Below, one piece after another: positions 1-64,000 of a stretch of DNA of 64,000 nt (the stretch's first letter is position 1; each line of letters begins with the position of its first letter). The notes under the pieces were generated by a model. That model searched no databases. It was not told where the DNA came from and worked only from the letters and a program-made list of their open reading frames with translations. The DNA is from Catellatospora sichuanensis (GTDB taxonomy: Bacteria; Actinomycetota; Actinomycetes; Mycobacteriales; Micromonosporaceae): positions 248,001-312,000 of the forward strand of contig NZ_VIQO01000001.1 in the NCBI RefSeq assembly GCF_007483665.1. The letters run 5' to 3'. Made by a program: the position numbers and the translations under genes.

Positions 1-1088
<1,088 letters not shown>

Positions 1089-1108
1089 CCAGTCCGCGTG
1101 AGGGCAAG

Positions 1109-1152
1109 GAAGGGCACCTTCTTATCGCTTTGCGATGTAGAAGGTGCCCTTC
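1109..1152 (+). terminator. Long hairpin terminator after acnA
   Basis: Perfect 14-bp arms, GAAGGGCACCTTCT at 1109-1122 and its reverse complement at 1139-1152. The loop itself contains a second 5-bp stem (ATCGC TTT GCGAT). It starts 20 bp after the acnA stop, which fits transcription termination. There is no strong T-run, as is common in actinobacteria. Confidence 0.75.
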
Positions 1153-1240
1153 TTCACGCTCCACCCACGCGGACCTGGACCGGAGCACCCCGGCTGCGGC
1201 AAGCCCAACGCGGCACGGGGGGCGCCGGGGCGCCGGGGAT

Positions 1241-1301
1241 GATCGCTGCTTCGTGTCGAAATCTTCGGTCTGGCCCGAGGAAGTGACACGAAGCGGCGAT
1301 C
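1241..1301. repeat. Intergenic palindromic repeat, family A copy 1
   Basis: Arms of 17 bp (1241-1257 and 1285-1301) pair with one mismatch: GATCGCTGCTTCGTGTC against GACACGAAGCGGCGATC. The same arm sequence recurs at 32063-32135 and 58478-58540. It lies between acnA and the pirin gene, both on the plus strand, after the acnA terminator, so it is not simply the acnA terminator. Confidence 0.7.
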
Positions 1302-1337
1302 TTGGGAGCGGCGAGGGCGCAGAGCTAATGTCGTTGC

Positions 1338-2297
1338 ATGAGCAACGTTGAGACGGCGCCCGTCGAGACCGCCTGCGGGCACGAGCCGGTGCCGGACGGG
1401 CCGACCCACGAGCTGCTCCCCGGGCGCGAGGTCGTGCTCGGCGGCCCGCGCGGCATGACGGTCAGCCGTACGCTGCCGCACAAGGACCGCCGCATGGTCG
1501 GCGCGTGGTGCTTCGTCGACCAGTACGGCCCCGCCGACCACGACATGCGCGTCGCGCCCCACCCGCACACCGGGCTGCAGACCGTCACCTGGCTCGTCGA
1601 GGGCGAGGTGCTGCACCGTGACAGCGTTGGCAGCAAGGCTCTCGTCCGCCCTGGTCAACTCAACCTGATGACCGCGGGGCACGGCATCTCGCACTCCGAG
1701 GAGTCGCCCGTCCCGCGCACCGAACCGCTGCACGGCGTGCAGCTGTGGGTCGCGCTGCCCGACGCGGCCCGGTCGGTCGCCCCGGCCTTCGAGCACCACG
1801 CCGACCTGCCCGTCGTCGAGCGGCCCGGCGTCACCGTGACGGTGATCATGGGCGAGCTGGCGGGTGCGGTGTCGCCCGCGACCGCGTACACCCCGCTGGT
1901 CGGCGCGGAAGCCGCACTGGCCGCGGACGTGCAGGTCACGCTGCCGCTGCGCAGCGATTTCGAGTACGCCGCGCTGGTGCTCGACGGCGCGGCGCACGTC
2001 GACGGCGTACCGCTGGAGCCCGGGACCCTGCTCTACCTCGGCCGCGAGCGGACGGCGCTCGAGCTGACCACGGCCGTACCGGCGCGGGTGCTGCTGCTCG
2101 GCGGCGAGCCGTTCGCGGAGGAGATCGTGATGTGGTGGAACTTCGTCGGGCGCGGCCACGACGACGTCGCCGCCGCGCGCGAGCAGTGGATGGCGGCCGA
2201 CCCGCGCTTCGGCGAGGTCACCGGCTACGACGGCGCTCCGCTGCCCGCCCCCATGCTGCCGAACGCCCAGCTCAAGCCCCGAGGCCGCCGCCGCTGA
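1338..2297 (+). CDS. Pirin family protein
   Basis: A 319-residue bicupin of the pirin family. Pirins bind a metal; some have quercetin 2,3-dioxygenase activity and others act as regulators. The N-terminal cupin carries the pirin signature: H75 and H77 in APHPHTGLQTVTWLVEGEV, and H119 and E121 in MTAGHGISHSEE, matching the 3-His/1-Glu metal site. The C-terminal cupin ends with the family motif EEIVMWWNFVGR. The start is the first ATG after a long intergenic region. The physiological substrate is unknown. The gene stands alone, convergent with the RIO-like kinase gene. Confidence 0.93.
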   Translation: MSNVETAPVETACGHEPVPDGPTHELLPGREVVLGGPRGMTVSRTLPHKDRRMVGAWCFVDQYGPADHDMRVAPHPHTGLQTVTWLVEGEVLHRDSVGSKALVRPGQLNLMTAGHGISHSEESPVPRTEPLHGVQLWVALPDAARSVAPAFEHHADLPVVERPGVTVTVIMGELAGAVSPATAYTPLVGAEAALAADVQVTLPLRSDFEYAALVLDGAAHVDGVPLEPGTLLYLGRERTALELTTAVPARVLLLGGEPFAEEIVMWWNFVGRGHDDVAAAREQWMAADPRFGEVTGYDGAPLPAPMLPNAQLKPRGRRR

Positions 2298-2350
2298 CGG
2301 CCCGACCCGGCCGGGCCGCCGCCCAGGCGGCGGACCGCAGTCGCATACCA

Positions 2351-2425
2351 GATCCGCCGACCTGCCTGGCAAACGGGCGTATCCTGCCCGCTCTTCCGCC
2401 CGGTTGCCAGGCAAGTGCAACGATC
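2351..2425. repeat. Intergenic palindromic repeat, family C copy 1
   Basis: Arms at 2351-2379 and 2397-2425 share the core CTGCCTGGCAA-CGGGCG with a few mismatches. It is related to the elements at 17651-17727 and 54976-55050. It sits between the convergent pirin and RIO-like genes, where it could also act as a two-way terminator. Confidence 0.7.
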
Positions 2426-2437
2426 ATGGCCGGCGCG

Positions 2438-3367
2438 TCAGGTGCGCATGCCGGCTTCGGCCATCAGTTCGGCCGTGAGGGCCGCTTCGTCCAACCCGGA
2501 CAGGCCGCGGGCGGTGAACCAGGTCGCCACGTTGTGCACGTCGCGGGCCAGGAAGCGTTTGCCCTGCGGGTTGGCCACCACGTCCACGATCTGCGGCAGG
2601 TCGATGATGACCAGCCGCCCCTCGTGCACGAGGATGTTGTACGGCGACAGGTCGCCGTGCGCGTACCCGGCCCGGGCCAGCACCGTCAGGCCCAGCATCA
2701 GCTGCGCCCACAGGTCGGCCAGCCCCGCCTCGTCGGTGCGCACCTGTGCCAGCCGCGGCGCGGCGGTGCCGTCGGGCGCGCCGATGAACTCCTGCAGCAC
2801 CTCGGTGCCCAGGATCTGCACCGGGTACGGCGTGAACGGCGCGACGTCCAGCTGCCGGGCGATCTCCCAGAGCCGCGCCAGCGCGCCGAATTCGGCCGCC
2901 GCCCACTGCCCGGCGATGGCCTCCTTGCCGAACGCGCTGCGGTTGGCCATGGCCCGGTTGACCCGGGACTCCTTGTCCCGGCGACCCTCGAGGTAGCCCG
3001 CGTCGCGGTGGAACATGCGGTGGTCGTGGCTGCGGTAGCGCTTGGCCGCCAGCAGGCAGCCGCGTTCGGTGCCGGGCACGTGGCGGTGGAGCAGGAAGAC
3101 GTCGGCCTCCTTGCCGGTCTTCAGCACTCCGCGTTCCACGTCGACCGCGGCCAGCTCGGTGACGAGCCAGTCGGGGTGGGGCAACGGCCCGCGCTCGGTG
3201 GGGGTCGACAGGTCCCAGGTGGACCAGCGGTCACCGAATTCGGGCTTGTCGGGGGTTTCGTCCCACTCGACTTCCCCGGCGTACGACTTCTCGAAGGTCA
3301 GTTCGTCGTCGTCGAAACGGTTCCGGCGGTTGACGCGGCCGGCGCGCGGAAAGTCGTGCTCTCGCAC
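2438..3367 (-). CDS. RIO1-like atypical serine/threonine protein kinase
   Basis: A 309-residue protein of the bacterial RIO kinase branch. Visible kinase elements are the phosphate-loop region LKTGKEADVFLL (82-93), the ATP-anchoring lysine K109 in LLAAKRY, the catalytic loop HGDLSPYNILV (237-247) and the metal-binding IIDLPQ (254-259). The conserved YRSHDHRMF motif typical of RIO1 is at 111-119. Archaeal and eukaryotic RIO kinases act in small-subunit maturation; the bacterial role is not established. The start is a GTG with GAGGAG about 9 nt upstream. It is monocistronic on the minus strand. Confidence 0.88.
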   Translation of the reverse strand: MREHDFPRAGRVNRRNRFDDDELTFEKSYAGEVEWDETPDKPEFGDRWSTWDLSTPTERGPLPHPDWLVTELAAVDVERGVLKTGKEADVFLLHRHVPGTERGCLLAAKRYRSHDHRMFHRDAGYLEGRRDKESRVNRAMANRSAFGKEAIAGQWAAAEFGALARLWEIARQLDVAPFTPYPVQILGTEVLQEFIGAPDGTAAPRLAQVRTDEAGLADLWAQLMLGLTVLARAGYAHGDLSPYNILVHEGRLVIIDLPQIVDVVANPQGKRFLARDVHNVATWFTARGLSGLDEAALTAELMAEAGMRT

Positions 3368-3574
3368 TGGAAAAGCTCCTCGGTCGGAGAGAAGAAGTAA
3401 GAGGCGAAATGCGCGCAGCGCACAGCGACGGCAACCATTCGGCTCAACCCCCTTCTCTCCCGACCCGGATCAGTTTCCGGGATCTCGCACAACGCCGACG
3501 AGTCTTCCCTCGACCCCCGACCCCTGTCAACCGGTTTTCCCCGGCGACCCGCGTCACACCCGCCCACACGAAAC

Positions 3575-3629
3575 GATCATGAAGTTATGGCCCCGACACA
3601 CCGTCGAACCGTGCCATAAGTTCATGATC
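3575..3629. repeat. Intergenic hairpin (family D, single copy here)
   Basis: Arms GATCATGAAGTTATGGC (3575-3591) and GCCATAAGTTCATGATC (3613-3629) pair with one mismatch around a 21-nt loop. The base composition is far more AT-rich than the surroundings. It lies upstream of the RIO-like gene and just past the 3' end of the HAD gene, so it may terminate the HAD transcript. The remaining sequence between 3368 and 3574 shows nothing else I can identify. Confidence 0.65.
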
Positions 3630-3645
3630 AGCCCAAAAAGGCGGG

Positions 3646-4314
3646 TCAGCGGGCCATGCGGTGGGGTGGGTCGGCGGCGAGGACGGCGGCCACGGCTTGG
3701 ATGGCGCCCTCGGCGACGCGGGTGGGGCCGAAGCGGCGCTCGGTCCACTGGCGGCCGCGGTGGATCCAGACGCTGGGGATGCCGATCGTGGTCGCCCCGC
3801 CGATGTCGGCTTCAGGGCTGTCGCCGATCAGCCAGGCGCCGCGCAGCCGCATCCGGGCCCGTTCCGCGGCGATCTCGAAGATGCGCGGGTTGGGCTTGCG
3901 GCAGTCGACCTCCTGCGAGACCACCCAGTCGGCCACGAACCGGTCCAGGCCGGTACGCCGGATCTTGGCTTCCTGCTGGCGGGTCTCGCCGTTGGTGACT
4001 ATCACCGGGACCCAGCCGGCCTCCGCGGCGATACGCAGCGCGGCGCCCACCATGGGATCCAGCCGGGTGGCCTCGATCTGCCCCTCGTGCAACTCCTCCA
4101 CCAGGTCGATGACGGAATTGCGCAGTCGATACCGGTCACGGATCGCGTCGGCCAGATCCCAGCGCGAGGTCAGGCCGTCCGCGTCGGCGTCCACCAGCCA
4201 GTCGATGTCGTACGGCGGGGCGCTGATCTCGGACAGGAACCGAGTACCCCACATCCGGAAGGCGCCCTCGCGGTCGACCAGTGTGTTGTCGAGGTCCAAC
4301 AGCAACAGAGGCAC
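3646..4314 (-). CDS. HAD family hydrolase
   Basis: A 222-residue haloacid dehalogenase superfamily phosphatase. Motif I is LLLDLDNTLVD with nucleophile D7 and acid D9. Motif II is VIVTNGE. The motif III lysine is in CRKPNPRIF, and motif IV is WLIGDSPEADIGGA. A helical cap lies between motifs I and II. The substrate is not predictable. The start is a GTG preceded by AAGGTG. It lies 83 bp downstream of the DUF2637 gene on the same strand and may be cotranscribed with it. Confidence 0.9.
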   Translation of the reverse strand: MPLLLLDLDNTLVDREGAFRMWGTRFLSEISAPPYDIDWLVDADADGLTSRWDLADAIRDRYRLRNSVIDLVEELHEGQIEATRLDPMVGAALRIAAEAGWVPVIVTNGETRQQEAKIRRTGLDRFVADWVVSQEVDCRKPNPRIFEIAAERARMRLRGAWLIGDSPEADIGGATTIGIPSVWIHRGRQWTERRFGPTRVAEGAIQAVAAVLAADPPHRMAR

Positions 4315-4397
4315 GCGGGCACCTTACGTGACTCAGGACACGCTGGTGAAGCCCCCCTTTGTGCGGGAAACCTCGCGGAAACGAAATCGATGCCTGC

Positions 4398-5786
4398 TCA
4401 CACCAGATCCGCGTCCACGCCGAAGGTGTCCCGCTGCCGAACTGCCTTGATCTGGTTCTTGGCCCAGTTCTCGCTCGGCGTGCGCCCGTACTCCCGGGCC
4501 GTCCACTCGCGGACGAAAGCCGTGCTGACCTGCTCGCCGCGTGCCAGCGCCTCGCCGATCATCCGCTGGACCGGCTCCTGGAGGTGGTTGAGCATGCCGC
4601 GCGAGGTGATCTCACTGGTGTCCGACAGCGGCCGGTGGCCCATCGGCTCCCGCCCGGTCGGGGCGCTCAGCACCGACTCCAGGGTGGCCCGCAGATCCCG
4701 GCCCAGGATCGTGCCCCGCTCGTCACGCTCGGGAACGAGGTCCTGGGACACCGCGGCGGGCTCCGGCTGGAGGGGGGCCGGCGGAGGCTCGGGGACGGCT
4801 TCCGGCTGCGGCGTCGGCTGGTACACCGACTGCGGCGGGTATGGCTGGTGCCCGTTCGACTGGTGCCCGTTCTGGTGGTGCGGCATGGACTGGTGCGGCA
4901 TGGGCTGGTGGGACACCTGCGGCACGGCGCCCGGCGCCGCTCCTGGACGCCAGCTAGCCGTGCGGGCCCGGCGCACCTCCGCGCGGGCGTGCACCTCGAC
5001 CAGCTTGGCCTGCTGCTCCTCGCGGACCAGCTGCGCGCCGTACAGGCGGCGCTGGCGTTTGGCCTCGCGGGTGTCCTCCAGGTGCGTCAGCGCGTTGCGC
5101 ACGCTGGGCCGCAGTCCCTCCGCGGGCGGGTGCACGATCCAGGCCCGCCGGGCCGAGAACGTGGAGATCGGCGCGTAGAGCCAGCGCTGGCCGAAGCGCG
5201 GGTAGCGGGTCTTGAGCGCCACGTCGTCGTCGTAGCCGGCCATGAACTGGTCGAGCAGCTCGTGGAACATCGCCATGCCCGCGAACGACAGGAACGCCAG
5301 GTAGAGGCCCGCCCAGATGGACCACTTGTCGCGGCCGTGCACGAAGTTCAGGGTCGCCGAGACGGTCGCGGCGGCGAGCACGATCTTGTACGCCCGGCCG
5401 GGGTGCCGCCCGCGCTTGACCGCCACGAACGCCCACGCGCCGAAGGAGATGCTGATGCCGTCGAGGCTCAGCGGGACCAGGATGTTGGTCCAGTGATTCC
5501 AGCCCATGACGTCGTTGGCGAAACCGGTGAGGCCGATGAACGACACGCCCATCACGGCGAGCCAGACCAGCAGCGTCGGGATCAGCGCGGCCAGGAACAG
5601 GCCGGTGTCCTTGGTCTTCTCCGCGCGGGTGGCGTACGCCCCCGGGTTGGCCAGCCGGATGCCCCGCCGCCGCCCGGCCGAGCGCGCCAGCGGCACACCG
5701 ATCAGCAGGGAGATCGTCAGGATCGACACCACCAGCACCATCACCCACGTATCCACGTAGGTCGTGGTCAACAGCTCCAGGTCCAC
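4398..5786 (-). CDS. DUF2637-type multi-pass membrane protein
   Basis: A 462-residue protein. The N-terminal half has about five membrane segments (roughly 14-34, 62-83, 98-120, 130-150, 155-180), with text resembling DUF2637 (LSLDGISISFGAWAFVAVKRGR). DUF2637 proteins are frequent on actinobacterial plasmids and integrative elements. The C-terminal half is cytoplasmic: a basic/coiled stretch, then a Pro/Gln/His-rich linker with MPHQSMPHHQNGHQ-like repeats, and a final domain containing WTAREYGRTPSENWAKNQIKA that could be a DNA-binding fold. The start is a GTG after GGAGG. The function is unknown. No transfer genes are nearby. Confidence 0.75.
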   Translation of the reverse strand: MDLELLTTTYVDTWVMVLVVSILTISLLIGVPLARSAGRRRGIRLANPGAYATRAEKTKDTGLFLAALIPTLLVWLAVMGVSFIGLTGFANDVMGWNHWTNILVPLSLDGISISFGAWAFVAVKRGRHPGRAYKIVLAAATVSATLNFVHGRDKWSIWAGLYLAFLSFAGMAMFHELLDQFMAGYDDDVALKTRYPRFGQRWLYAPISTFSARRAWIVHPPAEGLRPSVRNALTHLEDTREAKRQRRLYGAQLVREEQQAKLVEVHARAEVRRARTASWRPGAAPGAVPQVSHQPMPHQSMPHHQNGHQSNGHQPYPPQSVYQPTPQPEAVPEPPPAPLQPEPAAVSQDLVPERDERGTILGRDLRATLESVLSAPTGREPMGHRPLSDTSEITSRGMLNHLQEPVQRMIGEALARGEQVSTAFVREWTAREYGRTPSENWAKNQIKAVRQRDTFGVDADLV

Positions 5787-5946
5787 AGCTCGTTTCCTCC
5801 CCGGCGGCCGCAGACCGTTGGCCTGCAGGCGTTTCGCGCGGTGTCGCCCTACTGTCCCCGACGCTCAACGCACGCCGGCCGCGGAGGATTCTTCCATGCG
5901 CCGGTCACGCGCGCATTGCGTCGCAGATCTGTCACCCAGCGTCAAG

Positions 5947-5958
5947 CCGTACGTACGG
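5947..5958. promoter_or_regulatory. Candidate AcnR operator upstream of acnR
   Basis: Perfect 12-bp palindrome CCGTACGTACGG, 36 bp before the chosen acnR start. Its GTAC cores resemble the GTAC-containing half-sites of the corynebacterial AcnR operator. It may serve autoregulation. It was found by inspection only. Confidence 0.4.
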
Positions 5959-5994
5959 ATTGCATGTGTGTCGCCGACCTGCGAAGATCGGCAT

Positions 5995-6567
5995 GTGCCC
6001 AGGGTGAGTCAGGATCAGCTCGATGCGCGCCGCCACGAGATCCTCGCCGCGGCCCGCGCCTGCTTCGCCCGGTATGGCTACGAGGGTGCCACGGTGCGCC
6101 GCCTGGAGCAGGCGACCGGGCTGTCGCGGGGCGCGATCTTCCACCACTTCCGCGACAAGGACTCGCTGTTCCTGGCCGTCGCCGAGGACGACGCGGTCGA
6201 GATGGCCGCCACCGTCGCCGCGAACGGCCTGGTGCAGGTGATGCGGGATCTGCTGGCCCACGCCCAGGACCCCGACGCGGCCGGCTGGCTCGGCACGCAG
6301 CTGGAGGTGGCCCGTCGGCTGCGCACCGACCCGGCGTTCGCCAAGCGGTGGGCGCAGCACAGCGAGGCGATCGACACCGCGACCCGCGAGCGCCTGCAAC
6401 GCCAGGCGGGCGCGGGCGTGCTGCGCGAGGACGTGCCGCTCGACGTGCTGACGCACTTTCTGGAGCTGGCGTACGACGGGCTGGTCAAGCGGCTGGCGAT
6501 GGGCGGCTCGGCCGACGACTTCGGCCCGGTGCTGGACCTGATCGAGGAGACCGTGCGCCGCCGCTGA
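5995..6567 (+). CDS. acnR: TetR-family aconitase repressor AcnR
   Basis: A 190-residue TetR regulator that closely resembles mycobacterial and corynebacterial AcnR, the repressor of aconitase. Recognisable features are the N-terminus MPRVSQDQLDARRHEIL, the HTH ATVRRLEQATGLSRGAIFHHF with the AcnR-typical FHHFRDKD, and the C-terminal segment ending DLIEETVRRR. I chose the GTG at 5995, giving MPRVS as in homologues; a GTG at 6004 is also possible, and the frame stays open further upstream. In related genera acnR directly follows acn. Here four genes on mixed strands separate them by 4.9 kb. The acnA promoter is outside the window. Confidence 0.88.
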   Translation: MPRVSQDQLDARRHEILAAARACFARYGYEGATVRRLEQATGLSRGAIFHHFRDKDSLFLAVAEDDAVEMAATVAANGLVQVMRDLLAHAQDPDAAGWLGTQLEVARRLRTDPAFAKRWAQHSEAIDTATRERLQRQAGAGVLREDVPLDVLTHFLELAYDGLVKRLAMGGSADDFGPVLDLIEETVRRR

Positions 6568-6911
6568 CCGGGCCGGTTGAATCGGATTTCCGGGCCTGAA
6601 CATGACGAAACCCGGGGGTACCGCGCGGGCGCGCGGGCCGGCTGGACAAACCGGACATTCCCCCGGGAATCGGGTGGCTCCCTTGGATTCGCCAGGGCCG
6701 CTGACACACGGCCTCGACGCTCCAGTCGAACCTTCAGGTATCGACAGAAGTGCAGTCGATGACAGCCGCCTAGCGGGCAGCCACCTCACGTGTCCTGTAG
6801 CTACTCAAAGCTGGACCACCTCCTTTCCCGTGTACCGCCGACATTAGTCACGAGATCCACGCATCGACAAGATATTTTCAAACGGGCATCCGGGCGCTAC
6901 AGTGCCGCCCC
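6568..6911. other. Intergenic region with a minus-strand Shine-Dalgarno and 12-codon ORF
   Basis: These 344 bases hold no long gene. On the minus strand a very strong ribosome-binding sequence, GGAAAGGAGGTGGTCC (6828-6813), is followed 10 nt after AGGAGG by TTG and a 12-codon frame (6808-6770) encoding MSSYRTREVAAR, then TAG. No minus-strand gene follows within the gap, because acnR lies antisense there. The right end (about 6840-6905) is AT-richer and probably carries the promoter of the plus-strand cassette starting at 6912. The left end (6600-6680) is GC-rich without a clear fold. Confidence 0.4.
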
Positions 6912-7016
6912 ATGGGCGCCCTCAAACCTTGGCATCTGCTCCTCGGCGGCACCGTCTGCTGCGCCACCGTGGTGGTGGTCGCACTGGTGCTGTTCCTGGT
7001 ACTACGTAAGAAATGA
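6912..7016 (+). CDS. 34-residue single-span membrane microprotein
   Basis: An ATG frame of 34 codons: the N-terminus MGALKPWHLLLGGTV, one hydrophobic span of about 22 residues (CCATVVVVALVLFLVL) and a basic C-terminus RKK. The stop overlaps the ATG of the dimethylargininase gene (ATGA), which indicates translational coupling. The first residues recall actinobacterial TatA proteins (GALKPWH), but the FG hinge and amphipathic helix are absent, so TatA function is unlikely. The function is unknown. It may be a membrane anchor or modulator for the cassette downstream. Confidence 0.6.
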   Translation: MGALKPWHLLLGGTVCCATVVVVALVLFLVLRKK

Positions 7017-7771
7017 GAACCGCCCTGGTCCGCGAGCCGAGTTCCCGGCTCGCCGACGGCATCGTCACCCACATCGGCCGCAGCGACATCGACCTGTCCC
7101 TGGCCCGCGCCCAGCACGTCGCGTACGCCGACGCGCTGGCCTCGGCCGGCTGGGAGGTCTACCCGGCGCCGGCCGCCGACGACTGCCCGGACTCGGTGTT
7201 CGTCGAGGACGCGGTGGTGGTCTGCGACGACCTCGCCGTGCTGACCCACCCCGGCGCCGCGGCCCGTCGTGGCGAGATCACCGGGGTCGAGCAGGCCGTG
7301 CTGGAACTGGGCCTGCGTACCGCGCGCATCGCGGAGCCGGGCACCCTGGAGGGCGGCGACGTGCTCCAGGTCGGCACGACCGTCTACGTCGGACGCGGCG
7401 GCCGCACCAACGCCGAGGGCATCCGGCAGTTGCGGGCGCTGCTCGCGCCGCTGGGGCGCACCGTCGTGCCGGTGCCGCTGGGCGAGGTGCTGCACCTGAA
7501 GTCCGCGGTGACCGCGCTGCCCGACGGCACCTTCCTGGCCCTGCCGCACCTGGTGCCGACCGGGCTGTTCCCCGCGGTGCGGCCGGTCGAGGAGGAGGGC
7601 GGCTGCCACGTGGTGCCGCTGGGCGGCGACCGGGTGCTGCTGGCCGCGTCCGCGCCGCGCACCGCGGAGCTGCTGGCGGACCTGGGCTACACGCCGGTCG
7701 TGGTCGACATCGGCGAGTTCGAGAAACTCGAGGGCTGCGTGACCTGCCTGAGCGTCCTGGTCTCCCGCTAG
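7013..7771 (+). CDS. ddaH: Dimethylargininase (DDAH)
   Basis: A 252-residue enzyme of the guanidino-group-modifying superfamily that hydrolyses N-omega-methylated arginines to citrulline and methylamines. The catalytic set is visible: D66 in SVFVEDAVVV, E113 in TLEGGDVLQV, H161 in EVLHLKSAV and nucleophile C245 in EGCVTCLSVL. Length and residue positions match Pseudomonas DDAH. The start overlaps the stop of the 34-residue microprotein. The membrane protein of the MNIO cassette begins 47 bp downstream, so co-transcription is likely. A metabolic link to that cassette is not known. Confidence 0.92.
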   Translation: MRTALVREPSSRLADGIVTHIGRSDIDLSLARAQHVAYADALASAGWEVYPAPAADDCPDSVFVEDAVVVCDDLAVLTHPGAAARRGEITGVEQAVLELGLRTARIAEPGTLEGGDVLQVGTTVYVGRGGRTNAEGIRQLRALLAPLGRTVVPVPLGEVLHLKSAVTALPDGTFLALPHLVPTGLFPAVRPVEEEGGCHVVPLGGDRVLLAASAPRTAELLADLGYTPVVVDIGEFEKLEGCVTCLSVLVSR

Positions 7772-7818
7772 TGGCGGTGATGGTCCATCATGAGGGCTCC
7801 CTCGTCGAAGGAGCTCCC

Positions 7819-8742
7819 GTGGCGGACACCTGGGGCATCCCTGGCCCCACCTTCCTGATGCTGTTCGCGGTCGCCGCGGTCGTCGTGCTGGTGGGCACGC
7901 TCATCCACCGGTCCCGCCTGTTCGCCGGCCCCGCCCAGGTCCGCGTGGACCAGCTGTCGCCCCAGCACACCGCGTACCTCAACGGCGGCGCGGCGCTGGC
8001 GGTGTACTCGTCGCTGGCCTTCCTGCGCCAGCACCACGTCGCCGCGGCCGACGACGCCGGCCGGCTCACCCGCACCGGTGGGCTGCCCCCGGGCGCGACC
8101 CCGCTGGACGCCGCGGTGCTGCACGCCGTGGGCAACGGCCTGCGCGCCAACCAGCTGCACACGGACCGCTCGGTGGCCGAGGCGCTGTCCGCGATCGGCG
8201 AGGAGCTGCGCCGCGGCGGCCTCACCGTCGGCCCCGACCTGCTGGCCCGCGCCCGGCGCGGCCCGCTGCTGCTGCTGGCCCTGTTCGTGCTGGCCGTGGT
8301 CCGGATCATCGCCGGGGTGGGCAACGACCGCCCGGTCATGTTCCTGGTGCTGGCGGCCATCCCGGTCGGCATCGTCGGCCTGGTGTTGTTCCTGCGCAAA
8401 CCGCGGCGCACCAAGGCCGCCGAACGCGCGCTGCTGCAGGCCAAGCGCCACTTCAACCATTTGCGACCGGCATCCCGGCCGGCCTGGGACACGTACGGAC
8501 CGGCACAGACCGCGCTGGCCGTCGGCCTGTTCGGCACCGCCGTGCTGTGGGCCGCCGACCCGGCCTTCGCCGGTGAGACCGGCGTCCCGGAACGCGACGC
8601 CGGCGGCGCCTACGGTCCCTTCGTCGACGACGTCGGCGGCGGATCGAGCGGCGGCGACAGCGGCGGCGGCTCGTCGTGCAGCAGCGGCTCCTCGTGCGGC
8701 GGCGGGGGTGGCTGCGGCGGCGGAGGCGGGTGCGGCGGATGA
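7819..8742 (+). CDS. TIGR04222-type membrane protein with Gly/Cys-rich C-terminal tail
   Basis: A 307-residue protein from GTG 7819, chosen because AAGGAG lies 5-6 nt upstream; an in-frame ATG at 7780 has no clear site. There is one N-terminal membrane span (about 11-32), a soluble middle beginning YLNGGAALAVYSSLAFLRQ, and two further spans around LLLALFVLAVVRIIAGV and VLAAIPVGIVGLVLFL. The last 35 residues are almost only Gly, Ser and Cys, with four cysteines in SSCSSGSSCGGGGGCGGGGG. The layout matches TIGR04222 proteins, which commonly sit next to DUF692 genes in actinobacteria. The stop overlaps the MNIO start (ATGA). I infer that the Cys tail could be the substrate of that enzyme; this is unproven. 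Confidence 0.75.
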   Translation: MADTWGIPGPTFLMLFAVAAVVVLVGTLIHRSRLFAGPAQVRVDQLSPQHTAYLNGGAALAVYSSLAFLRQHHVAAADDAGRLTRTGGLPPGATPLDAAVLHAVGNGLRANQLHTDRSVAEALSAIGEELRRGGLTVGPDLLARARRGPLLLLALFVLAVVRIIAGVGNDRPVMFLVLAAIPVGIVGLVLFLRKPRRTKAAERALLQAKRHFNHLRPASRPAWDTYGPAQTALAVGLFGTAVLWAADPAFAGETGVPERDAGGAYGPFVDDVGGGSSGGDSGGGSSCSSGSSCGGGGGCGGGGGCGG

Positions 8743-9578
8743 CCCCGCTGGCCGGACGGGGCGTCGGCATCGGCTGGCGCCCCGAGATCTCCGGCTTCGT
8801 CGCCGAGCTGCCCGGCCTGCGTTTCGTCGAGGTCGTCGCCGAATCGCTGCCGCACTCCGGCGAACCGCCCGAGGCGCTGGCCCGGCTGCTCGCCGCAGGG
8901 GTGGCGGTGGTGCCGCACGGCGTCAAACTGTCCCTCGGCGGAGCCGAGCCGGTCGACCCGCACCGGGTGGAGCACCTGGCCCAGGCCGCGCGGGCCGTCA
9001 ACGCACCGCTGGTCAGCGAGCACATCGCGTACGTGCGGGCCGGTGGCGTCGAGGCCGGTCACCTGCTGCCGCTGCCACGCAGCCGGGAGGCCGTCGACGC
9101 GGTGGTCGCCAACGTGGCACGGACCACCGCCGAGCTTGACGTGCCGCTGGCGCTGGAGCCCATCGCGGCGCTGTTCGAGTGGCCCGACGACGAGCTGACC
9201 GAGGCCGAGTTCCTCACCGAGATCCTGGAACGCACCGACGCGCTGCTGCTGCTCGACATCGCCAACGTGTACGCCAACGCGCTCAACCGCGGCGAGGACC
9301 CGATGGACCTGCTCAACCGGCTCCCGCTGGAGCGCATGGCGTACGTCCACGTCGCCGGCGGCCGGATCCACGGGGGCCGCTATCACGACACGCACACCGA
9401 CCCGGTGCCCGGCGAGGTCCTGGAGCTGCTGGGCGAGCTGTGCGCGCGGCAGCGCCCGCCCGCGATCCTGCTGGAGCGCGACGGGCACTACCCGCCGGCC
9501 GCGTCGCTGCGCGCCGAGCTGGACGCCCTGTCCGCCGCCACCGGCTACCCCGTGATCACGGCAGCGCCGGTCACATGA
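8739..9578 (+). CDS. DUF692 family enzyme (MNIO: multinuclear non-haem iron oxidative enzyme)
   Basis: A 279-residue TIM-barrel protein of the DUF692 family. Characterised relatives (MbnB, TglH) use two or three iron ions to remodel cysteines in ribosomal peptides. Family landmarks are present: VPHGVKLSLGG (H60), VSEHIAYV (S93-H95), ALEPIAALFEW (E140), LLLDIANVYANALNRG (D173), YVHVAGG (H204), HDTHTDPV (216-223) and LLERDGHYP (E246). Compared with the usual motifs, LEN reads LEP, D-x-NN reads DIAN and HLAGH reads HVAGG, so some metal ligands may be altered. The start overlaps the preceding stop, and its own stop overlaps the next start. Confidence 0.85.
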   Translation: MTPLAGRGVGIGWRPEISGFVAELPGLRFVEVVAESLPHSGEPPEALARLLAAGVAVVPHGVKLSLGGAEPVDPHRVEHLAQAARAVNAPLVSEHIAYVRAGGVEAGHLLPLPRSREAVDAVVANVARTTAELDVPLALEPIAALFEWPDDELTEAEFLTEILERTDALLLLDIANVYANALNRGEDPMDLLNRLPLERMAYVHVAGGRIHGGRYHDTHTDPVPGEVLELLGELCARQRPPAILLERDGHYPPAASLRAELDALSAATGYPVITAAPVT

Positions 9579-10042
9579 GCGGCGGCACCCTGACCGGCAG
9601 TGACCTGACCGGTGGTGGGCTCGCCCGGCGGCAGGAGGAACTCGTGCGCGCCCTGGTGGCCGGAGCCGCCATGCCGGCGGGCTTCGACGCCGGGGCGGTG
9701 GCCGCGACGCAGACCGCGCTGCTGCGCAAGCGGGCCGAGGACGTCGCGCGCACCTGGCCCCGCCTGGCCGCGTCAGCGGGCGCCGGACAGTGGCCGCGGG
9801 TGTTCTCCGCCTGGGCCGCCGGTCACGCGCCGTTGGGTTCCCTGCGCGACGGCTGGGACTACGCCCGGGCCAACCCGCCGGGCGACGCGGCGGCGACCCG
9901 CGAACTCGCCCTCCGTGAACTGCTCTGGACGTACGACGGCGAGAACTCCCCCCGCCCCCGCCGCGGCCCGGCCGCCCGCCTCCACAGTGGCGAGCTGCTG
10001 ATCCGCTGGCGCGGCCGCGCTCTCACCTTCCGCACCCGCTGA
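9575..10042 (+). CDS. Putative MNIO partner protein (DUF2063/HvfC-like)
   Basis: A 155-residue soluble protein coupled by an ATGA overlap to the DUF692 gene. The helical N-terminal part (RRQEELVRALVAGAAMPAGF, then QTALLRKRAEDVARTWPRL and SLRDGWDYAR) resembles the N-terminal domain of DUF2063/HvfC-type proteins, which accompany DUF692 enzymes and act as peptide-binding partners in MNIO pathways. The C-terminus is basic and short. It is shorter than typical DUF2063 proteins, so it may be a single-domain version. The assignment rests on the pattern of residues and on context. Confidence 0.6.
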   Translation: MSGGTLTGSDLTGGGLARRQEELVRALVAGAAMPAGFDAGAVAATQTALLRKRAEDVARTWPRLAASAGAGQWPRVFSAWAAGHAPLGSLRDGWDYARANPPGDAAATRELALRELLWTYDGENSPRPRRGPAARLHSGELLIRWRGRALTFRTR

Positions 10043-10062
10043 CCACCACCCCGCTCCGGGGG

Positions 10063-11994
10063 TTAGGCGGAGGTGTCGGCGAGGCCTCGGGTTCGGGGGG
10101 AGTCTGTGGCGGCGAACTGGGTGCGGTAGAGGTCGGCGTAGAGGCCGCCGGAGGCGAGCAGTTGTTCGTGGGTGCCGCGCTGGACGATGCGGCCGTCGTC
10201 GAGGACGAGGATCTGGTCGGCCTCGCGGACGGTGGACAGGCGGTGGGCGATGACCAGTGCGGTGCGTCCGGCGAGCGCGGTGGACAGCGCCTGCTGCACG
10301 GCCGCCTCGCTCTCGGAGTCCAGGTGCGCGGTGGCCTCGTCGAGGATGACGATCGACGGCGCCTTCAGCAGCAGCCGGGCGATGGCGATGCGCTGCTTCT
10401 CGCCGCCGGAGAAGCGGTAGCCCCGCTCGCCCACCACGGTGTCCAGGCCGTCGGGGGTGGCCCGGACCAGGGCGTCGATCTGCGCGGCCCGCAGCGCGGC
10501 CCACAGCTCGTCGTCGGTGGCGTCGGGCTTGGCGTAGCGCAGGTTCTCCGCGATGGTCTCGTGGAACAGGTGGGCGTCCTGGGTGACCACGCCGATGGTG
10601 TCGCGCAGCGACTGCAGCGTGGCGTCGCGTACGTCGACGTCGCCGACGAACACCGTGCCGCTGGTGACGTCGTACATCCGGCTCACCAGCATGGAGGTGG
10701 TCGACTTGCCGGCACCGGAACTGCCGACGAGCGCCACCATCTGGCCGGGTTCCACGGTGAAGGAGACGCCGCGCAGCACCGGCGCGGTGGCGGTGCGTTC
10801 CAGCGTCGCCACGTCCTCCAGGGACGCGAGGGAGATCTCGGCGGCGGTCGGGTACCGGAAGGCCACGTCCCTGAACTCGATCTTCGAGGAGCCGCGCGGC
10901 ACGTCGACCGCGCCCGGCTTCTCCGCGATCGCGGGAGGCAGGTCGAGCACCTCGAAGACCCGGTCGAAGGAGACCAGCGCGCCCATCACGTCGATGCGCA
11001 CGTTGGACAGCGCGGTGATCGGGCCGTAGAGGCGCACCAGCAGCAGCGCCAGCGCGACGACGTCGCCGGGTGAGAGCGTGCCCTTCACCGCGTACCAGCC
11101 GCCGAGTCCGTAGACCAGGGCTTGGGCGAGCGAGGCGACCAGCATCATGGCGGCGAAGAAGGTGCGCGAGTACATGGCGCTCTGCACGCCGATGTCGCGC
11201 ACCCGCCCGGCCCGCTCGGCGAAGCGGCCAGACTCGGTGTCGGGGCGGCCGAACAGCTTCACCAGCAGCGCCCCGGCCACCCCGAACCGCTCGGTCATGG
11301 TGGCGTTCATCTTCGCGCCGAGGTCGTACGACTCCTTGGTGATCTCGGCCAGGCGGTGGCCCACCCGCCGCGCGGGCAGGATGAACACCGGCAGCAGGAT
11401 CAGCGACAGCACGGTGATCTGCCACGACAGGGTCAGCATGACCAGCACGGTCAGCACCAGCTGGATGATGTTGCCGACGACGCCGGACAGCGTCGAGGTG
11501 AACGCCCGCTGGGCGCCCAGCACGTCGTTGTTGAGCCGGCTGACCAGCGCACCGGTCTGCGCCCGGGTGAAGAACTGCACCGGCATCCGCTGCACGTGGT
11601 CGTACACCTGGGTGCGCAGGTCGAAGATGAGACCCTCGCCGATGCGCGCCGAGTAGAACCGCTCCGCCAGCGACAGCAGGGCGCTGACCACGGCGAGGGC
11701 CGCGATCACCACCGCGATCGTGACTACGGTCCGGCCCGCGCCGGGCGCCATGACCCCGTCCTCCGGGGTGATCGCGGTGACGACCTTGCCCGCCAGCAGC
11801 GGCGTGGCCACGCCGATGACCGCGCCGATCACGATGGTCACCAGGAAGAAGATGATCTCCCGGCGGTACGGCCGGGCGAAGGAGAGGATCCGCTTCGCGG
11901 TGGGCTTGCCGATCTTGCGGTTCTCGACACTCTGCCCCCGGCGCATGGACCGCATCAACGACTCCATGCCCCCACCCGCACCCGGATAACTCAC
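10063..11994 (-). CDS. ABC exporter, fused permease and ATPase (MsbA/BmrA type)
   Basis: A 643-residue half-transporter. The N-terminal transmembrane domain (about 45-335) has six predicted spans. The C-terminal nucleotide-binding domain contains Walker A GSSGAGKST, signature FSGGEKQR, Walker B IVILDEATAHLD and the H-loop VIAHRLSTV. An unusual insert (EISLASLEDVATLERT) sits just before the ATPase core strand. It probably works as a homodimer exporting a lipid or drug-like substrate, which is not predictable. The GTG start follows GGGAGG. The 238 bp upstream (12001-12239) hold an AT-rich patch near 12060-12085 that could be its promoter, and a short stem after the enoyl-CoA hydratase stop. Confidence 0.93.
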   Translation of the reverse strand: MSYPGAGGGMESLMRSMRRGQSVENRKIGKPTAKRILSFARPYRREIIFFLVTIVIGAVIGVATPLLAGKVVTAITPEDGVMAPGAGRTVVTIAVVIAALAVVSALLSLAERFYSARIGEGLIFDLRTQVYDHVQRMPVQFFTRAQTGALVSRLNNDVLGAQRAFTSTLSGVVGNIIQLVLTVLVMLTLSWQITVLSLILLPVFILPARRVGHRLAEITKESYDLGAKMNATMTERFGVAGALLVKLFGRPDTESGRFAERAGRVRDIGVQSAMYSRTFFAAMMLVASLAQALVYGLGGWYAVKGTLSPGDVVALALLLVRLYGPITALSNVRIDVMGALVSFDRVFEVLDLPPAIAEKPGAVDVPRGSSKIEFRDVAFRYPTAAEISLASLEDVATLERTATAPVLRGVSFTVEPGQMVALVGSSGAGKSTTSMLVSRMYDVTSGTVFVGDVDVRDATLQSLRDTIGVVTQDAHLFHETIAENLRYAKPDATDDELWAALRAAQIDALVRATPDGLDTVVGERGYRFSGGEKQRIAIARLLLKAPSIVILDEATAHLDSESEAAVQQALSTALAGRTALVIAHRLSTVREADQILVLDDGRIVQRGTHEQLLASGGLYADLYRTQFAATDSPRTRGLADTSA

Positions 11995-12239
11995 CGGTGA
12001 ACCTCCCGCTGTGAAAGACCTGACGTGCCGCTCAACGTGCCCTGCCGAACGAAAATTCCTTAGCCGGGCTTATTAACTATTCCGCTGGGCAGACAATGGC
12101 ACGCGACCGGCCACCACCCCCTCACCGGAAAGGAGAGAGCGGCCGTCTTTCCACCATGACGAATCAGCCACTGGTATGACGCCCGAAAGAGTGGCTCAGG
12201 GTGCCGGAAAGGGATGGCGGAACCGATACCGCCGGAAAG

Positions 12240-13001
12240 TCACTCGCCCAGGCCGGCCAGGTCGCGGATGCGGCGCGTCTGCGCCTCGCGCTCCGCGCGT
12301 TCCTGCTCGGGGAAGCCACGGCCGCTCGCGGCGGCCAGCAGGGCTTTGATCTCGACGACCGCGTCGCGCGGGGCTGCCAGCACCGCGTTGGCCAGATCGG
12401 CTGCGGCGGAGTCCAGTTCGTCGCGGCCCACCACGAGGTTGACCAGGCCGATCCGGTCCGCCTCGGCGGCGCCGACGCGGCGCCCGGTCACGCACAGCTC
12501 CAGCGCGCGGGCATAACCGACGAGCTCGACCAGGCGCTTGGTGCCGGTGAGGTCCGGCACGAGCCCCAGCGTCACCTCCGCCATTGCGAAAAGGGCGTCG
12601 TCTGCGGCGATCCGGAGATCGCAGGCGAGCGCGAGCTGGAAGCCCGCGCCGATGGCGTGGCCCTGCACGGCGGCGATGGTCACCAGGTCGGGTCGGCGGA
12701 GCCAGGAGAAGGCCTGCTGGAAACCGGCGATCCGGTCCGCGCACTCCTCCGGGCTGACGGTGGCGAGCTGCTGGAACTCGCCGCCCTGCACCACTTTCAG
12801 GTCGAGGCCCGCGGAGAAGGACCGCCCTTCCCCGCGTACGACCACGACGCGCACATCGCCGGCGAGCCCCCGTGCGGCATCGGCCAGACCTGCCCAGAGC
12901 TCGGGGGTCTGCGCGTTGCGCACCTCCGGGCGGTCCAATGTCACCGTCGCGACCGGACCGTCCTGGCTGATGCGAAAGCCGGCCGCTGCCATCTCAGACA
13001 T
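12240..13001 (-). CDS. Enoyl-CoA hydratase/isomerase family protein
   Basis: A 253-residue crotonase-fold enzyme. The oxyanion-hole segments are SFSAGLDLK and the stretch AVQGHAIGAGFQLALACDLR. The C-terminal helix is Lys/Arg/Glu-rich. Members hydrate or isomerise enoyl-CoA; the exact reaction cannot be assigned. I start at ATG 13001 with GGGGAG 7-8 nt upstream rather than the TTG three bases earlier. In M. tuberculosis echA12 lies near the ABC-F gene and acn, and this group of neighbours (enoyl-CoA hydratase, small HTH, ABC-F) is conserved here with an insertion. Confidence 0.9.
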   Translation of the reverse strand: MSEMAAAGFRISQDGPVATVTLDRPEVRNAQTPELWAGLADAARGLAGDVRVVVVRGEGRSFSAGLDLKVVQGGEFQQLATVSPEECADRIAGFQQAFSWLRRPDLVTIAAVQGHAIGAGFQLALACDLRIAADDALFAMAEVTLGLVPDLTGTKRLVELVGYARALELCVTGRRVGAAEADRIGLVNLVVGRDELDSAAADLANAVLAAPRDAVVEIKALLAAASGRGFPEQERAEREAQTRRIRDLAGLGE

Positions 13002-13037
13002 CAACCGGCTCCCCTTGCTCGGCGTGGCGCGGGCGAA

Positions 13038-13265
13038 TCATGCCTTCTTGCGCCGACGGGCTCCGCCGCGCTGACGCAGCGCGACTCCGGACTCGGTGAG
13101 CACCCGGTGGATGAATCCGTACGAACGGCCAGTCGACGCGGCCAGCGCGCGGATGGACTCACCCGACGTGTAGCGCTTCACGAGGTCCTTGGCTAGCGTC
13201 TGGCGTTCGGTCCCGACGATCCGGCGACCCTTCTCGGTGGTGGTAGCTGTGCCGGTGGCTGCCAT
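13038..13265 (-). CDS. Small HTH protein, Gbn/Rv1473A-like nucleoid-associated candidate
   Basis: A 75-residue basic protein: MAATGTATTTEKGRRIVG, then the HTH RYTSGESIRALAASTGRSYG and FIHRVLTESGVALRQRGG, and a tail ARRRKKA. The segment SIRALA-x-TGRSYGF-HR is the hallmark of a small actinobacterial family. It includes the Streptomyces nucleoid-associated protein Gbn, which binds GATC-containing DNA, and the mycobacterial protein encoded next to the ABC-F gene. ATG 13265 is preferred over 13307 because homologues begin close to it and GAGG lies upstream. The gene is 36 bp upstream of the enoyl-CoA hydratase on the same strand and divergent from the next membrane protein. Confidence 0.82.
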   Translation of the reverse strand: MAATGTATTTEKGRRIVGTERQTLAKDLVKRYTSGESIRALAASTGRSYGFIHRVLTESGVALRQRGGARRRKKA

Positions 13266-13388
13266 GTTGAAATCCTCACGTCCCGGACGATGCGGTTTGC
13301 GGTCCAACCTATTAGACCGCCTCCGACGATCATGCGCTAGATATCAATTCCATGCCAACCGACACGCACGGTGCTGTCGGGTACCCGA

Positions 13389-13394
13389 TAGCGT
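13389..13394 (+). promoter_or_regulatory. Possible -10 box for leaderless membrane-protein gene
   Basis: TAGCGT fits TANNNT and lies 8 nt before GTG 13403, a spacing compatible with a leaderless transcript. This is weak evidence by itself. Confidence 0.3.
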
Positions 13395-13402
13395 GTCTCG
13401 CC

Positions 13403-14716
13403 GTGACCACCGTCGACCCCCTGAGCGCCCGCAACCGCGAACGGCGAGACCTGTTCGGCTGGTTCGTGCTGGTGAGCATCGGCCTGCTGGCGACCTGGCT
13501 GGCGGTGCGCGCCGGGGCCCGGCTGGGCACCGCGAGCGCGCCGTTCCTGGGCCGCTACCGCTTCGAACTGACACCGATGTCGTTGCTGGCGCCGATCGTC
13601 GCGACGGCAGTGCTCGGCGCCGCCTGGCGCGGCTGGATCCATCGACTGCCGTGGTGGGCGGTCAGCGGCGGGGCGACGGTGGCGTTCTTCGCCTGGGCCG
13701 TCTCGCTCGCCCTCGTCGACGGCACCGACGGGCTGACCCGCTCGCTGACCCCGGACAGCTACCTCGGCGACGTGCAGGAGGTCGGCGACGACCCCTTGGC
13801 GTACCTGCGCAGCTTCACCGGCCGCTCGGCCGAGCACACCGCCGCAACGCGGGGGCACCCGCCCGCGCCGGTGCTGCTGCTCTGGGCCGTGCAGCGCCTC
13901 GGTGTCACCGACCATCTGGCCCTGGCGCTGCTGGTGACCGCCGTCGGCGCGCTGTCGGTGCCGATGGTGCTGGCCGCGGTGCGCGACATGGGCGGCGAGG
14001 CCGCCGCCCGCCCGTACGCGCCCGTGCTGGCGCTCGCGCCGTACGCGGTGTGGACCGCGGTGTCGATGGACGCCGTGGTGGCCACCATCGGCGCGGCCAT
14101 GACGCTGGCCGGGGTGCGCGCCACCCGCCGCCACGGCTGGCGCGCCGCGGCCTGGGCGGTGCTGGCCGGGCTGCTGCTCGGCACGGCGGCGCTGTTCTCG
14201 TACGCCGTGGCGTGGCTCGGGTTGTCCGTGGTGTTCCTCAACTTCGCCCGCCGCCGGGCCGCCCTGAACATGTTCGCCGGGCTCGGGGTGCTGCTGCCGG
14301 TGCTCGGCGCGGCCCGGCTGGGCTTCACCTGGACCGACGGGCTGGGCACCGCGTACGCCGACTTCGCCCAGCGCATCGAGCCGCACCGCTCCGCCCTGTG
14401 GTGGGGCCTGATCAGCGCGTGCGCGCTGCTGCTGGCCGTCGGTCCGCCCATCTACGCGAGCCTGCGCAAGGTGCGCAACACCCCCGGCTGGCCGTTCCTG
14501 GTGGGCGCGTCCGGGGCGGTGCTGTTCTCGGTCGGGGCGGGGCTGGCACGGGGCGGGGTCGAGCACGCGTGGCTGCCGTACTTCCCGTGGCTCACCATCG
14601 CCGCCGTCGCCCCCGAACGCCCCGGCGGCGACCCGGTCCCCGCACCGCTGCTGCTCGTCGGCATCGGCGCGCTTTCGGCGATGGTCCTCGAAGCCGTGCT
14701 GTCAACCCCCTGGTAG
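13403..14716 (+). CDS. Multi-pass integral membrane protein, GT-C-like
   Basis: About 437 residues from GTG 13403 (an ATG at 13352 is in frame but has no ribosome-binding site). There are roughly 10-12 hydrophobic spans, beginning DLFGWFVLVSIGLLATWLAV. The first long extracytoplasmic loop contains DSYLGDVQEVGDDPLAYLRS and RGHPPAPVLLLWAV. An acidic loop followed by HPP-like residues is a pattern seen in GT-C glycosyltransferases that use polyprenyl-phosphate sugars. I see no decisive catalytic motif, so the function is tentative. It is convergent with the ABC-F gene. Confidence 0.7.
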   Translation: MTTVDPLSARNRERRDLFGWFVLVSIGLLATWLAVRAGARLGTASAPFLGRYRFELTPMSLLAPIVATAVLGAAWRGWIHRLPWWAVSGGATVAFFAWAVSLALVDGTDGLTRSLTPDSYLGDVQEVGDDPLAYLRSFTGRSAEHTAATRGHPPAPVLLLWAVQRLGVTDHLALALLVTAVGALSVPMVLAAVRDMGGEAAARPYAPVLALAPYAVWTAVSMDAVVATIGAAMTLAGVRATRRHGWRAAAWAVLAGLLLGTAALFSYAVAWLGLSVVFLNFARRRAALNMFAGLGVLLPVLGAARLGFTWTDGLGTAYADFAQRIEPHRSALWWGLISACALLLAVGPPIYASLRKVRNTPGWPFLVGASGAVLFSVGAGLARGGVEHAWLPYFPWLTIAAVAPERPGGDPVPAPLLLVGIGALSAMVLEAVLSTPW

Positions 14717-14765
14717 CCCACCCCGCGCACCCGAGCGCCGCCCTCCCCCGCGCCCCTCAAGCACG

Positions 14766-14826
14766 GCAACTCTTGAAAAGTCGCGGCCTCGGCGGGTGCC
14801 GATGGCCGCGACTTTTCAAGAGTTGC
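14766..14826. terminator. Very long bidirectional hairpin
   Basis: Perfect 23-bp arms (14766-14788 and 14804-14826, core CTCTTGAAAAGTCGCGGCC) enclose a 15-nt loop with a further 5-bp stem (TCGGC/GCCGA). It lies between the convergent membrane-protein and ABC-F genes and may terminate both. The AAAA/TTTT inside the arms gives U-rich RNA in either direction. Confidence 0.75.
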
Positions 14827-14846
14827 GAAAGGGGGAAAGCGGACGG

Positions 14847-16445
14847 TCAGGCGAGTTCGACGAGGTCGAGGAGGTCGTCGGACCAGGCGTCCTCGTCGCC
14901 GTCGGGGAGGAGGATGGCCCGGTCGGGCTTGAGGGCTGCGACGGCGCCGGGGTCGTGGGTCACCAGGACGATGGCGCCGGGGTAGCGGGCAATGGCGTCG
15001 AGGACCTGCTCGCGGCTGACCGGGTCGAGGTTGTTGGTGGGCTCGTCGAGCAGGAGCACATTGGCGCCGGAGCAGACCAGGGTGGACAGGGCCAGGCGGG
15101 TCTTCTCGCCGCCGGAGAGCACGCCCGCGGGTTTGTCCACATCGTCCCCGCTGAACAGGAACGCGCCGAGAATGCGGCGCAGCTCGGTGTCGGTCTGGTC
15201 GGGGGCGGCCGAACGCATGTGGTCGAGGATGGTGCGCTCGACGTCGAGGGTCTCGTGCTCCTGGGCGTAGTAGCCCAGGCGCAGGCCGTGGCCCGCCTTG
15301 ACCTCGCCGGTGTCCGGCTCCAGGATGCCCGCGAGCATGCGCAGCAGGGTGGTCTTGCCCGCGCCGTTGAGGCCCAGGATGACCACGCGGGAACCACGGT
15401 CCACGGCGACGCTGACGTCGGTGAAGATCTCCAGCGAACCGTACGACTTGGACAGTCCCTCCGCCGTCAGCGGGGTCTTGCCGCAGGAGACCGGGGTGGG
15501 GAAGCGCACCTTGGCCACCCGGTCGGTGGCCCGCACCTCGTCCAGCCCGGCGATCATCTTCTCGGCGCGCTTGGCCATGTTCTGCGCCGCGATCGTCTTG
15601 GTGGCCTTGGCCCGCAGCTTGTCGGCCTGCGCCATCAGCGCGCCGGCCTTCTTCTCCGCGTTGGCCCGCTCCCGCTTGCGGCGGCGCTCGTCGGTCTCGC
15701 GCGCCTCCAGGTACGTCTTCCAGCCCATGTTGTACGCGTCGACGACCGAGCGGTTGGCGTCGAGATACCACACCTTGTTGACGACGGCCTCCAGCAGGGA
15801 GGCGTCGTGGGAGATGACGATGAGGCCGCCCTTGTGGCCGCCGAGGAAGCCGCGCAGCCAGGTGATGGAGTCGGCGTCGAGGTGGTTGGTCGGCTCGTCA
15901 AGCAGCAGGATGCCGCCGCCGGTCTCCGAGGCGTCGCGGAACAGGATCCGGGCCAGCTCGACGCGGCGGCGCTGGCCGCCGGACAGCGTGCCCACGGTCT
16001 GCTGGAGCACCCGGTCGGGCAGGCCGAGGTTCGAGCAGATCCGGGCCGCCTCGGCCTCGGCGCCGTAGCCGCCGAGCGCGGAGAACTGGTCCTCGAGCTG
16101 GCCGTAGCGGCGCATGAAGCGCTCGTCGTCGGCGAGCTTGCCCTCCAGCTCCTTCATCTCGTTGCGCAGCACGTCCAGGCCGCGCGCGGAGAGCACCCGG
16201 TCGCTGGCGGTGATGCCGAGGTCGCCGGTGCGCGGGTCCTGCGGCAGGTAACCCACCGGCCCGCGAGCGTCGATCTTGCCGGCGTAGGGGGTGCCCTCGC
16301 CGGCGAGGACCTTGAGCGTGGTGGTCTTGCCAGCCCCGTTGCGCCCGACGAGACCGATACGGTCGCCGGGCTGCACGCGCAGGGTGGTGTCACCCAGCAG
16401 GATGCGCGCGCCTGCGCGCAGTTCCAGACCGGTGGCCGTGATCAT
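14847..16445 (-). CDS. ABC-F family ATPase
   Basis: A 532-residue soluble protein with two ATPase domains and no membrane span. Domain 1 has Walker A GRNGAGKTT, signature LSGGQRRR and Walker B ILLLDEPTNHLD. A charged linker (about 235-300, rich in Arg/Lys/Glu and Ala) is followed by domain 2 with GLNGAGKTT, LSGGEKTR and VLLLDEPTNNLD. ABC-F proteins act on the ribosome as translation factors, and some protect it from antibiotics. The position next to the HTH gene and near acn corresponds to M. tuberculosis Rv1473. Whether this one gives resistance cannot be read from sequence. Confidence 0.93.
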   Translation of the reverse strand: MITATGLELRAGARILLGDTTLRVQPGDRIGLVGRNGAGKTTTLKVLAGEGTPYAGKIDARGPVGYLPQDPRTGDLGITASDRVLSARGLDVLRNEMKELEGKLADDERFMRRYGQLEDQFSALGGYGAEAEAARICSNLGLPDRVLQQTVGTLSGGQRRRVELARILFRDASETGGGILLLDEPTNHLDADSITWLRGFLGGHKGGLIVISHDASLLEAVVNKVWYLDANRSVVDAYNMGWKTYLEARETDERRRKRERANAEKKAGALMAQADKLRAKATKTIAAQNMAKRAEKMIAGLDEVRATDRVAKVRFPTPVSCGKTPLTAEGLSKSYGSLEIFTDVSVAVDRGSRVVILGLNGAGKTTLLRMLAGILEPDTGEVKAGHGLRLGYYAQEHETLDVERTILDHMRSAAPDQTDTELRRILGAFLFSGDDVDKPAGVLSGGEKTRLALSTLVCSGANVLLLDEPTNNLDPVSREQVLDAIARYPGAIVLVTHDPGAVAALKPDRAILLPDGDEDAWSDDLLDLVELA

Positions 16446-16597
16446 GAATTGCTCCCAGGTCAGGGGTGGGCCACCGGGTGGCTTCGGGAAGGAGCCCCCA
16501 GTCTACCGAGCACCCCGACCCGCCCTGCCATGGCATTTACCCCGGAGACGGCCTGATTTGGGTGTGATTCGCCACAAAACTGCCTACGCTGGCGAAC

Positions 16598-17638
16598 GTG
16601 AGCATCAACGAGAACGCCGAACTCGACCCGTCACAGGTCGAGGACATGCGTGGCGCCGGGGGCGGGCGCGGCGGCGGCGGCTTCAACTTCCCGCCCATGG
16701 GCGGCGGGGGTGGCGGAGGCGGCGGCGGGATGGGCGGCGCGGGTGCGGGCTGCCTCGCCGGGCTGCTGCCCATGCTCATGCGCAGCAAGATCGGTATGGC
16801 GGTGCTGCTGGTCGGCGCGCTCTGCGTCGGCTTCCTGATCTGCACCGGCGGCGGCTCCAGCCTGTTCAGCGGCGTAGGCGGGCTGACCCCCGAGCAGCAA
16901 CAGGGCCAGCAGCCGGGTCCGAACGACGTCAACAGCAGCGCGCTGGCGCAGCAGTGCGACAAGTCGAACCCGAAGCGGTTCGACAACCCGGCCTGCCGCA
17001 ACCTGCTCTACATCAACTCGATCCAGGCATACTGGCGCTCCGCCATGCCGCAGTACCTCGGCCAGCCGTACCAGCCGGCGACCACCCGGTTCTTCACCGG
17101 CTCGGTCAACACCGCCTGCGGCCCGGCCACCGCCGGTGTCGGCCCGTTCTACTGCCCCGGCGACAACCACGTCTACATCGACCTGAGCTTCTACGACGAG
17201 CTGGCCAACCGCTTCGGTGCCAAGGGCCAGTTCGCCCAGGCGTACGTGCTGGCCCACGAGTACGGCCACCACATCCAGACCCTGCTCGGCACCGAGGCGC
17301 AGGTGCGCCGCGCCCAGCAGCGCGATCCGGCCAACGCCAACAAGTACTCGGTCGCCATGGAACTGCAGGCCGACTGCTACGCCGGGGTGTGGGCCAACGC
17401 TGCCGCCAAGACCACCGACGCGACCGGCCAGCCCCTGTTCAAGTCCATCACCCAGCAGGACATCGACCAGGCCATCGAAGCCGCCGCGGCCGTCGGCGAC
17501 GACGCCATCCAGCAGAAGGCCACCGGCCGCATCAACCAGGAAGCCTTCACCCACGGCTCCTCCGCCCAACGCCAACAGTGGTTCAACCGGGGCTACACCA
17601 CCGGCGACCCCCGCCAGTGCAACACCTTCGGCAGCTGA
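16598..17638 (+). CDS. Neutral zinc metallopeptidase (YpfJ family), membrane anchored
   Basis: A 346-residue protein. The N-terminal 65 residues are cytoplasmic and very Gly-rich (GGGRGGGGFNFPPMGGGGG). One membrane span follows (MAVLLVGALCVGFLI, about 68-82), then an extracytoplasmic catalytic domain with the zinc motif VLAHEYGHHIQTLLG and the downstream ELQADCYAGVWA, whose acidic residue is the likely third ligand. Family members are called YpfJ or neutral zinc metallopeptidases; substrates are unknown. The GTG start is 16598. It is followed by a family C palindrome. Confidence 0.92.
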   Translation: MSINENAELDPSQVEDMRGAGGGRGGGGFNFPPMGGGGGGGGGGMGGAGAGCLAGLLPMLMRSKIGMAVLLVGALCVGFLICTGGGSSLFSGVGGLTPEQQQGQQPGPNDVNSSALAQQCDKSNPKRFDNPACRNLLYINSIQAYWRSAMPQYLGQPYQPATTRFFTGSVNTACGPATAGVGPFYCPGDNHVYIDLSFYDELANRFGAKGQFAQAYVLAHEYGHHIQTLLGTEAQVRRAQQRDPANANKYSVAMELQADCYAGVWANAAAKTTDATGQPLFKSITQQDIDQAIEAAAAVGDDAIQQKATGRINQEAFTHGSSAQRQQWFNRGYTTGDPRQCNTFGS

Positions 17639-17650
17639 CCGCACCATCAG

Positions 17651-17727
17651 AGATCATCCGATTTGCCAGGCAATCGGGCGTATCACGGCTCAAGATACGC
17701 ACAGGTGCCAGGCAAGTCGGATGATCT
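17651..17727. repeat. Intergenic palindromic repeat, family C copy 2
   Basis: The best-preserved member: 34-bp arms (17651-17684 and 17694-17727) pair at about 28 positions around a 9-nt loop. Arm core AGATCATCCGATTTGCCAGG. It starts 12 bp after the metallopeptidase stop and ends 8 bp before the convergent acVLRF1 stop, so it may also terminate both transcripts. Confidence 0.75.
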
Positions 17728-17735
17728 TTTGCGGG

Positions 17736-18365
17736 TCAGGGGACGAGGTGGATGCGGATGGTGTGGGCGGCGGTGATGGCGTCGACGAGGATGGCGTGGC
17801 GGGGTTCGGGGACGTCGAGCAGGCGGTCGTGGCGCAGCGGGAGCAGGGGGGCCAGGCGGCGGTCGGTGAGGATCTCGTCGACCGTGCCCCGGTCGCCGCC
17901 GCAGACCAGGGCCGCCATGCTGTCCGCGTACGGAAGCAGGATGCGCGCGGCGATGTCGGCGGCGTCGCGGGCCGCGCCGGACGCCTGGTTCTCCCGGCGG
18001 CGGGCGTACCGCTGCTGCGACCAGCCGCCCGCGGCGGTGCGCCCCTGCACGTAGAACGTGTCCACCTTGGAGCTGATCAGCTCGTCGCCGTCGGCGACCC
18101 CGACCGCGACCGCGTTGCGCCGGGCCAGCAGCAGCCCCAGCCGGCGCGGCACGGCCAGCGCGGCCAGCAGCGCATCGACGTCGGCGACCGGGCCCAGCCC
18201 CGGCGGCGGCAGCAGTTCGGCGGTGTCACCGTTGGCGGCCACCAGCTTCAGGCCCTCCTCCTCGGCACCGTCGTGGCGCGAGTAGAAGCCGTCCAGCCAG
18301 CGGCGCAGCCGCCGCGGCTCGACGTCGGCCCAGCGGCCCCCGCCCGCGGCGGGCTTGGCAGGCAT
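17736..18365 (-). CDS. acVLRF1 family peptidyl-tRNA hydrolase (Vms1/eRF1-like)
   Basis: A 209-residue protein of the actinobacterial Vms1-like release factor family. These proteins resemble the catalytic domain of eRF1/Vms1 and are thought to free stalled nascent chains from tRNA on split ribosomes. The diagnostic stretch is VQGRTAAGGWSQQRYARR, equivalent to the Vms1 catalytic loop with its essential glutamine. The C-terminal half carries LVCGGDRGTVDEIL and ends with IRIHLVP. The start overlaps the stop of the PLP enzyme (TGATG), which indicates coupling. Confidence 0.87.
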   Translation of the reverse strand: MPAKPAAGGGRWADVEPRRLRRWLDGFYSRHDGAEEEGLKLVAANGDTAELLPPPGLGPVADVDALLAALAVPRRLGLLLARRNAVAVGVADGDELISSKVDTFYVQGRTAAGGWSQQRYARRRENQASGAARDAADIAARILLPYADSMAALVCGGDRGTVDEILTDRRLAPLLPLRHDRLLDVPEPRHAILVDAITAAHTIRIHLVP

Positions 18366-19408
18366 CAGGCCACCAGCGCGTTGAGCGCGGCGTCCACATC
18401 GGCCTGCGTGGTGTACGCGTGGAACGACGCCCGGATCCGGCCGTTGCGCACCGCGGTTCGGATGCCCGCGGCGGCCAGCTTGGCGTCCGCGCCGGGCACG
18501 TCCACGGTCACGATGGCGCTGTCGCCCGGCGGCAGCCCCAGGCCCGCCAGGAAGCTGTTGGCCAGGCCGACGTCGTGCGCGTGGATGGCCGGCACGCCGA
18601 TCTCCTCGACGAGCTCCAGCGCGGGCGCGGTGCCGACCCAGGCGTGCCAGGCGGGCGAGATGTCGAAGGCGCGGGCATCCTTGGCCAGTCGCAGCGGCAG
18701 GCCGTAGTACGAGCTGTGCACGTCCTCACCGGCGTACCAGTTGGCCGCCAGCGGCCGGAAACGCTCGCGCACCGCCGGGTTCAGGTAGACGAAACCGGTG
18801 CCGCGCGGCGACATCAGCCACTTGTAGGCGACGGTCACCACCACGTCGGCCAGCGAGCCGTCGAACGGCAGCCAGCCGCAGGCCTGCGTGGCGTCGACCA
18901 CGATCAGCGCACCGGCCGCACGGGCCGCGACGACGACGGCGGCGTAGTCGACGACCGCCCCGTCCGACGACTGCACCAGCCCGAACGAGACCACGTCCAC
19001 GCTCGCGTCGATGCGCTCGGCGAGCCGGTCGGCGGGCGCGGTGCGTACGGTCACGCCACGGTCGGCGTGCACCGCCCACGGGAAGACCGCCGAGGTGAAC
19101 TCCAGCTCGGGTACCAGCACGGTCGCACCGTCGGGCACGGCCGCGGCGACCGGGGCCAGCAGCTGCGACACCTGCGCGCCGACCGCGACGTCCGCCGCGT
19201 CGACCCCGATGATCCGGGCGTACGCCTGGCGGGCCCGCTCGGTCGAGGTGCCCCACCCCTCCCACGAGGTGCGGCCCGCCCGCCAGTCCCCCAGCGCCGC
19301 CTGCATGGCGTCCCACGCCCGGTTCGGGGGCAGCCCGAAGCTGGCCGTGTTCAGATAGCCGGGCTCCGCGGACCACAGCGCGGCGAGGTCGGGCGCAATA
19401 CTGTCCAT
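18365..19408 (-). CDS. Aminotransferase class V-fold PLP-dependent enzyme
   Basis: A 347-residue fold-type I PLP enzyme of the class V family (isopenicillin-N epimerase/desulfurase-like). The PLP lysine is in VTVAYKWLMSPRGTGFVYL. The cofactor aspartate is in ALIVVDATQACGWLPFDG. The substrate is not predictable. The start ATG is 19408, with the divergent alkylation-repair gene 59 bp away. It is translationally coupled to the acVLRF1 gene; no mechanistic link between the two is known to me. Confidence 0.88.
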   Translation of the reverse strand: MDSIAPDLAALWSAEPGYLNTASFGLPPNRAWDAMQAALGDWRAGRTSWEGWGTSTERARQAYARIIGVDAADVAVGAQVSQLLAPVAAAVPDGATVLVPELEFTSAVFPWAVHADRGVTVRTAPADRLAERIDASVDVVSFGLVQSSDGAVVDYAAVVVAARAAGALIVVDATQACGWLPFDGSLADVVVTVAYKWLMSPRGTGFVYLNPAVRERFRPLAANWYAGEDVHSSYYGLPLRLAKDARAFDISPAWHAWVGTAPALELVEEIGVPAIHAHDVGLANSFLAGLGLPPGDSAIVTVDVPGADAKLAAAGIRTAVRNGRIRASFHAYTTQADVDAALNALVA

Positions 19409-19467
19409 GGATCGCAGTATTCCACCGGCCGTGGGCGATCACCGCAGGCCAATACGCAGGAGGTGGC

Positions 19468-20226
19468 ATGGCGCCGGCAGTTCCGGGCCGCCCCGCGCAG
19501 CCGGGGTCGGGCGCGCACGGCATGCCGTCCCCGGCCGAGGAGCAGGCCCGCGCCGCCGCCCTGCTCATGGCGCAGCTCGACGAGCGGCTGGCCGCGCTCG
19601 CCGACCCCGTGCGGGCCACGGCGATGCGGGCGTACATGCGCGACCAGTTCCCGTTCCTCGGCGTGCCCAGCCCGGCTGTGCAGCAGGTGCTCCGCGCGGC
19701 GCTGGCCGAGCTGCCCCGCCCCGGCGCGGCGACGCTGCGCGAGGTCGCCCTGACCTGCTGGGAACGGCCCGAGCGGGAGTACCAGTACCTCGCCTGCGTG
19801 CTGCTGCGCCGACACGCCCGGGTGCTGGACGCCGGCTTCCTCGACACCGCCCGGCATCTGATCACCACGAAGCCTTGGTGGGACACGGTGGACGCGCTCG
19901 CCGCGCACGTGGTCGGCGCGCTGGTGGCCCGGCATCCGGAACTGGCCGCCACGATGGACGGCTGGGCCGCCGGCGGCGACCTGTGGCTCGTCCGGACGGC
20001 GATCCTGCACCAGCTGACGTACAAGGCGGCCACCGACGCGCCCCGGCTGCTGCGCTACTGCGCGGCGCAGGCCGGGCACCCGGACTTCTTCATCCGCAAG
20101 GCGATCGGCTGGGCGCTGCGCGAATACGCCAGGACCGACCCGGCGGCGGTACGCGCCTTCGTCGCCGCGCACCACGACGAACTGTCCGGGCTGTCCCGGC
20201 GGGAAGCCCTCAAGCACCTGAGCTGA
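19468..20226 (+). CDS. DNA alkylation repair protein (AlkD-like HEAT-repeat glycosylase)
   Basis: A 252-residue all-helical protein of the AlkD family, which excises N3- and N7-alkylated purines without base flipping. The active-site segment KPWWDTVDALAAHVVG contains the Trp/Asp pair, and GGDLWLVRTAILHQL and DFFIRKAIGWALREYART are further family signatures. ATG 19468 follows AGGAGGTGGC. The first 20 residues are Pro/Ala-rich, and translation could instead begin at a later Met. The TMEM175-like gene follows 11 bp downstream. Confidence 0.93.
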   Translation: MAPAVPGRPAQPGSGAHGMPSPAEEQARAAALLMAQLDERLAALADPVRATAMRAYMRDQFPFLGVPSPAVQQVLRAALAELPRPGAATLREVALTCWERPEREYQYLACVLLRRHARVLDAGFLDTARHLITTKPWWDTVDALAAHVVGALVARHPELAATMDGWAAGGDLWLVRTAILHQLTYKAATDAPRLLRYCAAQAGHPDFFIRKAIGWALREYARTDPAAVRAFVAAHHDELSGLSRREALKHLS

Positions 20227-20237
20227 CCAGGGCGGTT

Positions 20238-20876
20238 GTGGTACCCAGAGGTGTGCAGGAGTCCCGCTCGCTGGTCCGCCTGACGGCGTACACCGACGGG
20301 GTCGTCGCGATCGCGCTGACCCTGCTGATCCTGCCGCTGGTCGACACCGCCCGGGACGCGCAGACCGAGACCGTCCGCGACATCGTGCGCGACCATGCCG
20401 GTGACTTCGCCGCGTTCGTGATGTCGTTCGTGGTGGTGTCGCTGTTCTGGATGGTGCACCGCCGGGTCTTCGACAACCTCCTCGACGTCGGCGAGGGCAT
20501 CATGCTGCTCAACAGCCTGTGGCTGCTGGGCGTGGTGTTCCTGCCGGTGCCGACGGCGGTGCTGACGTACGAGGTCGACCAGGGGCGCGGCGCGACCCTG
20601 CTGTACCTGGCCAACCTGGTCTTCATCGCGTTCAGCGGCCTGCTGCTGTCGCTGCGCATCCGCGATCGCGTGCCCCTGCAGCGCCCCGGCCGGGCCGAAG
20701 CGGTGCAGCGGGCGGTGCGCCGTGGCGTGATCGCGACCAGCGCCATGGTGGCCACCCTTGTCGCCGCCTTGTTCCTGGCCAACCTGGCGTTGCCGCTCCT
20801 GGCGCTGATGCCCGTGATGCAGGCGGTGGCGGAGCGGCGCGCCCGGCGCCACGGCCACCCGGCCGCCCACCGCTAG
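20238..20876 (+). CDS. TMEM175/DUF1211 family membrane protein
   Basis: About 212 residues with six hydrophobic segments. The first contains the hallmark LTAYTDGVVAIALTLLILPL (consensus RxxxFSDGVFAIAxTLL), which lines the pore of TMEM175 potassium channels. The second conserved block is SFVVVSLFWMVHRRVFDNL. The prokaryotic form has one six-helix repeat and would assemble as a tetramer. Here the usual FSDG is YTDG. The start is ambiguous between GTG 20238 and GTG 20253. It is probably cotranscribed with the alkylation-repair gene. Confidence 0.85.
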   Translation: MVPRGVQESRSLVRLTAYTDGVVAIALTLLILPLVDTARDAQTETVRDIVRDHAGDFAAFVMSFVVVSLFWMVHRRVFDNLLDVGEGIMLLNSLWLLGVVFLPVPTAVLTYEVDQGRGATLLYLANLVFIAFSGLLLSLRIRDRVPLQRPGRAEAVQRAVRRGVIATSAMVATLVAALFLANLALPLLALMPVMQAVAERRARRHGHPAAHR

Positions 20877-20914
20877 CGCGGCCTCCGGTGGACGCGATGG
20901 CCCGGTGACCGTCC

Positions 20915-21664
20915 CTACAGCGCCTGCCGGAGCAGCGCGAGCAGCTCCGTGCCGTCGGCGACGACCGCGTCGGGCGTGTTCTCGCCGACCTCGCGGGGCT
21001 CGCCCTCCGGCATGAGGATGGCGGCGCCCACCCCGGCCCGCCGGGCGCAGAGGACGTCGCGATGCGGCTGGTCGCCGACGTACCAGCAGTCGGCCGCGGC
21101 CACGCCGATGTCCCGCGCCGCGGCCCAGATCATGCTCGGATGCGGCTTGTACACGCCCAGCTCGTCGCTGTAGATCTGGGCGGCGATCGCTCCGGTCAGC
21201 CCGAACCCGTCGAGCGCCTCGCGGTGGGCCTGGCCGCAGGGGGTGTTGCTGACCACGGCGACCGGCATGCCCCGGCCCACCGTGAAGTCCAGCAGGTCGG
21301 CGATGCCGGGCCGCAGCCGCCAGTCGGGCCGCAGCGCCCACTGCCGGGTCAGGTCGCTGGCGTGCACCAGCACCGTGGCCCGCGCCACCGCCGGCCACTC
21401 GACGGCGATGAGCTCCCCCCAGAGCTGCTCGTGGCTGATCTCCAGGCATTCCTCGGTGTTCTCGCGCATCCGCGAGCGGGCCTTCTTCGCGCTGTCCAGC
21501 GCGTGGCGGATCTCGTCCTCGCCGACCACGCCGCCGGTGAGCCGGTGGACGCGCTGGACGAGTTCGGCGTGCCGAGGGGTGGAGTCATCCGGCCGGGGTG
21601 ACCGTCCGGACTCGACGATCACCCCGCCGAAGTCGAGCAGCAGAGCGGAGGGGGTAGGCAGCAT
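20915..21664 (-). CDS. HAD family hydrolase
   Basis: A 249-residue HAD phosphatase from ATG 21664. Motif I is ALLLDFGGVIVESG with nucleophile Asp. The usual second Asp of DxD is replaced by Gly (DFGG), as in the epoxide-hydrolase-like HAD subgroup. Motif II is VAVVSNTPCG, the motif III lysine is in GVYKPHPSM, and motif IV is CWYVGDQPHRDVLCARRAG. The substrate is unknown. It lies 5 bp downstream of the LysE-type exporter gene on the same strand, so the two form a small operon. Confidence 0.88.
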   Translation of the reverse strand: MLPTPSALLLDFGGVIVESGRSPRPDDSTPRHAELVQRVHRLTGGVVGEDEIRHALDSAKKARSRMRENTEECLEISHEQLWGELIAVEWPAVARATVLVHASDLTRQWALRPDWRLRPGIADLLDFTVGRGMPVAVVSNTPCGQAHREALDGFGLTGAIAAQIYSDELGVYKPHPSMIWAAARDIGVAAADCWYVGDQPHRDVLCARRAGVGAAILMPEGEPREVGENTPDAVVADGTELLALLRQAL

Positions 21665-21669
21665 GGCGC

Positions 21670-22299
21670 CTACTCTGCCACGACGAGCGCCACCGCGAGG
21701 ACTGAGATCACCAGGCTGGACACCAGGGCGGTGACCAGGCGTCCGCGCGGCGTGGCGAGCACCCGGCCGACCAGCGCTCCGCCCGCCGCGACGGTCAGCT
21801 GCCAGCTGGCCGAGGCGAGGAAGGCGGCGGTCACGAACACCGCGCCCTCCGGGCCGGTCAGCCCGTCCATCGCCTGCCGCCCGCCGAGGACCAGCGCGCC
21901 GAAGTACACGACGGTCATCGGGTTGAGCAGGGTCAGGCCCAGCAGCGCCAGGAAGGCCCGGCCCGGGGTGTCCAGCAGCTTCGTCTCGCGGGCCCGCGCC
22001 GGGTCGCGGTAGTGGCGCACCGCGCTCACCGCGGTGTGTCCCGCGATGTAGAGCAGCACGGCCACGGCGACCCAGCGCAGCGGCGTGGCGATCGGTTCGA
22101 TCCAGCGGGCCAGGGCGGCCCCGCCCAGCACGGCGATCAGGGCGTAGATCCCGTCGGCGGCCGCCACGCCCAGCGCGGCGGCGGCGCCGATCCGCAGCGA
22201 GGTGCGGGCGGTGAGGCTCATCAGCAACAGCGCGATCGCGCCGACGGGCACGGCTACGCCGTACCCCGCCAGCAGACCCGCCACTCCGGCGGCGATCAC
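21670..22299 (-). CDS. LysE family amino-acid exporter
   Basis: A 209-residue membrane protein with six predicted spans. The family N-terminal motif is AGYGVAVPVGAIALLLMSLTAR, and the middle contains GLTLLNPMTVVYFGALVLG, where NP is a LysE hallmark. Substrates of such exporters are amino acids or derivatives; this one is unknown. GTG start at 22299. First gene of a two-gene unit with the HAD hydrolase. The 156 bp upstream show no clear element. Confidence 0.88.
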   Translation of the reverse strand: MIAAGVAGLLAGYGVAVPVGAIALLLMSLTARTSLRIGAAAALGVAAADGIYALIAVLGGAALARWIEPIATPLRWVAVAVLLYIAGHTAVSAVRHYRDPARARETKLLDTPGRAFLALLGLTLLNPMTVVYFGALVLGGRQAMDGLTGPEGAVFVTAAFLASASWQLTVAAGGALVGRVLATPRGRLVTALVSSLVISVLAVALVVAE

Positions 22300-22455
22300 G
22301 ACTGCGGGCGGCTCGTTCCGGCCACGGGCCCACGCTGCTGTCGACGCCGTCCTTCCGCCGAGGCGGACAGGGGCGCGAGGCGCAGGCAGGTAGCGGTCAT
22401 GCGGCCATTCTGGGTTGCCGCCGACCCGCCCGCGACCTATTTTCCGATCGATGTC

Positions 22456-23196
22456 TCAGGCGCCGGTGCGGTGCCGTATCCACACGTTGGGCTCGACGTA
22501 CACGGCCCAGTCGTGCTCGGCGTCGTTGTGCACCGGGGTGAGCGCCCTGGGCACGTGCACGGGGCCGGTGGTGTCGAACGGCAGCCCGGTCCACGTCCGC
22601 CACTCCGCGCAGGTGCCCGGGATGACCATCGAGCGCGGGGCGATCTTCTCGATGACGCCGCCCGCGCGCACGTGCACCCGCAGCCACGGGTCCACGGGCA
22701 GGCCGTCGGCGCGGGTCCGGTACGCGTACGACGTCATCGGCTCGGCCGGGTCCTTGGCCCCGTTCGGCCGCACCGGCGCGACCAGGTCGGCGAAGCCCAG
22801 CCGGGCCGCGTTGTCCCGCATCGCGGCCAGCATCAGCGCGGACAGTCCGGTGCCCTGCCGGTCGGGGCGCACCGAGATCTCGATCGCGGAGACGATGTTC
22901 GGCTGCTCCCCCGCCACCCGGGCCCGCAGCGCGCGGCGCAGCGCGCCGTCCCAGCCGTCAGTCGGCAGCTCGTCGCCCTCGGGCAGCAGGAACGGCACGC
23001 TGTGCCCTTTGGCGACGAGCCGTCCCGGCTCAGCCGGGTCCTCGGCGACCAGGATGTATTCCGGCCACTCCTGGACGGCCAGGCCGTAGTAGAGGTTCGA
23101 GATGGGGTCGTGGAGCATGAACTCCGGCCAGGCGGTGGGCATGTCCCACAGGGCGTCGACGAGGTCGGGACGCTCCGCGAGGGTGGCGATACGCAT
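22456..23196 (-). CDS. GNAT family N-acetyltransferase
   Basis: A 246-residue protein. The N-terminal 145 residues carry a GNAT fold with the acetyl-CoA-binding motif A, ISVRPDRQGTGLSALMLAAM. The C-terminal hundred residues (WLRVHVRAGGVIEKIAPRSM, then CAEWRTWTGLPFDTTG) form a second domain rich in Trp and His that I do not recognise. The substrate is unknown. It is transcribed on the minus strand, separated from the suf operon by a strong terminator. Confidence 0.8.
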   Translation of the reverse strand: MRIATLAERPDLVDALWDMPTAWPEFMLHDPISNLYYGLAVQEWPEYILVAEDPAEPGRLVAKGHSVPFLLPEGDELPTDGWDGALRRALRARVAGEQPNIVSAIEISVRPDRQGTGLSALMLAAMRDNAARLGFADLVAPVRPNGAKDPAEPMTSYAYRTRADGLPVDPWLRVHVRAGGVIEKIAPRSMVIPGTCAEWRTWTGLPFDTTGPVHVPRALTPVHNDAEHDWAVYVEPNVWIRHRTGA

Positions 23197-23267
23197 GGCC
23201 GCGAGCCTCCTACGGCTACCTGGACCTGATCAACTGGATTATCCCGCGAGTCCGGGCGCGGGACGCA

Positions 23268-23302
23268 CGAAGGGCGTCCACCCGGTGGGTGGACGCCCTT
23301 CG
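23268..23302 (-). terminator. Terminator of the suf operon
   Basis: Perfect 16-bp arms CGAAGGGCGTCCACCC (23268-23283) and the complement (23287-23302) around a 3-nt loop. It starts 14 bp after the sufT stop on the minus strand and precedes the GNAT gene. Confidence 0.85.
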
Positions 23303-23316
23303 TGGACGTACGTCGG

Positions 23317-23715
23317 TCAGACGTTGAAGCCGAGGGAGCGCAGCTGGTCGCGGCCGTCGTCGGTGATCTTGTCGGGACCCCACGGCGGCAGCCACACCCA
23401 GTTGATGCGCATGTCGTTCACCAGCCCGCCACCGGGGCCGGTGGTCAGCGCGGCGCGGGTCTGGTCCTCGATGACGTCGGTCAGCGGGCAGGCCGCCGAG
23501 GTCAGCGTCATGTCGAGGGTGGCCACGTTCTCGTCGTCGATGTGGACGCCGTACACCAGGCCCAGGTCGACCACGTTGATGCCCAGCTCGGGGTCCACGA
23601 CGTCCTTCATGGCCTCGCGTACCTCGTCGACCTCGGCCTTCTTGGCGGCCTTCGGCGCGGCGGCCTCGACCGGCGCGGCCTCGACGGTGCTGTCGACGAT
23701 GTCGGTCTCGCTCAT
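23317..23715 (-). CDS. sufT: SufT-type metal-sulfur cluster assembly factor (MIP18/DUF59)
   Basis: A 132-residue protein, last gene of the suf operon. After an Ala/Lys/Glu-rich N-terminal extension of about 28 residues comes the MIP18 domain: VREAMKDVVDPELGINVVDL, TLTSAACPLTDVIEDQ with the conserved Cys, and a C-terminal WLPPWGPDKITDDGRDQL typical of the PaaD/SufT branch. It assists maturation or delivery of Fe-S clusters. The start ATG has GAAGGAGG upstream and overlaps the sufU stop (TGATG). The extension makes it longer than many homologues. Confidence 0.92.
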   Translation of the reverse strand: MSETDIVDSTVEAAPVEAAAPKAAKKAEVDEVREAMKDVVDPELGINVVDLGLVYGVHIDDENVATLDMTLTSAACPLTDVIEDQTRAALTTGPGGGLVNDMRINWVWLPPWGPDKITDDGRDQLRSLGFNV

Positions 23716-24167
23716 CACACTTCCTCCTTCTCGAGGGCGACGGCCTGAGCGACCGCGTCCTTCAACGCCATCCAGGACAGCAGCGCGCATTTGACCCGCG
23801 CGGGGTACTTGGCGACGCCGGCGAACGCGACCGCGTCCCCCAGCACCTCCTCGTCGGGCACGACCTGGCCCTTGCCGCCCATCAGCTCGACGAACGCGGC
23901 GTGCACGGCGAGCGCGTCGTCGACCTTGCGGCCGGACAGCAGCTCGTGCAGCACGCTCGCGGACGCCTGGCTGATCGAGCAGCCCTGCCCGTCGTACGAG
24001 ATGTCGCTGATGGTCTCCCCGTCCAGGGCGACCCGGAGGGTGATCTCGTCGCCGCAGGTGGGATTCACATGGTGCACGCCGGCCGCGAAGGGCTCGCGCA
24101 ACCCGCGCCCCTGCGGGCGCTTGTAGTGGTCCAGGATTATCTCCTGGTAGAGCTGGTCGAGCTGCAT
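23715..24167 (-). CDS. sufU: SufU, zinc-dependent sulfur transfer protein
   Basis: A 150-residue SufU. It accepts sulfur from the SufS persulfide. The three Cys and one Asp zinc ligands are visible in VNPTCGDEITL, YDGQGCSISQASASVL and KYPARVKCALLSW. The N-terminus LYQEIILDHYKRPQGRGL is diagnostic. It starts 2 bp after the sufS stop. Confidence 0.95.
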   Translation of the reverse strand: MQLDQLYQEIILDHYKRPQGRGLREPFAAGVHHVNPTCGDEITLRVALDGETISDISYDGQGCSISQASASVLHELLSGRKVDDALAVHAAFVELMGGKGQVVPDEEVLGDAVAFAGVAKYPARVKCALLSWMALKDAVAQAVALEKEEV

Positions 24168-24169
24168 GG

Positions 24170-25462
24170 CTAAGCGAAGACCTTCCGCACCTGATCCAGG
24201 CCGCGCACGAGCGCGTCGACCTCGTCGGTCGTCGTGTAGAGGTAGAACGAGGCCCGGGTGAGCGCGGGCACCGAGAAACGGTCGCAGATCGGCTTGGCGC
24301 AGTGGTGGCCGACCCGAACCTGCACACCGAGCGAGTCGAGCACCTGACCCACGTCGTGCGGGTGGATCTTGTCCAGTGTGAACGAGATGGTCGCACCGCG
24401 CCCGACCGGCACCCTCGGGCCGTAGATGCGCAGGCCCGGCACGGTGTCCAGGGCGTCCAGCGCGTACGCCGTCAGCTCCTTGTCGTGCCAGGCGACCGCG
24501 TCCATGCCGACCGCGTTCAGGTAGTCGATCGCGGCGCCCAGCCCGACCGCCTGCGCGATCGGCGGGGTGCCCGCCTCGAACCGGGCCGGGGCCGGGGCGA
24601 ACGTCGAGCCGGTCATCTTGACCGTCTCGATCATCGACCCGCCGCCCAGGAACGGCGGCATGACGTTGAGCAGCTCGCCGCGCCCCCACAGCACGCCGAT
24701 GCCGGTCGGCGCCAGCATCTTGTGCCCGGTGAACGCGATGAAGTCCACGTCGTAGTCGACGACGTCCATCGGCAGGTGCGGCACCGACTGCGAGCAGTCG
24801 AGCATCAGCAGCGCGCCGACCTCGCGCACCCGCGCGGTGATGCGCGCGGTGGCGTTGACGGTGCCGAGCACGTTCGACATGTGCACGATCGAGACGATCT
24901 TCGTCCGCTCGTTGACCAGCTCGTCGAGGTTCGACTCGTCCAGGCGGCCGGACTCGGTGAGGCCGAACCACCGCAGCGTCGCGCCGGTGCGCTGGCACAG
25001 CAGCTGCCACGGCACGATGTTGGAGTGGTGCTCCATCTCCGAGATCACAATCTCGTCGCCGGGGCCCAGCCGGAAGCGCGGGTCCTGCGCGTGCGGGCCG
25101 AACGCGTGCGCGACCAGGTTCAGCGCCTCGGTGGCGTTCTTGGTGAACACCACCTCGTCCACGCTGGGCGCGCCGATGAACGCGGCGACCTTGGCCCGCG
25201 CGCCCTCGTACGCCTCGGTCGACTCGGTGCCCAGCGTGTGCACCGAGCGCGCCACGTTGGCGTTGTGCTCGGCGTAGTAGCGGGCGACCGCGTCGATGAC
25301 CTGGCGCGGCTTCTGCGAGGTGTTGCCGCTGTCCAGGTAGACGAGCGGATGACCGTTGACCTCCCGGCCCAGGATCGGGAAGTCGGCGCGCACGCGCTCC
25401 ACGTCGAAGCGCGGCTTGTCGTCGTACTGCGGCATCCCGGCCGGGATGGTCAATGCGGTCAT
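24170..25462 (-). CDS. sufS: Cysteine desulfurase SufS
   Basis: A 430-residue PLP enzyme that removes sulfur from cysteine for cluster synthesis. Motifs: EMEHHSNIVPWQLL, LMLDCSQSVPHLPMDVVDYD (cofactor Asp), the PLP lysine in FIAFTGHKMLAPTGIGVLWG and the catalytic-loop cysteine in RVGHHCAKPICDRF. It lies 16 bp downstream of sufC. Group II desulfurase working with SufU. Confidence 0.97.
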   Translation of the reverse strand: MTALTIPAGMPQYDDKPRFDVERVRADFPILGREVNGHPLVYLDSGNTSQKPRQVIDAVARYYAEHNANVARSVHTLGTESTEAYEGARAKVAAFIGAPSVDEVVFTKNATEALNLVAHAFGPHAQDPRFRLGPGDEIVISEMEHHSNIVPWQLLCQRTGATLRWFGLTESGRLDESNLDELVNERTKIVSIVHMSNVLGTVNATARITARVREVGALLMLDCSQSVPHLPMDVVDYDVDFIAFTGHKMLAPTGIGVLWGRGELLNVMPPFLGGGSMIETVKMTGSTFAPAPARFEAGTPPIAQAVGLGAAIDYLNAVGMDAVAWHDKELTAYALDALDTVPGLRIYGPRVPVGRGATISFTLDKIHPHDVGQVLDSLGVQVRVGHHCAKPICDRFSVPALTRASFYLYTTTDEVDALVRGLDQVRKVFA

Positions 25463-25478
25463 CGTCTGCTCAGCTCCC

Positions 25479-26258
25479 TCAGGCGCCCACGGCGGCCGCG
25501 CCGGCGCCGGCCGCGTAGCGCTCGTAGCCCTCGGCCTCGAGCTTGTCCGCCAGCTCCGGGCCGCCCTCTTCGACGATCCGGCCGGCCACGAACACGTGCA
25601 CGAAGTCGGGCTTGATGTAGCGCAGGATCCGGGTGTAGTGGGTGATCAGCAGCATGCCGGTGTCGCTGTTCTCCTTGACCCGGTTCACGCCCTCGCTGAC
25701 CACGCGCAGCGCGTCCACGTCGAGGCCGGAGTCGGTCTCGTCGAGGATCGCGATCTTCGGCTTGAGCAGCTCCAGCTGCACGATCTCGTGCCGCTTCTTC
25801 TCACCGCCGGAGAAGCCCTCGTTCACGTTGCGCTGGGCGAAGGCGGGGTCCATGCCCATCTTCTCCATCGAGCCCTTCAGCTCGCCGGCCCAGGTGCGCA
25901 GCTTGGGCGCCTCGCCGTCGATCGCGGTCTTCGCGGTGCGCAGGAAGTTCGCCACCGACACGCCGGGAACCTCGACCGGGTACTGCATGGCCAGGAACAG
26001 GCCCGCGCGGGCGCGCTCGTCCACGGTCATCGCGAGCACGTCCTGGCCGTCCAGGGTCACCGTGCCACCGGTGATCTCGTACTTCGGGTGGCCCGCGATC
26101 GAGTAGGCCAGGGTCGACTTGCCGGACCCGTTCGGGCCCATGATGGCGTGCGTCTGACCCGACTCCACGGTCAGCGTGACCCCGTGCAGGATCGGCTTCA
26201 GCTCGCCCTCGGGCAGCTTCACCGACACCTGAAGGTCGCGGATCTCCAACTTGCTCAT
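25479..26258 (-). CDS. sufC: Fe-S assembly ATPase SufC
   Basis: A 259-residue ABC-type ATPase of the SufBCD scaffold. Walker A GPNGSGKST, signature GFSGGEKKRHE and Walker B ILDETDSGLDVDAL are typical of SufC, and the H-loop is LITHYTRIL. The C-terminus has a short Gly/Ala-rich extension. The start overlaps the ferredoxin gene stop (ATGA). Confidence 0.97.
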   Translation of the reverse strand: MSKLEIRDLQVSVKLPEGELKPILHGVTLTVESGQTHAIMGPNGSGKSTLAYSIAGHPKYEITGGTVTLDGQDVLAMTVDERARAGLFLAMQYPVEVPGVSVANFLRTAKTAIDGEAPKLRTWAGELKGSMEKMGMDPAFAQRNVNEGFSGGEKKRHEIVQLELLKPKIAILDETDSGLDVDALRVVSEGVNRVKENSDTGMLLITHYTRILRYIKPDFVHVFVAGRIVEEGGPELADKLEAEGYERYAAGAGAAAVGA

Positions 26259-26590
26259 CGGGTCACTCCATTGCTTGGCGTCAGGCTGACGTAGACGTCA
26301 CCGTCACGGACGTCGACGGGGAAGACAGGAACAGGTTCGGTGGCGGGCAGGCCGGTCGGCGCACCGGTACGAAGATCGAAACGCGAGCCGTGCAGCCAGC
26401 ATTCCAGCGTGCAGCCGTCGACCTCGCCCTCGGACAGCGCCACCGCGGCGTGCGAGCACTCGTCGTACGCGGCGTAGAAGCCGTCGTCCTCCGCGTGCAC
26501 CACCACCACCGGCGTGCCGCCGAGGTCCACCGCGAGCGCCGCGCCCTTGGCGACGTCGTCGGCGGCACAAGCCCTAACGAAGTCGGTCAC
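26255..26590 (-). CDS. Rieske-type [2Fe-2S] ferredoxin of the suf operon
   Basis: A 111-residue soluble Rieske ferredoxin. In the usual Rieske pattern the first pair is C-x-H and the second C-x2-H. Here the first pair reads CSHAAVALSEGEVDGCTLEC and the second WLHGSRFD, so C-x-H is present and the second pair is C-W-L-H. It is a standard member of actinobacterial suf operons, probably supplying electrons. It is coupled by overlaps to sufD (GTGA) and sufC (ATGA). Confidence 0.93.
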   Translation of the reverse strand: MTDFVRACAADDVAKGAALAVDLGGTPVVVVHAEDDGFYAAYDECSHAAVALSEGEVDGCTLECWLHGSRFDLRTGAPTGLPATEPVPVFPVDVRDGDVYVSLTPSNGVTR

Positions 26591-27729
26591 GATCCCGCCT
26601 TCTCCAGCCGCTCCTCAATGGCCGCGCCGAGGCGCTCGCGCAGGTCCTCGGCCGGGATCTTGCCCAGCAGCTCGGCGAAGAAACCGCGGACCACGAGCTT
26701 GCGCGCCTCGGCCTCCGGGATGCCCCGGGCCATCAGGTAGAACAGCTGCTCGTCGTCGAAGCGGCCGGTCGCCGAGGCGTGGCCCGCGCCGACGATCTCG
26801 CCGGTCTCGATCTCCAGGTTCGGCACCGAGTCGGCCCGCGCCCCGTCGGACAGCAGCAGGTTGCGGTTGACCTCGTAGGTGCTGGTGCCGGTGGCCTCGT
26901 CCTGGATCAGCACGTCGCCTACCCACACCGTGTGCGCGCCCTCGCCCTGCAGCGCGCCGCGGTAGCCCACGTACGAGCGGCAGTCCGGCACCGAGTGGTC
27001 CACCAGCAGGCGGTGCTCGATGTGCTGCGCGCCGTCGGCGAAGTAGAGCCCGTAGAGCTCGGCCTCGCCGCCGCGGCCGGTGTAGTCGACGCTGGTGAAC
27101 TGGCGCACCAGGTCACCGCCGAGCGACACCTGCACGTGCAGGATCTTCGCGTCGCGGCCCAGCTGGATCTTGATGTGCTGCGCCTGCACCGCGTCGGCGG
27201 CCCAGTCGGCGACCGTGACCAGGGTCAGCTTCGCGCCGTCGGCGACCGCGATCTCGACGTTGTCGGCGAGCGTGACACTGCCGGTCTGCTCCAGCACCAC
27301 GGTCGCCTCGGCGAACGCGCCGACCGACAGGTAGGTGTGCGCCGCCGCCGCGCCGTCCGCGCCGTGGCCGTTGAGCCGCAGCACGACCGCCTCGGCGAGC
27401 ACGGCCTCCTTGGCGACCTCGACCAGCAGCGCATCGGCCGCGTTCTCGAAGGCCCAGGCGCTGATCCGGTCGAACGGGGTCAGCACCCCGCCGATCCGGG
27501 CGTCCGAGGTCGACACCGTGGCGACGGTGACGCCCTCGGGCAGCGTGCCGTACTCGTGCTTGGGCGCGGCCGACGCCGCGAGGTCGCCGGCCGCCAGGCC
27601 CCGCAGCCGCTTGAGCGGCGTGAAACGCCACTCCTCCTCGCGACCGGTGAGCGCCGGGAAGTCGGCGACGTGGAACGAGCGCAGCGCCTGCGACTTGGTC
27701 TTGGGCGGTGCGATAACTTCGGTGCTCAT
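26587..27729 (-). CDS. sufD: Fe-S assembly protein SufD
   Basis: A 380-residue beta-helix scaffold subunit. The N-terminal region has EEEWRFTPLKRLRGLAAGDL. The C-terminal SufBD core has HRLLVDHSVPDCRSYVGYRG, then ASATGRFDDEQLFYLMARGI and RKLVVRGFFAEL. ATG 27729 overlaps the sufB stop (TGATG). The complex SufBCD builds [4Fe-4S] clusters in the cytoplasm. Confidence 0.96.
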   Translation of the reverse strand: MSTEVIAPPKTKSQALRSFHVADFPALTGREEEWRFTPLKRLRGLAAGDLAASAAPKHEYGTLPEGVTVATVSTSDARIGGVLTPFDRISAWAFENAADALLVEVAKEAVLAEAVVLRLNGHGADGAAAAHTYLSVGAFAEATVVLEQTGSVTLADNVEIAVADGAKLTLVTVADWAADAVQAQHIKIQLGRDAKILHVQVSLGGDLVRQFTSVDYTGRGGEAELYGLYFADGAQHIEHRLLVDHSVPDCRSYVGYRGALQGEGAHTVWVGDVLIQDEATGTSTYEVNRNLLLSDGARADSVPNLEIETGEIVGAGHASATGRFDDEQLFYLMARGIPEAEARKLVVRGFFAELLGKIPAEDLRERLGAAIEERLEKAGS

Positions 27730-29150
27730 CAGCCGACGGCGCCTTCCATCTGCAGTTCGATCAGTCGGTTCAGTTCCAGGGCGTACTCCATGGGGAGCTC
27801 CTTGGCGATGGGCTCGATGAAGCCGCGCACGATCATCGCCATGGCCTCGTCCTCGGACATGCCCCGGCTCATCAGGTAGAAGAGCTGGTCGTCGCTCACC
27901 TTGGAGACGGTCGCCTCGTGCCCCATGGACACGTCGTCCTCGCGGATGTCCACGTAGGGGTAGGTGTCCGAGCGGGAGATGGTGTCCACCAGCAGCGCGT
28001 CGCACTTGACCGTGCTCTTGCTGTGGTGCGAGCCCTCCAGCACCTGGACCAGGCCGCGGTACGAGGTGCGGCCGCCGCCCCGGGCGATCGACTTGCTGAT
28101 GATCGTGCTCGAGGTGTGCGGGGCCGCGTGCACCATCTTGGCGCCCGCGTCCTGGTGCTGGCCCTCGCCGGCCATGGCCACCGAGAGCACCTCGCCCTTG
28201 GCGTGCTCGCCGACCATGAACACGGCCGGGTACTTCATGGTGACCTTGGAACCGATGTTGCCGTCGACCCACTCCATGGTCGCGCCCTCGTGGCACACGG
28301 CGCGCTTGGTGACCAGGTTGTAGACGTTGTTCGACCAGTTCTGGATCGTGGTGTACCGGCAGCGCGCGTTCTTCTTCACGATGATCTCGACGACCGCGCT
28401 GTGCAGCGAGTCCGACGAGTAGATCGGCGCGGTGCAGCCCTCGACGTAGTGCACGTACGCGCCCTCGTCGACGATGATCAGGGTCCGCTCGAACTGGCCC
28501 ATGTTCTCGGTGTTGATCCGGAAGTAGGCCTGCAGCGGGATCTCCACGTTGACGCCCGGCGGCACGTAGATGAAGGAGCCGCCCGACCACACCGCGGTGT
28601 TCAGTGCGGCGAACTTGTTGTCGCCCACCGGGATGACCGTGCCGAAGTACTCCTTGAACAGCTCCGGGTGCTCCTTCAGCGCCGTGTCGGTGTCCAGGAA
28701 CAGCACACCCTGCTGCTCCAGGTCCTCACGGATCGCGTGGTAGACGACCTCGGACTCGTACTGCGCGGCGACACCGGCCACGAGGCGCTGCTTCTCCGCC
28801 TCGGGGATGCCGAGCTTGTCGTACGTGTTCTTGATGTCCTCGGGGAGGTCTTCCCAGCTCGCCGCCTGCTTCTCGGTCGAGCGCACGAAGTACTTGATGT
28901 TGTCGAAGTCGATGCCCGACAGGTCCGCGCCCCAGTTCGGCATGGGCTTGCGGCCGAACAGGCGCAGGCCCTTGAGCCGCAGCTCGAGCATCCAGTCGGC
29001 TTCGCTCTTCTTGCCCGAGATGTCGCGCACCACGGCTTCGTTCAGACCGCGCCGCGCGTTGACGCCGGCCAGGTCCGGGTCGGCCCAGCCGTACTCGTAC
29101 TTGCCCAGGCCAGCGAGCTGGTCCTCGGTCGTGGTGATCTGCTCGGTCAT
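27729..29150 (-). CDS. sufB: Fe-S assembly protein SufB
   Basis: A 473-residue SufB. Signatures are [60 protein letters not shown] and [20 protein letters not shown]. No intein is present; several mycobacterial SufB proteins contain one, and the insertion region here is continuous. ATG 29150 overlaps the sufR stop (ATGA), so translation of the whole operon is linked to the regulator. Confidence 0.98.
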
Positions 29151-29908
29151 GAGTCCGTCCTCATCGTGACGCCATCGTGGATCTGAACAAGCTCGGTTCG
29201 TCCCGCCGGAGCCGGCGCGCCACCAGGCGGCGCTCCGGGACGGAACACTTTCGGAGGTATGTGTGTGGTGCACACCCCGTCGCCGTGCGCGATCGTCGCG
29301 AGCCGCTGCACGTGCGTGCCGACCAGACGACCGATCACCTCGGTCTCGGCCTCGCACAGCTGCGGAAACTCGGCGGCGACGTGCGCGACGGGGCAGTGGT
29401 GCTGGCACAGCTGCCCGCCGGTGGCGATCGTGGACGCGCTCGCAGCGTATCCCTGAGCGGTCAGCGCCTCCGCGAGCGCCTCCGCGCGGGCGAGAGGATC
29501 GTCACCCGAGTCGCGTACCGCGGCCTCGCAGCGCTGCTCGAGCACCGAGATCTGGGCCGCGGCGAAGGCGGCCACCTCGCGCTCGCCGCCCCGCTCGGCG
29601 ATCCAACGCAGCGCGGCCGTGGCCAGGCCGTCGTAGGCGTGCCGGCCGAGCCCGTCGCGGGCGGTGTCGGTGAGCGAGAAGACCTTGGCGGGGCGTCCCC
29701 GGCCGCGCGGGCCGCGGATCACCTGCTCGCGTGCGCTGACCAGGCCCTCGGCGAACATCGCGTCGAGGTGGCGGCGCACGCCTGCCGGACTGAGTCCCAG
29801 CTCCACCCCCAGCGCCGCCGCGGTCGCGGGGCCCTGGGCGAGCAGCTCGATCACCCGGCCGCGCGTGGCAGGATGACCCACGCGGCGATCGGATGCCTCT
29901 GTGATCAC
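29147..29908 (-). CDS. sufR: SufR-type Fe-S-sensing transcriptional regulator
   Basis: A winged-helix regulator of about 253 residues. The HTH is in [20 protein letters not shown]. The C-terminal part holds cysteines [18 protein letters not shown] followed by QLCEAE, which bind an Fe-S cluster in SufR, and a later GVCTTHIP. SufR represses the suf operon when clusters are sufficient. I favour GTG 29908 with AAAGGG just upstream; GTG 29923 is also open. It is the first gene of the operon and divergent from ctaA. Confidence 0.92.
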
Positions 29909-29924
29909 CCCACCCTTTTTCACT

Positions 29925-29934
29925 ACACCAGTGT
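29925..29934. promoter_or_regulatory. Candidate SufR operator in the sufR/ctaA divergent region
   Basis: ACAC-CA-GTGT, an inverted repeat with 4-bp arms, lies immediately upstream of the sufR start in an AT-rich patch (29917-29945). Autoregulation of sufR is usual in the family. The site itself is inferred. Confidence 0.35.
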
Positions 29935-30023
29935 TACTTATTTAGTTCGACGTGCGCAAACCGCCCGCGGCGTGACTCGTGACACCCAGCCTGCCCTAAC
30001 TCGGCGTGCCCGGAACGCGCGCC

Positions 30024-30029
30024 TACCAT
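30024..30029 (+). promoter_or_regulatory. -10 box for leaderless ctaA
   Basis: TACCAT lies 6 nt before GTG 30036, a spacing expected for a leaderless transcript. The same hexamer occurs 8 nt before the GTG of the gene at 58625. Confidence 0.45.
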
Positions 30030-30035
30030 CGGTTC

Positions 30036-31049
30036 GTGCTTGATGTCGATACCGCCAAGGCAGCCGGGTTCGTCCCCCGGATCACCCGGCTCCTGGAGCG
30101 CGTGCCGGTGTGGCCACTGCCCCAGCTGCTGAACTCGGACGCGGCGACCCGCCGCCGACTGGCCCTGGCCGGCCTCGCCGGCAACATCGGCATCGTGATC
30201 ACCGGTGGCGCGGTCCGGCTGACCGGCTCCGGCCTGGGCTGCCCCACCTGGCCCAAGTGCACCGAGGACTCGTACACCGCCACGAAGGCGATGGGCATCA
30301 ACGGGGCCATCGAGTTCGGCAACCGGCTGCTCACCTTCGTGCTCTCCGCCATCGCGATCGCGCTCGTGGTGGCCGTCTGGCGGCACGCCCGGCTGCGCCG
30401 CCCCGCGGTCATCCTCGCGCTGGGCATCCCCGGACAGGGCGTGGTGGGCGGCATCACGGTCCTCACCGACCTCAATCCGTACGTGGTGGGCCTGCACTTC
30501 CTGCTGTCCGCCGCGATGATCGGCGGCTCGTACCTGCTCTGGCAGCGCACCATGCCCCGCCCGGTCACGGAACCCGCGGCGGCTCGGCTCCGCCCGCTCA
30601 CCTGGGCGCTGACCGCCGCCTCGGCCGCCGTGGTGGTGATCGGCGTGGTGGTCACCGGCAGCGGCCCGCACGCCGGCGACGACAAGGCCCACCGCACCGG
30701 CCTGAACCCCGAGATGATCTCCCAGCTGCACGTGGACGCCGTCTTCCTCATGCTGGGCCTGGCCGTCGCGTGCTGGTTCGCCGCCCGCGCCGTTAACGCC
30801 GCCCCGATGGCCCGCACCTGCGCGATCCTGCTGGCGGTGCTGCTGGCCCAGGGCGCGATCGGCTTCGTGCAGTACTTCACCCACCTGCCCGCGCTGCTGG
30901 TCGGTGCGCACATGGCCGGCGCGTGCGCGGTATGGGTGGCCACCCTGGCCGTGGTCTGGTCCACCGGGTTCGACGCTCCCGAAGCCGATGGGAGCGCGTC
31001 CAGCCTGACCAGCGACGAAACGAACCGGACATTGGTCACCGTCCGGTAA
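30036..31049 (+). CDS. ctaA: Haem A synthase CtaA (COX15)
   Basis: About 337 residues, eight predicted spans. It oxidises the C8 methyl of haem O to the formyl group of haem A for cytochrome c oxidase. The N-terminal half-domain has GGAVRLTGSGLGCPTWPKC with two cysteines, GAIEFGNRLLTF and VVGLHFLLSAAMI; the second half has the haem-ligand histidines in MISQLHVDAVFLML and LLVGAHMAGAC. GTG 30036 is preferred over 30006 because of the leaderless promoter and because homologues begin near the first span. It is divergent from sufR. Confidence 0.95.
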   Translation: MLDVDTAKAAGFVPRITRLLERVPVWPLPQLLNSDAATRRRLALAGLAGNIGIVITGGAVRLTGSGLGCPTWPKCTEDSYTATKAMGINGAIEFGNRLLTFVLSAIAIALVVAVWRHARLRRPAVILALGIPGQGVVGGITVLTDLNPYVVGLHFLLSAAMIGGSYLLWQRTMPRPVTEPAAARLRPLTWALTAASAAVVVIGVVVTGSGPHAGDDKAHRTGLNPEMISQLHVDAVFLMLGLAVACWFAARAVNAAPMARTCAILLAVLLAQGAIGFVQYFTHLPALLVGAHMAGACAVWVATLAVVWSTGFDAPEADGSASSLTSDETNRTLVTVR

Positions 31050-31125
31050 CCGCCAGATTCCGATCCGGTCGTCAACCGGTCGCGCAAGCCCCTCACGGAG
31101 TGCCCGACAGAGCGATGATGACGGG

Positions 31126-31848
31126 GTGCCCACCTCTCTGCGCCGCGCGCCGCAGGCCCACCCCGAGGACTCCCTCCCCGGCGTGGTGACCCGGACCTTC
31201 ACCACCACCGGCGACCTCGACTACTGGGCCAGCGTCCGGCACGCCGAAAGCGCCGCGCAGGTCGCCGAGGAGCTGGCCACCCTGGTGCGCACCGGCCGGG
31301 CCGCCGTCGCCCGGGAACCCCTCGCGCACGCCGTCGAGCTGCTGCTGAGCACCCTCGACCACGCCGACGACGCCTCCGGTGCGCTGGACAACCTGCTCAA
31401 CCGCCTGCTGGCCACGCACGCCGAGGCCTGCCGCCAGGCCGCCCCCGACCCCGACCCCGTGGAGCTGGCCGACTGGCTGGTCACCGTGCAGTTCGACACC
31501 GGCCGCTGGTGCCCCGTCGACATCTGGGCCTACGGCCCCGCCCTGGGCCCCGGCGGCCTGGACCACTACCGCGCCGTCGTGCGCCGCCGCTGGGCCGCCG
31601 ACCCCGGCGACCTCAGCGCCCGCGACGCCGTCGAACGCCTCGCCCGCTGGGAACGCGACACCGCCACCCTGATCGAGGTCATCGGCGGCGACCTCAAACA
31701 CGCCGCCCAGTACGGCCGCCTGGCCCGAGCCCTGGCCGACATAGGCGACCCCGCCGCCGCCCGCTCCTGGGCCGAACGCGGCCTCACCGCCCACCCCGAC
31801 GACCCCCCCGGCGCCGGCCTCCGCGACTTCCTCTCCCGCACCCCATAA
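31126..31848 (+). CDS. Conserved hypothetical protein, helical repeat type
   Basis: 240 residues, soluble and predicted mostly helical. Segments such as DWLVTVQFDTGRWCPVDI, HYRAVVRRRW and YGRLARALADIGDPAAARSW resemble the C-terminal part of large proteins found with SWIM zinc-finger domains, with TPR-like helices at the end. No SWIM motif is present here. The GTG start at 31126 lacks an obvious ribosome-binding site. The function is unknown. The gene is followed by low-complexity DNA. Confidence 0.65.
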   Translation: MPTSLRRAPQAHPEDSLPGVVTRTFTTTGDLDYWASVRHAESAAQVAEELATLVRTGRAAVAREPLAHAVELLLSTLDHADDASGALDNLLNRLLATHAEACRQAAPDPDPVELADWLVTVQFDTGRWCPVDIWAYGPALGPGGLDHYRAVVRRRWAADPGDLSARDAVERLARWERDTATLIEVIGGDLKHAAQYGRLARALADIGDPAAARSWAERGLTAHPDDPPGAGLRDFLSRTP

Positions 31849-31858
31849 CCACCCCGCC

Positions 31859-31973
31859 CCGCGCGCCCCACCGCGCCCCACCGCGCCCCACCGCACCGCG
31901 CGCCGCACCGCACCCCGCCGCACGGCGCCCCACCGCGACGCACGACGCGACGCGACGCGACGCGACGCGACGA
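31859..31973. repeat. Low-complexity tandem repeats
   Basis: Two adjoining tracts: CGCGCCCCAC-type decamers (31859-31935, several imperfect copies) and then six tandem GACGC pentamers (31944-31973). They fill the left third of the 324-bp gap between the hypothetical gene and the ATP-grasp gene. No coding signal. Confidence 0.7.
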
Positions 31974-31976
31974 ACT

Positions 31977-32037
31977 GCGGGTACGACACGGGTGTTTCGG
32001 GCGAATCGGCAACAGTTCGCGCAAGATCGTCGCGATC
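31977..32037 (+). repeat. Intergenic repeat, family B copy 1
   Basis: Contains GGGTACGACACGGGTGTTTC and, at the right end, AACAGTTCGCGCAAGATCGT. The same two blocks occur in reverse orientation at 48919-48995. It directly precedes a family A element. Confidence 0.6.
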
Positions 32038-32062
32038 TTGGCGGGCTGCCGCGGGGCGGCGC

Positions 32063-32135
32063 GGCGAAGATCGCTGTTTGGTGTCAGGACACGGGGTCAG
32101 ACCCGAGGTTCTGGCACCCAACAGCGATCTTCGCC
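32063..32135. repeat. Intergenic palindromic repeat, family A copy 2
   Basis: 21-bp arms (32063-32083 and 32115-32135) pair with one mismatch; arm core GAAGATCGCTGTTTGGTG. Compared with copies 1 and 3, one C-G pair has become G-C, a compensatory change that supports selection for the folded form. It lies between convergent genes. Confidence 0.75.
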
Positions 32136-32172
32136 CCGGCAGCGGAGCGGGTGGGGCGGAGCGGCGGAGGCG

Positions 32173-33129
32173 TCAGAGGGCCCAGGTGATGGCGGTGGCG
32201 AGGCGGGTGGCGGCGTTTTCGTCGTGGAGCATGAACACGGACGGCTCGGTGAGTTCGAGTTCGACCAGCAGCGGGTTGCCGCGCTCATCGGGGATCAGGT
32301 CGACGCGGGCGTAGACCAGGCCGTCGGGCAGGGTCGCCACGACGGCCTGGCCCACCGCACGTTCGGCGGCCGTGGGCACCCGGGGGGTGATCTCCTCGGG
32401 CTTGTACAGCGTCTCCAGGCCCTCGTCGGGGCCGGTGAGCATCGGACCCTTGCGGATGGCGTGGCTGTAGGCCAGGCGGCCGGTGGCGGGGTCCGCGAAG
32501 AAGAGCAGGGCGGTCTCGCCGTAGGAGTCCACCGCGGGCAGGTACGGCTGGACCATGGTGATCCGGCCGGCGGCTTGGAGGCGGCGTACGTGGGCGACGG
32601 CCTGCGCGGCGTCGGCGGGGCCGTACCGGCCGGTGTCGCGGCTGCCGGCGCTCACGGAGGGCTTGATGACGTAGTCGCCGTCACCCGCCGGGGGCGTCCA
32701 CGCGTCGCCGGGAGCGAGGAATGTCGTCGGGGTGACCGGCAGGCCGGCCGCGGCCAGCTCGGCGAGGTAGCGCTTGTCCGTGTTCCAGGCCACCGTCTCG
32801 ACCGGGTTGACCAGGCGGGGCACGCCACCGGCCCAGGCCAGGAACTCGTCGTGGCGCTGCGCGTAGTCCCACGGGGAGCGCAGCACGACCAGGTCGTACG
32901 CGGACCAGTCGGCGGAGGGGTCGTCCCACACCACGGGCTCGGCGTCGACGCCCAGGGCCGCCAGCGCTGGCAGCACCAGCCGGTCGTCGTCCTCCAGCAG
33001 CGGGATCTCGGCGCAGGTCACGATCGCGACCCGGGGGCGGACCCCGCGCGGCGACGGGGCGGAACCTGCTTCGGAAACCAGGGCGACCCGGGCCTGGGCC
33101 CGGGTCGCGTGGTCAAGGGATGTGCTCAC
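32173..33129 (-). CDS. ATP-grasp domain protein (RimK/GshB-like)
   Basis: 318 residues. The N-terminal Rossmann-like domain (VAIVTCAEIPLLEDDDRLVL) is followed by an ATP-grasp fold with WNTDKRYLAELAAAGLPVTP, the ATP-binding lysine in GDYVIKPSVSAGSRDTGRY, ALLFFADPATGRLAYSHAIR and the metal-binding LLVELELTEPSVFM. It ligates a carboxylate to an amine or similar; the substrate is unknown. The GTG start 8 nt after TATATT suggests leaderless translation. It stands alone between two hypothetical genes. Confidence 0.88.
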   Translation of the reverse strand: MSTSLDHATRAQARVALVSEAGSAPSPRGVRPRVAIVTCAEIPLLEDDDRLVLPALAALGVDAEPVVWDDPSADWSAYDLVVLRSPWDYAQRHDEFLAWAGGVPRLVNPVETVAWNTDKRYLAELAAAGLPVTPTTFLAPGDAWTPPAGDGDYVIKPSVSAGSRDTGRYGPADAAQAVAHVRRLQAAGRITMVQPYLPAVDSYGETALLFFADPATGRLAYSHAIRKGPMLTGPDEGLETLYKPEEITPRVPTAAERAVGQAVVATLPDGLVYARVDLIPDERGNPLLVELELTEPSVFMLHDENAATRLATAITWAL

Positions 33130-33137
33130 AAGATCCG

Positions 33138-33143
33138 AATATA
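33138..33143 (-). promoter_or_regulatory. -10 box of the ATP-grasp gene
   Basis: TATATT on the minus strand, 8 nt before GTG 33129, in otherwise GC-rich DNA. This fits a leaderless transcript. Confidence 0.55.
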
Positions 33144-33163
33144 ACGCGGGATCTGAAAGAACC

Positions 33164-33484
33164 TCAGCGTGCCAGGACTCGCTTGGACATGGAACGCCAG
33201 AGGTCGTTCGTGGGGCGCATGAGCTCGATCAGCTCGCGCTCCCACTCGTTCTCCACGGTGATGCCGGCCTTCTCGCAGGCGGCCCGGGCGATGTCGGTGC
33301 TGGCGGCCATCTGGTCGCCCCACGTTCCGTCACTGCCCACCAGCACGATGCGCGCACCGCGCCGTCCGACGTACTCGACGACTCCCTTCGCTCCCCCGTG
33401 CTCGCTCGCGAAAGCGCGCAGGACCGCCACAAGGTTGGCGGCGGGGTGGACGATGGTCGTCGTCGTATCTGAACCTTCTGCCAT
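33164..33484 (-). CDS. Conserved hypothetical protein
   Basis: 106 residues from ATG 33484. Soluble; the text GGAKGVVEYVGRRGARIVLVG, then DGTWGDQMAASTDIARAACE, suggests a small alpha/beta fold. I do not recognise a named family and see no catalytic motif. It lies upstream of the ATP-grasp gene on the same strand (34 bp apart), though that gene seems to have its own promoter. The 217 bp towards ctaB hold a few AT-rich patches and no clear element. Confidence 0.6.
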   Translation of the reverse strand: MAEGSDTTTTIVHPAANLVAVLRAFASEHGGAKGVVEYVGRRGARIVLVGSDGTWGDQMAASTDIARAACEKAGITVENEWERELIELMRPTNDLWRSMSKRVLAR

Positions 33485-33701
33485 GCCAAGCACGATAAGC
33501 AGAACGGGTGTCCCATGGAGGGATGGTGATGAGCTTTTGTGATTCCTGTTACGTGATCGCAACCCGGTGTACAGAGATCAGGTGTCCGAGTTCGCCCGGA
33601 AATAGCATCGTCAATGCGTCACAGAACGGACAGTTTTCAGTCAGCTGGCCGACACCCCGTACCCAAAAAGGGCGTGTCCGGCCGAAACAGGTAAAAACCG
33701 C

Positions 33702-34694
33702 TCAGATGAACACGTCGACCGCGGCGGCCACGAACACGATCGTGAGGTACGCCGTGGACCAGTGGAACAGCCGCATGGGCTTGACGTCCTCACCCTTCAC
33801 CGTGCGGCTGTAGAGGCCATGGGCCTCCAGGATGAAGAAGCCACCGCAGATCAGCGCGGGCAGGCCGTACACCGACGACATGCCCAGTGGCCACACCGCC
33901 AGCGACACGGCCACCGTGAGCCAGGAGTAGACCACGGATTCGATCGCGACGCGACGCGGGGTCGCCACCACCGTCAGCATCGGGATGCCGGCCTTGGCGT
34001 AGTCGTCCTTGAAGCGGATGGCCAGCGCGTAGAAGTGCGGCATCTGCCAGAAGAAGACGACGCCGAACAGCAGCCAGGCGGCCGGGGCCAGCGAGCCGGT
34101 GACCGCAGCCCAGCCGATGAGCACCGGCATCGCCCCGCACACGCCGCCCCAGAAGGTGTTGTGCGGCGTGGTGCGCTTCAGCCAGGCGGTGTAGATCACG
34201 TCGTAGTAGACGATCGCCGCCACGGTCAGCGCGGTGGCCAGCCAGTTGGTGAACGCCGCCATCAGCAGGGTCGAGGCGACCGCCAGCGTGAGGCCGAACA
34301 CGAGCGCGGACTTCGGCGAGATCTTGTGGGTCACCAGCGGACGCCGCGAGGTGCGGCCCATCAGCGGGTCGATGTCGCGGTCGATGTAGCAGTTGATGGC
34401 GTTGGCCGCACCGGCCGCGAACGAGCCGCCGACCAGCACCACCAGCATCAGCCAGATCGAGGGCAGCCCCTCGGCGGCCAGCATCATCGCCGGGATCGTC
34501 GTGATGAGCAGCAGCTCGACGATGCGCGGCTTGGTGAGCGACACGTATGCCCCCACCATCGCCCATCGGGCCTTGCGCTGCTGCAGCTGCGCGGCACGGG
34601 CCACCGCGCCCGGCTGGACCGGGATCACGGCGGTGCGGGGGGACGGGAGATCTACGGTGGCCGCCTCAGGCGACTCTGCGGCGAGCGTGCTCAC
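33702..34694 (-). CDS. ctaB: Haem O synthase CtaB (protohaem IX farnesyltransferase)
   Basis: A 330-residue UbiA-type prenyltransferase with about nine spans. It farnesylates haem B to haem O. The first Asp-rich motif is [20 protein letters not shown], preceded by [19 protein letters not shown]. The second polar loop has [21 protein letters not shown] choose GTG 34694 (VSTLAAES) over the longer frame because TACCCT lies 7 nt upstream and homologues begin here. It is divergent from tkt, and its product feeds CtaA encoded 2.7 kb away. Confidence 0.96.
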
Positions 34695-34701
34695 CCGCAA
34701 C

Positions 34702-34707
34702 AGGGTA
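34702..34707 (-). promoter_or_regulatory. Possible -10 box of leaderless ctaB
   Basis: TACCCT on the minus strand, 7 nt before GTG 34694. The rest of the 227-bp ctaB/tkt divergent gap must also hold the tkt promoter; TATACC-like sequence near 34839-34845 is the best candidate. Confidence 0.4.
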
Positions 34708-34921
34708 CGGCAACGCTGGTCAACCCCTGCGGGCGCGCCACCACGCTCGGAATGGACGGGTTCACACATGCGTCGTGCGCGGTATGAGTAGGGTCAACAC
34801 CGACGCCGGCGACACCGTGGCCGCCCGGACGACGATGCTTTATACCTGCCGGAGCCTCTGGGCGTGGCGAACCTCCCACGGCCTGGCGCGACGGAAACGA
34901 GTCGCTAGGAGTAGCACAGCT

Positions 34922-37000
34922 GTGACCGAGCAGTTGATCTGGTCTGACATCGACCGCCGCGCGGTGGACACCGCCCGCGTCCTGGCCATGGACGCCGTCG
35001 AGAAGGCCGGCAACGGCCATCCGGGCACCGCGATGAGCCTGGCGCCACTGGCTTATCTGCTGTTCCAGCGGGCGATGCGCCTCGACCCCAACGACCCCGA
35101 CTGGACCGGCCGCGACCGCTTCGTGCTCTCCGCCGGCCACTCCTCCCTCACCCAGTACGTCCAGCTCTTCCTCGCCGGCTACGGCCTGGAGCTGTCGGAC
35201 CTGCAGGCACTGCGCCAGTGGGGTTCGCTGACCCCCGGCCACCCCGAGCACGGCCACACCCGCGGGGTGGAGACCACCACCGGGCCGCTGGGCCAGGGCC
35301 TGGGCAACGCCGTCGGCATGGCGATGGCGGCGCGCCGCGAGCGCGGCCTGTTCGACCCGGACGCCGCCCCCGGCACCAGCCCGTTCGACCACCACATCTT
35401 TGTGATCTGCTCGGACGGCGACATCGAGGAGGGCGTGACCCACGAGGTCTCCTCGATCGCCGGGCACCAGAAGCTGGACAACCTGATCGTCTTCTACGAC
35501 GACAACGAGATCTCGATCGAGGACAACACCCTCATCGCGAAGTCCGAGGACGTCTGCAAGCGCTACGAGGCGTACGGCTGGCACGTCGAGAAGGTCGACT
35601 GGACCGGCGGCAACACCGGCTACCACGAGGACGTGCCGGCGCTGTGGGCGGCGATCCAGCGCGCCAAGGCGGTCACCGACCGGCCCAGCTTCATCGCGCT
35701 GCGCACCATCATCGGCTGGCCCGCGCCGACCAAGCAGAACACCGGCAAGATCCACGGCTCGGCGGTCGGCCCCAACGAGGCCGCCGCGGTCAAGGAACTG
35801 CTCGGCTTCGACCCCGCCGTCGCGTTCCCGGTCGAGGACGAGGTCATCGCGCACACCCGCGCCGTGGCCGAGCGCGGCCGCCTGCTGCACGAGCAGTGGG
35901 AGGAGGCGTTCCACGACTGGGCGAAGACCAATCCGGAGCGGCTGGCGCTGTTCGACCGGATGAGCACCCGCACCCTGCCCGACGGCTGGGAGCAGGCGCT
36001 GCCGTCGTTCCCGCACGACCCGAAGGGCCTGGCCACCCGCGCCGCGTCCGGCCAGGTGCTCAACGCGCTGGCGCCGGTGCTGCCGGAGCTGTGGGGCGGT
36101 TCGGCCGACCTGGCCGAGAGCAACAACACCACCATGAAGGGCGAGCCGTCGTTCGTCCCGGCCGAGTTCGCCACCAAGGAGTTCCCCGGCGACGAGTACG
36201 GCCGCACGCTGCACTTCGGCATCCGCGAGCACGGCATGGGCTCGATCATGAACGGCATCGCGCTGCACGGCGGCACCCGCGTCTACGGCGGCACGTTCCT
36301 GGTCTTCTCCGACTACATGCGGCCGCCGGTGCGCCTGGCCGCGCTGATGAAGCTGCCGGTGACGTACGTCTGGACGCACGACTCGATCGGCCTGGGCGAG
36401 GACGGTCCGACCCACCAGCCGGTGGAGCAGATCACCGCGCTGCGGGCCATCCCCGGCCTGGACGTGGTGCGGCCCGCCGACGCCAACGAGACCGCGCACG
36501 CCTGGCGGATGGCGCTCAAGCACACCGACCGGCCCACCGCGCTGGCGCTGACCCGCCAGAACGTGCCCACGCTCGACCCGGAGAAGATCACCGGCTTCGA
36601 GCGCGGCGGCTACATCCTGGAGGAGGCCTCCACCGGCACCCCGCAGGTGATCCTCATCGGCACCGGCTCCGAGGTCTCGATCTGCCTGAAGGCCCAGGAG
36701 CTGCTGGAGGACGAGGACGTGCCCACGCGGGTCGTTTCGATGCCGTGCCAGGAATGGTTCCGCGCCCAGGATGCGGGGTACCGGGAGTCCGTGCTCCCCG
36801 CGAACGTGAAGGCCCGGGTCAGCGTCGAGGCCGGTATCGCCATGTCCTGGCGTGACCTGGTCGGCGACGCGGGCGAGTCGGTGAGCCTGGAGCACTACGG
36901 CGCGTCGGCCCCGGCCGCGACCCTGTTCGAGAAGTTCGGTTTCACCCCGGAGGCGGTCGCGGAGGCGGCCCGCCGCTCCCTCTCCAAGGTAGGCGAGTGA
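34922..37000 (+). CDS. tkt: Transketolase
   Basis: A 692-residue thiamine-diphosphate enzyme of the non-oxidative pentose-phosphate pathway. Motifs: [38 protein letters not shown], the ThDP motif [20 protein letters not shown] ending near [13 protein letters not shown], and in the pyrimidine domain [20 protein letters not shown]. The GTG start has AGGAG 9 nt upstream. First gene of the operon tkt-tal-pgi-zwf-opcA-pgl. Confidence 0.97.
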
Positions 37001-37002
37001 CT

Positions 37003-38118
37003 ATGACTGATCCACTGGGCGAACTCTCCGCCGCGGGCGTGGCGGTATGGCTCGACGACATCTCCCGCGAGCGGCTCACCGAGGGCGGCTCGCACACCGC
37101 GCTGGAGAAGCTGCGTGACGAGTTCCACGTCGTCGGCGTGACCAGCAACCCGACCATCTTCGCGGGCGCGATGGCGGGCAGTGACGACTACGACGCGCAG
37201 CTGCACGACCTGAAGGTGCGCGGCGTCTCGGTCGACGAGGCCGTGCGCATGCTCACCACGTACGACATCCGTTGGGCCTGCGACGTGATGCGCCCGGCTT
37301 TCGACGCCTCCGACGGCGTCGACGGGCGGGTCTCGATCGAGGTCGACCCCCGGCTGGCGGACAAGACCGAGCCGACCATCGCCGAGGCGAAGCAGCTGTG
37401 GTGGCTGGTCGACCGGCCGAACCTGTTCATCAAGATCCCGGCGACCCTGGCCGGCCTGCCCGCGATCACCGCGGCGCTGGCCGAGGGCATCAGCGTCAAC
37501 GTGACGCTGATCTTCTCGCTGGAGCGCTACCGCGCGGTGATGGACGCCTGGCTGACCGGCCTGGAGCAGGCCAAGGCCAACGGGCACGACATCTCGAAGA
37601 TCGAGTCCGTGGCGTCCTTCTTCGTGTCGCGCTTCGACACCGAGATCGACAAGCGCCTGGAGAAGATCGGCACCCCGGACGCGCTCGCCCTGCGCGGGCA
37701 GGCCGCGGTCGCCAACGCGCGGCTGGCGTACGGCGCGCACCTGGAGGTCGTGAACGGCCAGCGCTGGGCGGCGCTCAAGGCCGCCGGGGCCAAGCCGCAG
37801 CGGCCGCTGTGGGCCTCCACCGGCACCAAGAACGCCGCCTACCCGGACACGCTCTACGTCGAGCAGCTGATCGCGCCGAACACGGTCAACACCATGCCGG
37901 AGAAGACCATGCAGGCCTTCGCCGACCACGGCAAGGTGCCCGGCGACACGATCACCGGCAACCTGCAGTCGGCCGAGATGGCCCTCGACGCGCTGCGTGA
38001 GGTCGGCGTCGACTACGACGACGTGGTGGAGTTCCTGGAGCGCGACGGCGTCGCCAAGTTCGACGCCAGCTGGACCGAACTGCTCGAGGGCGTCCAGGCG
38101 AAGCTGGCGAAAGCATGA
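37003..38118 (+). CDS. tal: Transaldolase
   Basis: A 371-residue transaldolase of the long actinobacterial type. The N-terminus [20 protein letters not shown] matches homologues, so ATG 37003 is preferred over GTG 36997, which overlaps the tkt stop. Other motifs: [51 protein letters not shown] and the Schiff-base lysine in [20 protein letters not shown]. It exchanges dihydroxyacetone units between sugar phosphates. The stop overlaps the pgi start. Confidence 0.96.
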
Positions 38119-39761
38119 GCGAGGACTTCCAGGAGGTCGTGTTCGGCGGCGGGCTGACCGTGCGGGTGTCCCGCGAGGTCGCCGTCGCGGCCGAGCCGGT
38201 GCTGGCCCGGCTGCTGGCCGACGGGGTGCCCGCGAAGCTGGCGGCCAAGGACCCCACGCTGTGGGGTCCGGCCGCCGAATCCGAGGCGGCCGTGCGGCTG
38301 GGCTGGGTGGACACCTTCCAGCGCAGCCGGGCGCTGCTGCCGCAGCTCGCCGAGCTGAGTGCGGAGCTGGGCGACCTGGACCACGTGGTGCTGGCCGGCA
38401 TGGGCGGCTCCTCGCTGGCCCCCGAGGTGATCTCCCTCACCCTGGGCAAGCGGCTCACCGTGCTGGACACCACCGACCCGGGCCAGGTCGCCACCGCGCT
38501 GCGCGACCGGCTCGACCGCACCGTGGTGGTGGTGTCGAGCAAGTCCGGCGGCACCGTGGAGACCGACAGCCACCGCCGGGCCTACCTGCAGGCGTTCCTC
38601 GATGCGGGGCTCAGCCCGGCCGAGGCCGGTCGGCACTTCGTCATCGTCACCGACCCCGGCTCGCCGCTGGAGGCGACGGCCCGCGAGATGGGCGCGTTCG
38701 TGCTGCTGGCCGATTCGGACGTGGGCGGCCGCTACTCCGCGCTCACCGCGTTCGGGCTGGTTCCGACGGCGCTGGCGGGCGTGGACGTGGCCGAGCTGCT
38801 GGACCAGGCGGAAGAGTTCGCCACCACGCTGACCGGCGACGTCGACAACCCGGCGTTCCTGCTGGGCGCGGTGCTGGGCGCGGCGGCCCGCACCGGCCGC
38901 GACAAGCTCGCGCTGGTGGACGACGGCAGCGGCATCACGGGCCTGGGTGACTGGGCCGAGCAGCTGATCGCCGAGTCCACCGGCAAGGAGGGCAAGGGCA
39001 TCCTGCCGGTCGTGGTGGAGACCCCGATCAGCGCCGGTGCCACCGGTTCCGACGTGCTCACCGCCACCATCGGCGGCGCGCTGGGCGTCGGCGCGGTGCC
39101 CGGCAGCGGCGTGGTCCCGCACGTGTCGGTCAACGGGGCGCTCGGCGCGCAGTTCCTGTGCTGGGAGGCGGCGACCGCGGTGGCCGGGCGGGTGCTCGGC
39201 ATCGACCCGTTCGACCAGCCCAACGTCACCGAGTCCAAGCAGAACACGAACAAGATCCTCGAGGCGGGCCTGCCGGTGGCGGCGCCGTCGTTCACCGAGG
39301 GCGCCATCACCGGGTACGGCGACGCGAGCTCCGTGGAGGACGCGCTGCGCGCCCTGCTCGGGGGCGCGGGCGAGCACGGTTATGTCGCCGTCATGGCCTA
39401 CCTGGACCGGTTCGCCGACGCCGACACCGCGAAGCTGCGCGAGCTGCTGGCCACCGCGAGCGGCCGCCCGGTGACGTTCGGCTGGGGCCCGCGTTTCCTG
39501 CACTCGACCGGCCAGTACCACAAGGGCGGCCCGCAGCACGGGGCGTTCCTGCAGATCACCGGCGAGGTCGCCGAGGACCTGGCCGTGCCGGGCAAGCCGT
39601 ACACCTTCGGTCAGCTGCAGGCGGCACAGGCCGCGGGCGACCGGCAGGCGCTGGCCGGGCGTACGCGCCCGCTGCTGCACCTGCACCTGACCGACCGGGC
39701 CAAGGGCATCGCCCAGCTGCTGGACGCGGCGGCCCGACTCCAGCCGTACAAGGAGAGGTGA
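38115..39761 (+). CDS. pgi: Glucose-6-phosphate isomerase
   Basis: 548 residues. It interconverts glucose 6-phosphate and fructose 6-phosphate. Motifs: [40 protein letters not shown] (phosphate-binding serines), a region containing [20 protein letters not shown] and [14 protein letters not shown]. This is the version often fused or associated with transaldolase in actinobacteria, here a separate gene with an ATGA overlap to tal. In mycobacteria pgi lies elsewhere. Confidence 0.95.
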
Positions 39762-39767
39762 CGTCAC

Positions 39768-41309
39768 GTGACCGTGTCGTCCGACCCGCAGCGGATCAAC
39801 CCGCTGCGGGACCCCCAGGACCGCCGGCTGCCGCGGATCCCGCAGCCGTGCGCGCTAGTCATCTTCGGGGTCACCGGCGACCTCGCCCGCAAGAAGCTCA
39901 TCCCCGCCGTGTACGACCTGGCCAACCGGGGCCTGCTGCCGCCCGGCTTCGTGATCGCCGGGTTCGCCCGGCGTGACTGGGGCGACGGCGACTTCGAGAA
40001 CGTGGCCCGCACCGCGGCCATGGAGCACGCGCGCACCCCGTGGCGTGAGGAGGTCTGGGCCCGGCTCGCGGGCAACTTCCGTTTCGTGGGCGGCGCGTTC
40101 GACGACGACGCCGCCTTCGACCGGCTGCACGACTGCCTGAACGAGCTGCGCGACTCGCACGGCATCCAGGGCAACGCGGCGTTCTACCTGTCCATCCCCC
40201 CGGCCGCCTTCCCCACCGTGCTCAAGCAGCTGGAGCGCACCGGGCTGGCCGACAACGCCAAGTCCGGCGGCTGGCGGCGGGTCGTCGTGGAGAAGCCCTT
40301 CGGCGAGGACCTGGAGTCGGCCAAGGCGCTGAACGACCTGGTCGACGACGTGGTCAGCGCGGAGGACGTCTTCCGCATCGACCACTACCTGGGCAAGGAG
40401 ACGGTCCAGAACATCCTGGCGCTGCGCTTCGCGAACTCGCTGTTCGAGCCCATGTGGAACTCCAAGTACGTCGACTCGGTGCAGATCACCATGGCCGAGG
40501 ACGTCGGCATCGGCACCCGGGCCGGCTTCTACGACGCCACCGGCGCGGCCCGCGACGTCATGCAGAACCACCTGATGCAGCTGCTGGCGCTGGTCGCCAT
40601 GGAGGAGCCGACGACGTTCGACGCCTCCGAGATCCGCGCCGAGAAGCTCAAGGTGCTGCGGGCCACCGTGCCGCCCAAGGACGTGACCACCGAGACCGTA
40701 CGCGGGCAGTACCTGACCGGCTGGGTCGCCGGTGCCCGGGTGCCCGGTTACCTGGAGGAGTCGGACGTCCCGCCGGACTCGAACACCGAGACGTACGCGG
40801 CGGTGCGGCTGACCATCCAGAACCGGCGCTGGGCGGGCGTGCCGTTCTACATCCGCGCGGGCAAGCGCTTGCCGCGCCGGGTCACCGAGGTCGCCGTGCT
40901 GTTCAAGAAGGCGCCGCACCTGCCGTTCTACCCCGAGGACGTGGAGCTGCTGGGCAACAACCAGCTGGTCATCCGGGTCCAGCCGGACGAGGGCGTGATG
41001 CTGAAGTTCGGCTCCAAGGTGCCCGGCACCCAGATGGAGTTGCGCGACATCACCATGGACTTCGCGTACGGCGAGGCGTTCACCGAGTCCAGCCCCGAGG
41101 CGTACGAGCGGCTCATCCTCGACGTGCTGCTGGGCGACCGGACGCTGTTCCCGGACGCGGCCGAGGTCGAGGAGGGCTGGCGCATCATCGACCCGCTGGA
41201 GGACGCCTGGGCGGGCACCAAGCCCGCGACCTACCGGGCGGGCGAGTGGGGTCCGCGTGAGGCCGACGAGATGCTGGCCCGCGAGGGCCGCACCTGGCGG
41301 CGGGCATGA
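39768..41309 (+). CDS. zwf: Glucose-6-phosphate 1-dehydrogenase
   Basis: 513 residues. It catalyses the first, NADP-dependent step of the oxidative pentose-phosphate pathway. The coenzyme motif is VIFGVTGDLARKKLIPAVYD, the active-site signature is FRIDHYLGKETVQNILALRF, and EKPFGEDLESAKALN is also typical. GTG 39768 lies 7 bp after the pgi stop, with AGGAGAGG upstream. Its stop TGA lies within the ATGA that opens a micro-ORF repeat element. Confidence 0.98.
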   Translation: MTVSSDPQRINPLRDPQDRRLPRIPQPCALVIFGVTGDLARKKLIPAVYDLANRGLLPPGFVIAGFARRDWGDGDFENVARTAAMEHARTPWREEVWARLAGNFRFVGGAFDDDAAFDRLHDCLNELRDSHGIQGNAAFYLSIPPAAFPTVLKQLERTGLADNAKSGGWRRVVVEKPFGEDLESAKALNDLVDDVVSAEDVFRIDHYLGKETVQNILALRFANSLFEPMWNSKYVDSVQITMAEDVGIGTRAGFYDATGAARDVMQNHLMQLLALVAMEEPTTFDASEIRAEKLKVLRATVPPKDVTTETVRGQYLTGWVAGARVPGYLEESDVPPDSNTETYAAVRLTIQNRRWAGVPFYIRAGKRLPRRVTEVAVLFKKAPHLPFYPEDVELLGNNQLVIRVQPDEGVMLKFGSKVPGTQMELRDITMDFAYGEAFTESSPEAYERLILDVLLGDRTLFPDAAEVEEGWRIIDPLEDAWAGTKPATYRAGEWGPREADEMLAREGRTWRRA

Positions 41310-41380
41310 GCGAGCGCAGCGAGCGAATCATGTTGGCCCCAGGGCATGCCTGCGACGAGCGAAGCGAGGAGCGGGCATGA
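41306..41380 (+). repeat. SER micro-ORF repeat element, copy 1 (zwf/opcA junction)
   Basis: A 75-bp element forming a complete 24-codon frame that begins MSERSERIM and ends DERSEERA. Its ATG overlaps the zwf stop and its TGA overlaps another ATG (41377). The DNA begins ATGAGCGAGCGCAGCGAGCG and ends GACGAGCGAAGCGAGGAG plus GGCATGA. Similar copies are at 42401-42463 and 51106-51177. Translation is not shown. Confidence 0.75.
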
Positions 41381-41415
41381 ACTCAGAGCTCTTCGGAAGA
41401 GGGACGGAATGCTAG
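41377..41415 (+). other. 12-codon micro-ORF overlapping the opcA start
   Basis: ATG 41377 overlaps the end of the SER element and encodes MNSELFGRGTEC; its TAG (41413-41415) falls just inside opcA (ATGCTAG). It could carry ribosomes from zwf into opcA. It is a small frame and may be chance. Confidence 0.35.
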
Positions 41416-42404
41416 CCCTGTGGGACACCACCGGTAACGAGGTGGTGCGCAAGCTCGGCTCGGAGCGGCGCAACGCGGGCGGCGTCGCCAGCGGCCTCGC
41501 CCTCAACCTGGTCGTCATCGTGGACGAGGGCCGGGTGCGCCAGGTCGAGGACGCGGCCACCATCGCGGCCGCGTCGCACCCCTGCCGCCTGCTCGTGGTC
41601 AGCCGCGGCCCGGTCGCGGGCGTCGACGCGGCGACCGCGAACGCCAAGAACCGGCTCGACGCCGAGATCGTCGTGGGCGGGCGGCTCGGGCCGTGCGAGG
41701 CCGTGATCATGCGGATGCACGGCCGGCTCGCCCTGCACAGCGAGTCGGTGGTCATGCCGCTGCTGGCTCCGGACGTGCCGGTGGTCACCTGGTGGCACGG
41801 CTGCCCGCCCGAGCACATCGCGTACGACCCGCTGGGCGTCGTCGCGGAGCGCCGGGTCACCGACATCGCCCAGTGCCCCGACCCCGCCGCGGCGCTGCAC
41901 CAGCGGGCGGTGGACTACGCCCCCGGCGACACCGACCTGTCCTGGACCCGGTTGACCGGCTGGCGCTCGCTCATCGCGGGCGCCTTCGACACGGCGTCGG
42001 CGGGTGCGCTGTCCGCGACGGTGCACGCCGCGGCCGGCGACCCGCTGGGCGCCCTGCTGCGCGGCTGGATCATGGCGCGGATGGGCGTCCCGGTGCAGCT
42101 GGCCGAGGTCACCGGGCCATTGCACGGGGTCGACTTCGCGCTGGCCGACGGCGGCTCGCTGAGCCTGCACGCCACCGGCGACGGGATGGCCCTGCTGCGC
42201 AAGAGCGGCTCGCTCGACCAGGTGATGCCGCTGGTGGAACGCCGGCTCGGCGAGGTGCTGGCGGAGGAGCTGCAGCGTCTTGACGCCGATCAGCCCTACG
42301 CTGCGGCGCTCGCGGCGGCGACGGGCATCGCGAACCTCGGCGACCGCACGTCGACCCGTACCCACATCTGGCAGGACCCGGCATGGGAACCGGTGGCCGC
42401 ATGA
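41409..42404 (+). CDS. opcA: Glucose-6-phosphate dehydrogenase assembly protein OpcA
   Basis: A 331-residue OpcA, which binds and activates Zwf in cyanobacteria and actinobacteria. Recognisable segments are LWDTTGNEVVRKLGSERRNA, LNLVVIVDEGR, SHPCRLLVVSR, MPLLAPDVPVVTWWHGCPPE and DLSWTRLTGWRSLIAGAFD. I start at ATG 41409 with GAGGG upstream rather than the longer frame, because homologues begin near LWDT. It is always next to zwf, as here. Confidence 0.95.
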   Translation: MLALWDTTGNEVVRKLGSERRNAGGVASGLALNLVVIVDEGRVRQVEDAATIAAASHPCRLLVVSRGPVAGVDAATANAKNRLDAEIVVGGRLGPCEAVIMRMHGRLALHSESVVMPLLAPDVPVVTWWHGCPPEHIAYDPLGVVAERRVTDIAQCPDPAAALHQRAVDYAPGDTDLSWTRLTGWRSLIAGAFDTASAGALSATVHAAAGDPLGALLRGWIMARMGVPVQLAEVTGPLHGVDFALADGGSLSLHATGDGMALLRKSGSLDQVMPLVERRLGEVLAEELQRLDADQPYAAALAAATGIANLGDRTSTRTHIWQDPAWEPVAA

Positions 42405-42463
42405 GCGAGCGAATCATGTCCTGCCCCCATGCCGCCGACGAGCGCAGCGAGGAGAAGGCATGA
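42401..42463 (+). repeat. SER micro-ORF repeat element, copy 2 (opcA/pgl junction)
   Basis: A 63-bp element with a complete 20-codon frame that begins MSERIM and ends ADERSEEKA. It opens with ATGAGCGAGCGAATCATG, overlapping the opcA stop, and closes with GAGGAGAAGGCATGA, where the TGA overlaps the pgl ATG. GAGGAG in the element supplies the pgl ribosome-binding site. The pgl gene itself begins with a further ATGAGCGAGCGCAGCGAGCG. Confidence 0.75.
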
Positions 42464-43224
42464 GCGAGCGCAGCGAGCGGTCGGTGATCGTGCACGCCGA
42501 CGCGGCGCTGCTCGCCGAGGCGGTGGCGGCGCGGCTGCTCCAGCGGCTGGTGGACGCCCAGGCCGAGCGGGGTTGCGCCGACGTCGTGCTGACCGGCGGA
42601 CGCGTCGCGGCCGCCGTGTACCGTGCGGTGCTGGCCAACCCGGCGCGGGACGCGGTCGACTGGTCACGGGTGGATCTGTGGTGGGGCGACGAGCGCTTCC
42701 TGCCCGCCGGGGACCCGGACCGCAATGAGACACAGGCGCGCGCGGCCCTGCTGGACGCGCTGCCGCTCGACCCGGCCCGGGTGCACCCGATGCCACCCTC
42801 GGACGGCCCGGACGGCTCTGATCCCGAACTGGCGGCCGCCCGCTACGCGGCGGAACTGGCGCGCACCGCGCCGGGCTCGACCGGGCTGCCGCGCTTCGAC
42901 GTGCTCATGCTCGGCGTCGGCGAGGACGGCCACGTGGCCTCGGTGTTCCCGGGGCACCCGGTGGCGGCCGAGACCCGGCCGGTCAGCGCGGTCCGGGACA
43001 GCCCGAAGCCGCCGCCGGTGCGCACCACGCTCACCCTTCCCGCCATCAACACCGCGGCGGAGGTCTGGCTGATCGCGGCCGGGCCGGACAAGGCCGACGC
43101 GGTCGGCGCGGCCCTGTCCGGGGCGGCACCGCTGCCCGCGGCCGCGGTGCACGGCACCTCGCGTACCGTCTGGCTGCTGGACCGGGCCGCGGCGGCCCAG
43201 GTGCCGCAGAGCTCTCCGCGCTGA
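42460..43224 (+). CDS. pgl: 6-phosphogluconolactonase
   Basis: A 254-residue enzyme that hydrolyses 6-phosphogluconolactone, the product of Zwf. Motifs: VVLTGGRVAAAVYRAVL, VDLWWGDERFLPAGDPDRNE and the signature FDVLMLGVGEDGHVASVFPG. The first seven codons, MSERSER, are repeat-derived and precede the usual start of the fold, SVIVHADAALLAEAVA. It is the last gene of the operon and is followed by a strong terminator. Confidence 0.96.
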   Translation: MSERSERSVIVHADAALLAEAVAARLLQRLVDAQAERGCADVVLTGGRVAAAVYRAVLANPARDAVDWSRVDLWWGDERFLPAGDPDRNETQARAALLDALPLDPARVHPMPPSDGPDGSDPELAAARYAAELARTAPGSTGLPRFDVLMLGVGEDGHVASVFPGHPVAAETRPVSAVRDSPKPPPVRTTLTLPAINTAAEVWLIAAGPDKADAVGAALSGAAPLPAAAVHGTSRTVWLLDRAAAAQVPQSSPR

Positions 43225-43242
43225 GCCCCCCGGCGAAGACGC

Positions 43243-43279
43243 CGAAAGGGCGGCTGACCGATGGTCAGCCGCCCTTTCG
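43243..43279. terminator. Bidirectional terminator between pgl and secG
   Basis: Perfect 17-bp arms CGAAAGGGCGGCTGACC (43243-43259) and the complement (43263-43279), 3-nt loop. It serves the convergent pgl (plus) and secG (minus) genes. Confidence 0.88.
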
Positions 43280-43290
43280 CGTGCTTGCGG

Positions 43291-43557
43291 TCAGGCGACG
43301 GTGCCGGCGGCCATCTCCAGCTTCAGCCAGAGGCCGAGACCGACAATGCAGGCAAACCAGACGATACCCACCAGGACGGTGTAGCGGTCGAGGTTCTTCT
43401 CCGCCACCGACGACCCGGCCAGACTCGACGACACACCGCCGCCGAACATGCTGGACAGACCGCCGCCCTTGCCCCGGTGCAGCAGGACCAGCATCGTCAG
43501 CAGGGCGCTGGTGATGATCAGCAACACGATCAACGTGTAGGCGAAGCCGATCGGCAT
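43291..43557 (-). CDS. secG: Preprotein translocase subunit SecG
   Basis: An 88-residue membrane protein with two spans (about 6-27 and 62-80) joined by the family motif VLLHRGKGGGLSSMFGGG. It belongs to the SecYEG channel. In actinobacteria secG usually follows tpiA; here an oligopeptide-binding lipoprotein gene separates them. Confidence 0.95.
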   Translation of the reverse strand: MPIGFAYTLIVLLIITSALLTMLVLLHRGKGGGLSSMFGGGVSSSLAGSSVAEKNLDRYTVLVGIVWFACIVGLGLWLKLEMAAGTVA

Positions 43558-43633
43558 GAGCAGGTGTCCTTAGGCTCGGTGGCCGCTCGCGCGGCCTTGG
43601 GTGTCGGTCAACAATAGCGGTCCATCGTACCGG

Positions 43634-45412
43634 CTAGGAGGCCGAGGAGGTCACATCCACCGGGATCGAGGGGTCTTTCAGACCCAGCGAAGCCAGGTCC
43701 GGCGCGCCGAACTGCGAGTGGATGAACGCTCCGGCGACGTTGGAACCGTACATCCGGATCGAGTTCGGGTAGAGCACCGGGATGGTCGCGGCCATCTCCG
43801 ACAGCCGACTGTCGATCTCGCCCCACAGCTTGTACTGCCGGTTCAGGTCGTCCTCGGCCATCGCGTCGGCGAGCGCCTTGTTGATCTCCGGGTCGTTCAG
43901 GAACGAGTAGTTCGAGCCGCTCTGCTCACCGCTGGGCTTCACCAGGGCGCCGTCGAACAGCGGCGGGATGACCGCGGAGCCGTTCGCCCAGTCCGGGATC
44001 CAGCCGGCGTAGACCAGGTGGTTGCCGTGCGAGATGTCGGCGATCAGACCCCAGTACGGCTTGGCCGGCAGGCGGTTCAGCTCGACCTTGATACCGATGC
44101 GGACGTAGGCGTCGACCATCGTCTTGACGTACCGGGCGATGGTGTCGTTGTCCGGCAGCGCCACCCGGAGCTTGTCCGGGCAGGGCGAGCCGTCCTTCTT
44201 CGCCTTGTCGATCAGCTTGAGGGCCTCTTCCTCGTCACCGTCGCTGTCGGTCAGGGTCCGGTAGTGGTCGAACTTGGCATGCGCCGCCAGGTTCGGCGGG
44301 ATCATCGAGGTGGCCAGCTCGCCGATCACCGAGCCGCCCATCGCCTGGCGGTACTTGCGCTTGTTGAACGCGAACGCCAGAGCCTTGCGGCAGTCCACGT
44401 TCTTGATCATCTCAGTGTTGATCGCGAAGTACCGGACCGAGCCGGAGGGGCCCTGGGCCACCCGCTGCGACAGCTTCGGGTCGTTGATCACCTGCTGCAG
44501 GAAGTTCGGTGCCACGTTGTTCTGCAGCATGACCGTGTTGCGGTCCGCGCCCTGGTCCTGGATCAGCGCATTGGTCACGGCCGGGTCGTTGGCGTCGACC
44601 ACGAACACGATCTTGTCGGGGTGCGCCTTGCGGACCGAGTCCAGGCTCGACGACCAGTGCTCGTTGCGGACCAGCGTGAAGCCGGTCGCGTCCTTCTCCC
44701 GCGGCTCGACCCGGTACGGGCCGTTGGACTGCGGGCGCAGGTCGTACGCGTCCTTCTCACCATCGGCACCCGGCTTGGCCGGAGAGAAGATCGACAGCGC
44801 GACCGTGTAGTTGAAGTCGCCCGCCGGCTGCTTCAGCCGGAACTTGATGGTCTTGGTGTCCTCGCAGGTGACCGAGTCCAGTTCCTTGCCGCCGTACGGG
44901 CCCTCGTAGGGGGTCGCGTTGTCGGCCAGCATCAGCTCGGCATAGGGCAGGCCCGAGTCGAACACCTTGGCGAAGTTGCGCTCCACGCCGTGCTTCAGCT
45001 GCGAGCAGACGACGGGGGAGCCGTCCTCCCACTTCACCCCCTCGCGCAGCTTGAACTCCCAGACCGTGTTGTTCTCGCTCGGACGGCCCAGGTCGGTGGC
45101 GAGGTCGGGCACCAGCTCACTGCTGGCCGTGCCCGGTTCTGCCTTGTACGTGGTCAGCGTGCGGGAGATCAGGCGGCTGATGTTCGCGTCCATCGCCGCC
45201 GCGATCTTCTGCGGGTCGAGGTGGTCCGGCAGGGCCGGCAGCACGACACGCAGGGTGCCGCCTTGCGTGATCGTGTCATTCGCGTCGGCGGCCGAGTCGC
45301 AGGCGGAGGCGACGCCGAGCAGGGTCACCGCGGCAGCGGCCGCGACGAGGCGGCGGCGCACACGGGTCGCCCGAGTAGACGCGCGGACCGGCGACATCGA
45401 GAGGTCAGGCAT
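43634..45412 (-). CDS. Peptide-type ABC transporter substrate-binding lipoprotein (family 5)
   Basis: 592 residues from ATG 45412. The signal peptide has basic residues RRRLVAAAAAVTLLGVASAC, ending in a lipobox-like ASAC. The mature protein is a family 5 solute-binding protein: TQGGTLRVVLPALPDHLDPQ, ANISRLISRTLTTYK, TVWEFKLREGVKWEDG and a C-terminal AATIPVLYPNSIRMYG. It likely binds oligopeptides or similar at the outer face. No permease or ATPase genes are adjacent, so its transporter partner is elsewhere. The longer frame (45496) is not favoured because it would bury the signal peptide. Confidence 0.92.
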   Translation of the reverse strand: MPDLSMSPVRASTRATRVRRRLVAAAAAVTLLGVASACDSAADANDTITQGGTLRVVLPALPDHLDPQKIAAAMDANISRLISRTLTTYKAEPGTASSELVPDLATDLGRPSENNTVWEFKLREGVKWEDGSPVVCSQLKHGVERNFAKVFDSGLPYAELMLADNATPYEGPYGGKELDSVTCEDTKTIKFRLKQPAGDFNYTVALSIFSPAKPGADGEKDAYDLRPQSNGPYRVEPREKDATGFTLVRNEHWSSSLDSVRKAHPDKIVFVVDANDPAVTNALIQDQGADRNTVMLQNNVAPNFLQQVINDPKLSQRVAQGPSGSVRYFAINTEMIKNVDCRKALAFAFNKRKYRQAMGGSVIGELATSMIPPNLAAHAKFDHYRTLTDSDGDEEEALKLIDKAKKDGSPCPDKLRVALPDNDTIARYVKTMVDAYVRIGIKVELNRLPAKPYWGLIADISHGNHLVYAGWIPDWANGSAVIPPLFDGALVKPSGEQSGSNYSFLNDPEINKALADAMAEDDLNRQYKLWGEIDSRLSEMAATIPVLYPNSIRMYGSNVAGAFIHSQFGAPDLASLGLKDPSIPVDVTSSAS

Positions 45413-45613
45413 GGTCGTCCTCCCGGCGATCCCGCGCCCTCGCGCGTCCGCCAAGAATCCAGGGGTGAGTGATCCGGGGGTGGTAGCTCGCCACACTCTA
45501 GGCGGACCGACCGCGCGACCAGAAGTGGGGCGGGGAGATTCGTTATGCGGCGCCAGCAGGTCGGACGCAGCGCGTTCGCATGATCACCCTGCGCACCCGA
45601 AAGCACCGGTACG

Positions 45614-45648
45614 AACGGGACCCCGGGCGGTCGGCCCGGGGTCCCGTT
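45614..45648 (-). terminator. Terminator downstream of tpiA
   Basis: Perfect 15-bp arms AACGGGACCCCGGGC (45614-45628) and the complement (45634-45648), 5-nt loop, 34 bp after the tpiA stop on the minus strand. The lipoprotein promoter must lie in the rest of the gap (45413-45613). Confidence 0.8.
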
Positions 45649-45681
45649 TCGTGTTCGCACCCGCACGGCGGGCACCGGTGG

Positions 45682-46461
45682 TCAGACGCCGAGGCGGCAG
45701 AGCCTGGCGAACTCGTCGGCGTCGAGACTCGCCCCGCCGACCAGCGCACCGTCGATGTCGGGCTGCGCCATGATGGCCGCGACGTTGCCCGCCTTCACCG
45801 AGCCGCCGTAGAGCACCCGCACCGCCTGCGCGGTGGACTCGCCCTGCGTCTTGGCCAGCTGCCCGCGGATCGCCCCGATGACCTCCTGGGCGTCCTCGGG
45901 CGTGGCGGTCTTGCCGGTGCCGATCGCCCAGACCGGCTCGTACGCCACCACGACCTTCTCCACCTCGGCCGGGGTGAGCCCGGCCAGGCCGCCGTCGAGC
46001 TGCGCGAGCGTGTACTCGACGTGCTCGCCCTTCTCGCGGACGTCGAGGCCCTCACCCACGCACAGGATCGGCGTGATGCCGTTGGCCAGCGCCGCCTTCA
46101 CCTTCGCGTTGACCAGCGCGTCGGACTCGGCGTGGTACTGCCGGCGCTCCGAGTGGCCGACCGTCACGAACGAGCAGCCCAGCTTGGCCAGCATCGCGCC
46201 CGAGATCTCCCCGGTGTACGCGCCGGAGGTGTGCGCCGAGACGTCCTGCGCGCCGTACTCGATGAGCAGCCGGTCGCCGTCCACCAGCGTCTGCACGCTG
46301 CGGATGTCGGTGAACGGCGGCAGCACCGCGACCTCGACCGCCTCGAGCTGCTTCTCGTTCAGGCTGAAGGCCAGCTTCTGCACGAGCGCGATGGCCTCGA
46401 GGTGGTTGAGGTTCATCTTCCAGTTGCCGGCCATCAACGGCCGGCGCTTCACGTCAGCCAT
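45682..46461 (-). CDS. tpiA: Triose-phosphate isomerase
   Basis: 259 residues. Motifs: [19 protein letters not shown] (active-site Lys), [16 protein letters not shown] (His) and [20 protein letters not shown] (catalytic Glu and loop 6). It interconverts the triose phosphates. It starts 2 bp after the pgk stop in the operon gap-pgk-tpiA. Confidence 0.98.
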
Positions 46462-46463
46462 GC

Positions 46464-47659
46464 TCACGCCTCCAGGGCTTCGAGACCGGGCAAGGACTTG
46501 CCCTCCAGGTACTCCAGCGACGCGCCGCCGCCCGTGGAGATGTGACCGAACGCGGCCTCGTCCAGGCCGAGCGCGCGCACGGCCGCGGCCGAGTCGCCGC
46601 CGCCGACCACGGTGAACCCGTCGACCTTGGTGATGGCCTCGGCCACCCCGCGGGTGCCGTTCGCGAACGGGGCCAGCTCGAACACGCCCATCGGGCCGTT
46701 CCAGAAAACCGTCTTCGCGCCGGACAGCGCCTCGGTGAACAGCGCGACCGACTGCGGGCCGATGTCCAGGCCGAGCCAGCCGGCCGGGATCGCGGTCGCG
46801 GCGACGGTGTCGGTCTGCGCGTCGGCGGCGAAGCGGTCGGCGACCACCACGTCGGTCGGCAGCACGATCCGGTCGCCCGCGCGGGCCAGCAGGTCGCGGC
46901 AGGTGTCGAGCATCTCCTCCTGCAGCAGCGAGGCGCCGACCTCGTGGCCCTGGGCCTTGAGGAAGGTGAAGCACATGCCGCCGCCGATGAGCAGCTTGTC
47001 GGCCTTGCCCAGCAGCGCCTCGATCACGGCGAGCTTGTCGGAGACCTTCGAACCGCCGAGGATCACCACGTACGGCGTGGCCGGGTCCTCGGTGAGCCGC
47101 TTGAGCACCTCGACCTCGCGCAGCACCAGACCGCCCGCGTAGTGCGGGAGCCGGGACGCGACGTCGTGGACGCTGGCGTGCTTGCGGTGGACCGCGCCGA
47201 AGGCGTCGTCGACGTACACGTCGCCGAACGCCGCCAGCTGGTCGGCGAACGCGCCGCGCACGGCGTCGTCCTTGCTGGTCTCCCCCGCGTTGAAACGCAG
47301 GTTCTCCAGCAGCACCACGTCGCCGGGAGCCAGCGCCGCCACGGCCTCCTGCGCCGACGGGCCGACGGTGTCACCCGCGAAGGTGACCGGCGAGCCGAGG
47401 AGTTCGGCGAAGCGCGTGGCGACGGGAGCCAGCGTGTACTTCGGGTCGGGCTCGCCCTTGGGGCGGCCCAGGTGCGACATGACGATCACCGAGGCGCCCG
47501 CGTCGCGCAGGGCCGTGATGGTCGGCAGCACCGCCCGGATCCGGCCGTCGTCGGCGATCGTCCCGGGGCTGTCCTTGACGAAGGGCACGTTCAGGTCGGC
47601 GCGTACGAGCACGCGCCGACCCGAGACGCCCTCGGCGAGCAAATCGTCGAGGCCGCGCA

Positions 47660-47660
<1 letters not shown>
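46464..47660 (-). CDS. pgk: Phosphoglycerate kinase
   Basis: 398 residues from ATG 47660 ([20 protein letters not shown]). Motifs: [70 protein letters not shown] and the nucleotide-binding [18 protein letters not shown]. It makes ATP in lower glycolysis. The start overlaps the gap stop (TAATG). Confidence 0.97.
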
Positions 47661-48853
<1,193 letters not shown>

Positions 48854-48918
48854 TCACCCCCGTGTCCCCCATCACACGAAACGACAACAACCCCACCCAG
48901 ATCACCAGCGCCGCCCAT

Positions 48919-48995
48919 GATCGCCACGATCTTGCGCGAACTGTTGCCCCTTTGCCCGTTTCGGGCGTGTCGTACCCACAGCCCGCGCAAGATCG
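48919..48995 (-). repeat. Intergenic repeat, family B copy 2
   Basis: Reverse-oriented relative of 31977-32037: it contains GATCTTGCGCGAACTGTTG and GGGCGTGTCGTACCC. It also forms its own hairpin with 18-bp arms (48927-48944 and 48978-48995), 16 of 18 paired. It lies between gap and whiA, both on the minus strand. Confidence 0.65.
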
Positions 48996-49043
48996 CCGCG
49001 GCGTCGGCGGGCGGGTGGGGGGTGGGGCGGGTGGGGTGGAAAG

Positions 49044-49082
49044 CGAGATCGCCGCGGCCCGGGTCGGGGCGCGGCGATCTCG
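49044..49082 (-). terminator. Hairpin downstream of whiA
   Basis: Perfect 13-bp arms CGAGATCGCCGCG (49044-49056) and CGCGGCGATCTCG (49070-49082), beginning 11 bp after the whiA stop. Probable terminator of the rapZ-yvcK-whiA unit. Confidence 0.7.
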
Positions 49083-49093
49083 GGAGGAGCGGG

Positions 49094-50074
49094 TCAGACG
49101 GTGAGCATCTCGGCGGTGACGGCGGCTTCCGTGTCGGGGATGCCGAGGTCGCGGGCGCGCTTGTCGGCCAGGGCGAGCAGACGCCTTATGCGGCCGGCGA
49201 TGGCGTCCTTGGTCAGCGGTGGGTCGGCCAGGGCGCCCAGCTCCTCCAGGGAGGCCTGGCGGTGCTCCAGGCGCAGGCGGCCCGCGCTGGTCAGGTGGCC
49301 GGGCGCGTCGTCGGCCAGGATCTCCAGGGCGCGGGTGACCCGGGCCGCGGCGGCGACCGCCGCCCGCGCCGAGCGGCGCAGGTTGGCGTCGTCGAAGTTG
49401 GCCAGCCGGTTCGCGGTGGCGCGGACCTCGCGGCGTACCCGCCGCTCCTCCCAGGCCAGCACGCTGGAGTGTGCGCCTATGCGGGTGAGCAGGGCGGCGA
49501 TCGCGTCGCCGTCCTTGACCACGACCCGGTCGACGCCGCGCACCTCCCGCGCCTTGGCGGTGATGCCGAGCCGGCGGGCCGCGCCGACCAGTGCCAGCGC
49601 CGACTCCGGTCCCGGGCAGGTGATCTCCAGGGCGCAGGAGCGGCCCGGCTCGGTCAGCGAGCCGTGCGCCAGGAAGGCCCCGCGCCAGGCCGCCACGGCG
49701 CAGCAGACGCTCGCCGAGACCACGTTCGGCGGCAGGCCCCGCACCGGCCGCCCGCGCACGTCCAGCAGGCCGGTCTGGCGCGCGAGCGCCTCGCCGTCCT
49801 TGACGATGCGCACGATGTAGTGGCTGCCCTTGCGCAGCCCGCCCGACGCGAGGATGTGTACCTCGCTCGGGTATCCGAACAGGTCGGCGATGGTGGTGCG
49901 CAGTCGCCGGGCCACCGCGCCGGTGTCCAGCTCCGCTTCCACCACCACGCGGCCCGAGACGATGTGCAGCCCGCCCGCGAAGCGCAGCAGGGCCGCCATC
50001 TCCGCGCGCCGGCAGCACGGCTTGGGCACGTCGACCCGGCTGAGCTCGTCTTTGACCGCAGCGGTCATCGCCAT
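49094..50074 (-). CDS. whiA: Sporulation/cell-division regulator WhiA
   Basis: A 326-residue DNA-binding protein with an N-terminal degenerate LAGLIDADG homing-endonuclease-like domain ([33 protein letters not shown]) and a C-terminal HTH domain ([20 protein letters not shown]). It controls septation and sporulation genes with WhiB in Streptomyces. It completes the conserved trio rapZ-yvcK-whiA. ATG 50074 or 50068 could be used. Confidence 0.96.
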
Positions 50075-50143
50075 CGTGTCGTCACCTCGGGGCCGGTCGC
50101 GGCTGTGATTGCCTATTTGTGTCGTGCGCTTTGTCGTACGTGC

Positions 50144-51109
50144 TTAACGAGCGGTGCCCAAGAGTGGCACCAGTGCGCGGCCCAATCGGACCGGATCGTG
50201 TCGCGCGGTGCCGTCCTGGACGGCCACCGGAGCGATCGCGATGCGAGCACCGAGTGATTCTGCCGCATTCGCGACCGGTTCGGGGTCTCCCACGGCATTC
50301 CTGTCGACCAGAACAATATCGACCTTGAGGTCCGGGAGGTACCGACCCAGCGCGTCCAGGTGGTCGGGCAGCGACAGGCCGACCGTCTCCCGGTCCGCGG
50401 CAAGGTTCAGGGTGACCAACCGCCGCGCCGCGCTCCGCGTGACGGCGGCCGCCAACTGCGGCACCAGCAGGTGCGGGATGACGCTGGTGTACCAGCTGCC
50501 GGGCCCGAACACCAGCCAGTCCGCGTCGGCGATCGCCGCCAGGGCCTGCGGGCACGCGTCCGGCTCCGGCGGCTCCAGCCGCACCTGGAGCACCCGCCCC
50601 TGGGCGACCGCGACCTGGTGCTGGCCGCGCACGGTGATCTGCCTGCCGTCGACGACCAGGTCGGCCTCGATGCCCAGCGGGTGGTTGGACATGGGCAGCA
50701 CCCGGCCCACCGCGCGCAGCATCGCGCCGACCTGGTCCAGCGCCGCCACCGGATCGCCGAGCTGCTCCATCAGGCCGCACAGCACCACGTTGCCGACCGG
50801 GTGCCCGGCCAGCTCGTCGGCGCCGCCGAAGCGGTACTGCAGCAGCCGGGCGGTACGGCCGCTGAGGTCGTCGTCACCCGCCAGGGCGGCCAGCGCCTGA
50901 CGCAGGTCACCCGGAGGGAGTACGTTCCGGCCGGCGCGGATGCGGCCGCTGGAGCCCCCGTCGTCGGCCACGGTGACCACCGCGGTGATCTCCAGGGGCA
51001 GCCCGGTCGCGCGCAGCGCGCGCAGGCTCGCGCTGAGCCCGTGCCCGCCGCCGAACGCCACCACCCGGATCCGGTCGCCGCCTGCCTGCGGCGCGAACCC
51101 GATGTTCAT
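50144..51109 (-). CDS. yvcK: YvcK/CuvA family UDP-sugar-binding protein
   Basis: A 321-residue protein of the CofD-like/YvcK family. The N-terminal glycine motif is VVAFGGGHGLSASLRALR, followed by VVTVADDGGSSGRIRAG and ADWLVFGPGSWYTSVIPHLL. YvcK is needed for growth on gluconeogenic carbon and for peptidoglycan synthesis or cell shape. Its ATG is the last codon of a SER repeat element. 69 bp separate it from whiA. Confidence 0.95.
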   Translation of the reverse strand: MNIGFAPQAGGDRIRVVAFGGGHGLSASLRALRATGLPLEITAVVTVADDGGSSGRIRAGRNVLPPGDLRQALAALAGDDDLSGRTARLLQYRFGGADELAGHPVGNVVLCGLMEQLGDPVAALDQVGAMLRAVGRVLPMSNHPLGIEADLVVDGRQITVRGQHQVAVAQGRVLQVRLEPPEPDACPQALAAIADADWLVFGPGSWYTSVIPHLLVPQLAAAVTRSAARRLVTLNLAADRETVGLSLPDHLDALGRYLPDLKVDIVLVDRNAVGDPEPVANAAESLGARIAIAPVAVQDGTARHDPVRLGRALVPLLGTAR

Positions 51110-51177
51110 GCCTGCTCCTCGCTGCGCTCGTCACAGGCACGTGCGGAGCCGATGATCCGCTCGCCGAGCTCGCTCAT
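51106..51177 (-). repeat. SER micro-ORF repeat element, copy 3 (rapZ/yvcK junction)
   Basis: A 72-bp element on the minus strand with a complete 23-codon frame beginning MSELGERIIG and ending CDERSEEQA; the TGA overlaps the yvcK ATG. GAGGAG in the element is the yvcK ribosome-binding site. A second GAGGAG just upstream (51185-51190 region) serves the micro-ORF itself. Confidence 0.75.
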
Positions 51178-51214
51178 GCCCGCTCCTCACGGCGCGCACG
51201 CGTCGTCGGCGGCC

Positions 51215-52171
51215 TCATTCGCGCCCCAGGTCGCGGTGCTGGGCGTGGGCGACCACGCGCAGCTCGCGCAGTCGTCGGGCCAGCTCCTCGGCGATGGCGA
51301 CACTGCGGTGCTTGCCGCCGGTGCAGCCGACGGCCACGGTCAGGTAGCGCTTGCCCTCGCGCTCGAAGCCGGGTGCGGTCGCGGTCACCAGGCGGGCGTA
51401 CGTCTCCACGAACGTGTTCGCCCCGCGCTGGCCCAGCACGTACCGGCTCACGCCCTCGTCGCGGCCGGTGTTCTCGCGCAGCTCGGGCACCCAGTACGGG
51501 TTCGGCAGGAAGCGCGCGTCGAGCACGAAGTCGGCGTCCGGGGGCAGCCCGTACTTGAAGCCGAAGGACAGCACGGTGACCCGCAGCCGCAGCGCCTCCG
51601 GACTGGCGAACAGCTCCTCGACCCGGGCCCGGAGCTGGTTCACGTTCAGATGCGAGGTGTCGATCAGCACGTCGGCCTGCTCGCGGGCCTCGGCCAGCAG
51701 CGAGCGCTCGGCGGCGATGCCGTCGGACAGGCGGCCGTCACCCTGCAGCGGGTGCGAGCGGCGTACGCTCTCGAACCGCCGGATCAACACCTCGTCGTCG
51801 GCGTCGACGAAGACCACCCGCGGCGAGAAGCCCTTCTCGCGCAGGTCGCGGATGGCACCGGCGAGGTCGGTGGAGAAGACCCGGCTGCGCACGTCGAGCA
51901 CCATCGCGGTGTGCCGGGCCGCCCCGCCTGCCTTGGCGGCCAGCTCGGCCAGCTGCACCAGCAGCGCCTGGGGCAGGTTGTCGACCACGTAGTAGCCGAC
52001 GTTCTCCAAAGCCCGGGCCACGGTGCTGCGGCCACCGCCGGACACGCCGGTGACCACCACCAGGTTGGTGGCCGGACCCTCGCCGGACTCCTCCGCGATC
52101 GTCCTGGGCTCGCCCTGCTGTTCGTCACGTTCGCCCGGCGTGCTGCGCCTGGCCGGTGTATCCACGCTCAC
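51215..52171 (-). CDS. rapZ: RapZ family nucleotide-binding protein
   Basis: About 318 residues from GTG 52171. Walker A is GVSGGGRSTVARAL, Walker B region VVFVDADDEVLIRRFESVRR, and the C-terminal domain has VLSFGFKYGLPPDADFVLDA, RFLPNPYWVPELR and CTGGKHRSVAIAEELARRL. In E. coli RapZ controls glucosamine-6-phosphate synthase RNA; in Gram-positives it is paired with yvcK and whiA. The first 35 residues are a poorly conserved extension. Confidence 0.94.
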   Translation of the reverse strand: MSVDTPARRSTPGERDEQQGEPRTIAEESGEGPATNLVVVTGVSGGGRSTVARALENVGYYVVDNLPQALLVQLAELAAKAGGAARHTAMVLDVRSRVFSTDLAGAIRDLREKGFSPRVVFVDADDEVLIRRFESVRRSHPLQGDGRLSDGIAAERSLLAEAREQADVLIDTSHLNVNQLRARVEELFASPEALRLRVTVLSFGFKYGLPPDADFVLDARFLPNPYWVPELRENTGRDEGVSRYVLGQRGANTFVETYARLVTATAPGFEREGKRYLTVAVGCTGGKHRSVAIAEELARRLRELRVVAHAQHRDLGRE

Positions 52172-52295
52172 GTGCGCCCCCACTGCTGTCGTCGCCGCCT
52201 GCCGGGGCGGCCGCCCGCGGACGGCCACCGGGTTCAGCGAACCTCGGGTGGCAGGCGAGCACGTTGCCGCCGGATGCCGGCAACGAGAAAACATC

Positions 52296-54317
52296 CTAGC
52301 CAGGCGTGCCGGGTTCCTCCGCTGTGGCCAGCGTCCCACCCGGCGCGGGCGTCGCCTGCGGGTGGGTGTCCGCCGGTTGCGGCGCGCCAGGATCGGCGGA
52401 CGTCGGCTGCGGCACGGGTGCGGCCGGTGCCGCCTGCGGGGGCACGCCAAGGGCGGTGAGCACCGCCACAGCGGTGCGCGGGCCGATGCCGGGCACCTCG
52501 GCGATCTCGTCGACGCTGGCCGCCGAGAGCCGTTTCAGCGAGCCGAAGTGGCGCAGCAGCGCCTTGCGGCGGATATCGCCCAGGCCGGGCACGCTGTCGA
52601 GATCCGAGGCGGTCATCCGGGCGGAACGCCGCTCGCGGTGGAAGCGGATGGCGAAGCGGTGCGCCTCGTCGCGGACCCGCTGGAGCAGGTAGAGGCCCTC
52701 GGCGGTGCGGGGCAGGATGATCGGCATCGAATCGTCGGGCAGCCAGACCTCCTCCAGCCGCTTGGCCAGCCCGCACACCGCCACGTCGGTGACGCCCAGC
52801 TCGGTGAGCACCGAGGCCGCCGCATTGACCTGCGGCGCGCCGCCGTCGACCACGACCAGCTGCGGGGGGTACGCGAAGCGCCGGGGCCGCCCCGCGACAG
52901 CCTCCTCGGCCGGGTCCACCGGACCCTCGGCGAGATGGCGGGCGAACCGCCGCCGCATCACCTCGCTGATCGCCGACACGTCGTCGGTCGCGCCCTTGAT
53001 GATGAACCGCCGGTAGTCGGCCTTCTTCGGCACGCCGTCCTCGAAGACCACCATGCTGGACACCACGTCGGTGCCCTGGATCTGCGAGATGTCGAAGCAC
53101 TCGATCCGCAGCGGGGCCGCGGCCAGCCCGAGCGCGTCCTCGATCTCCTCCAGTGCCTTGCTGCGGGCGGTGAGGTCGCCGGCCCGGCGCAGCTTGTGCT
53201 GGGCGAGCGCCTGCAGGGCGTTGCGCGCGACGGTCTCCATCAGGGTCTTCTTGTCGCCGCGCTGCGGCACCCGCATGCTCACCCGCGAGCCCCGGTGCTG
53301 CGACAGCCAGTCGGTCAGCGCGTCGGCGTCGGCGGGCAGCTCCGGCACGAGCAGCTCACGGGGCACGTCGGCCTCGCCGGTCTCGTCGCCGTAGATCTGG
53401 GTGCAGAAGTGGTGCACGAGGTCGCCGATGCTCAGCTCCTCGGTCTTGTCCACGATCCAGCCGCGCTGGCCGCGCACCCGCCCGTCCCGCACGTGGAAGA
53501 CCTGCACCGCGGCTTCCAGGGGGTCGTCGGCGAAGGCGACCACGTCGGCGTCGGTGCCGTCGGACAGCACGATCGACTGCTTCTCCATGGCCCGGCGCAG
53601 CGCCACCAGGTCGTCACGCAGCCGCGCGGCGCGCTCGTACTCCATCGCGGCCGACGCCTCCTGCATCTCCTTCTCCAGGCGGCGCTGCATGTTCTCGGTG
53701 CGCCCGGCCATGAAGTCGCAGAAGTCCTCCACGATGCCGCGGTGTTCGGCCGCGCTGACCCGCCCGACGCACGGCGCGGAGCACTTGCCGATGTCGCCGA
53801 GCAGGCACGGCCGGCCGATCTGGCCCGCCCGCTTGAACACGCCCGCCGAGCAGGTGCGCGCGGGGAAGATGCGCAACAGCAGGTCGAGGGTCTCCCGGAT
53901 GGCCCAGGCGTGCGAGTAGGGCCCGAAGTAGCGCACGCCCTTGCGCTTGGCCCCGCGCATCACCAGCAGCCGCGGGTACTCCTCGTCCAGGGTGACCGCG
54001 AGGTACGGGTACGACTTGTCGTCGCGGTACTTCACGTTGAAGCGGGGGTCGTACTCCTTGATCCAGGAGTACTCCAGCTGCAGCGCCTCGACCTCGGTCC
54101 CGACGACGACCCAGTCCACGCCGGCCGCGGTGGTGACCATCTGCTGGGTGCGCTGGTGCAGCGTCCACACGTCGGCGAAGTAGGAGTTCAGGCGGCTGCG
54201 CAGGCTCTTGGCCTTGCCCACGTAGATGATCCGGCCCTGATCGTCGCGGAACCGGTACACACCGGGCGCGTCGGGAATCGTGCCCGGCGCGGGCCGGTAC
54301 TGGGACGGATCAGCCAC
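52296..54317 (-). CDS. uvrC: Excinuclease ABC subunit UvrC
   Basis: A 673-residue nuclease of nucleotide excision repair. N-terminal GIY-YIG domain: [20 protein letters not shown]. Middle: UVR domain (about 205-240) and RNase H-like C-terminal nuclease with [20 protein letters not shown] and [14 protein letters not shown]. The helix-hairpin-helix pair is near [20 protein letters not shown]. The last 55 residues are a Pro/Ala/Gln-rich extension beyond the usual end. Confidence 0.97.
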
Positions 54318-54416
54318 GACGCCAAGCCTAGACGATCTGTCCGACAGTCCTCCGGGCCGCGATCGGCGGCCGGCCCCGGGTCCACATGGGATCCAGGGCC
54401 CCGGCCCGCTCGAAGC

Positions 54417-54875
54417 TCAGGCGAGCTTGATCTCGCCGTTCTCGACCTTGATCTCTTTCTTGTCCAGCGCGCGGGGGGCGGGCGGGCTCAGCACCGAGCC
54501 GTCGGTGATGGAGAACTCGCTGAAGTGGCACTGACACTTGATCTTGCCGGCCTCGACCTGGCTCACCGGGCACGCCTGGTGGGTACAGATGGAACTGAAC
54601 CCCACGTACTGACCCGCGGTCGGCTGGGTCACCACGACACCCTGCTCCTTGAAGATCACCCCACCGCCGACCGGGATGTCCGCCGCCTTGCCCAGCACGA
54701 TGCCCGCGCCGACCGTCTCGCCGGTCGCCGGCTGGCTCGCCGCCGCGCCGGTCGGCTCGGTGGTCGCGGGCGCCTCCGAGCCGCAGGCGGCGAGCAGGGC
54801 GCCCGCGCCGACGGCGCCCGCGGAGGTCAGCAGGACCCGGCGCGAGGTCGCGCCGGACGTGGTCACGTCACTCAT
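54417..54875 (-). CDS. Rieske (2Fe-2S) lipoprotein with Tat signal
   Basis: 152 residues from ATG 54875. The N-terminus SRRVLLTSAGAVGAGALLAA is a twin-arginine signal followed by the lipobox cysteine (LAAC), so the protein is probably exported folded and lipid-anchored. The Rieske domain has CTHQACPVSQVEAGKIKCQC followed by HFSEFSITDG, giving C-x-H and C-x2-H cluster ligands plus the disulfide pair. The electron partner is unknown. It lies between uvrC and uvrA. Confidence 0.93.
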   Translation of the reverse strand: MSDVTTSGATSRRVLLTSAGAVGAGALLAACGSEAPATTEPTGAAASQPATGETVGAGIVLGKAADIPVGGGVIFKEQGVVVTQPTAGQYVGFSSICTHQACPVSQVEAGKIKCQCHFSEFSITDGSVLSPPAPRALDKKEIKVENGEIKLA

Positions 54876-54975
54876 GGGGGGCCTTCCTAGGTGAGGGTTT
54901 CTCTGGATCAACCTATCGGCCCGATCTGAAATTTAGCTGCGAGATCAACCATTTTCTTCACCCACCGCCATTCAA

Positions 54976-55050
54976 GATCTTCCGACTTGCCCGGCACCTG
55001 GGCGAACCTTGAACTCGCATTCGCCCACCTGCCTGGCAAGTCGAGCGATC
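54976..55050. repeat. Intergenic palindromic repeat, family C copy 3
   Basis: 31-bp arms (54976-55006 and 55020-55050) with the core CGACTTGCC-GGCA-CTGGGC and a few mismatches. It shares both arms with the copies at 2351 and 17651. It lies between uvrA and the Rieske gene, which run in the same direction, on the promoter side of the Rieske gene. Confidence 0.7.
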
Positions 55051-55122
55051 ATGGACCCCTCGGCGCGACCCGCGCCGAGGACGGCGGGCCGGGGGCGGCG
55101 GGCCGGGGCGGACAGGCGGGGC

Positions 55123-55199
55123 GGACAGCGGGCCGGGGGCGGACAGGCGGGCGGGCGGGCGGGCGGGCGGGCGGGCGGGTCGGTGGCGGACAGGCGGGG
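55123..55199. repeat. G-rich tandem repeat
   Basis: About nine tandem CGGG tetramers (55147-55180), flanked by repeats of GGCGGACAGGCGGGG. Many G-runs make G-quadruplex formation on the plus strand possible. Together with the family C copy and the uvrA terminator it fills the 389-bp gap; no gene is seen there. Confidence 0.75.
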
Positions 55200-55211
55200 C
55201 GGACACGAGAA

Positions 55212-55243
55212 GTCCCGGCGACCGCGGAGGTGGTCGCCGGGAC
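55212..55243 (-). terminator. Terminator downstream of uvrA
   Basis: Perfect 12-bp arms GTCCCGGCGACC (55212-55223) and the complement (55232-55243), 21 bp after the uvrA stop. Confidence 0.78.
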
Positions 55244-55264
55244 GGATCGTGCGGGGCGGCGGGG

Positions 55265-58171
<2,907 letters not shown>

Positions 58172-58339
58172 AGCAGGCTCTCCCCACACGGTCTTTCGGC
58201 GATGTCTTCAGGGCGGTCCGCCACGGCGAAGCCCCAGCTCAGCGGCATGGGTCAAGCAGCACGACGCGCTCGGCACGCAGTGCAGTCGCGTGCCGTGGGC
58301 AACTCTAGCCCCGGCCTCCGACATTCTCGTTTCGCGCCA

Positions 58340-58353
58340 CGAACACACGTGCT
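58340..58353. promoter_or_regulatory. Degenerate SOS-box-like site upstream of uvrA
   Basis: CGAACACACGTGCT matches the actinobacterial LexA consensus CGAACRNRYGTTYG at about 12 of 14 positions; the left half is perfect and the right half weak. It lies 169 bp before the uvrA start. The rest of 58172-58477 shows nothing else clear. Confidence 0.35.
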
Positions 58354-58477
58354 AACGCGGCGATTCGCGGCGACCCACACCACCCGGAACAACCCGCTCG
58401 TCCGCTCCGGCCACACCCGCCACGGCTGTTACACCGGTCACCCGCCAGGGTGACCGGTGCCGGCGGAGGCGGCTCGA

Positions 58478-58540
58478 TGGTCGCTGTTTCGTGTCAAGAT
58501 CTGCGGCCCGGCCGCACAACGTGACCCGAAACAGCGATGA
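58478..58540. repeat. Intergenic palindromic repeat, family A copy 3
   Basis: 19-bp arms (58478-58496 and 58522-58540) with core TCGCTGTTTCGTGTCA and two or three mismatches; an inner stem TGCGGCC/GGCCGCA fills the loop. It lies between divergent genes (uvrA and the zinc-ribbon gene), so it cannot serve as a terminator for either. Confidence 0.7.
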
Positions 58541-58610
58541 CCCGCGCTGACCTGGGGCCGGGCTCGGAAGCGGGGCGGCGAGAGAGTGTGCAGTGGGTGC
58601 CCGCAGCGCA

Positions 58611-58616
58611 TACCAT
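58611..58616 (+). promoter_or_regulatory. -10 box of the zinc-ribbon membrane gene
   Basis: TACCAT, 8 nt before GTG 58625. It is identical to the ctaA box and suggests a leaderless transcript. Confidence 0.4.
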
Positions 58617-58624
58617 TCGCGATC

Positions 58625-59296
58625 GTGACGGATCTGATCGACTCCCAGCGCACCGGCCGACCCGAGACGGGGCCCGACCGGCTCGACTGCGCGGTCTGCG
58701 GTCACGTTCCAGCCGCCGGGGTGAGCTTCTACCGGCACGTCGGCCTGGTGGTCTACGTACGCTTCACCAGGGTCCAGGGGCCGTTCTGCCGGGACTGCGG
58801 GCTGGCGCGGATGCGCGACGCCACCGCCGAGACGATCACGAGCGGCCTGTGGAGCCCGGTGTCGGTCGTGCTCGCGCCACTGGCGTTCATTCGCAACCTG
58901 CGGGGTCGGCGCACCGTGCTCGCCTTGGCCAAGCCCGTCCCGCGCGCCGGGCAGGCCGCGTCCAACCTCGCCCCGCTGCCGCCGACGCGGCCGGTGTTCC
59001 GCCGGGTCAAGTCGTGGCTCGCGCCCGCTTTCCTGGTGGCCCTGGTCGCGGTCGCGGCGCTGGTGAACGACCCGTCGGCGGAGAGGCTCAACGTGGTGGG
59101 CGGCTGCGTCGAGATCGACACGTTCCTGCGGGCCGACACCGCCGACTTCGTCCGCTGCGACGAGCCGCACGATGCGGTGATCACCAGCATCGAGACGAGC
59201 TACGAGTCCTGCGCCGGCGCCTACGTCGAGCAGCTCTACCGCTACTACTGCCTCGACGCCGTCGACGGCGCAGCCCCACTCCCCAACGCCCGCTGA
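58625..59296 (+). CDS. Zinc-ribbon, membrane-anchored protein with LppU-like C-terminal domain
   Basis: About 223 residues from GTG 58625. The N-terminal part has paired cysteines CAVCGHVP and CRDCGLAR, likely a cytoplasmic zinc ribbon, with a hydrophobic stretch (SPVSVVLAPLAFI). A clear membrane span follows (WLAPAFLVALVAVAALV). The extracytoplasmic C-terminal 60 residues hold four cysteines (VGGCVEIDTF, FVRCDEPHD, SYESCAGAY, YYCLD) in a pattern like LppU/SCO3897 proteins, with two likely disulfides. The function is unknown. Confidence 0.65.
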   Translation: MTDLIDSQRTGRPETGPDRLDCAVCGHVPAAGVSFYRHVGLVVYVRFTRVQGPFCRDCGLARMRDATAETITSGLWSPVSVVLAPLAFIRNLRGRRTVLALAKPVPRAGQAASNLAPLPPTRPVFRRVKSWLAPAFLVALVAVAALVNDPSAERLNVVGGCVEIDTFLRADTADFVRCDEPHDAVITSIETSYESCAGAYVEQLYRYYCLDAVDGAAPLPNAR

Positions 59297-59389
59297 CCTC
59301 CTGCGATTTCAGCCACACCGCACGATCGGAAGGCTCGCCCGCGGCAGAGCCCCGCGCCCCGCGAGCGCGGGGCGCGGACGTGGCCCGGG

Positions 59390-60448
59390 TCAGCGGGAGC
59401 GGTAGTTCCAGTGGGCGGGGCGGGTGGCGGGGCCGCCCCGGCCGGTGCGGCGGGCCCTGGCCCGGCGGGATTCGAAGGCGAGCTCGCGTTGCAGCTTGCA
59501 CCAGCTGTCCCAGCGGCGCGCGGTCAGCCGGCCGTCGGCCAGCTCGGCCCGCACCGCACAGCCGGGCTCACTCTCGTGCGCGCAGTCGTGGAAGCGGCAT
59601 CGCTCGATCAGCGCGACGATGTCGGCGAAAGTGCGGTCGAGGCCCTGCTCGCCGTCGAGCAGGCCGACCGCGCGGATGCCGGGGGTGTCCAGCACCGCCC
59701 CGCCGCCGGGCACCGGCACCAGCGCGCGGTACGTGGTGGTGTGCCGGCCCTTGCCGTCGACCCGGCGGATGGCCTGGGTCTGCATCACGGTCGCCCCGAT
59801 CAGCGCGTTGACCAGGGTCGACTTGCCCGCGCCGGACGCGCCGACCAGGCCGAGGGTGCGGCCGTGGGCGACCAGGGGCCGCAGCGCCTCCATCCCGGTG
59901 CCGTGTTCTGCGCTGACCGCGATCGCGGGCACGCCCGGGGCCAGCTCAGCCAGCTGGTCGGCCAGCGCCTGCGGGTCGGCGACCAGGTCGGCTTTGGTGA
60001 TGACGAGCAGCGGCTGCGCGCCCGAGTCCCAGACGAGCGCGAGCAGGCGCTCGATGGTGGAGGGCTCGGGCAGCGGGTCCGGTGAGGCGATCACCGCGGC
60101 GGTGTCGATGTTGGCGGCCAGCACCTGGCCGGTGGCGTCCTTGTCGGCGGTGCGGCGCACGATCGCGCTGCGCCGCGGCAGTACCGCTTCGATGGTGGTG
60201 CGGTTGTCCGGCCAGTGGCGCAGCGCCACCCAGTCACCGGCGCACGGCAGCGCGACCGGATCGGCCGCGGCCGCGATCATGGCGGGCCCGCCGAGACCGG
60301 CCCTGGCCGTTCCGGTGCCGGTCAGCACCGTGCAGATGCCGCGGTCGGCGCGCACCACCCGGCCCGGCACGTGATCCGGCCGGTCGAACAGGGGGTACGC
60401 GGAAGCGAAGTGGTCGTCCCAGCCCAGGGACGACAGCGAGACTGTCAT
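59390..60448 (-). CDS. rsgA: Ribosome small subunit-dependent GTPase RsgA
   Basis: A 352-residue circularly permuted GTPase for 30S maturation. Order: OB-like N-terminal domain, then G4 LLVITKADLV, G1 GASGAGKSTLVNALIG and G3 VLDTPGIRAVGL, followed by zinc ligands CRFHDCAHESEPGC. ATG 60448 has AAGGA at the right spacing; ATG 60463 is also in frame. The C-terminal tail is basic (RRARARRTGRGG). Confidence 0.93.
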   Translation of the reverse strand: MTVSLSSLGWDDHFASAYPLFDRPDHVPGRVVRADRGICTVLTGTGTARAGLGGPAMIAAAADPVALPCAGDWVALRHWPDNRTTIEAVLPRRSAIVRRTADKDATGQVLAANIDTAAVIASPDPLPEPSTIERLLALVWDSGAQPLLVITKADLVADPQALADQLAELAPGVPAIAVSAEHGTGMEALRPLVAHGRTLGLVGASGAGKSTLVNALIGATVMQTQAIRRVDGKGRHTTTYRALVPVPGGGAVLDTPGIRAVGLLDGEQGLDRTFADIVALIERCRFHDCAHESEPGCAVRAELADGRLTARRWDSWCKLQRELAFESRRARARRTGRGGPATRPAHWNYRSR

Positions 60449-60640
60449 CGGATTCCTTGTCATGGATGCGCGAGTGAAACGGGGGTCACGCCATCCGGGA
60501 GGGTGGCGTGCTGGATACCTCGACAGACATGGCGCCACCTCCCTCGAAGTCATCATGGCGAGTCGTCCTCGCCTTCGCCACCACGGTACGCGGGCCGCCG
60601 GGGCCGGGCCACGTGATTTCGGGCCTCACCCGGCCGGGGG

Positions 60641-60838
60641 TCACTCGCCGGGCGGGGCGTCGACCGCGGTCGACCGCCCGGCGACGAGCAGGGTGCGGTA
60701 CGCATAGTGGTAGTCGGCGCAGCCGGGGCGGTGGCACAGCCGGCAGCCGGCGCCGGGCGCCGCGGGGTCGGGCAGGTGGTCACGCAGCATCCGCCGGTAT
60801 CCCACCGCCTGCTCGTCGGTGATGCGTCCAGTGTGCAC
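60641..60838 (-). CDS. Small conserved hypothetical protein
   Basis: 65 residues from GTG 60838, chosen because GGGAGG lies 4 nt upstream; a GTG at 60853 is also in frame. The sequence has QAVGYRRMLRDHLPDP and a Cys/His cluster CRLCHRPGCADYHYAYRTLL that could bind a metal. I do not recognise a family. It is divergent from the XRE regulator, sharing the 187-bp region 60839-61025. The 192 bp towards rsgA (60449-60640) show nothing clear. Confidence 0.6.
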   Translation of the reverse strand: MHTGRITDEQAVGYRRMLRDHLPDPAAPGAGCRLCHRPGCADYHYAYRTLLVAGRSTAVDAPPGE

Positions 60839-60895
60839 GTCGCCTCCCGGCACGACCGTTCACCAGGGCTCGACCTCCACAGTGCACGCGCGAAA

Positions 60896-60909
60896 TGCAA
60901 CTTGCAACT
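60896..60909. promoter_or_regulatory. Candidate operator of the XRE regulator
   Basis: Direct repeat TGCAACT-TGCAACT, which also contains the palindrome TGCAA-C-TTGCA. It lies in the divergent promoter region of the XRE gene and the small hypothetical gene. Confidence 0.4.
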
Positions 60910-61025
60910 CGGCACGCGAGCAAAGTTCCCGACGCGACCCGCCCGCGCCACCTTGCCGAGCCGGTGGAGCCCGCAGCAGACTGTCATCGCACTGTCGGCA
61001 AAGGAGGGTCGGGCGAAGGAGGGTC

Positions 61026-61886
61026 ATGGCCACCTCGGGCACCTCGCTACGTCGGCGCCGCCTCGGTGTGGCGCTGCGTGAGCTGCGGGAGCGCGCCGGC
61101 ATGACGCACCAGCAGGTCGGCCCCGCCCTCGACTGCTCGCCCTCGAAACTGAGCCGGATCGAGAACGGCGAGGTCGGCGTGCGCCGCGGCGACCTGCTGG
61201 TGCTGCTGGACCTGTACGGCCTCGACGACGCCGGCCAGCGCGAGGAGCTGATCGAGCTGGCCCGCGAGTCCAAGCGCCGCGGCGGCTGGTGGCTCAAGTA
61301 CGGCGAGGTGTCGAGCCCGTACCTGAAGCTCATCCAGCTGGAGTCGGAGGCGGACTCGATCCGGGGCGCGGAGCTGATGTTCGTGCCGGGGCTGCTGCAG
61401 ACCGAGGACTACGCCCGCGCCGTCATCCGGGCCACCCGGCCGCAGGACGGCCCGGAGGAGGTCGAACGCCGGACGCAGATCCGGCTGACCCGGCAGGAGC
61501 TGCTCAAACAGGAGAAGCCACCGGAGTTCTGGACGGTGCTCGACGAGGCCGTGCTGCACCGCACGGTCGGCAGTCCCCGGGTGATGGCCGAGCAGCTGCG
61601 AGCCCTGGCCGCGGCCAACGAGCTGCCGCACATCACCGTTCAGATCATCCCCTTCGCCCACGGGGGCCACGAGGCGATGGCGGGGGCGTTCCGGATCCTG
61701 CGCTTCCCCGACCGCAGAGACCCGGACACCGTCTACCTGGAAGGCTTCGCCGGTGACCTGTATCTCGACGACGCTTCCGAGCTGACCCGCTGCAGCCTGG
61801 TTTTCGACCATCTCAGCGCGGCGGCGCTGAGCCCGCGGCTGTCCAGCCTCAGAATGCTGGAGATCGCGCAGGGTCTCACGGGGTGA
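61026..61886 (+). CDS. XRE-family HTH regulator with DUF5753 domain
   Basis: 286 residues from ATG 61026 with AAGGAGG upstream. The N-terminal HTH is in AGMTHQQVGPALDCSPSKLS and RIENGEVGVRRGDLL. The DUF5753 domain includes ELMFVPGLLQTEDYARAVIR, then EFWTVLDEAVLHRTVG and VQIIPFAHGGHEAMAGAFRI. This architecture with a DUF397 gene directly downstream is widespread in Streptomyces and relatives (WhiJ-type), where the small partner counteracts the regulator. Confidence 0.93.
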   Translation: MATSGTSLRRRRLGVALRELRERAGMTHQQVGPALDCSPSKLSRIENGEVGVRRGDLLVLLDLYGLDDAGQREELIELARESKRRGGWWLKYGEVSSPYLKLIQLESEADSIRGAELMFVPGLLQTEDYARAVIRATRPQDGPEEVERRTQIRLTRQELLKQEKPPEFWTVLDEAVLHRTVGSPRVMAEQLRALAAANELPHITVQIIPFAHGGHEAMAGAFRILRFPDRRDPDTVYLEGFAGDLYLDDASELTRCSLVFDHLSAAALSPRLSSLRMLEIAQGLTG

Positions 61887-61910
61887 GCCGAGTCCACGAG
61901 GAGTAGTCAG

Positions 61911-62120
61911 TTGTCATTGCACCAAGTCGATCTGTCGGACGCGGTATGGCGCAAGAGCACACGCAGCGGCGGGAACGGGGACTGCGTCGAGACGACCACC
62001 TTGACCGGGGCGGTCGCGGTGCGCGACTCCAAGGACCCGACCGGCCCGGTGCTGCTGTTCAGCATCGCCGACTGGGGGACCTTCCTGGCCGGCACCAAGG
62101 CGGGTGAGTTCGACCGCTGA
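61911..62120 (+). CDS. DUF397 domain protein, partner of the XRE regulator
   Basis: 69 residues starting at TTG 61911 with GAGGAG upstream. The DUF397 consensus is clear: WRKSTRSGGNGDCVETTTL, then VAVRDSKDPTGPVLLFSIAD and W-x-x-F near the end. Such proteins (WhiJ/AbaA-type operons) act with the XRE/DUF5753 regulator. It lies 24 bp after that gene. Confidence 0.92.
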   Translation: MSLHQVDLSDAVWRKSTRSGGNGDCVETTTLTGAVAVRDSKDPTGPVLLFSIADWGTFLAGTKAGEFDR

Positions 62121-62129
62121 CCGGACCGG

Positions 62130-62522
62130 TCACCAGCCCTCGGGCCGGTAGGACCCGAACGTCCACTGGTTGCCGTCGGAGTCGGCGGCGGTGTAGCTGC
62201 TGCCGCCGTACTCCTCCTTCTTCGGCGGCGAGACGATCTCCGCGCCGTTGGCCACGGCCCGGTCGTGGTGCGCCTGGACGTCGTCGACGATCACGTACAG
62301 CCAGGCGGGGCCGGCTTCGAACGGCATCCGGCCGTCCTCGCCGTCGGTGATGGAGCTGACCATGACCATGCCGTTGCCGTGCGTCAGCTCGGCGTGCGCG
62401 ACCGTGCCCTCCGCGCCCGGCACCACCAGCAGTTCCCGGAACCCGAAGGCGTCCCGCAGGAACCGGATCGCGGCCACCGCGTCGCGGTAGCGCAGCGTGG
62501 GAATCACCGTTGCACCCGACAT
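62130..62522 (-). CDS. VOC family protein (glyoxalase/bleomycin-resistance fold)
   Basis: 130 residues from ATG 62522 with GGGAGG upstream. Single vicinal-oxygen-chelate domain of the YdeM/PhnB-like group: TLRYRDAVAAIRFLRDAFGF, ELTHGNGMVMVSS, AWLYVIVDDVQAHHDRAVAN and SSYTAADSDGNQWTFGSY. Members bind metals or small molecules; the function is unknown. The stop is 9 bp from the convergent DUF397 stop. Confidence 0.88.
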   Translation of the reverse strand: MSGATVIPTLRYRDAVAAIRFLRDAFGFRELLVVPGAEGTVAHAELTHGNGMVMVSSITDGEDGRMPFEAGPAWLYVIVDDVQAHHDRAVANGAEIVSPPKKEEYGGSSYTAADSDGNQWTFGSYRPEGW

Positions 62523-62572
62523 CACGACCTCCCAGCTGCGACGCTACCTCCCCGCAGGCGATCGGCGGGCGG

Positions 62573-63397
62573 TCATTCGATGACCAGGCTCAGGCGGCCG
62601 TCGCTCTGTTCGACGACCAGGAGGGTGCCGGGGGGCACGTTCTCCAGCACCTCCGGCGGCAGTTGCACGGTGCCGTCCGAGGCGACCACGGCGAACTCGC
62701 GGCCCTCCCGGCCCTCGGCGCCGACCCGGCCGTCGCGGATGGTCACCGCCCGGCCCAGACGGGCGCCCACGTCCGGGTCGTGGGTGACCGCCACGATGGT
62801 GGTCCCCCGTTCCCGGTTGATGGTGTCCAGCGCGTCGAGCACCTCGTCGCGGGCCTCGCGGTCCAGCCGGCTGGTGGGCTCGTCGATGAGCAGCAGGCCG
62901 GGCGAGGCGGCGACGCCGACCGCGATGGCGACCCGCTGGGCGGCGCCCGGCGGCAGGTCGCGCACCCGGCGGTGGCCCATGCCGACCAGCCCGAGCAGGG
63001 ACAGGATGCGCTCCGGGCGCTCCACGTCGGCCGGGCGCACCTGCGCCGCCCGGCGCTGGGCCAGCCAGATGTTGGACAGCACCGAGGCGTACGGCAGCAG
63101 GTTGCGCCGCGCCCCCTGCAGCACCACGCCCAGGTCGGTGCCCCGCATCCGGGCCAGTTCGGCGTCGCTGACCCGGCCGATGTCGACCGGCCCGATCCGC
63201 ACCTGCCCGGCGCTGGGGCGCATCAGGCCCGACAGCAGCGCGATCAGCGTCGACTTGCCCGAGCCCGACGGCCCGACCAGGGCGAGCTTCTCCCCCGCCG
63301 CGATGTCGAGGTCCACGCCGGACAGCGCGACCACGTCGCCGCCGTCGGCCCGATAGATGTGCAGCACCCGGCGGCACCGCACGGCCAGTCCCGTCAC
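62573..63397 (-). CDS. ABC transporter ATP-binding protein with unusual signature motif
   Basis: 274 residues from GTG 63397, overlapping the permease stop (GTGA). Walker [12 protein letters not shown]-loop VVLQGARRNLLPYASV, Walker B LLLIDEPTSRLD and H-loop VTHDPDVG are normal for the LolD/MacB-type family. The signature is LPPGAAQRVAIA instead of LSGGQ. A 45-residue C-terminal extension (about 230-274) may be regulatory. Confidence 0.9.
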   Translation of the reverse strand: MTGLAVRCRRVLHIYRADGGDVVALSGVDLDIAAGEKLALVGPSGSGKSTLIALLSGLMRPSAGQVRIGPVDIGRVSDAELARMRGTDLGVVLQGARRNLLPYASVLSNIWLAQRRAAQVRPADVERPERILSLLGLVGMGHRRVRDLPPGAAQRVAIAVGVAASPGLLLIDEPTSRLDREARDEVLDALDTINRERGTTIVAVTHDPDVGARLGRAVTIRDGRVGAEGREGREFAVVASDGTVQLPPEVLENVPPGTLLVVEQSDGRLSLVIE

Positions 63398-64000
63398 TGC
63401 TCCTCCTCCCTGCGGCGGCGCACCACGTGCGCCGCCGACCAGCAGCCTGCCAGCAGCACCGCGACCGCGGCGGCCACCGGTACCGCGACCGCGCCGGGCT
63501 CCGGCAGCACGGGCGGGGTGAACGTGGTGTCGCCGTCGGCGAAGACCGGCAGCACCGTACGCGCCAGCGCCCAGGCCAGCGCCGCCGAACCGAGTCCCGC
63601 CACGGCCGCCGCCAGTATCAGCGCGCACCGGCTGCCGACCGAGACCAGCAGCAGGGTACGCACGCGTACGCCCTGCTCGCCGAGCACCGACAGCCCGCTG
63701 TCGCCGCCCGGCCGCTCGAACATCGCCAGCGCGGGCAGTGCGACCGTGGCCAGCAGCACCGCGAACGCGGCGACGGCCAGCGCGAACCACAGCCCGAGCC
63801 GGGGCGCGGCGCTGACCTGGGCTCGCCGCTGCGCCACGGTGTACTCGCCGGACACGGTGAGCCCGGCCCGGCGCAGCCGGTCCACGGCGTCCGCGGGCGC
63901 GGCCGCGTTCAGCCACACCTCCGGCTCCGACAGCGCGGTTCCGCGCCCCAGCACGTATTCAGCGACGTCGAAGTCGAGCAGCGTGCCCTGCGGTCCGAAG
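63394..64000 (-). CDS. ABC transporter permease, FtsX/MacB type (5' end outside window)
   Basis: The C-terminal part of a permease; the frame continues past base 64000. Visible are a soluble segment (YTVAQRRAQVSAAPRLGL), then three membrane spans: LWFALAVAAFAVLLATVAL, CALILAAAVAGLGSAALAW and VAVPVAAAVAVLLAGCW. The loop SGLSVLGEQGVRVRTLLL resembles the FtsX-like coupling segment. It forms a transporter with the ATPase encoded next. Confidence 0.85.
   Translation of the reverse strand, partial: FGPQGTLLDFDVAEYVLGRGTALSEPEVWLNAAAPADAVDRLRRAGLTVSGEYTVAQRRAQVSAAPRLGLWFALAVAAFAVLLATVALPALAMFERPGGDSGLSVLGEQGVRVRTLLLVSVGSRCALILAAAVAGLGSAALAWALARTVLPVFADGDTTFTPPVLPEPGAVAVPVAAAVAVLLAGCWSAAHVVRRRREEEQ

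Follow-up and report, generated by a model that had tools for sequence, protein, structure and literature searches.

Gene organization of the locus

Five plus-strand ORFs of a soil bacterium with a Catellatospora-type genome were studied in the window, i.e., the whole analysed stretch of 64,000 nucleotides. They encode a microprotein, a dimethylargininase (ddaH), a TIGR04222 membrane protein, an MNIO (DUF692) enzyme, and a partner protein, and were found at the positions given in the initial annotation. The three ATGA overlaps (7013-7016, 8739-8742, and 9575-9578) and the four tail cysteines of the TIGR04222 protein were likewise confirmed in the sequence.

The membrane microprotein (6912..7016, plus strand, as for all features here) has 34 aa with one hydrophobic stretch and shares an ATGA overlap with ddaH (7013..7771), which matched NF045660 at 397 bits (cut-off 340). 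The TIGR04222 match (129.7 bits, cut-off 43) was assigned to 7819..8742, with an alternative start at 7780. The sequence AAGGAG is placed five bases 5' of the GTG at 7819, which suggests that the protein starts there (307 aa) and not at 7780. Its Gly/Ser/Cys tail region (8557..8739) contains the four cysteines, has a CGG end, and is the proposed MNIO target. The MNIO gene (8739..9578) matched PF05114 at 266.9 bits (cut-off 25). The partner (9575..10042, 155 aa) is tentatively termed PME-type 2-like. No NCBIfam or Pfam family exceeded its cut-off for the partner or the microprotein.

Other candidate parts were rejected. A 16S-like block upstream overlaps a match to the Ms_IGR-5 sRNA on the opposite strand. 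Flanking genes were considered as partners, and the 25 most shared flank pieces in 18 compared loci all traced to Micromonosporaceae (12 genera), with six other lineages contributing none. Because the commonest pieces are confined to Micromonosporaceae among these loci, vertical synteny is the simpler reading.

MNIO enzyme and partner protein

The MNIO is 56-78% identical to 19 relatives. Its His, Asp, Glu, and Asn columns are invariant, and these residues are presumably the metal ligands.

Neighbourhoods were surveyed in two sets. The family survey (121 genomes of the window's family) took the 144 listed TIGR04222 rows of at least 43.5 bits; lower listed rows were set aside, two of which pass the cut-off only with in-frame neighbours. 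For the second set, i.e., the named loci, the domain-only TIGR04222 alignment was too little conserved as a collection query, so the MNIO alignment was used instead. This query picks MNIO-bearing loci, and the best 80 of at least 566 were kept. The two sets partly overlap, since in 15 of the 80 named loci the MNIO matches one of the family survey with full identity over 200 aa.

A partner homologue was located 3' of MNIO in 74 of 79 family loci and in 80/80 of these best-matching named loci. The five family loci with no partner were L103, L046, L085, L155, and L033, the last at a contig edge. MNIO and partner showed the -4 overlap in 63/74 family loci and in 77/80 of the best named loci, where a -4 start codon was preferred if present. 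In a genus labelled g56, MNIO and partner are joined in one ORF in all seven MNIO-bearing genomes, two of which had their ORFs read out.

The AlphaFold2 model of the partner (pLDDT 92.5) shows helices followed by three short strands, and its length seems insufficient for a full RRE domain. When profiles were compared, the partner gave E 0.0026 (probability 11.7%) against seven DUF2063 proteins, each over the Pfam cut-off, and the reversed control gave E 0.53. Against five proteins assumed to be PME-type 2 by their position, the E value was 0.43.

TIGR04222 protein and membrane topology

By AlphaFold2 and hydropathy, the TIGR04222 protein has three clear membrane helices, with a helix/strand region between helices 1 and 2, then a weakly hydrophobic fourth helix and a disordered tail. 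The mean pLDDT was 86.7, and most of residues 264-307 were below 50; the disorder of the tail counts for it as a target. Foldseek searches of the PDB with the models of this protein and the partner gave no match at E <= 0.001.

The tail is a regular feature. At least two cysteines in the last 60 residues were found in 77 of the 78 TIGR04222 rows nearest upstream of MNIO, and the CGG end in 65/78. In the best 80 of at least 566 named loci, tail cysteines were present in 68 of 69 readable tails, L189 being left out for its broken tail frame; the 70/71 count for this set leaves out nine loci with at most 63 upstream bases.

The TIGR04222 core was aligned with DUF2207_C by hhalign over 177 columns (probability 96.3%, E 1.5e-9; 27 of 30 loci used), whereas the part covering the fourth helix, compared in 20 of those 27, was not significant. 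The window protein scored 11.3 bits against PF20990 DUF2207_C (gathering score 33, E 0.27), and nine of 15 relatives matched PF20990 at E <= 1, the best at 0.002. Judged from these profiles, the core is homologous to DUF2207_C. For this reason the tail may lie on the cytosolic side, which would depart from the published assignment. It is tentatively proposed that TIGR04222 proteins are DUF2207-type membrane proteins with a cytosolic Gly-rich tail, that MNIO and partner would turn its cysteines into metal- or redox-active groups on the membrane-resident protein, and that the same enzyme would modify in trans the Cys-tailed copies encoded elsewhere in the genome.

The published view, i.e., a tail outside the cell, is quite possible, although we rate it somewhat below an even chance. 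Modification would then have to precede translocation of the tail. Periplasmic tails are predicted in the text of Antoine et al. 2025 (PMC12452194), and the composition of MNIO-linked tails, which average 1.65 K+R and 5.0 D+E (n=89), suits the outside. However, Cys-less unlinked tails average 5.0 K+R and 4.6 D+E (n=29), and helix 4 has 16 residues in the AlphaFold2 model. It reached a mean hydropathy of 1.6 in nine of 47 members, compared with 46, 44, and 47 of 47 for helices 1 to 3. In DUF2207 proteins, the segment linking the final membrane helix to the Gly tail was likewise below 1.6 in 16/20; the remaining four segments had been started too far upstream and contain a membrane helix.

Tail cysteines and MNIO neighbourhoods

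In the family survey, 92 of the 144 TIGR04222 rows had an MNIO within 4 kb, in each case on the same strand and downstream. Of the 94 MNIO rows, 79 adjoin a TIGR04222 row. Among the other 15 are G116 and G019, each located at the start of a contig, and one G057 gene counted as two pieces. The pairing in the window's family is more than chance.

At least two tail cysteines were counted in 88/91 MNIO-linked and 18/51 unlinked proteins of this family. For this count, L117 was dropped, whose 303-aa tail has a frame that looks broken, as was the lower (46.5 bits) of two hits in one L134 gene. The Fisher p of 5e-16 is inflated by shared ancestry, because MNIO adjacency and Cys tail showed no association in independent pairs on a tree of 134 of the 144 TIGR04222 domains (seven pairs on supported branches, median p 1). 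The 18 unlinked Cys-tailed copies are all in genomes bearing MNIO. By genome, a Cys-tailed copy was present in 79 of 85 with a parsed TIGR04222 protein, and MNIO accompanied it in 79/79, versus 2/6 of the others; the MNIO base rate among these genomes is high (81/85).

The counter-example is g56, where tail cysteines are absent from four of five TIGR04222 proteins near MNIO, with one TIGR04222 row taken per genome. Two further MNIO-bearing g56 genomes gave no TIGR04222 match. The initial annotation had suggested the Cys tail as a possible MNIO target, perhaps for metal handling, had asked whether tail and partner always occur together, and would have taken a lack of tail cysteines in most TIGR04222 neighbours of DUF692 genes as evidence against it. 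Such neighbours are rare in the window's family and the named loci, and tail and partner are both near-constant in the family, but in g56 Cys-less neighbours prevail. The suggestion is supported in part.

These g56 proteins and the lack of association in independent pairs would suit a cassette in which MNIO acts on another part of the TIGR04222 protein or on another substrate, the tail then being a linker or a simple thiol segment for metal binding, with cysteines that follow lineage only. This is considered unlikely. MNIO is present in all 79 family genomes with a Cys-tailed copy, and the gene bearing the tail is directly 5' of the enzyme gene in most loci.

Proposed maturation cassette

The three genes probably form a maturation cassette. 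The partner would present MNIO with the Gly/Ser/Cys tail of the membrane-bound TIGR04222 protein, MNIO would oxidatively modify the tail cysteines, mostly those before Gly, and the modified product would keep its membrane anchor. The cassette is supported by the conserved gene order and overlaps, the near-universal partner, the MNIO-partner fusion elsewhere, and the co-distribution of tail cysteines with MNIO. From these we infer the tail to be the substrate and, by analogy with bufferins, Cys to be the site of the chemistry, with no cleavage after modification.

In a classical RiPP scheme, the fourth helix would instead be an internal signal peptide cut at a DPxFA motif, freeing a Cys-rich peptide. 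The window reads WAADPAFA before GETG. Signal peptidase accepts A, G, or S at -3, and one of these is present in 64 of the 80 linked proteins with the motif; the site was kept as a weak rival for this reason. Yet the other 16 have D, E, K, R, Q, L, or T at this position, and the motif is absent from 11/91 linked proteins and present in 27/51 unlinked ones. Cleavage at this site is improbable.

Microprotein and ddaH

A same-length microprotein ORF with the ATGA was found in seven of eight genus loci, including the window, and the eighth (L041) has a divergent 39-aa form sharing PWH. The codon signal of the microprotein is weak, with 124/66/135 differences by codon position. Pooled over all pairs, nucleotide differences were synonymous in 83 cases and non-synonymous in 242.

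The ddaH gene, which the initial annotation placed in the same transcript, does adjoin TIGR04222 on the same strand in 8/8 sampled genus genomes, its own included (members G121-G123 fall outside the sample), and in G042 of the family survey. It is not core, since the adjacency is limited to these genomes. Because of overlap and spacing, ddaH and the microprotein are probably co-transcribed with the cassette, and both are lineage-specific neighbours. A functional role of dimethylargininase in the system is very improbable despite this adjacency, as 19 of the 28 ddaH rows over the cut-off are located away from TIGR04222; for 13 of these, the genome has a TIGR04222-MNIO pair that stands apart from ddaH.

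Significance and comparison with known systems

If the tail proves to be modified where it sits, integral membrane proteins would join small secreted peptides as substrates of MNIO chemistry, and a single enzyme might act on several Cys-tailed proteins in the same genome. If the cytosolic reading with in-place modification holds, the system would carry out oxidative maturation of resident membrane proteins and would not make a peptide natural product. An evolutionary origin for TIGR04222 follows from the DUF2207 link, which also makes the side of the tail, so far taken as outside, directly testable. For reconstitution, good constructs are offered by the near-universal partner and by the MNIO-partner fusion that occurs in nature.

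Bufferin loci (Buf1/Buf2 precursor, BufB MNIO, and DUF2063 partner) have the same order of MNIO and then partner, and BufB was the best NCBIfam model for the window MNIO (184.2 bits, under the cut-off of 310). Unlike bufferins, the cassette has no small secreted precursor, and its partner has no DUF2063 match. DUF2207 membrane proteins of the E. coli YciQ type share the aligned core and a Gly-rich tail with TIGR04222, but 27 sampled DUF2207 tails end in SW, SF, AW, AF, TF, AG, or AR, not CGG.

In the text of Antoine et al. 2025 (PMC12452194), some TIGR04222 proteins were proposed to have their Cys tails modified by MNIOs acting with PME-type 2 partners, so the substrate idea is already in print. 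The clusters described there combine the same three families, with a short partner protein and a tail of Cys/Gly/Ser type at the C terminus, as in the window. Their PME-type 2 model B comes from Micromonospora matsumotoense and has 158 aa, and the partner in the M. matsumotoense locus L181 has the same length, a likeness of length alone. Partners were reported there in at least 10% of TIGR04222 clusters, many having none, whereas nearly all loci of the window subtype have one. The tail, periplasmic in that account, may be cytosolic here. The terms 'DUF2207' and 'dimethylarg' do not occur in its main text, and none of the 12 'fusion' passages covered (of 13 in that text) names an MNIO-partner fusion. 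What is added here is a survey test, by which the published idea is sharpened and in part questioned.

Results

The initial annotation had described five plus-strand genes, and all five were present, i.e., a microprotein (6912..7016), ddaH (7013..7771), a TIGR04222 protein (7819..8742), the DUF692 enzyme, MNIO (8739..9578), and its partner, a 155-aa candidate PME-type 2-like protein (9575..10042), in a genome of 9.45 Mb. The matches were NF045660 for ddaH (397 bits), TIGR04222 (129.7 bits) and PF05114 for MNIO (266.9 bits), and nothing over the cut-off was found for the partner and the microprotein in family scans. The TIGR04222 start was predicted at 7819 because of a Shine-Dalgarno-like AAGGAG.

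In the survey of 121 genomes of the same family, TIGR04222 was matched in 93 genomes and MNIO in 82. MNIO was located within 4 kb of 92 of the 144 parsed TIGR04222 rows (linked), always downstream and on the same strand, and TIGR04222 adjoined 79 of 94 MNIO rows. At least two Cys in the last 60 residues were found in 88/91 linked proteins, whereas only 18/51 unlinked proteins had them (Fisher p 5e-16; the 144 rows minus L117 and the lower L134 hit). All 18 unlinked Cys-tailed proteins were in MNIO-bearing genomes, as were 46 of all 51 unlinked proteins. A Cys-tailed copy was detected in 79 of 85 genomes with parsed TIGR04222, all 79 of which had MNIO; among the six genomes without such a copy, two had MNIO. 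In the 78 TIGR04222 proteins nearest upstream of MNIO, 272 of 318 tail Cys were followed by Gly and 43 by Ser, and the commonest Cys spacing was six residues. The tree of 134 TIGR04222 domains required 12 changes of MNIO adjacency and nine of Cys state. Because the independent pairs on this tree gave no association between adjacency and Cys tail (median p 1 for the seven pairs whose branches were supported), the link is clade-wide co-inheritance; repeated correlated gain was not borne out by the pairs.

Of the 79 family loci, 74 had a homolog of the partner after MNIO, and in 63 the two genes overlapped by 4 bases. The partner was not found after MNIO in L033 (contig edge), L103, L155, L046 and L085; the last two have the most divergent MNIOs among those aligned (56-57%). 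Among the best 80 of 566 or more MNIO loci, the partner was present in 80/80 and the overlap was -4 in 77/80; 15 of these 80 carry an MNIO identical over 200 aa to one in the family survey. TIGR04222 genes were found in 70 of the 71 of these best loci with at least 1.1 kb upstream, the exception being L246 of Rhodococcus. At least two Cys were present in 68 of the 69 tails that could be read, and L220 had one. The structure model of the partner was confident (pLDDT 92.5). Kinship of the partner with DUF2063 is suggestive only, with hhalign E 0.0026 and probability 11.7% (reversed control 0.53), and Pfam DUF2063 matches in 2/47 members (best E 0.018). The partner profile matched no PDB sequences.

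In the phylum sample, TIGR04222 and MNIO were over the cut-off in 10 and 14 of 246 genomes, respectively, and two genomes, G179 and G343, had the same three genes, Cys tail included. In seven genomes of another genus of the same class, g56, probably Streptomyces, MNIO and partner were one ORF (read out for L270 and L273), and this fusion argues for joint action. TIGR04222 was downstream of MNIO in five of them, four without tail Cys and one Cys-tailed (L269), and two had no TIGR04222 match. A majority of DUF692-adjacent TIGR04222 proteins without tail Cys, which by the initial annotation would refute its idea, was absent from the family and the best 80 loci and was found in g56, the main counter-example. 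Close to their N termini, the Cys-less-tailed proteins of L270-L273 have a C-x2-L-C pattern in common (CTRLC/CARLC).

ddaH was over the cut-off in 28 of the 121 family genomes. By coordinates, it was beside TIGR04222 in 8/8 sampled genus genomes (own included) and in G042; the other 19 rows were elsewhere, 13 of them in genomes having the TIGR04222-MNIO pair. The microprotein before ddaH was a 34-aa ORF in seven genus loci and a divergent form in L041, and none was apparent before G042 ddaH. The two genes are a stable local addition, with nothing pointing to shared function.

A TetR-type regulator (5992-6564, plus strand), with no NCBIfam equivalog over the cut-off, was found upstream. An Ms_IGR-5 (RF02471) actinobacterial sRNA match (6600-6833, 91.2 bits) was on the minus strand, a short way upstream of the microprotein gene. 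The start of this match overlaps a block that does not vary among six genus loci and that resembles the 16S anti-Shine-Dalgarno end. Immediately ahead of the microprotein start codon (ATG), the blocks ATCGACAAGATATTTTC and CTACAGTGC (6863-6905) are likewise unchanged across the alignment of six genus loci; they might mark the cassette promoter and a leaderless start. Pieces upstream of the cassette were common to 12 Micromonosporaceae genera.

Three MNIO loci (L278, L279, L281) had no TIGR04222 and encoded a short ORF carrying the motifs PFLLE(I/T)V and CNC(Y/F)GSC, then MNIO, then a 276-290-aa partner-like ORF; they are perhaps a separate small RiPP type. On a 33.5-kb Tsukamurella plasmid (L317), an annotated TIGR04222-DUF692 pair (1534-4510) was next to mshC, with seven Cys at the TIGR04222 tail end. 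After the pair comes a 61-aa ORF similar to a shortened form of the partner.

Discussion

Antoine et al. (2025, PMC12452194) report more than 3,500 TIGR04222 proteins with Ser/Gly/Cys tails of predicted periplasmic location, and a frequent but not constant MNIO association. According to these authors, more than a quarter of TIGR04222 proteins have no C-proximal Cys, TIGR04222 comes after MNIO in over 10% of cases, and at least 10% of clusters include a PME-type 2 partner. They also propose that MNIO modifies a subset of TIGR04222 proteins; therefore, the central idea of the initial annotation, the tail as a plausible MNIO substrate, was already in print. Literature searches (titles and abstract openings) found no test of it. 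The present analysis adds a partner in nearly all loci of this subtype, the MNIO-partner fusion, an origin of TIGR04222 in DUF2207 and the question of tail topology.

The TIGR04222 core aligned with the DUF2207 C-terminal region over 177 columns (99 vs 27 sequences; hhalign probability 96.3%, E 1.5e-9), and a smaller comparison with three DUF2207 sequences gave 53.4% and E 1.3e-4. PF20990 was matched at E up to 1 by 9/15 TIGR04222 members, and weak TIGR04222 matches in the phylum sample coincided with DUF2207_C matches, e.g., in G153, G178, G189 and G222. For helices 1-3, the mean hydropathy was at least 1.6 in 46, 44 and 47 of 47 members, and for the fourth, 16 residues in the structure model, in 9/47. 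Because of the DUF2207 homology and this short, weakly hydrophobic fourth helix, the tail may well be cytosolic, within reach of MNIO. A tail outside the cell would rather suit the acidic character of the MNIO-linked tails. In DUF2207, the hydropathy of the pre-tail stretch was below 1.6 in 16/20 proteins (median of all 20, 0.99); the fourth-helix homology was not significant. The 27 DUF2207 tails, like those of TIGR04222, were also Gly-rich.
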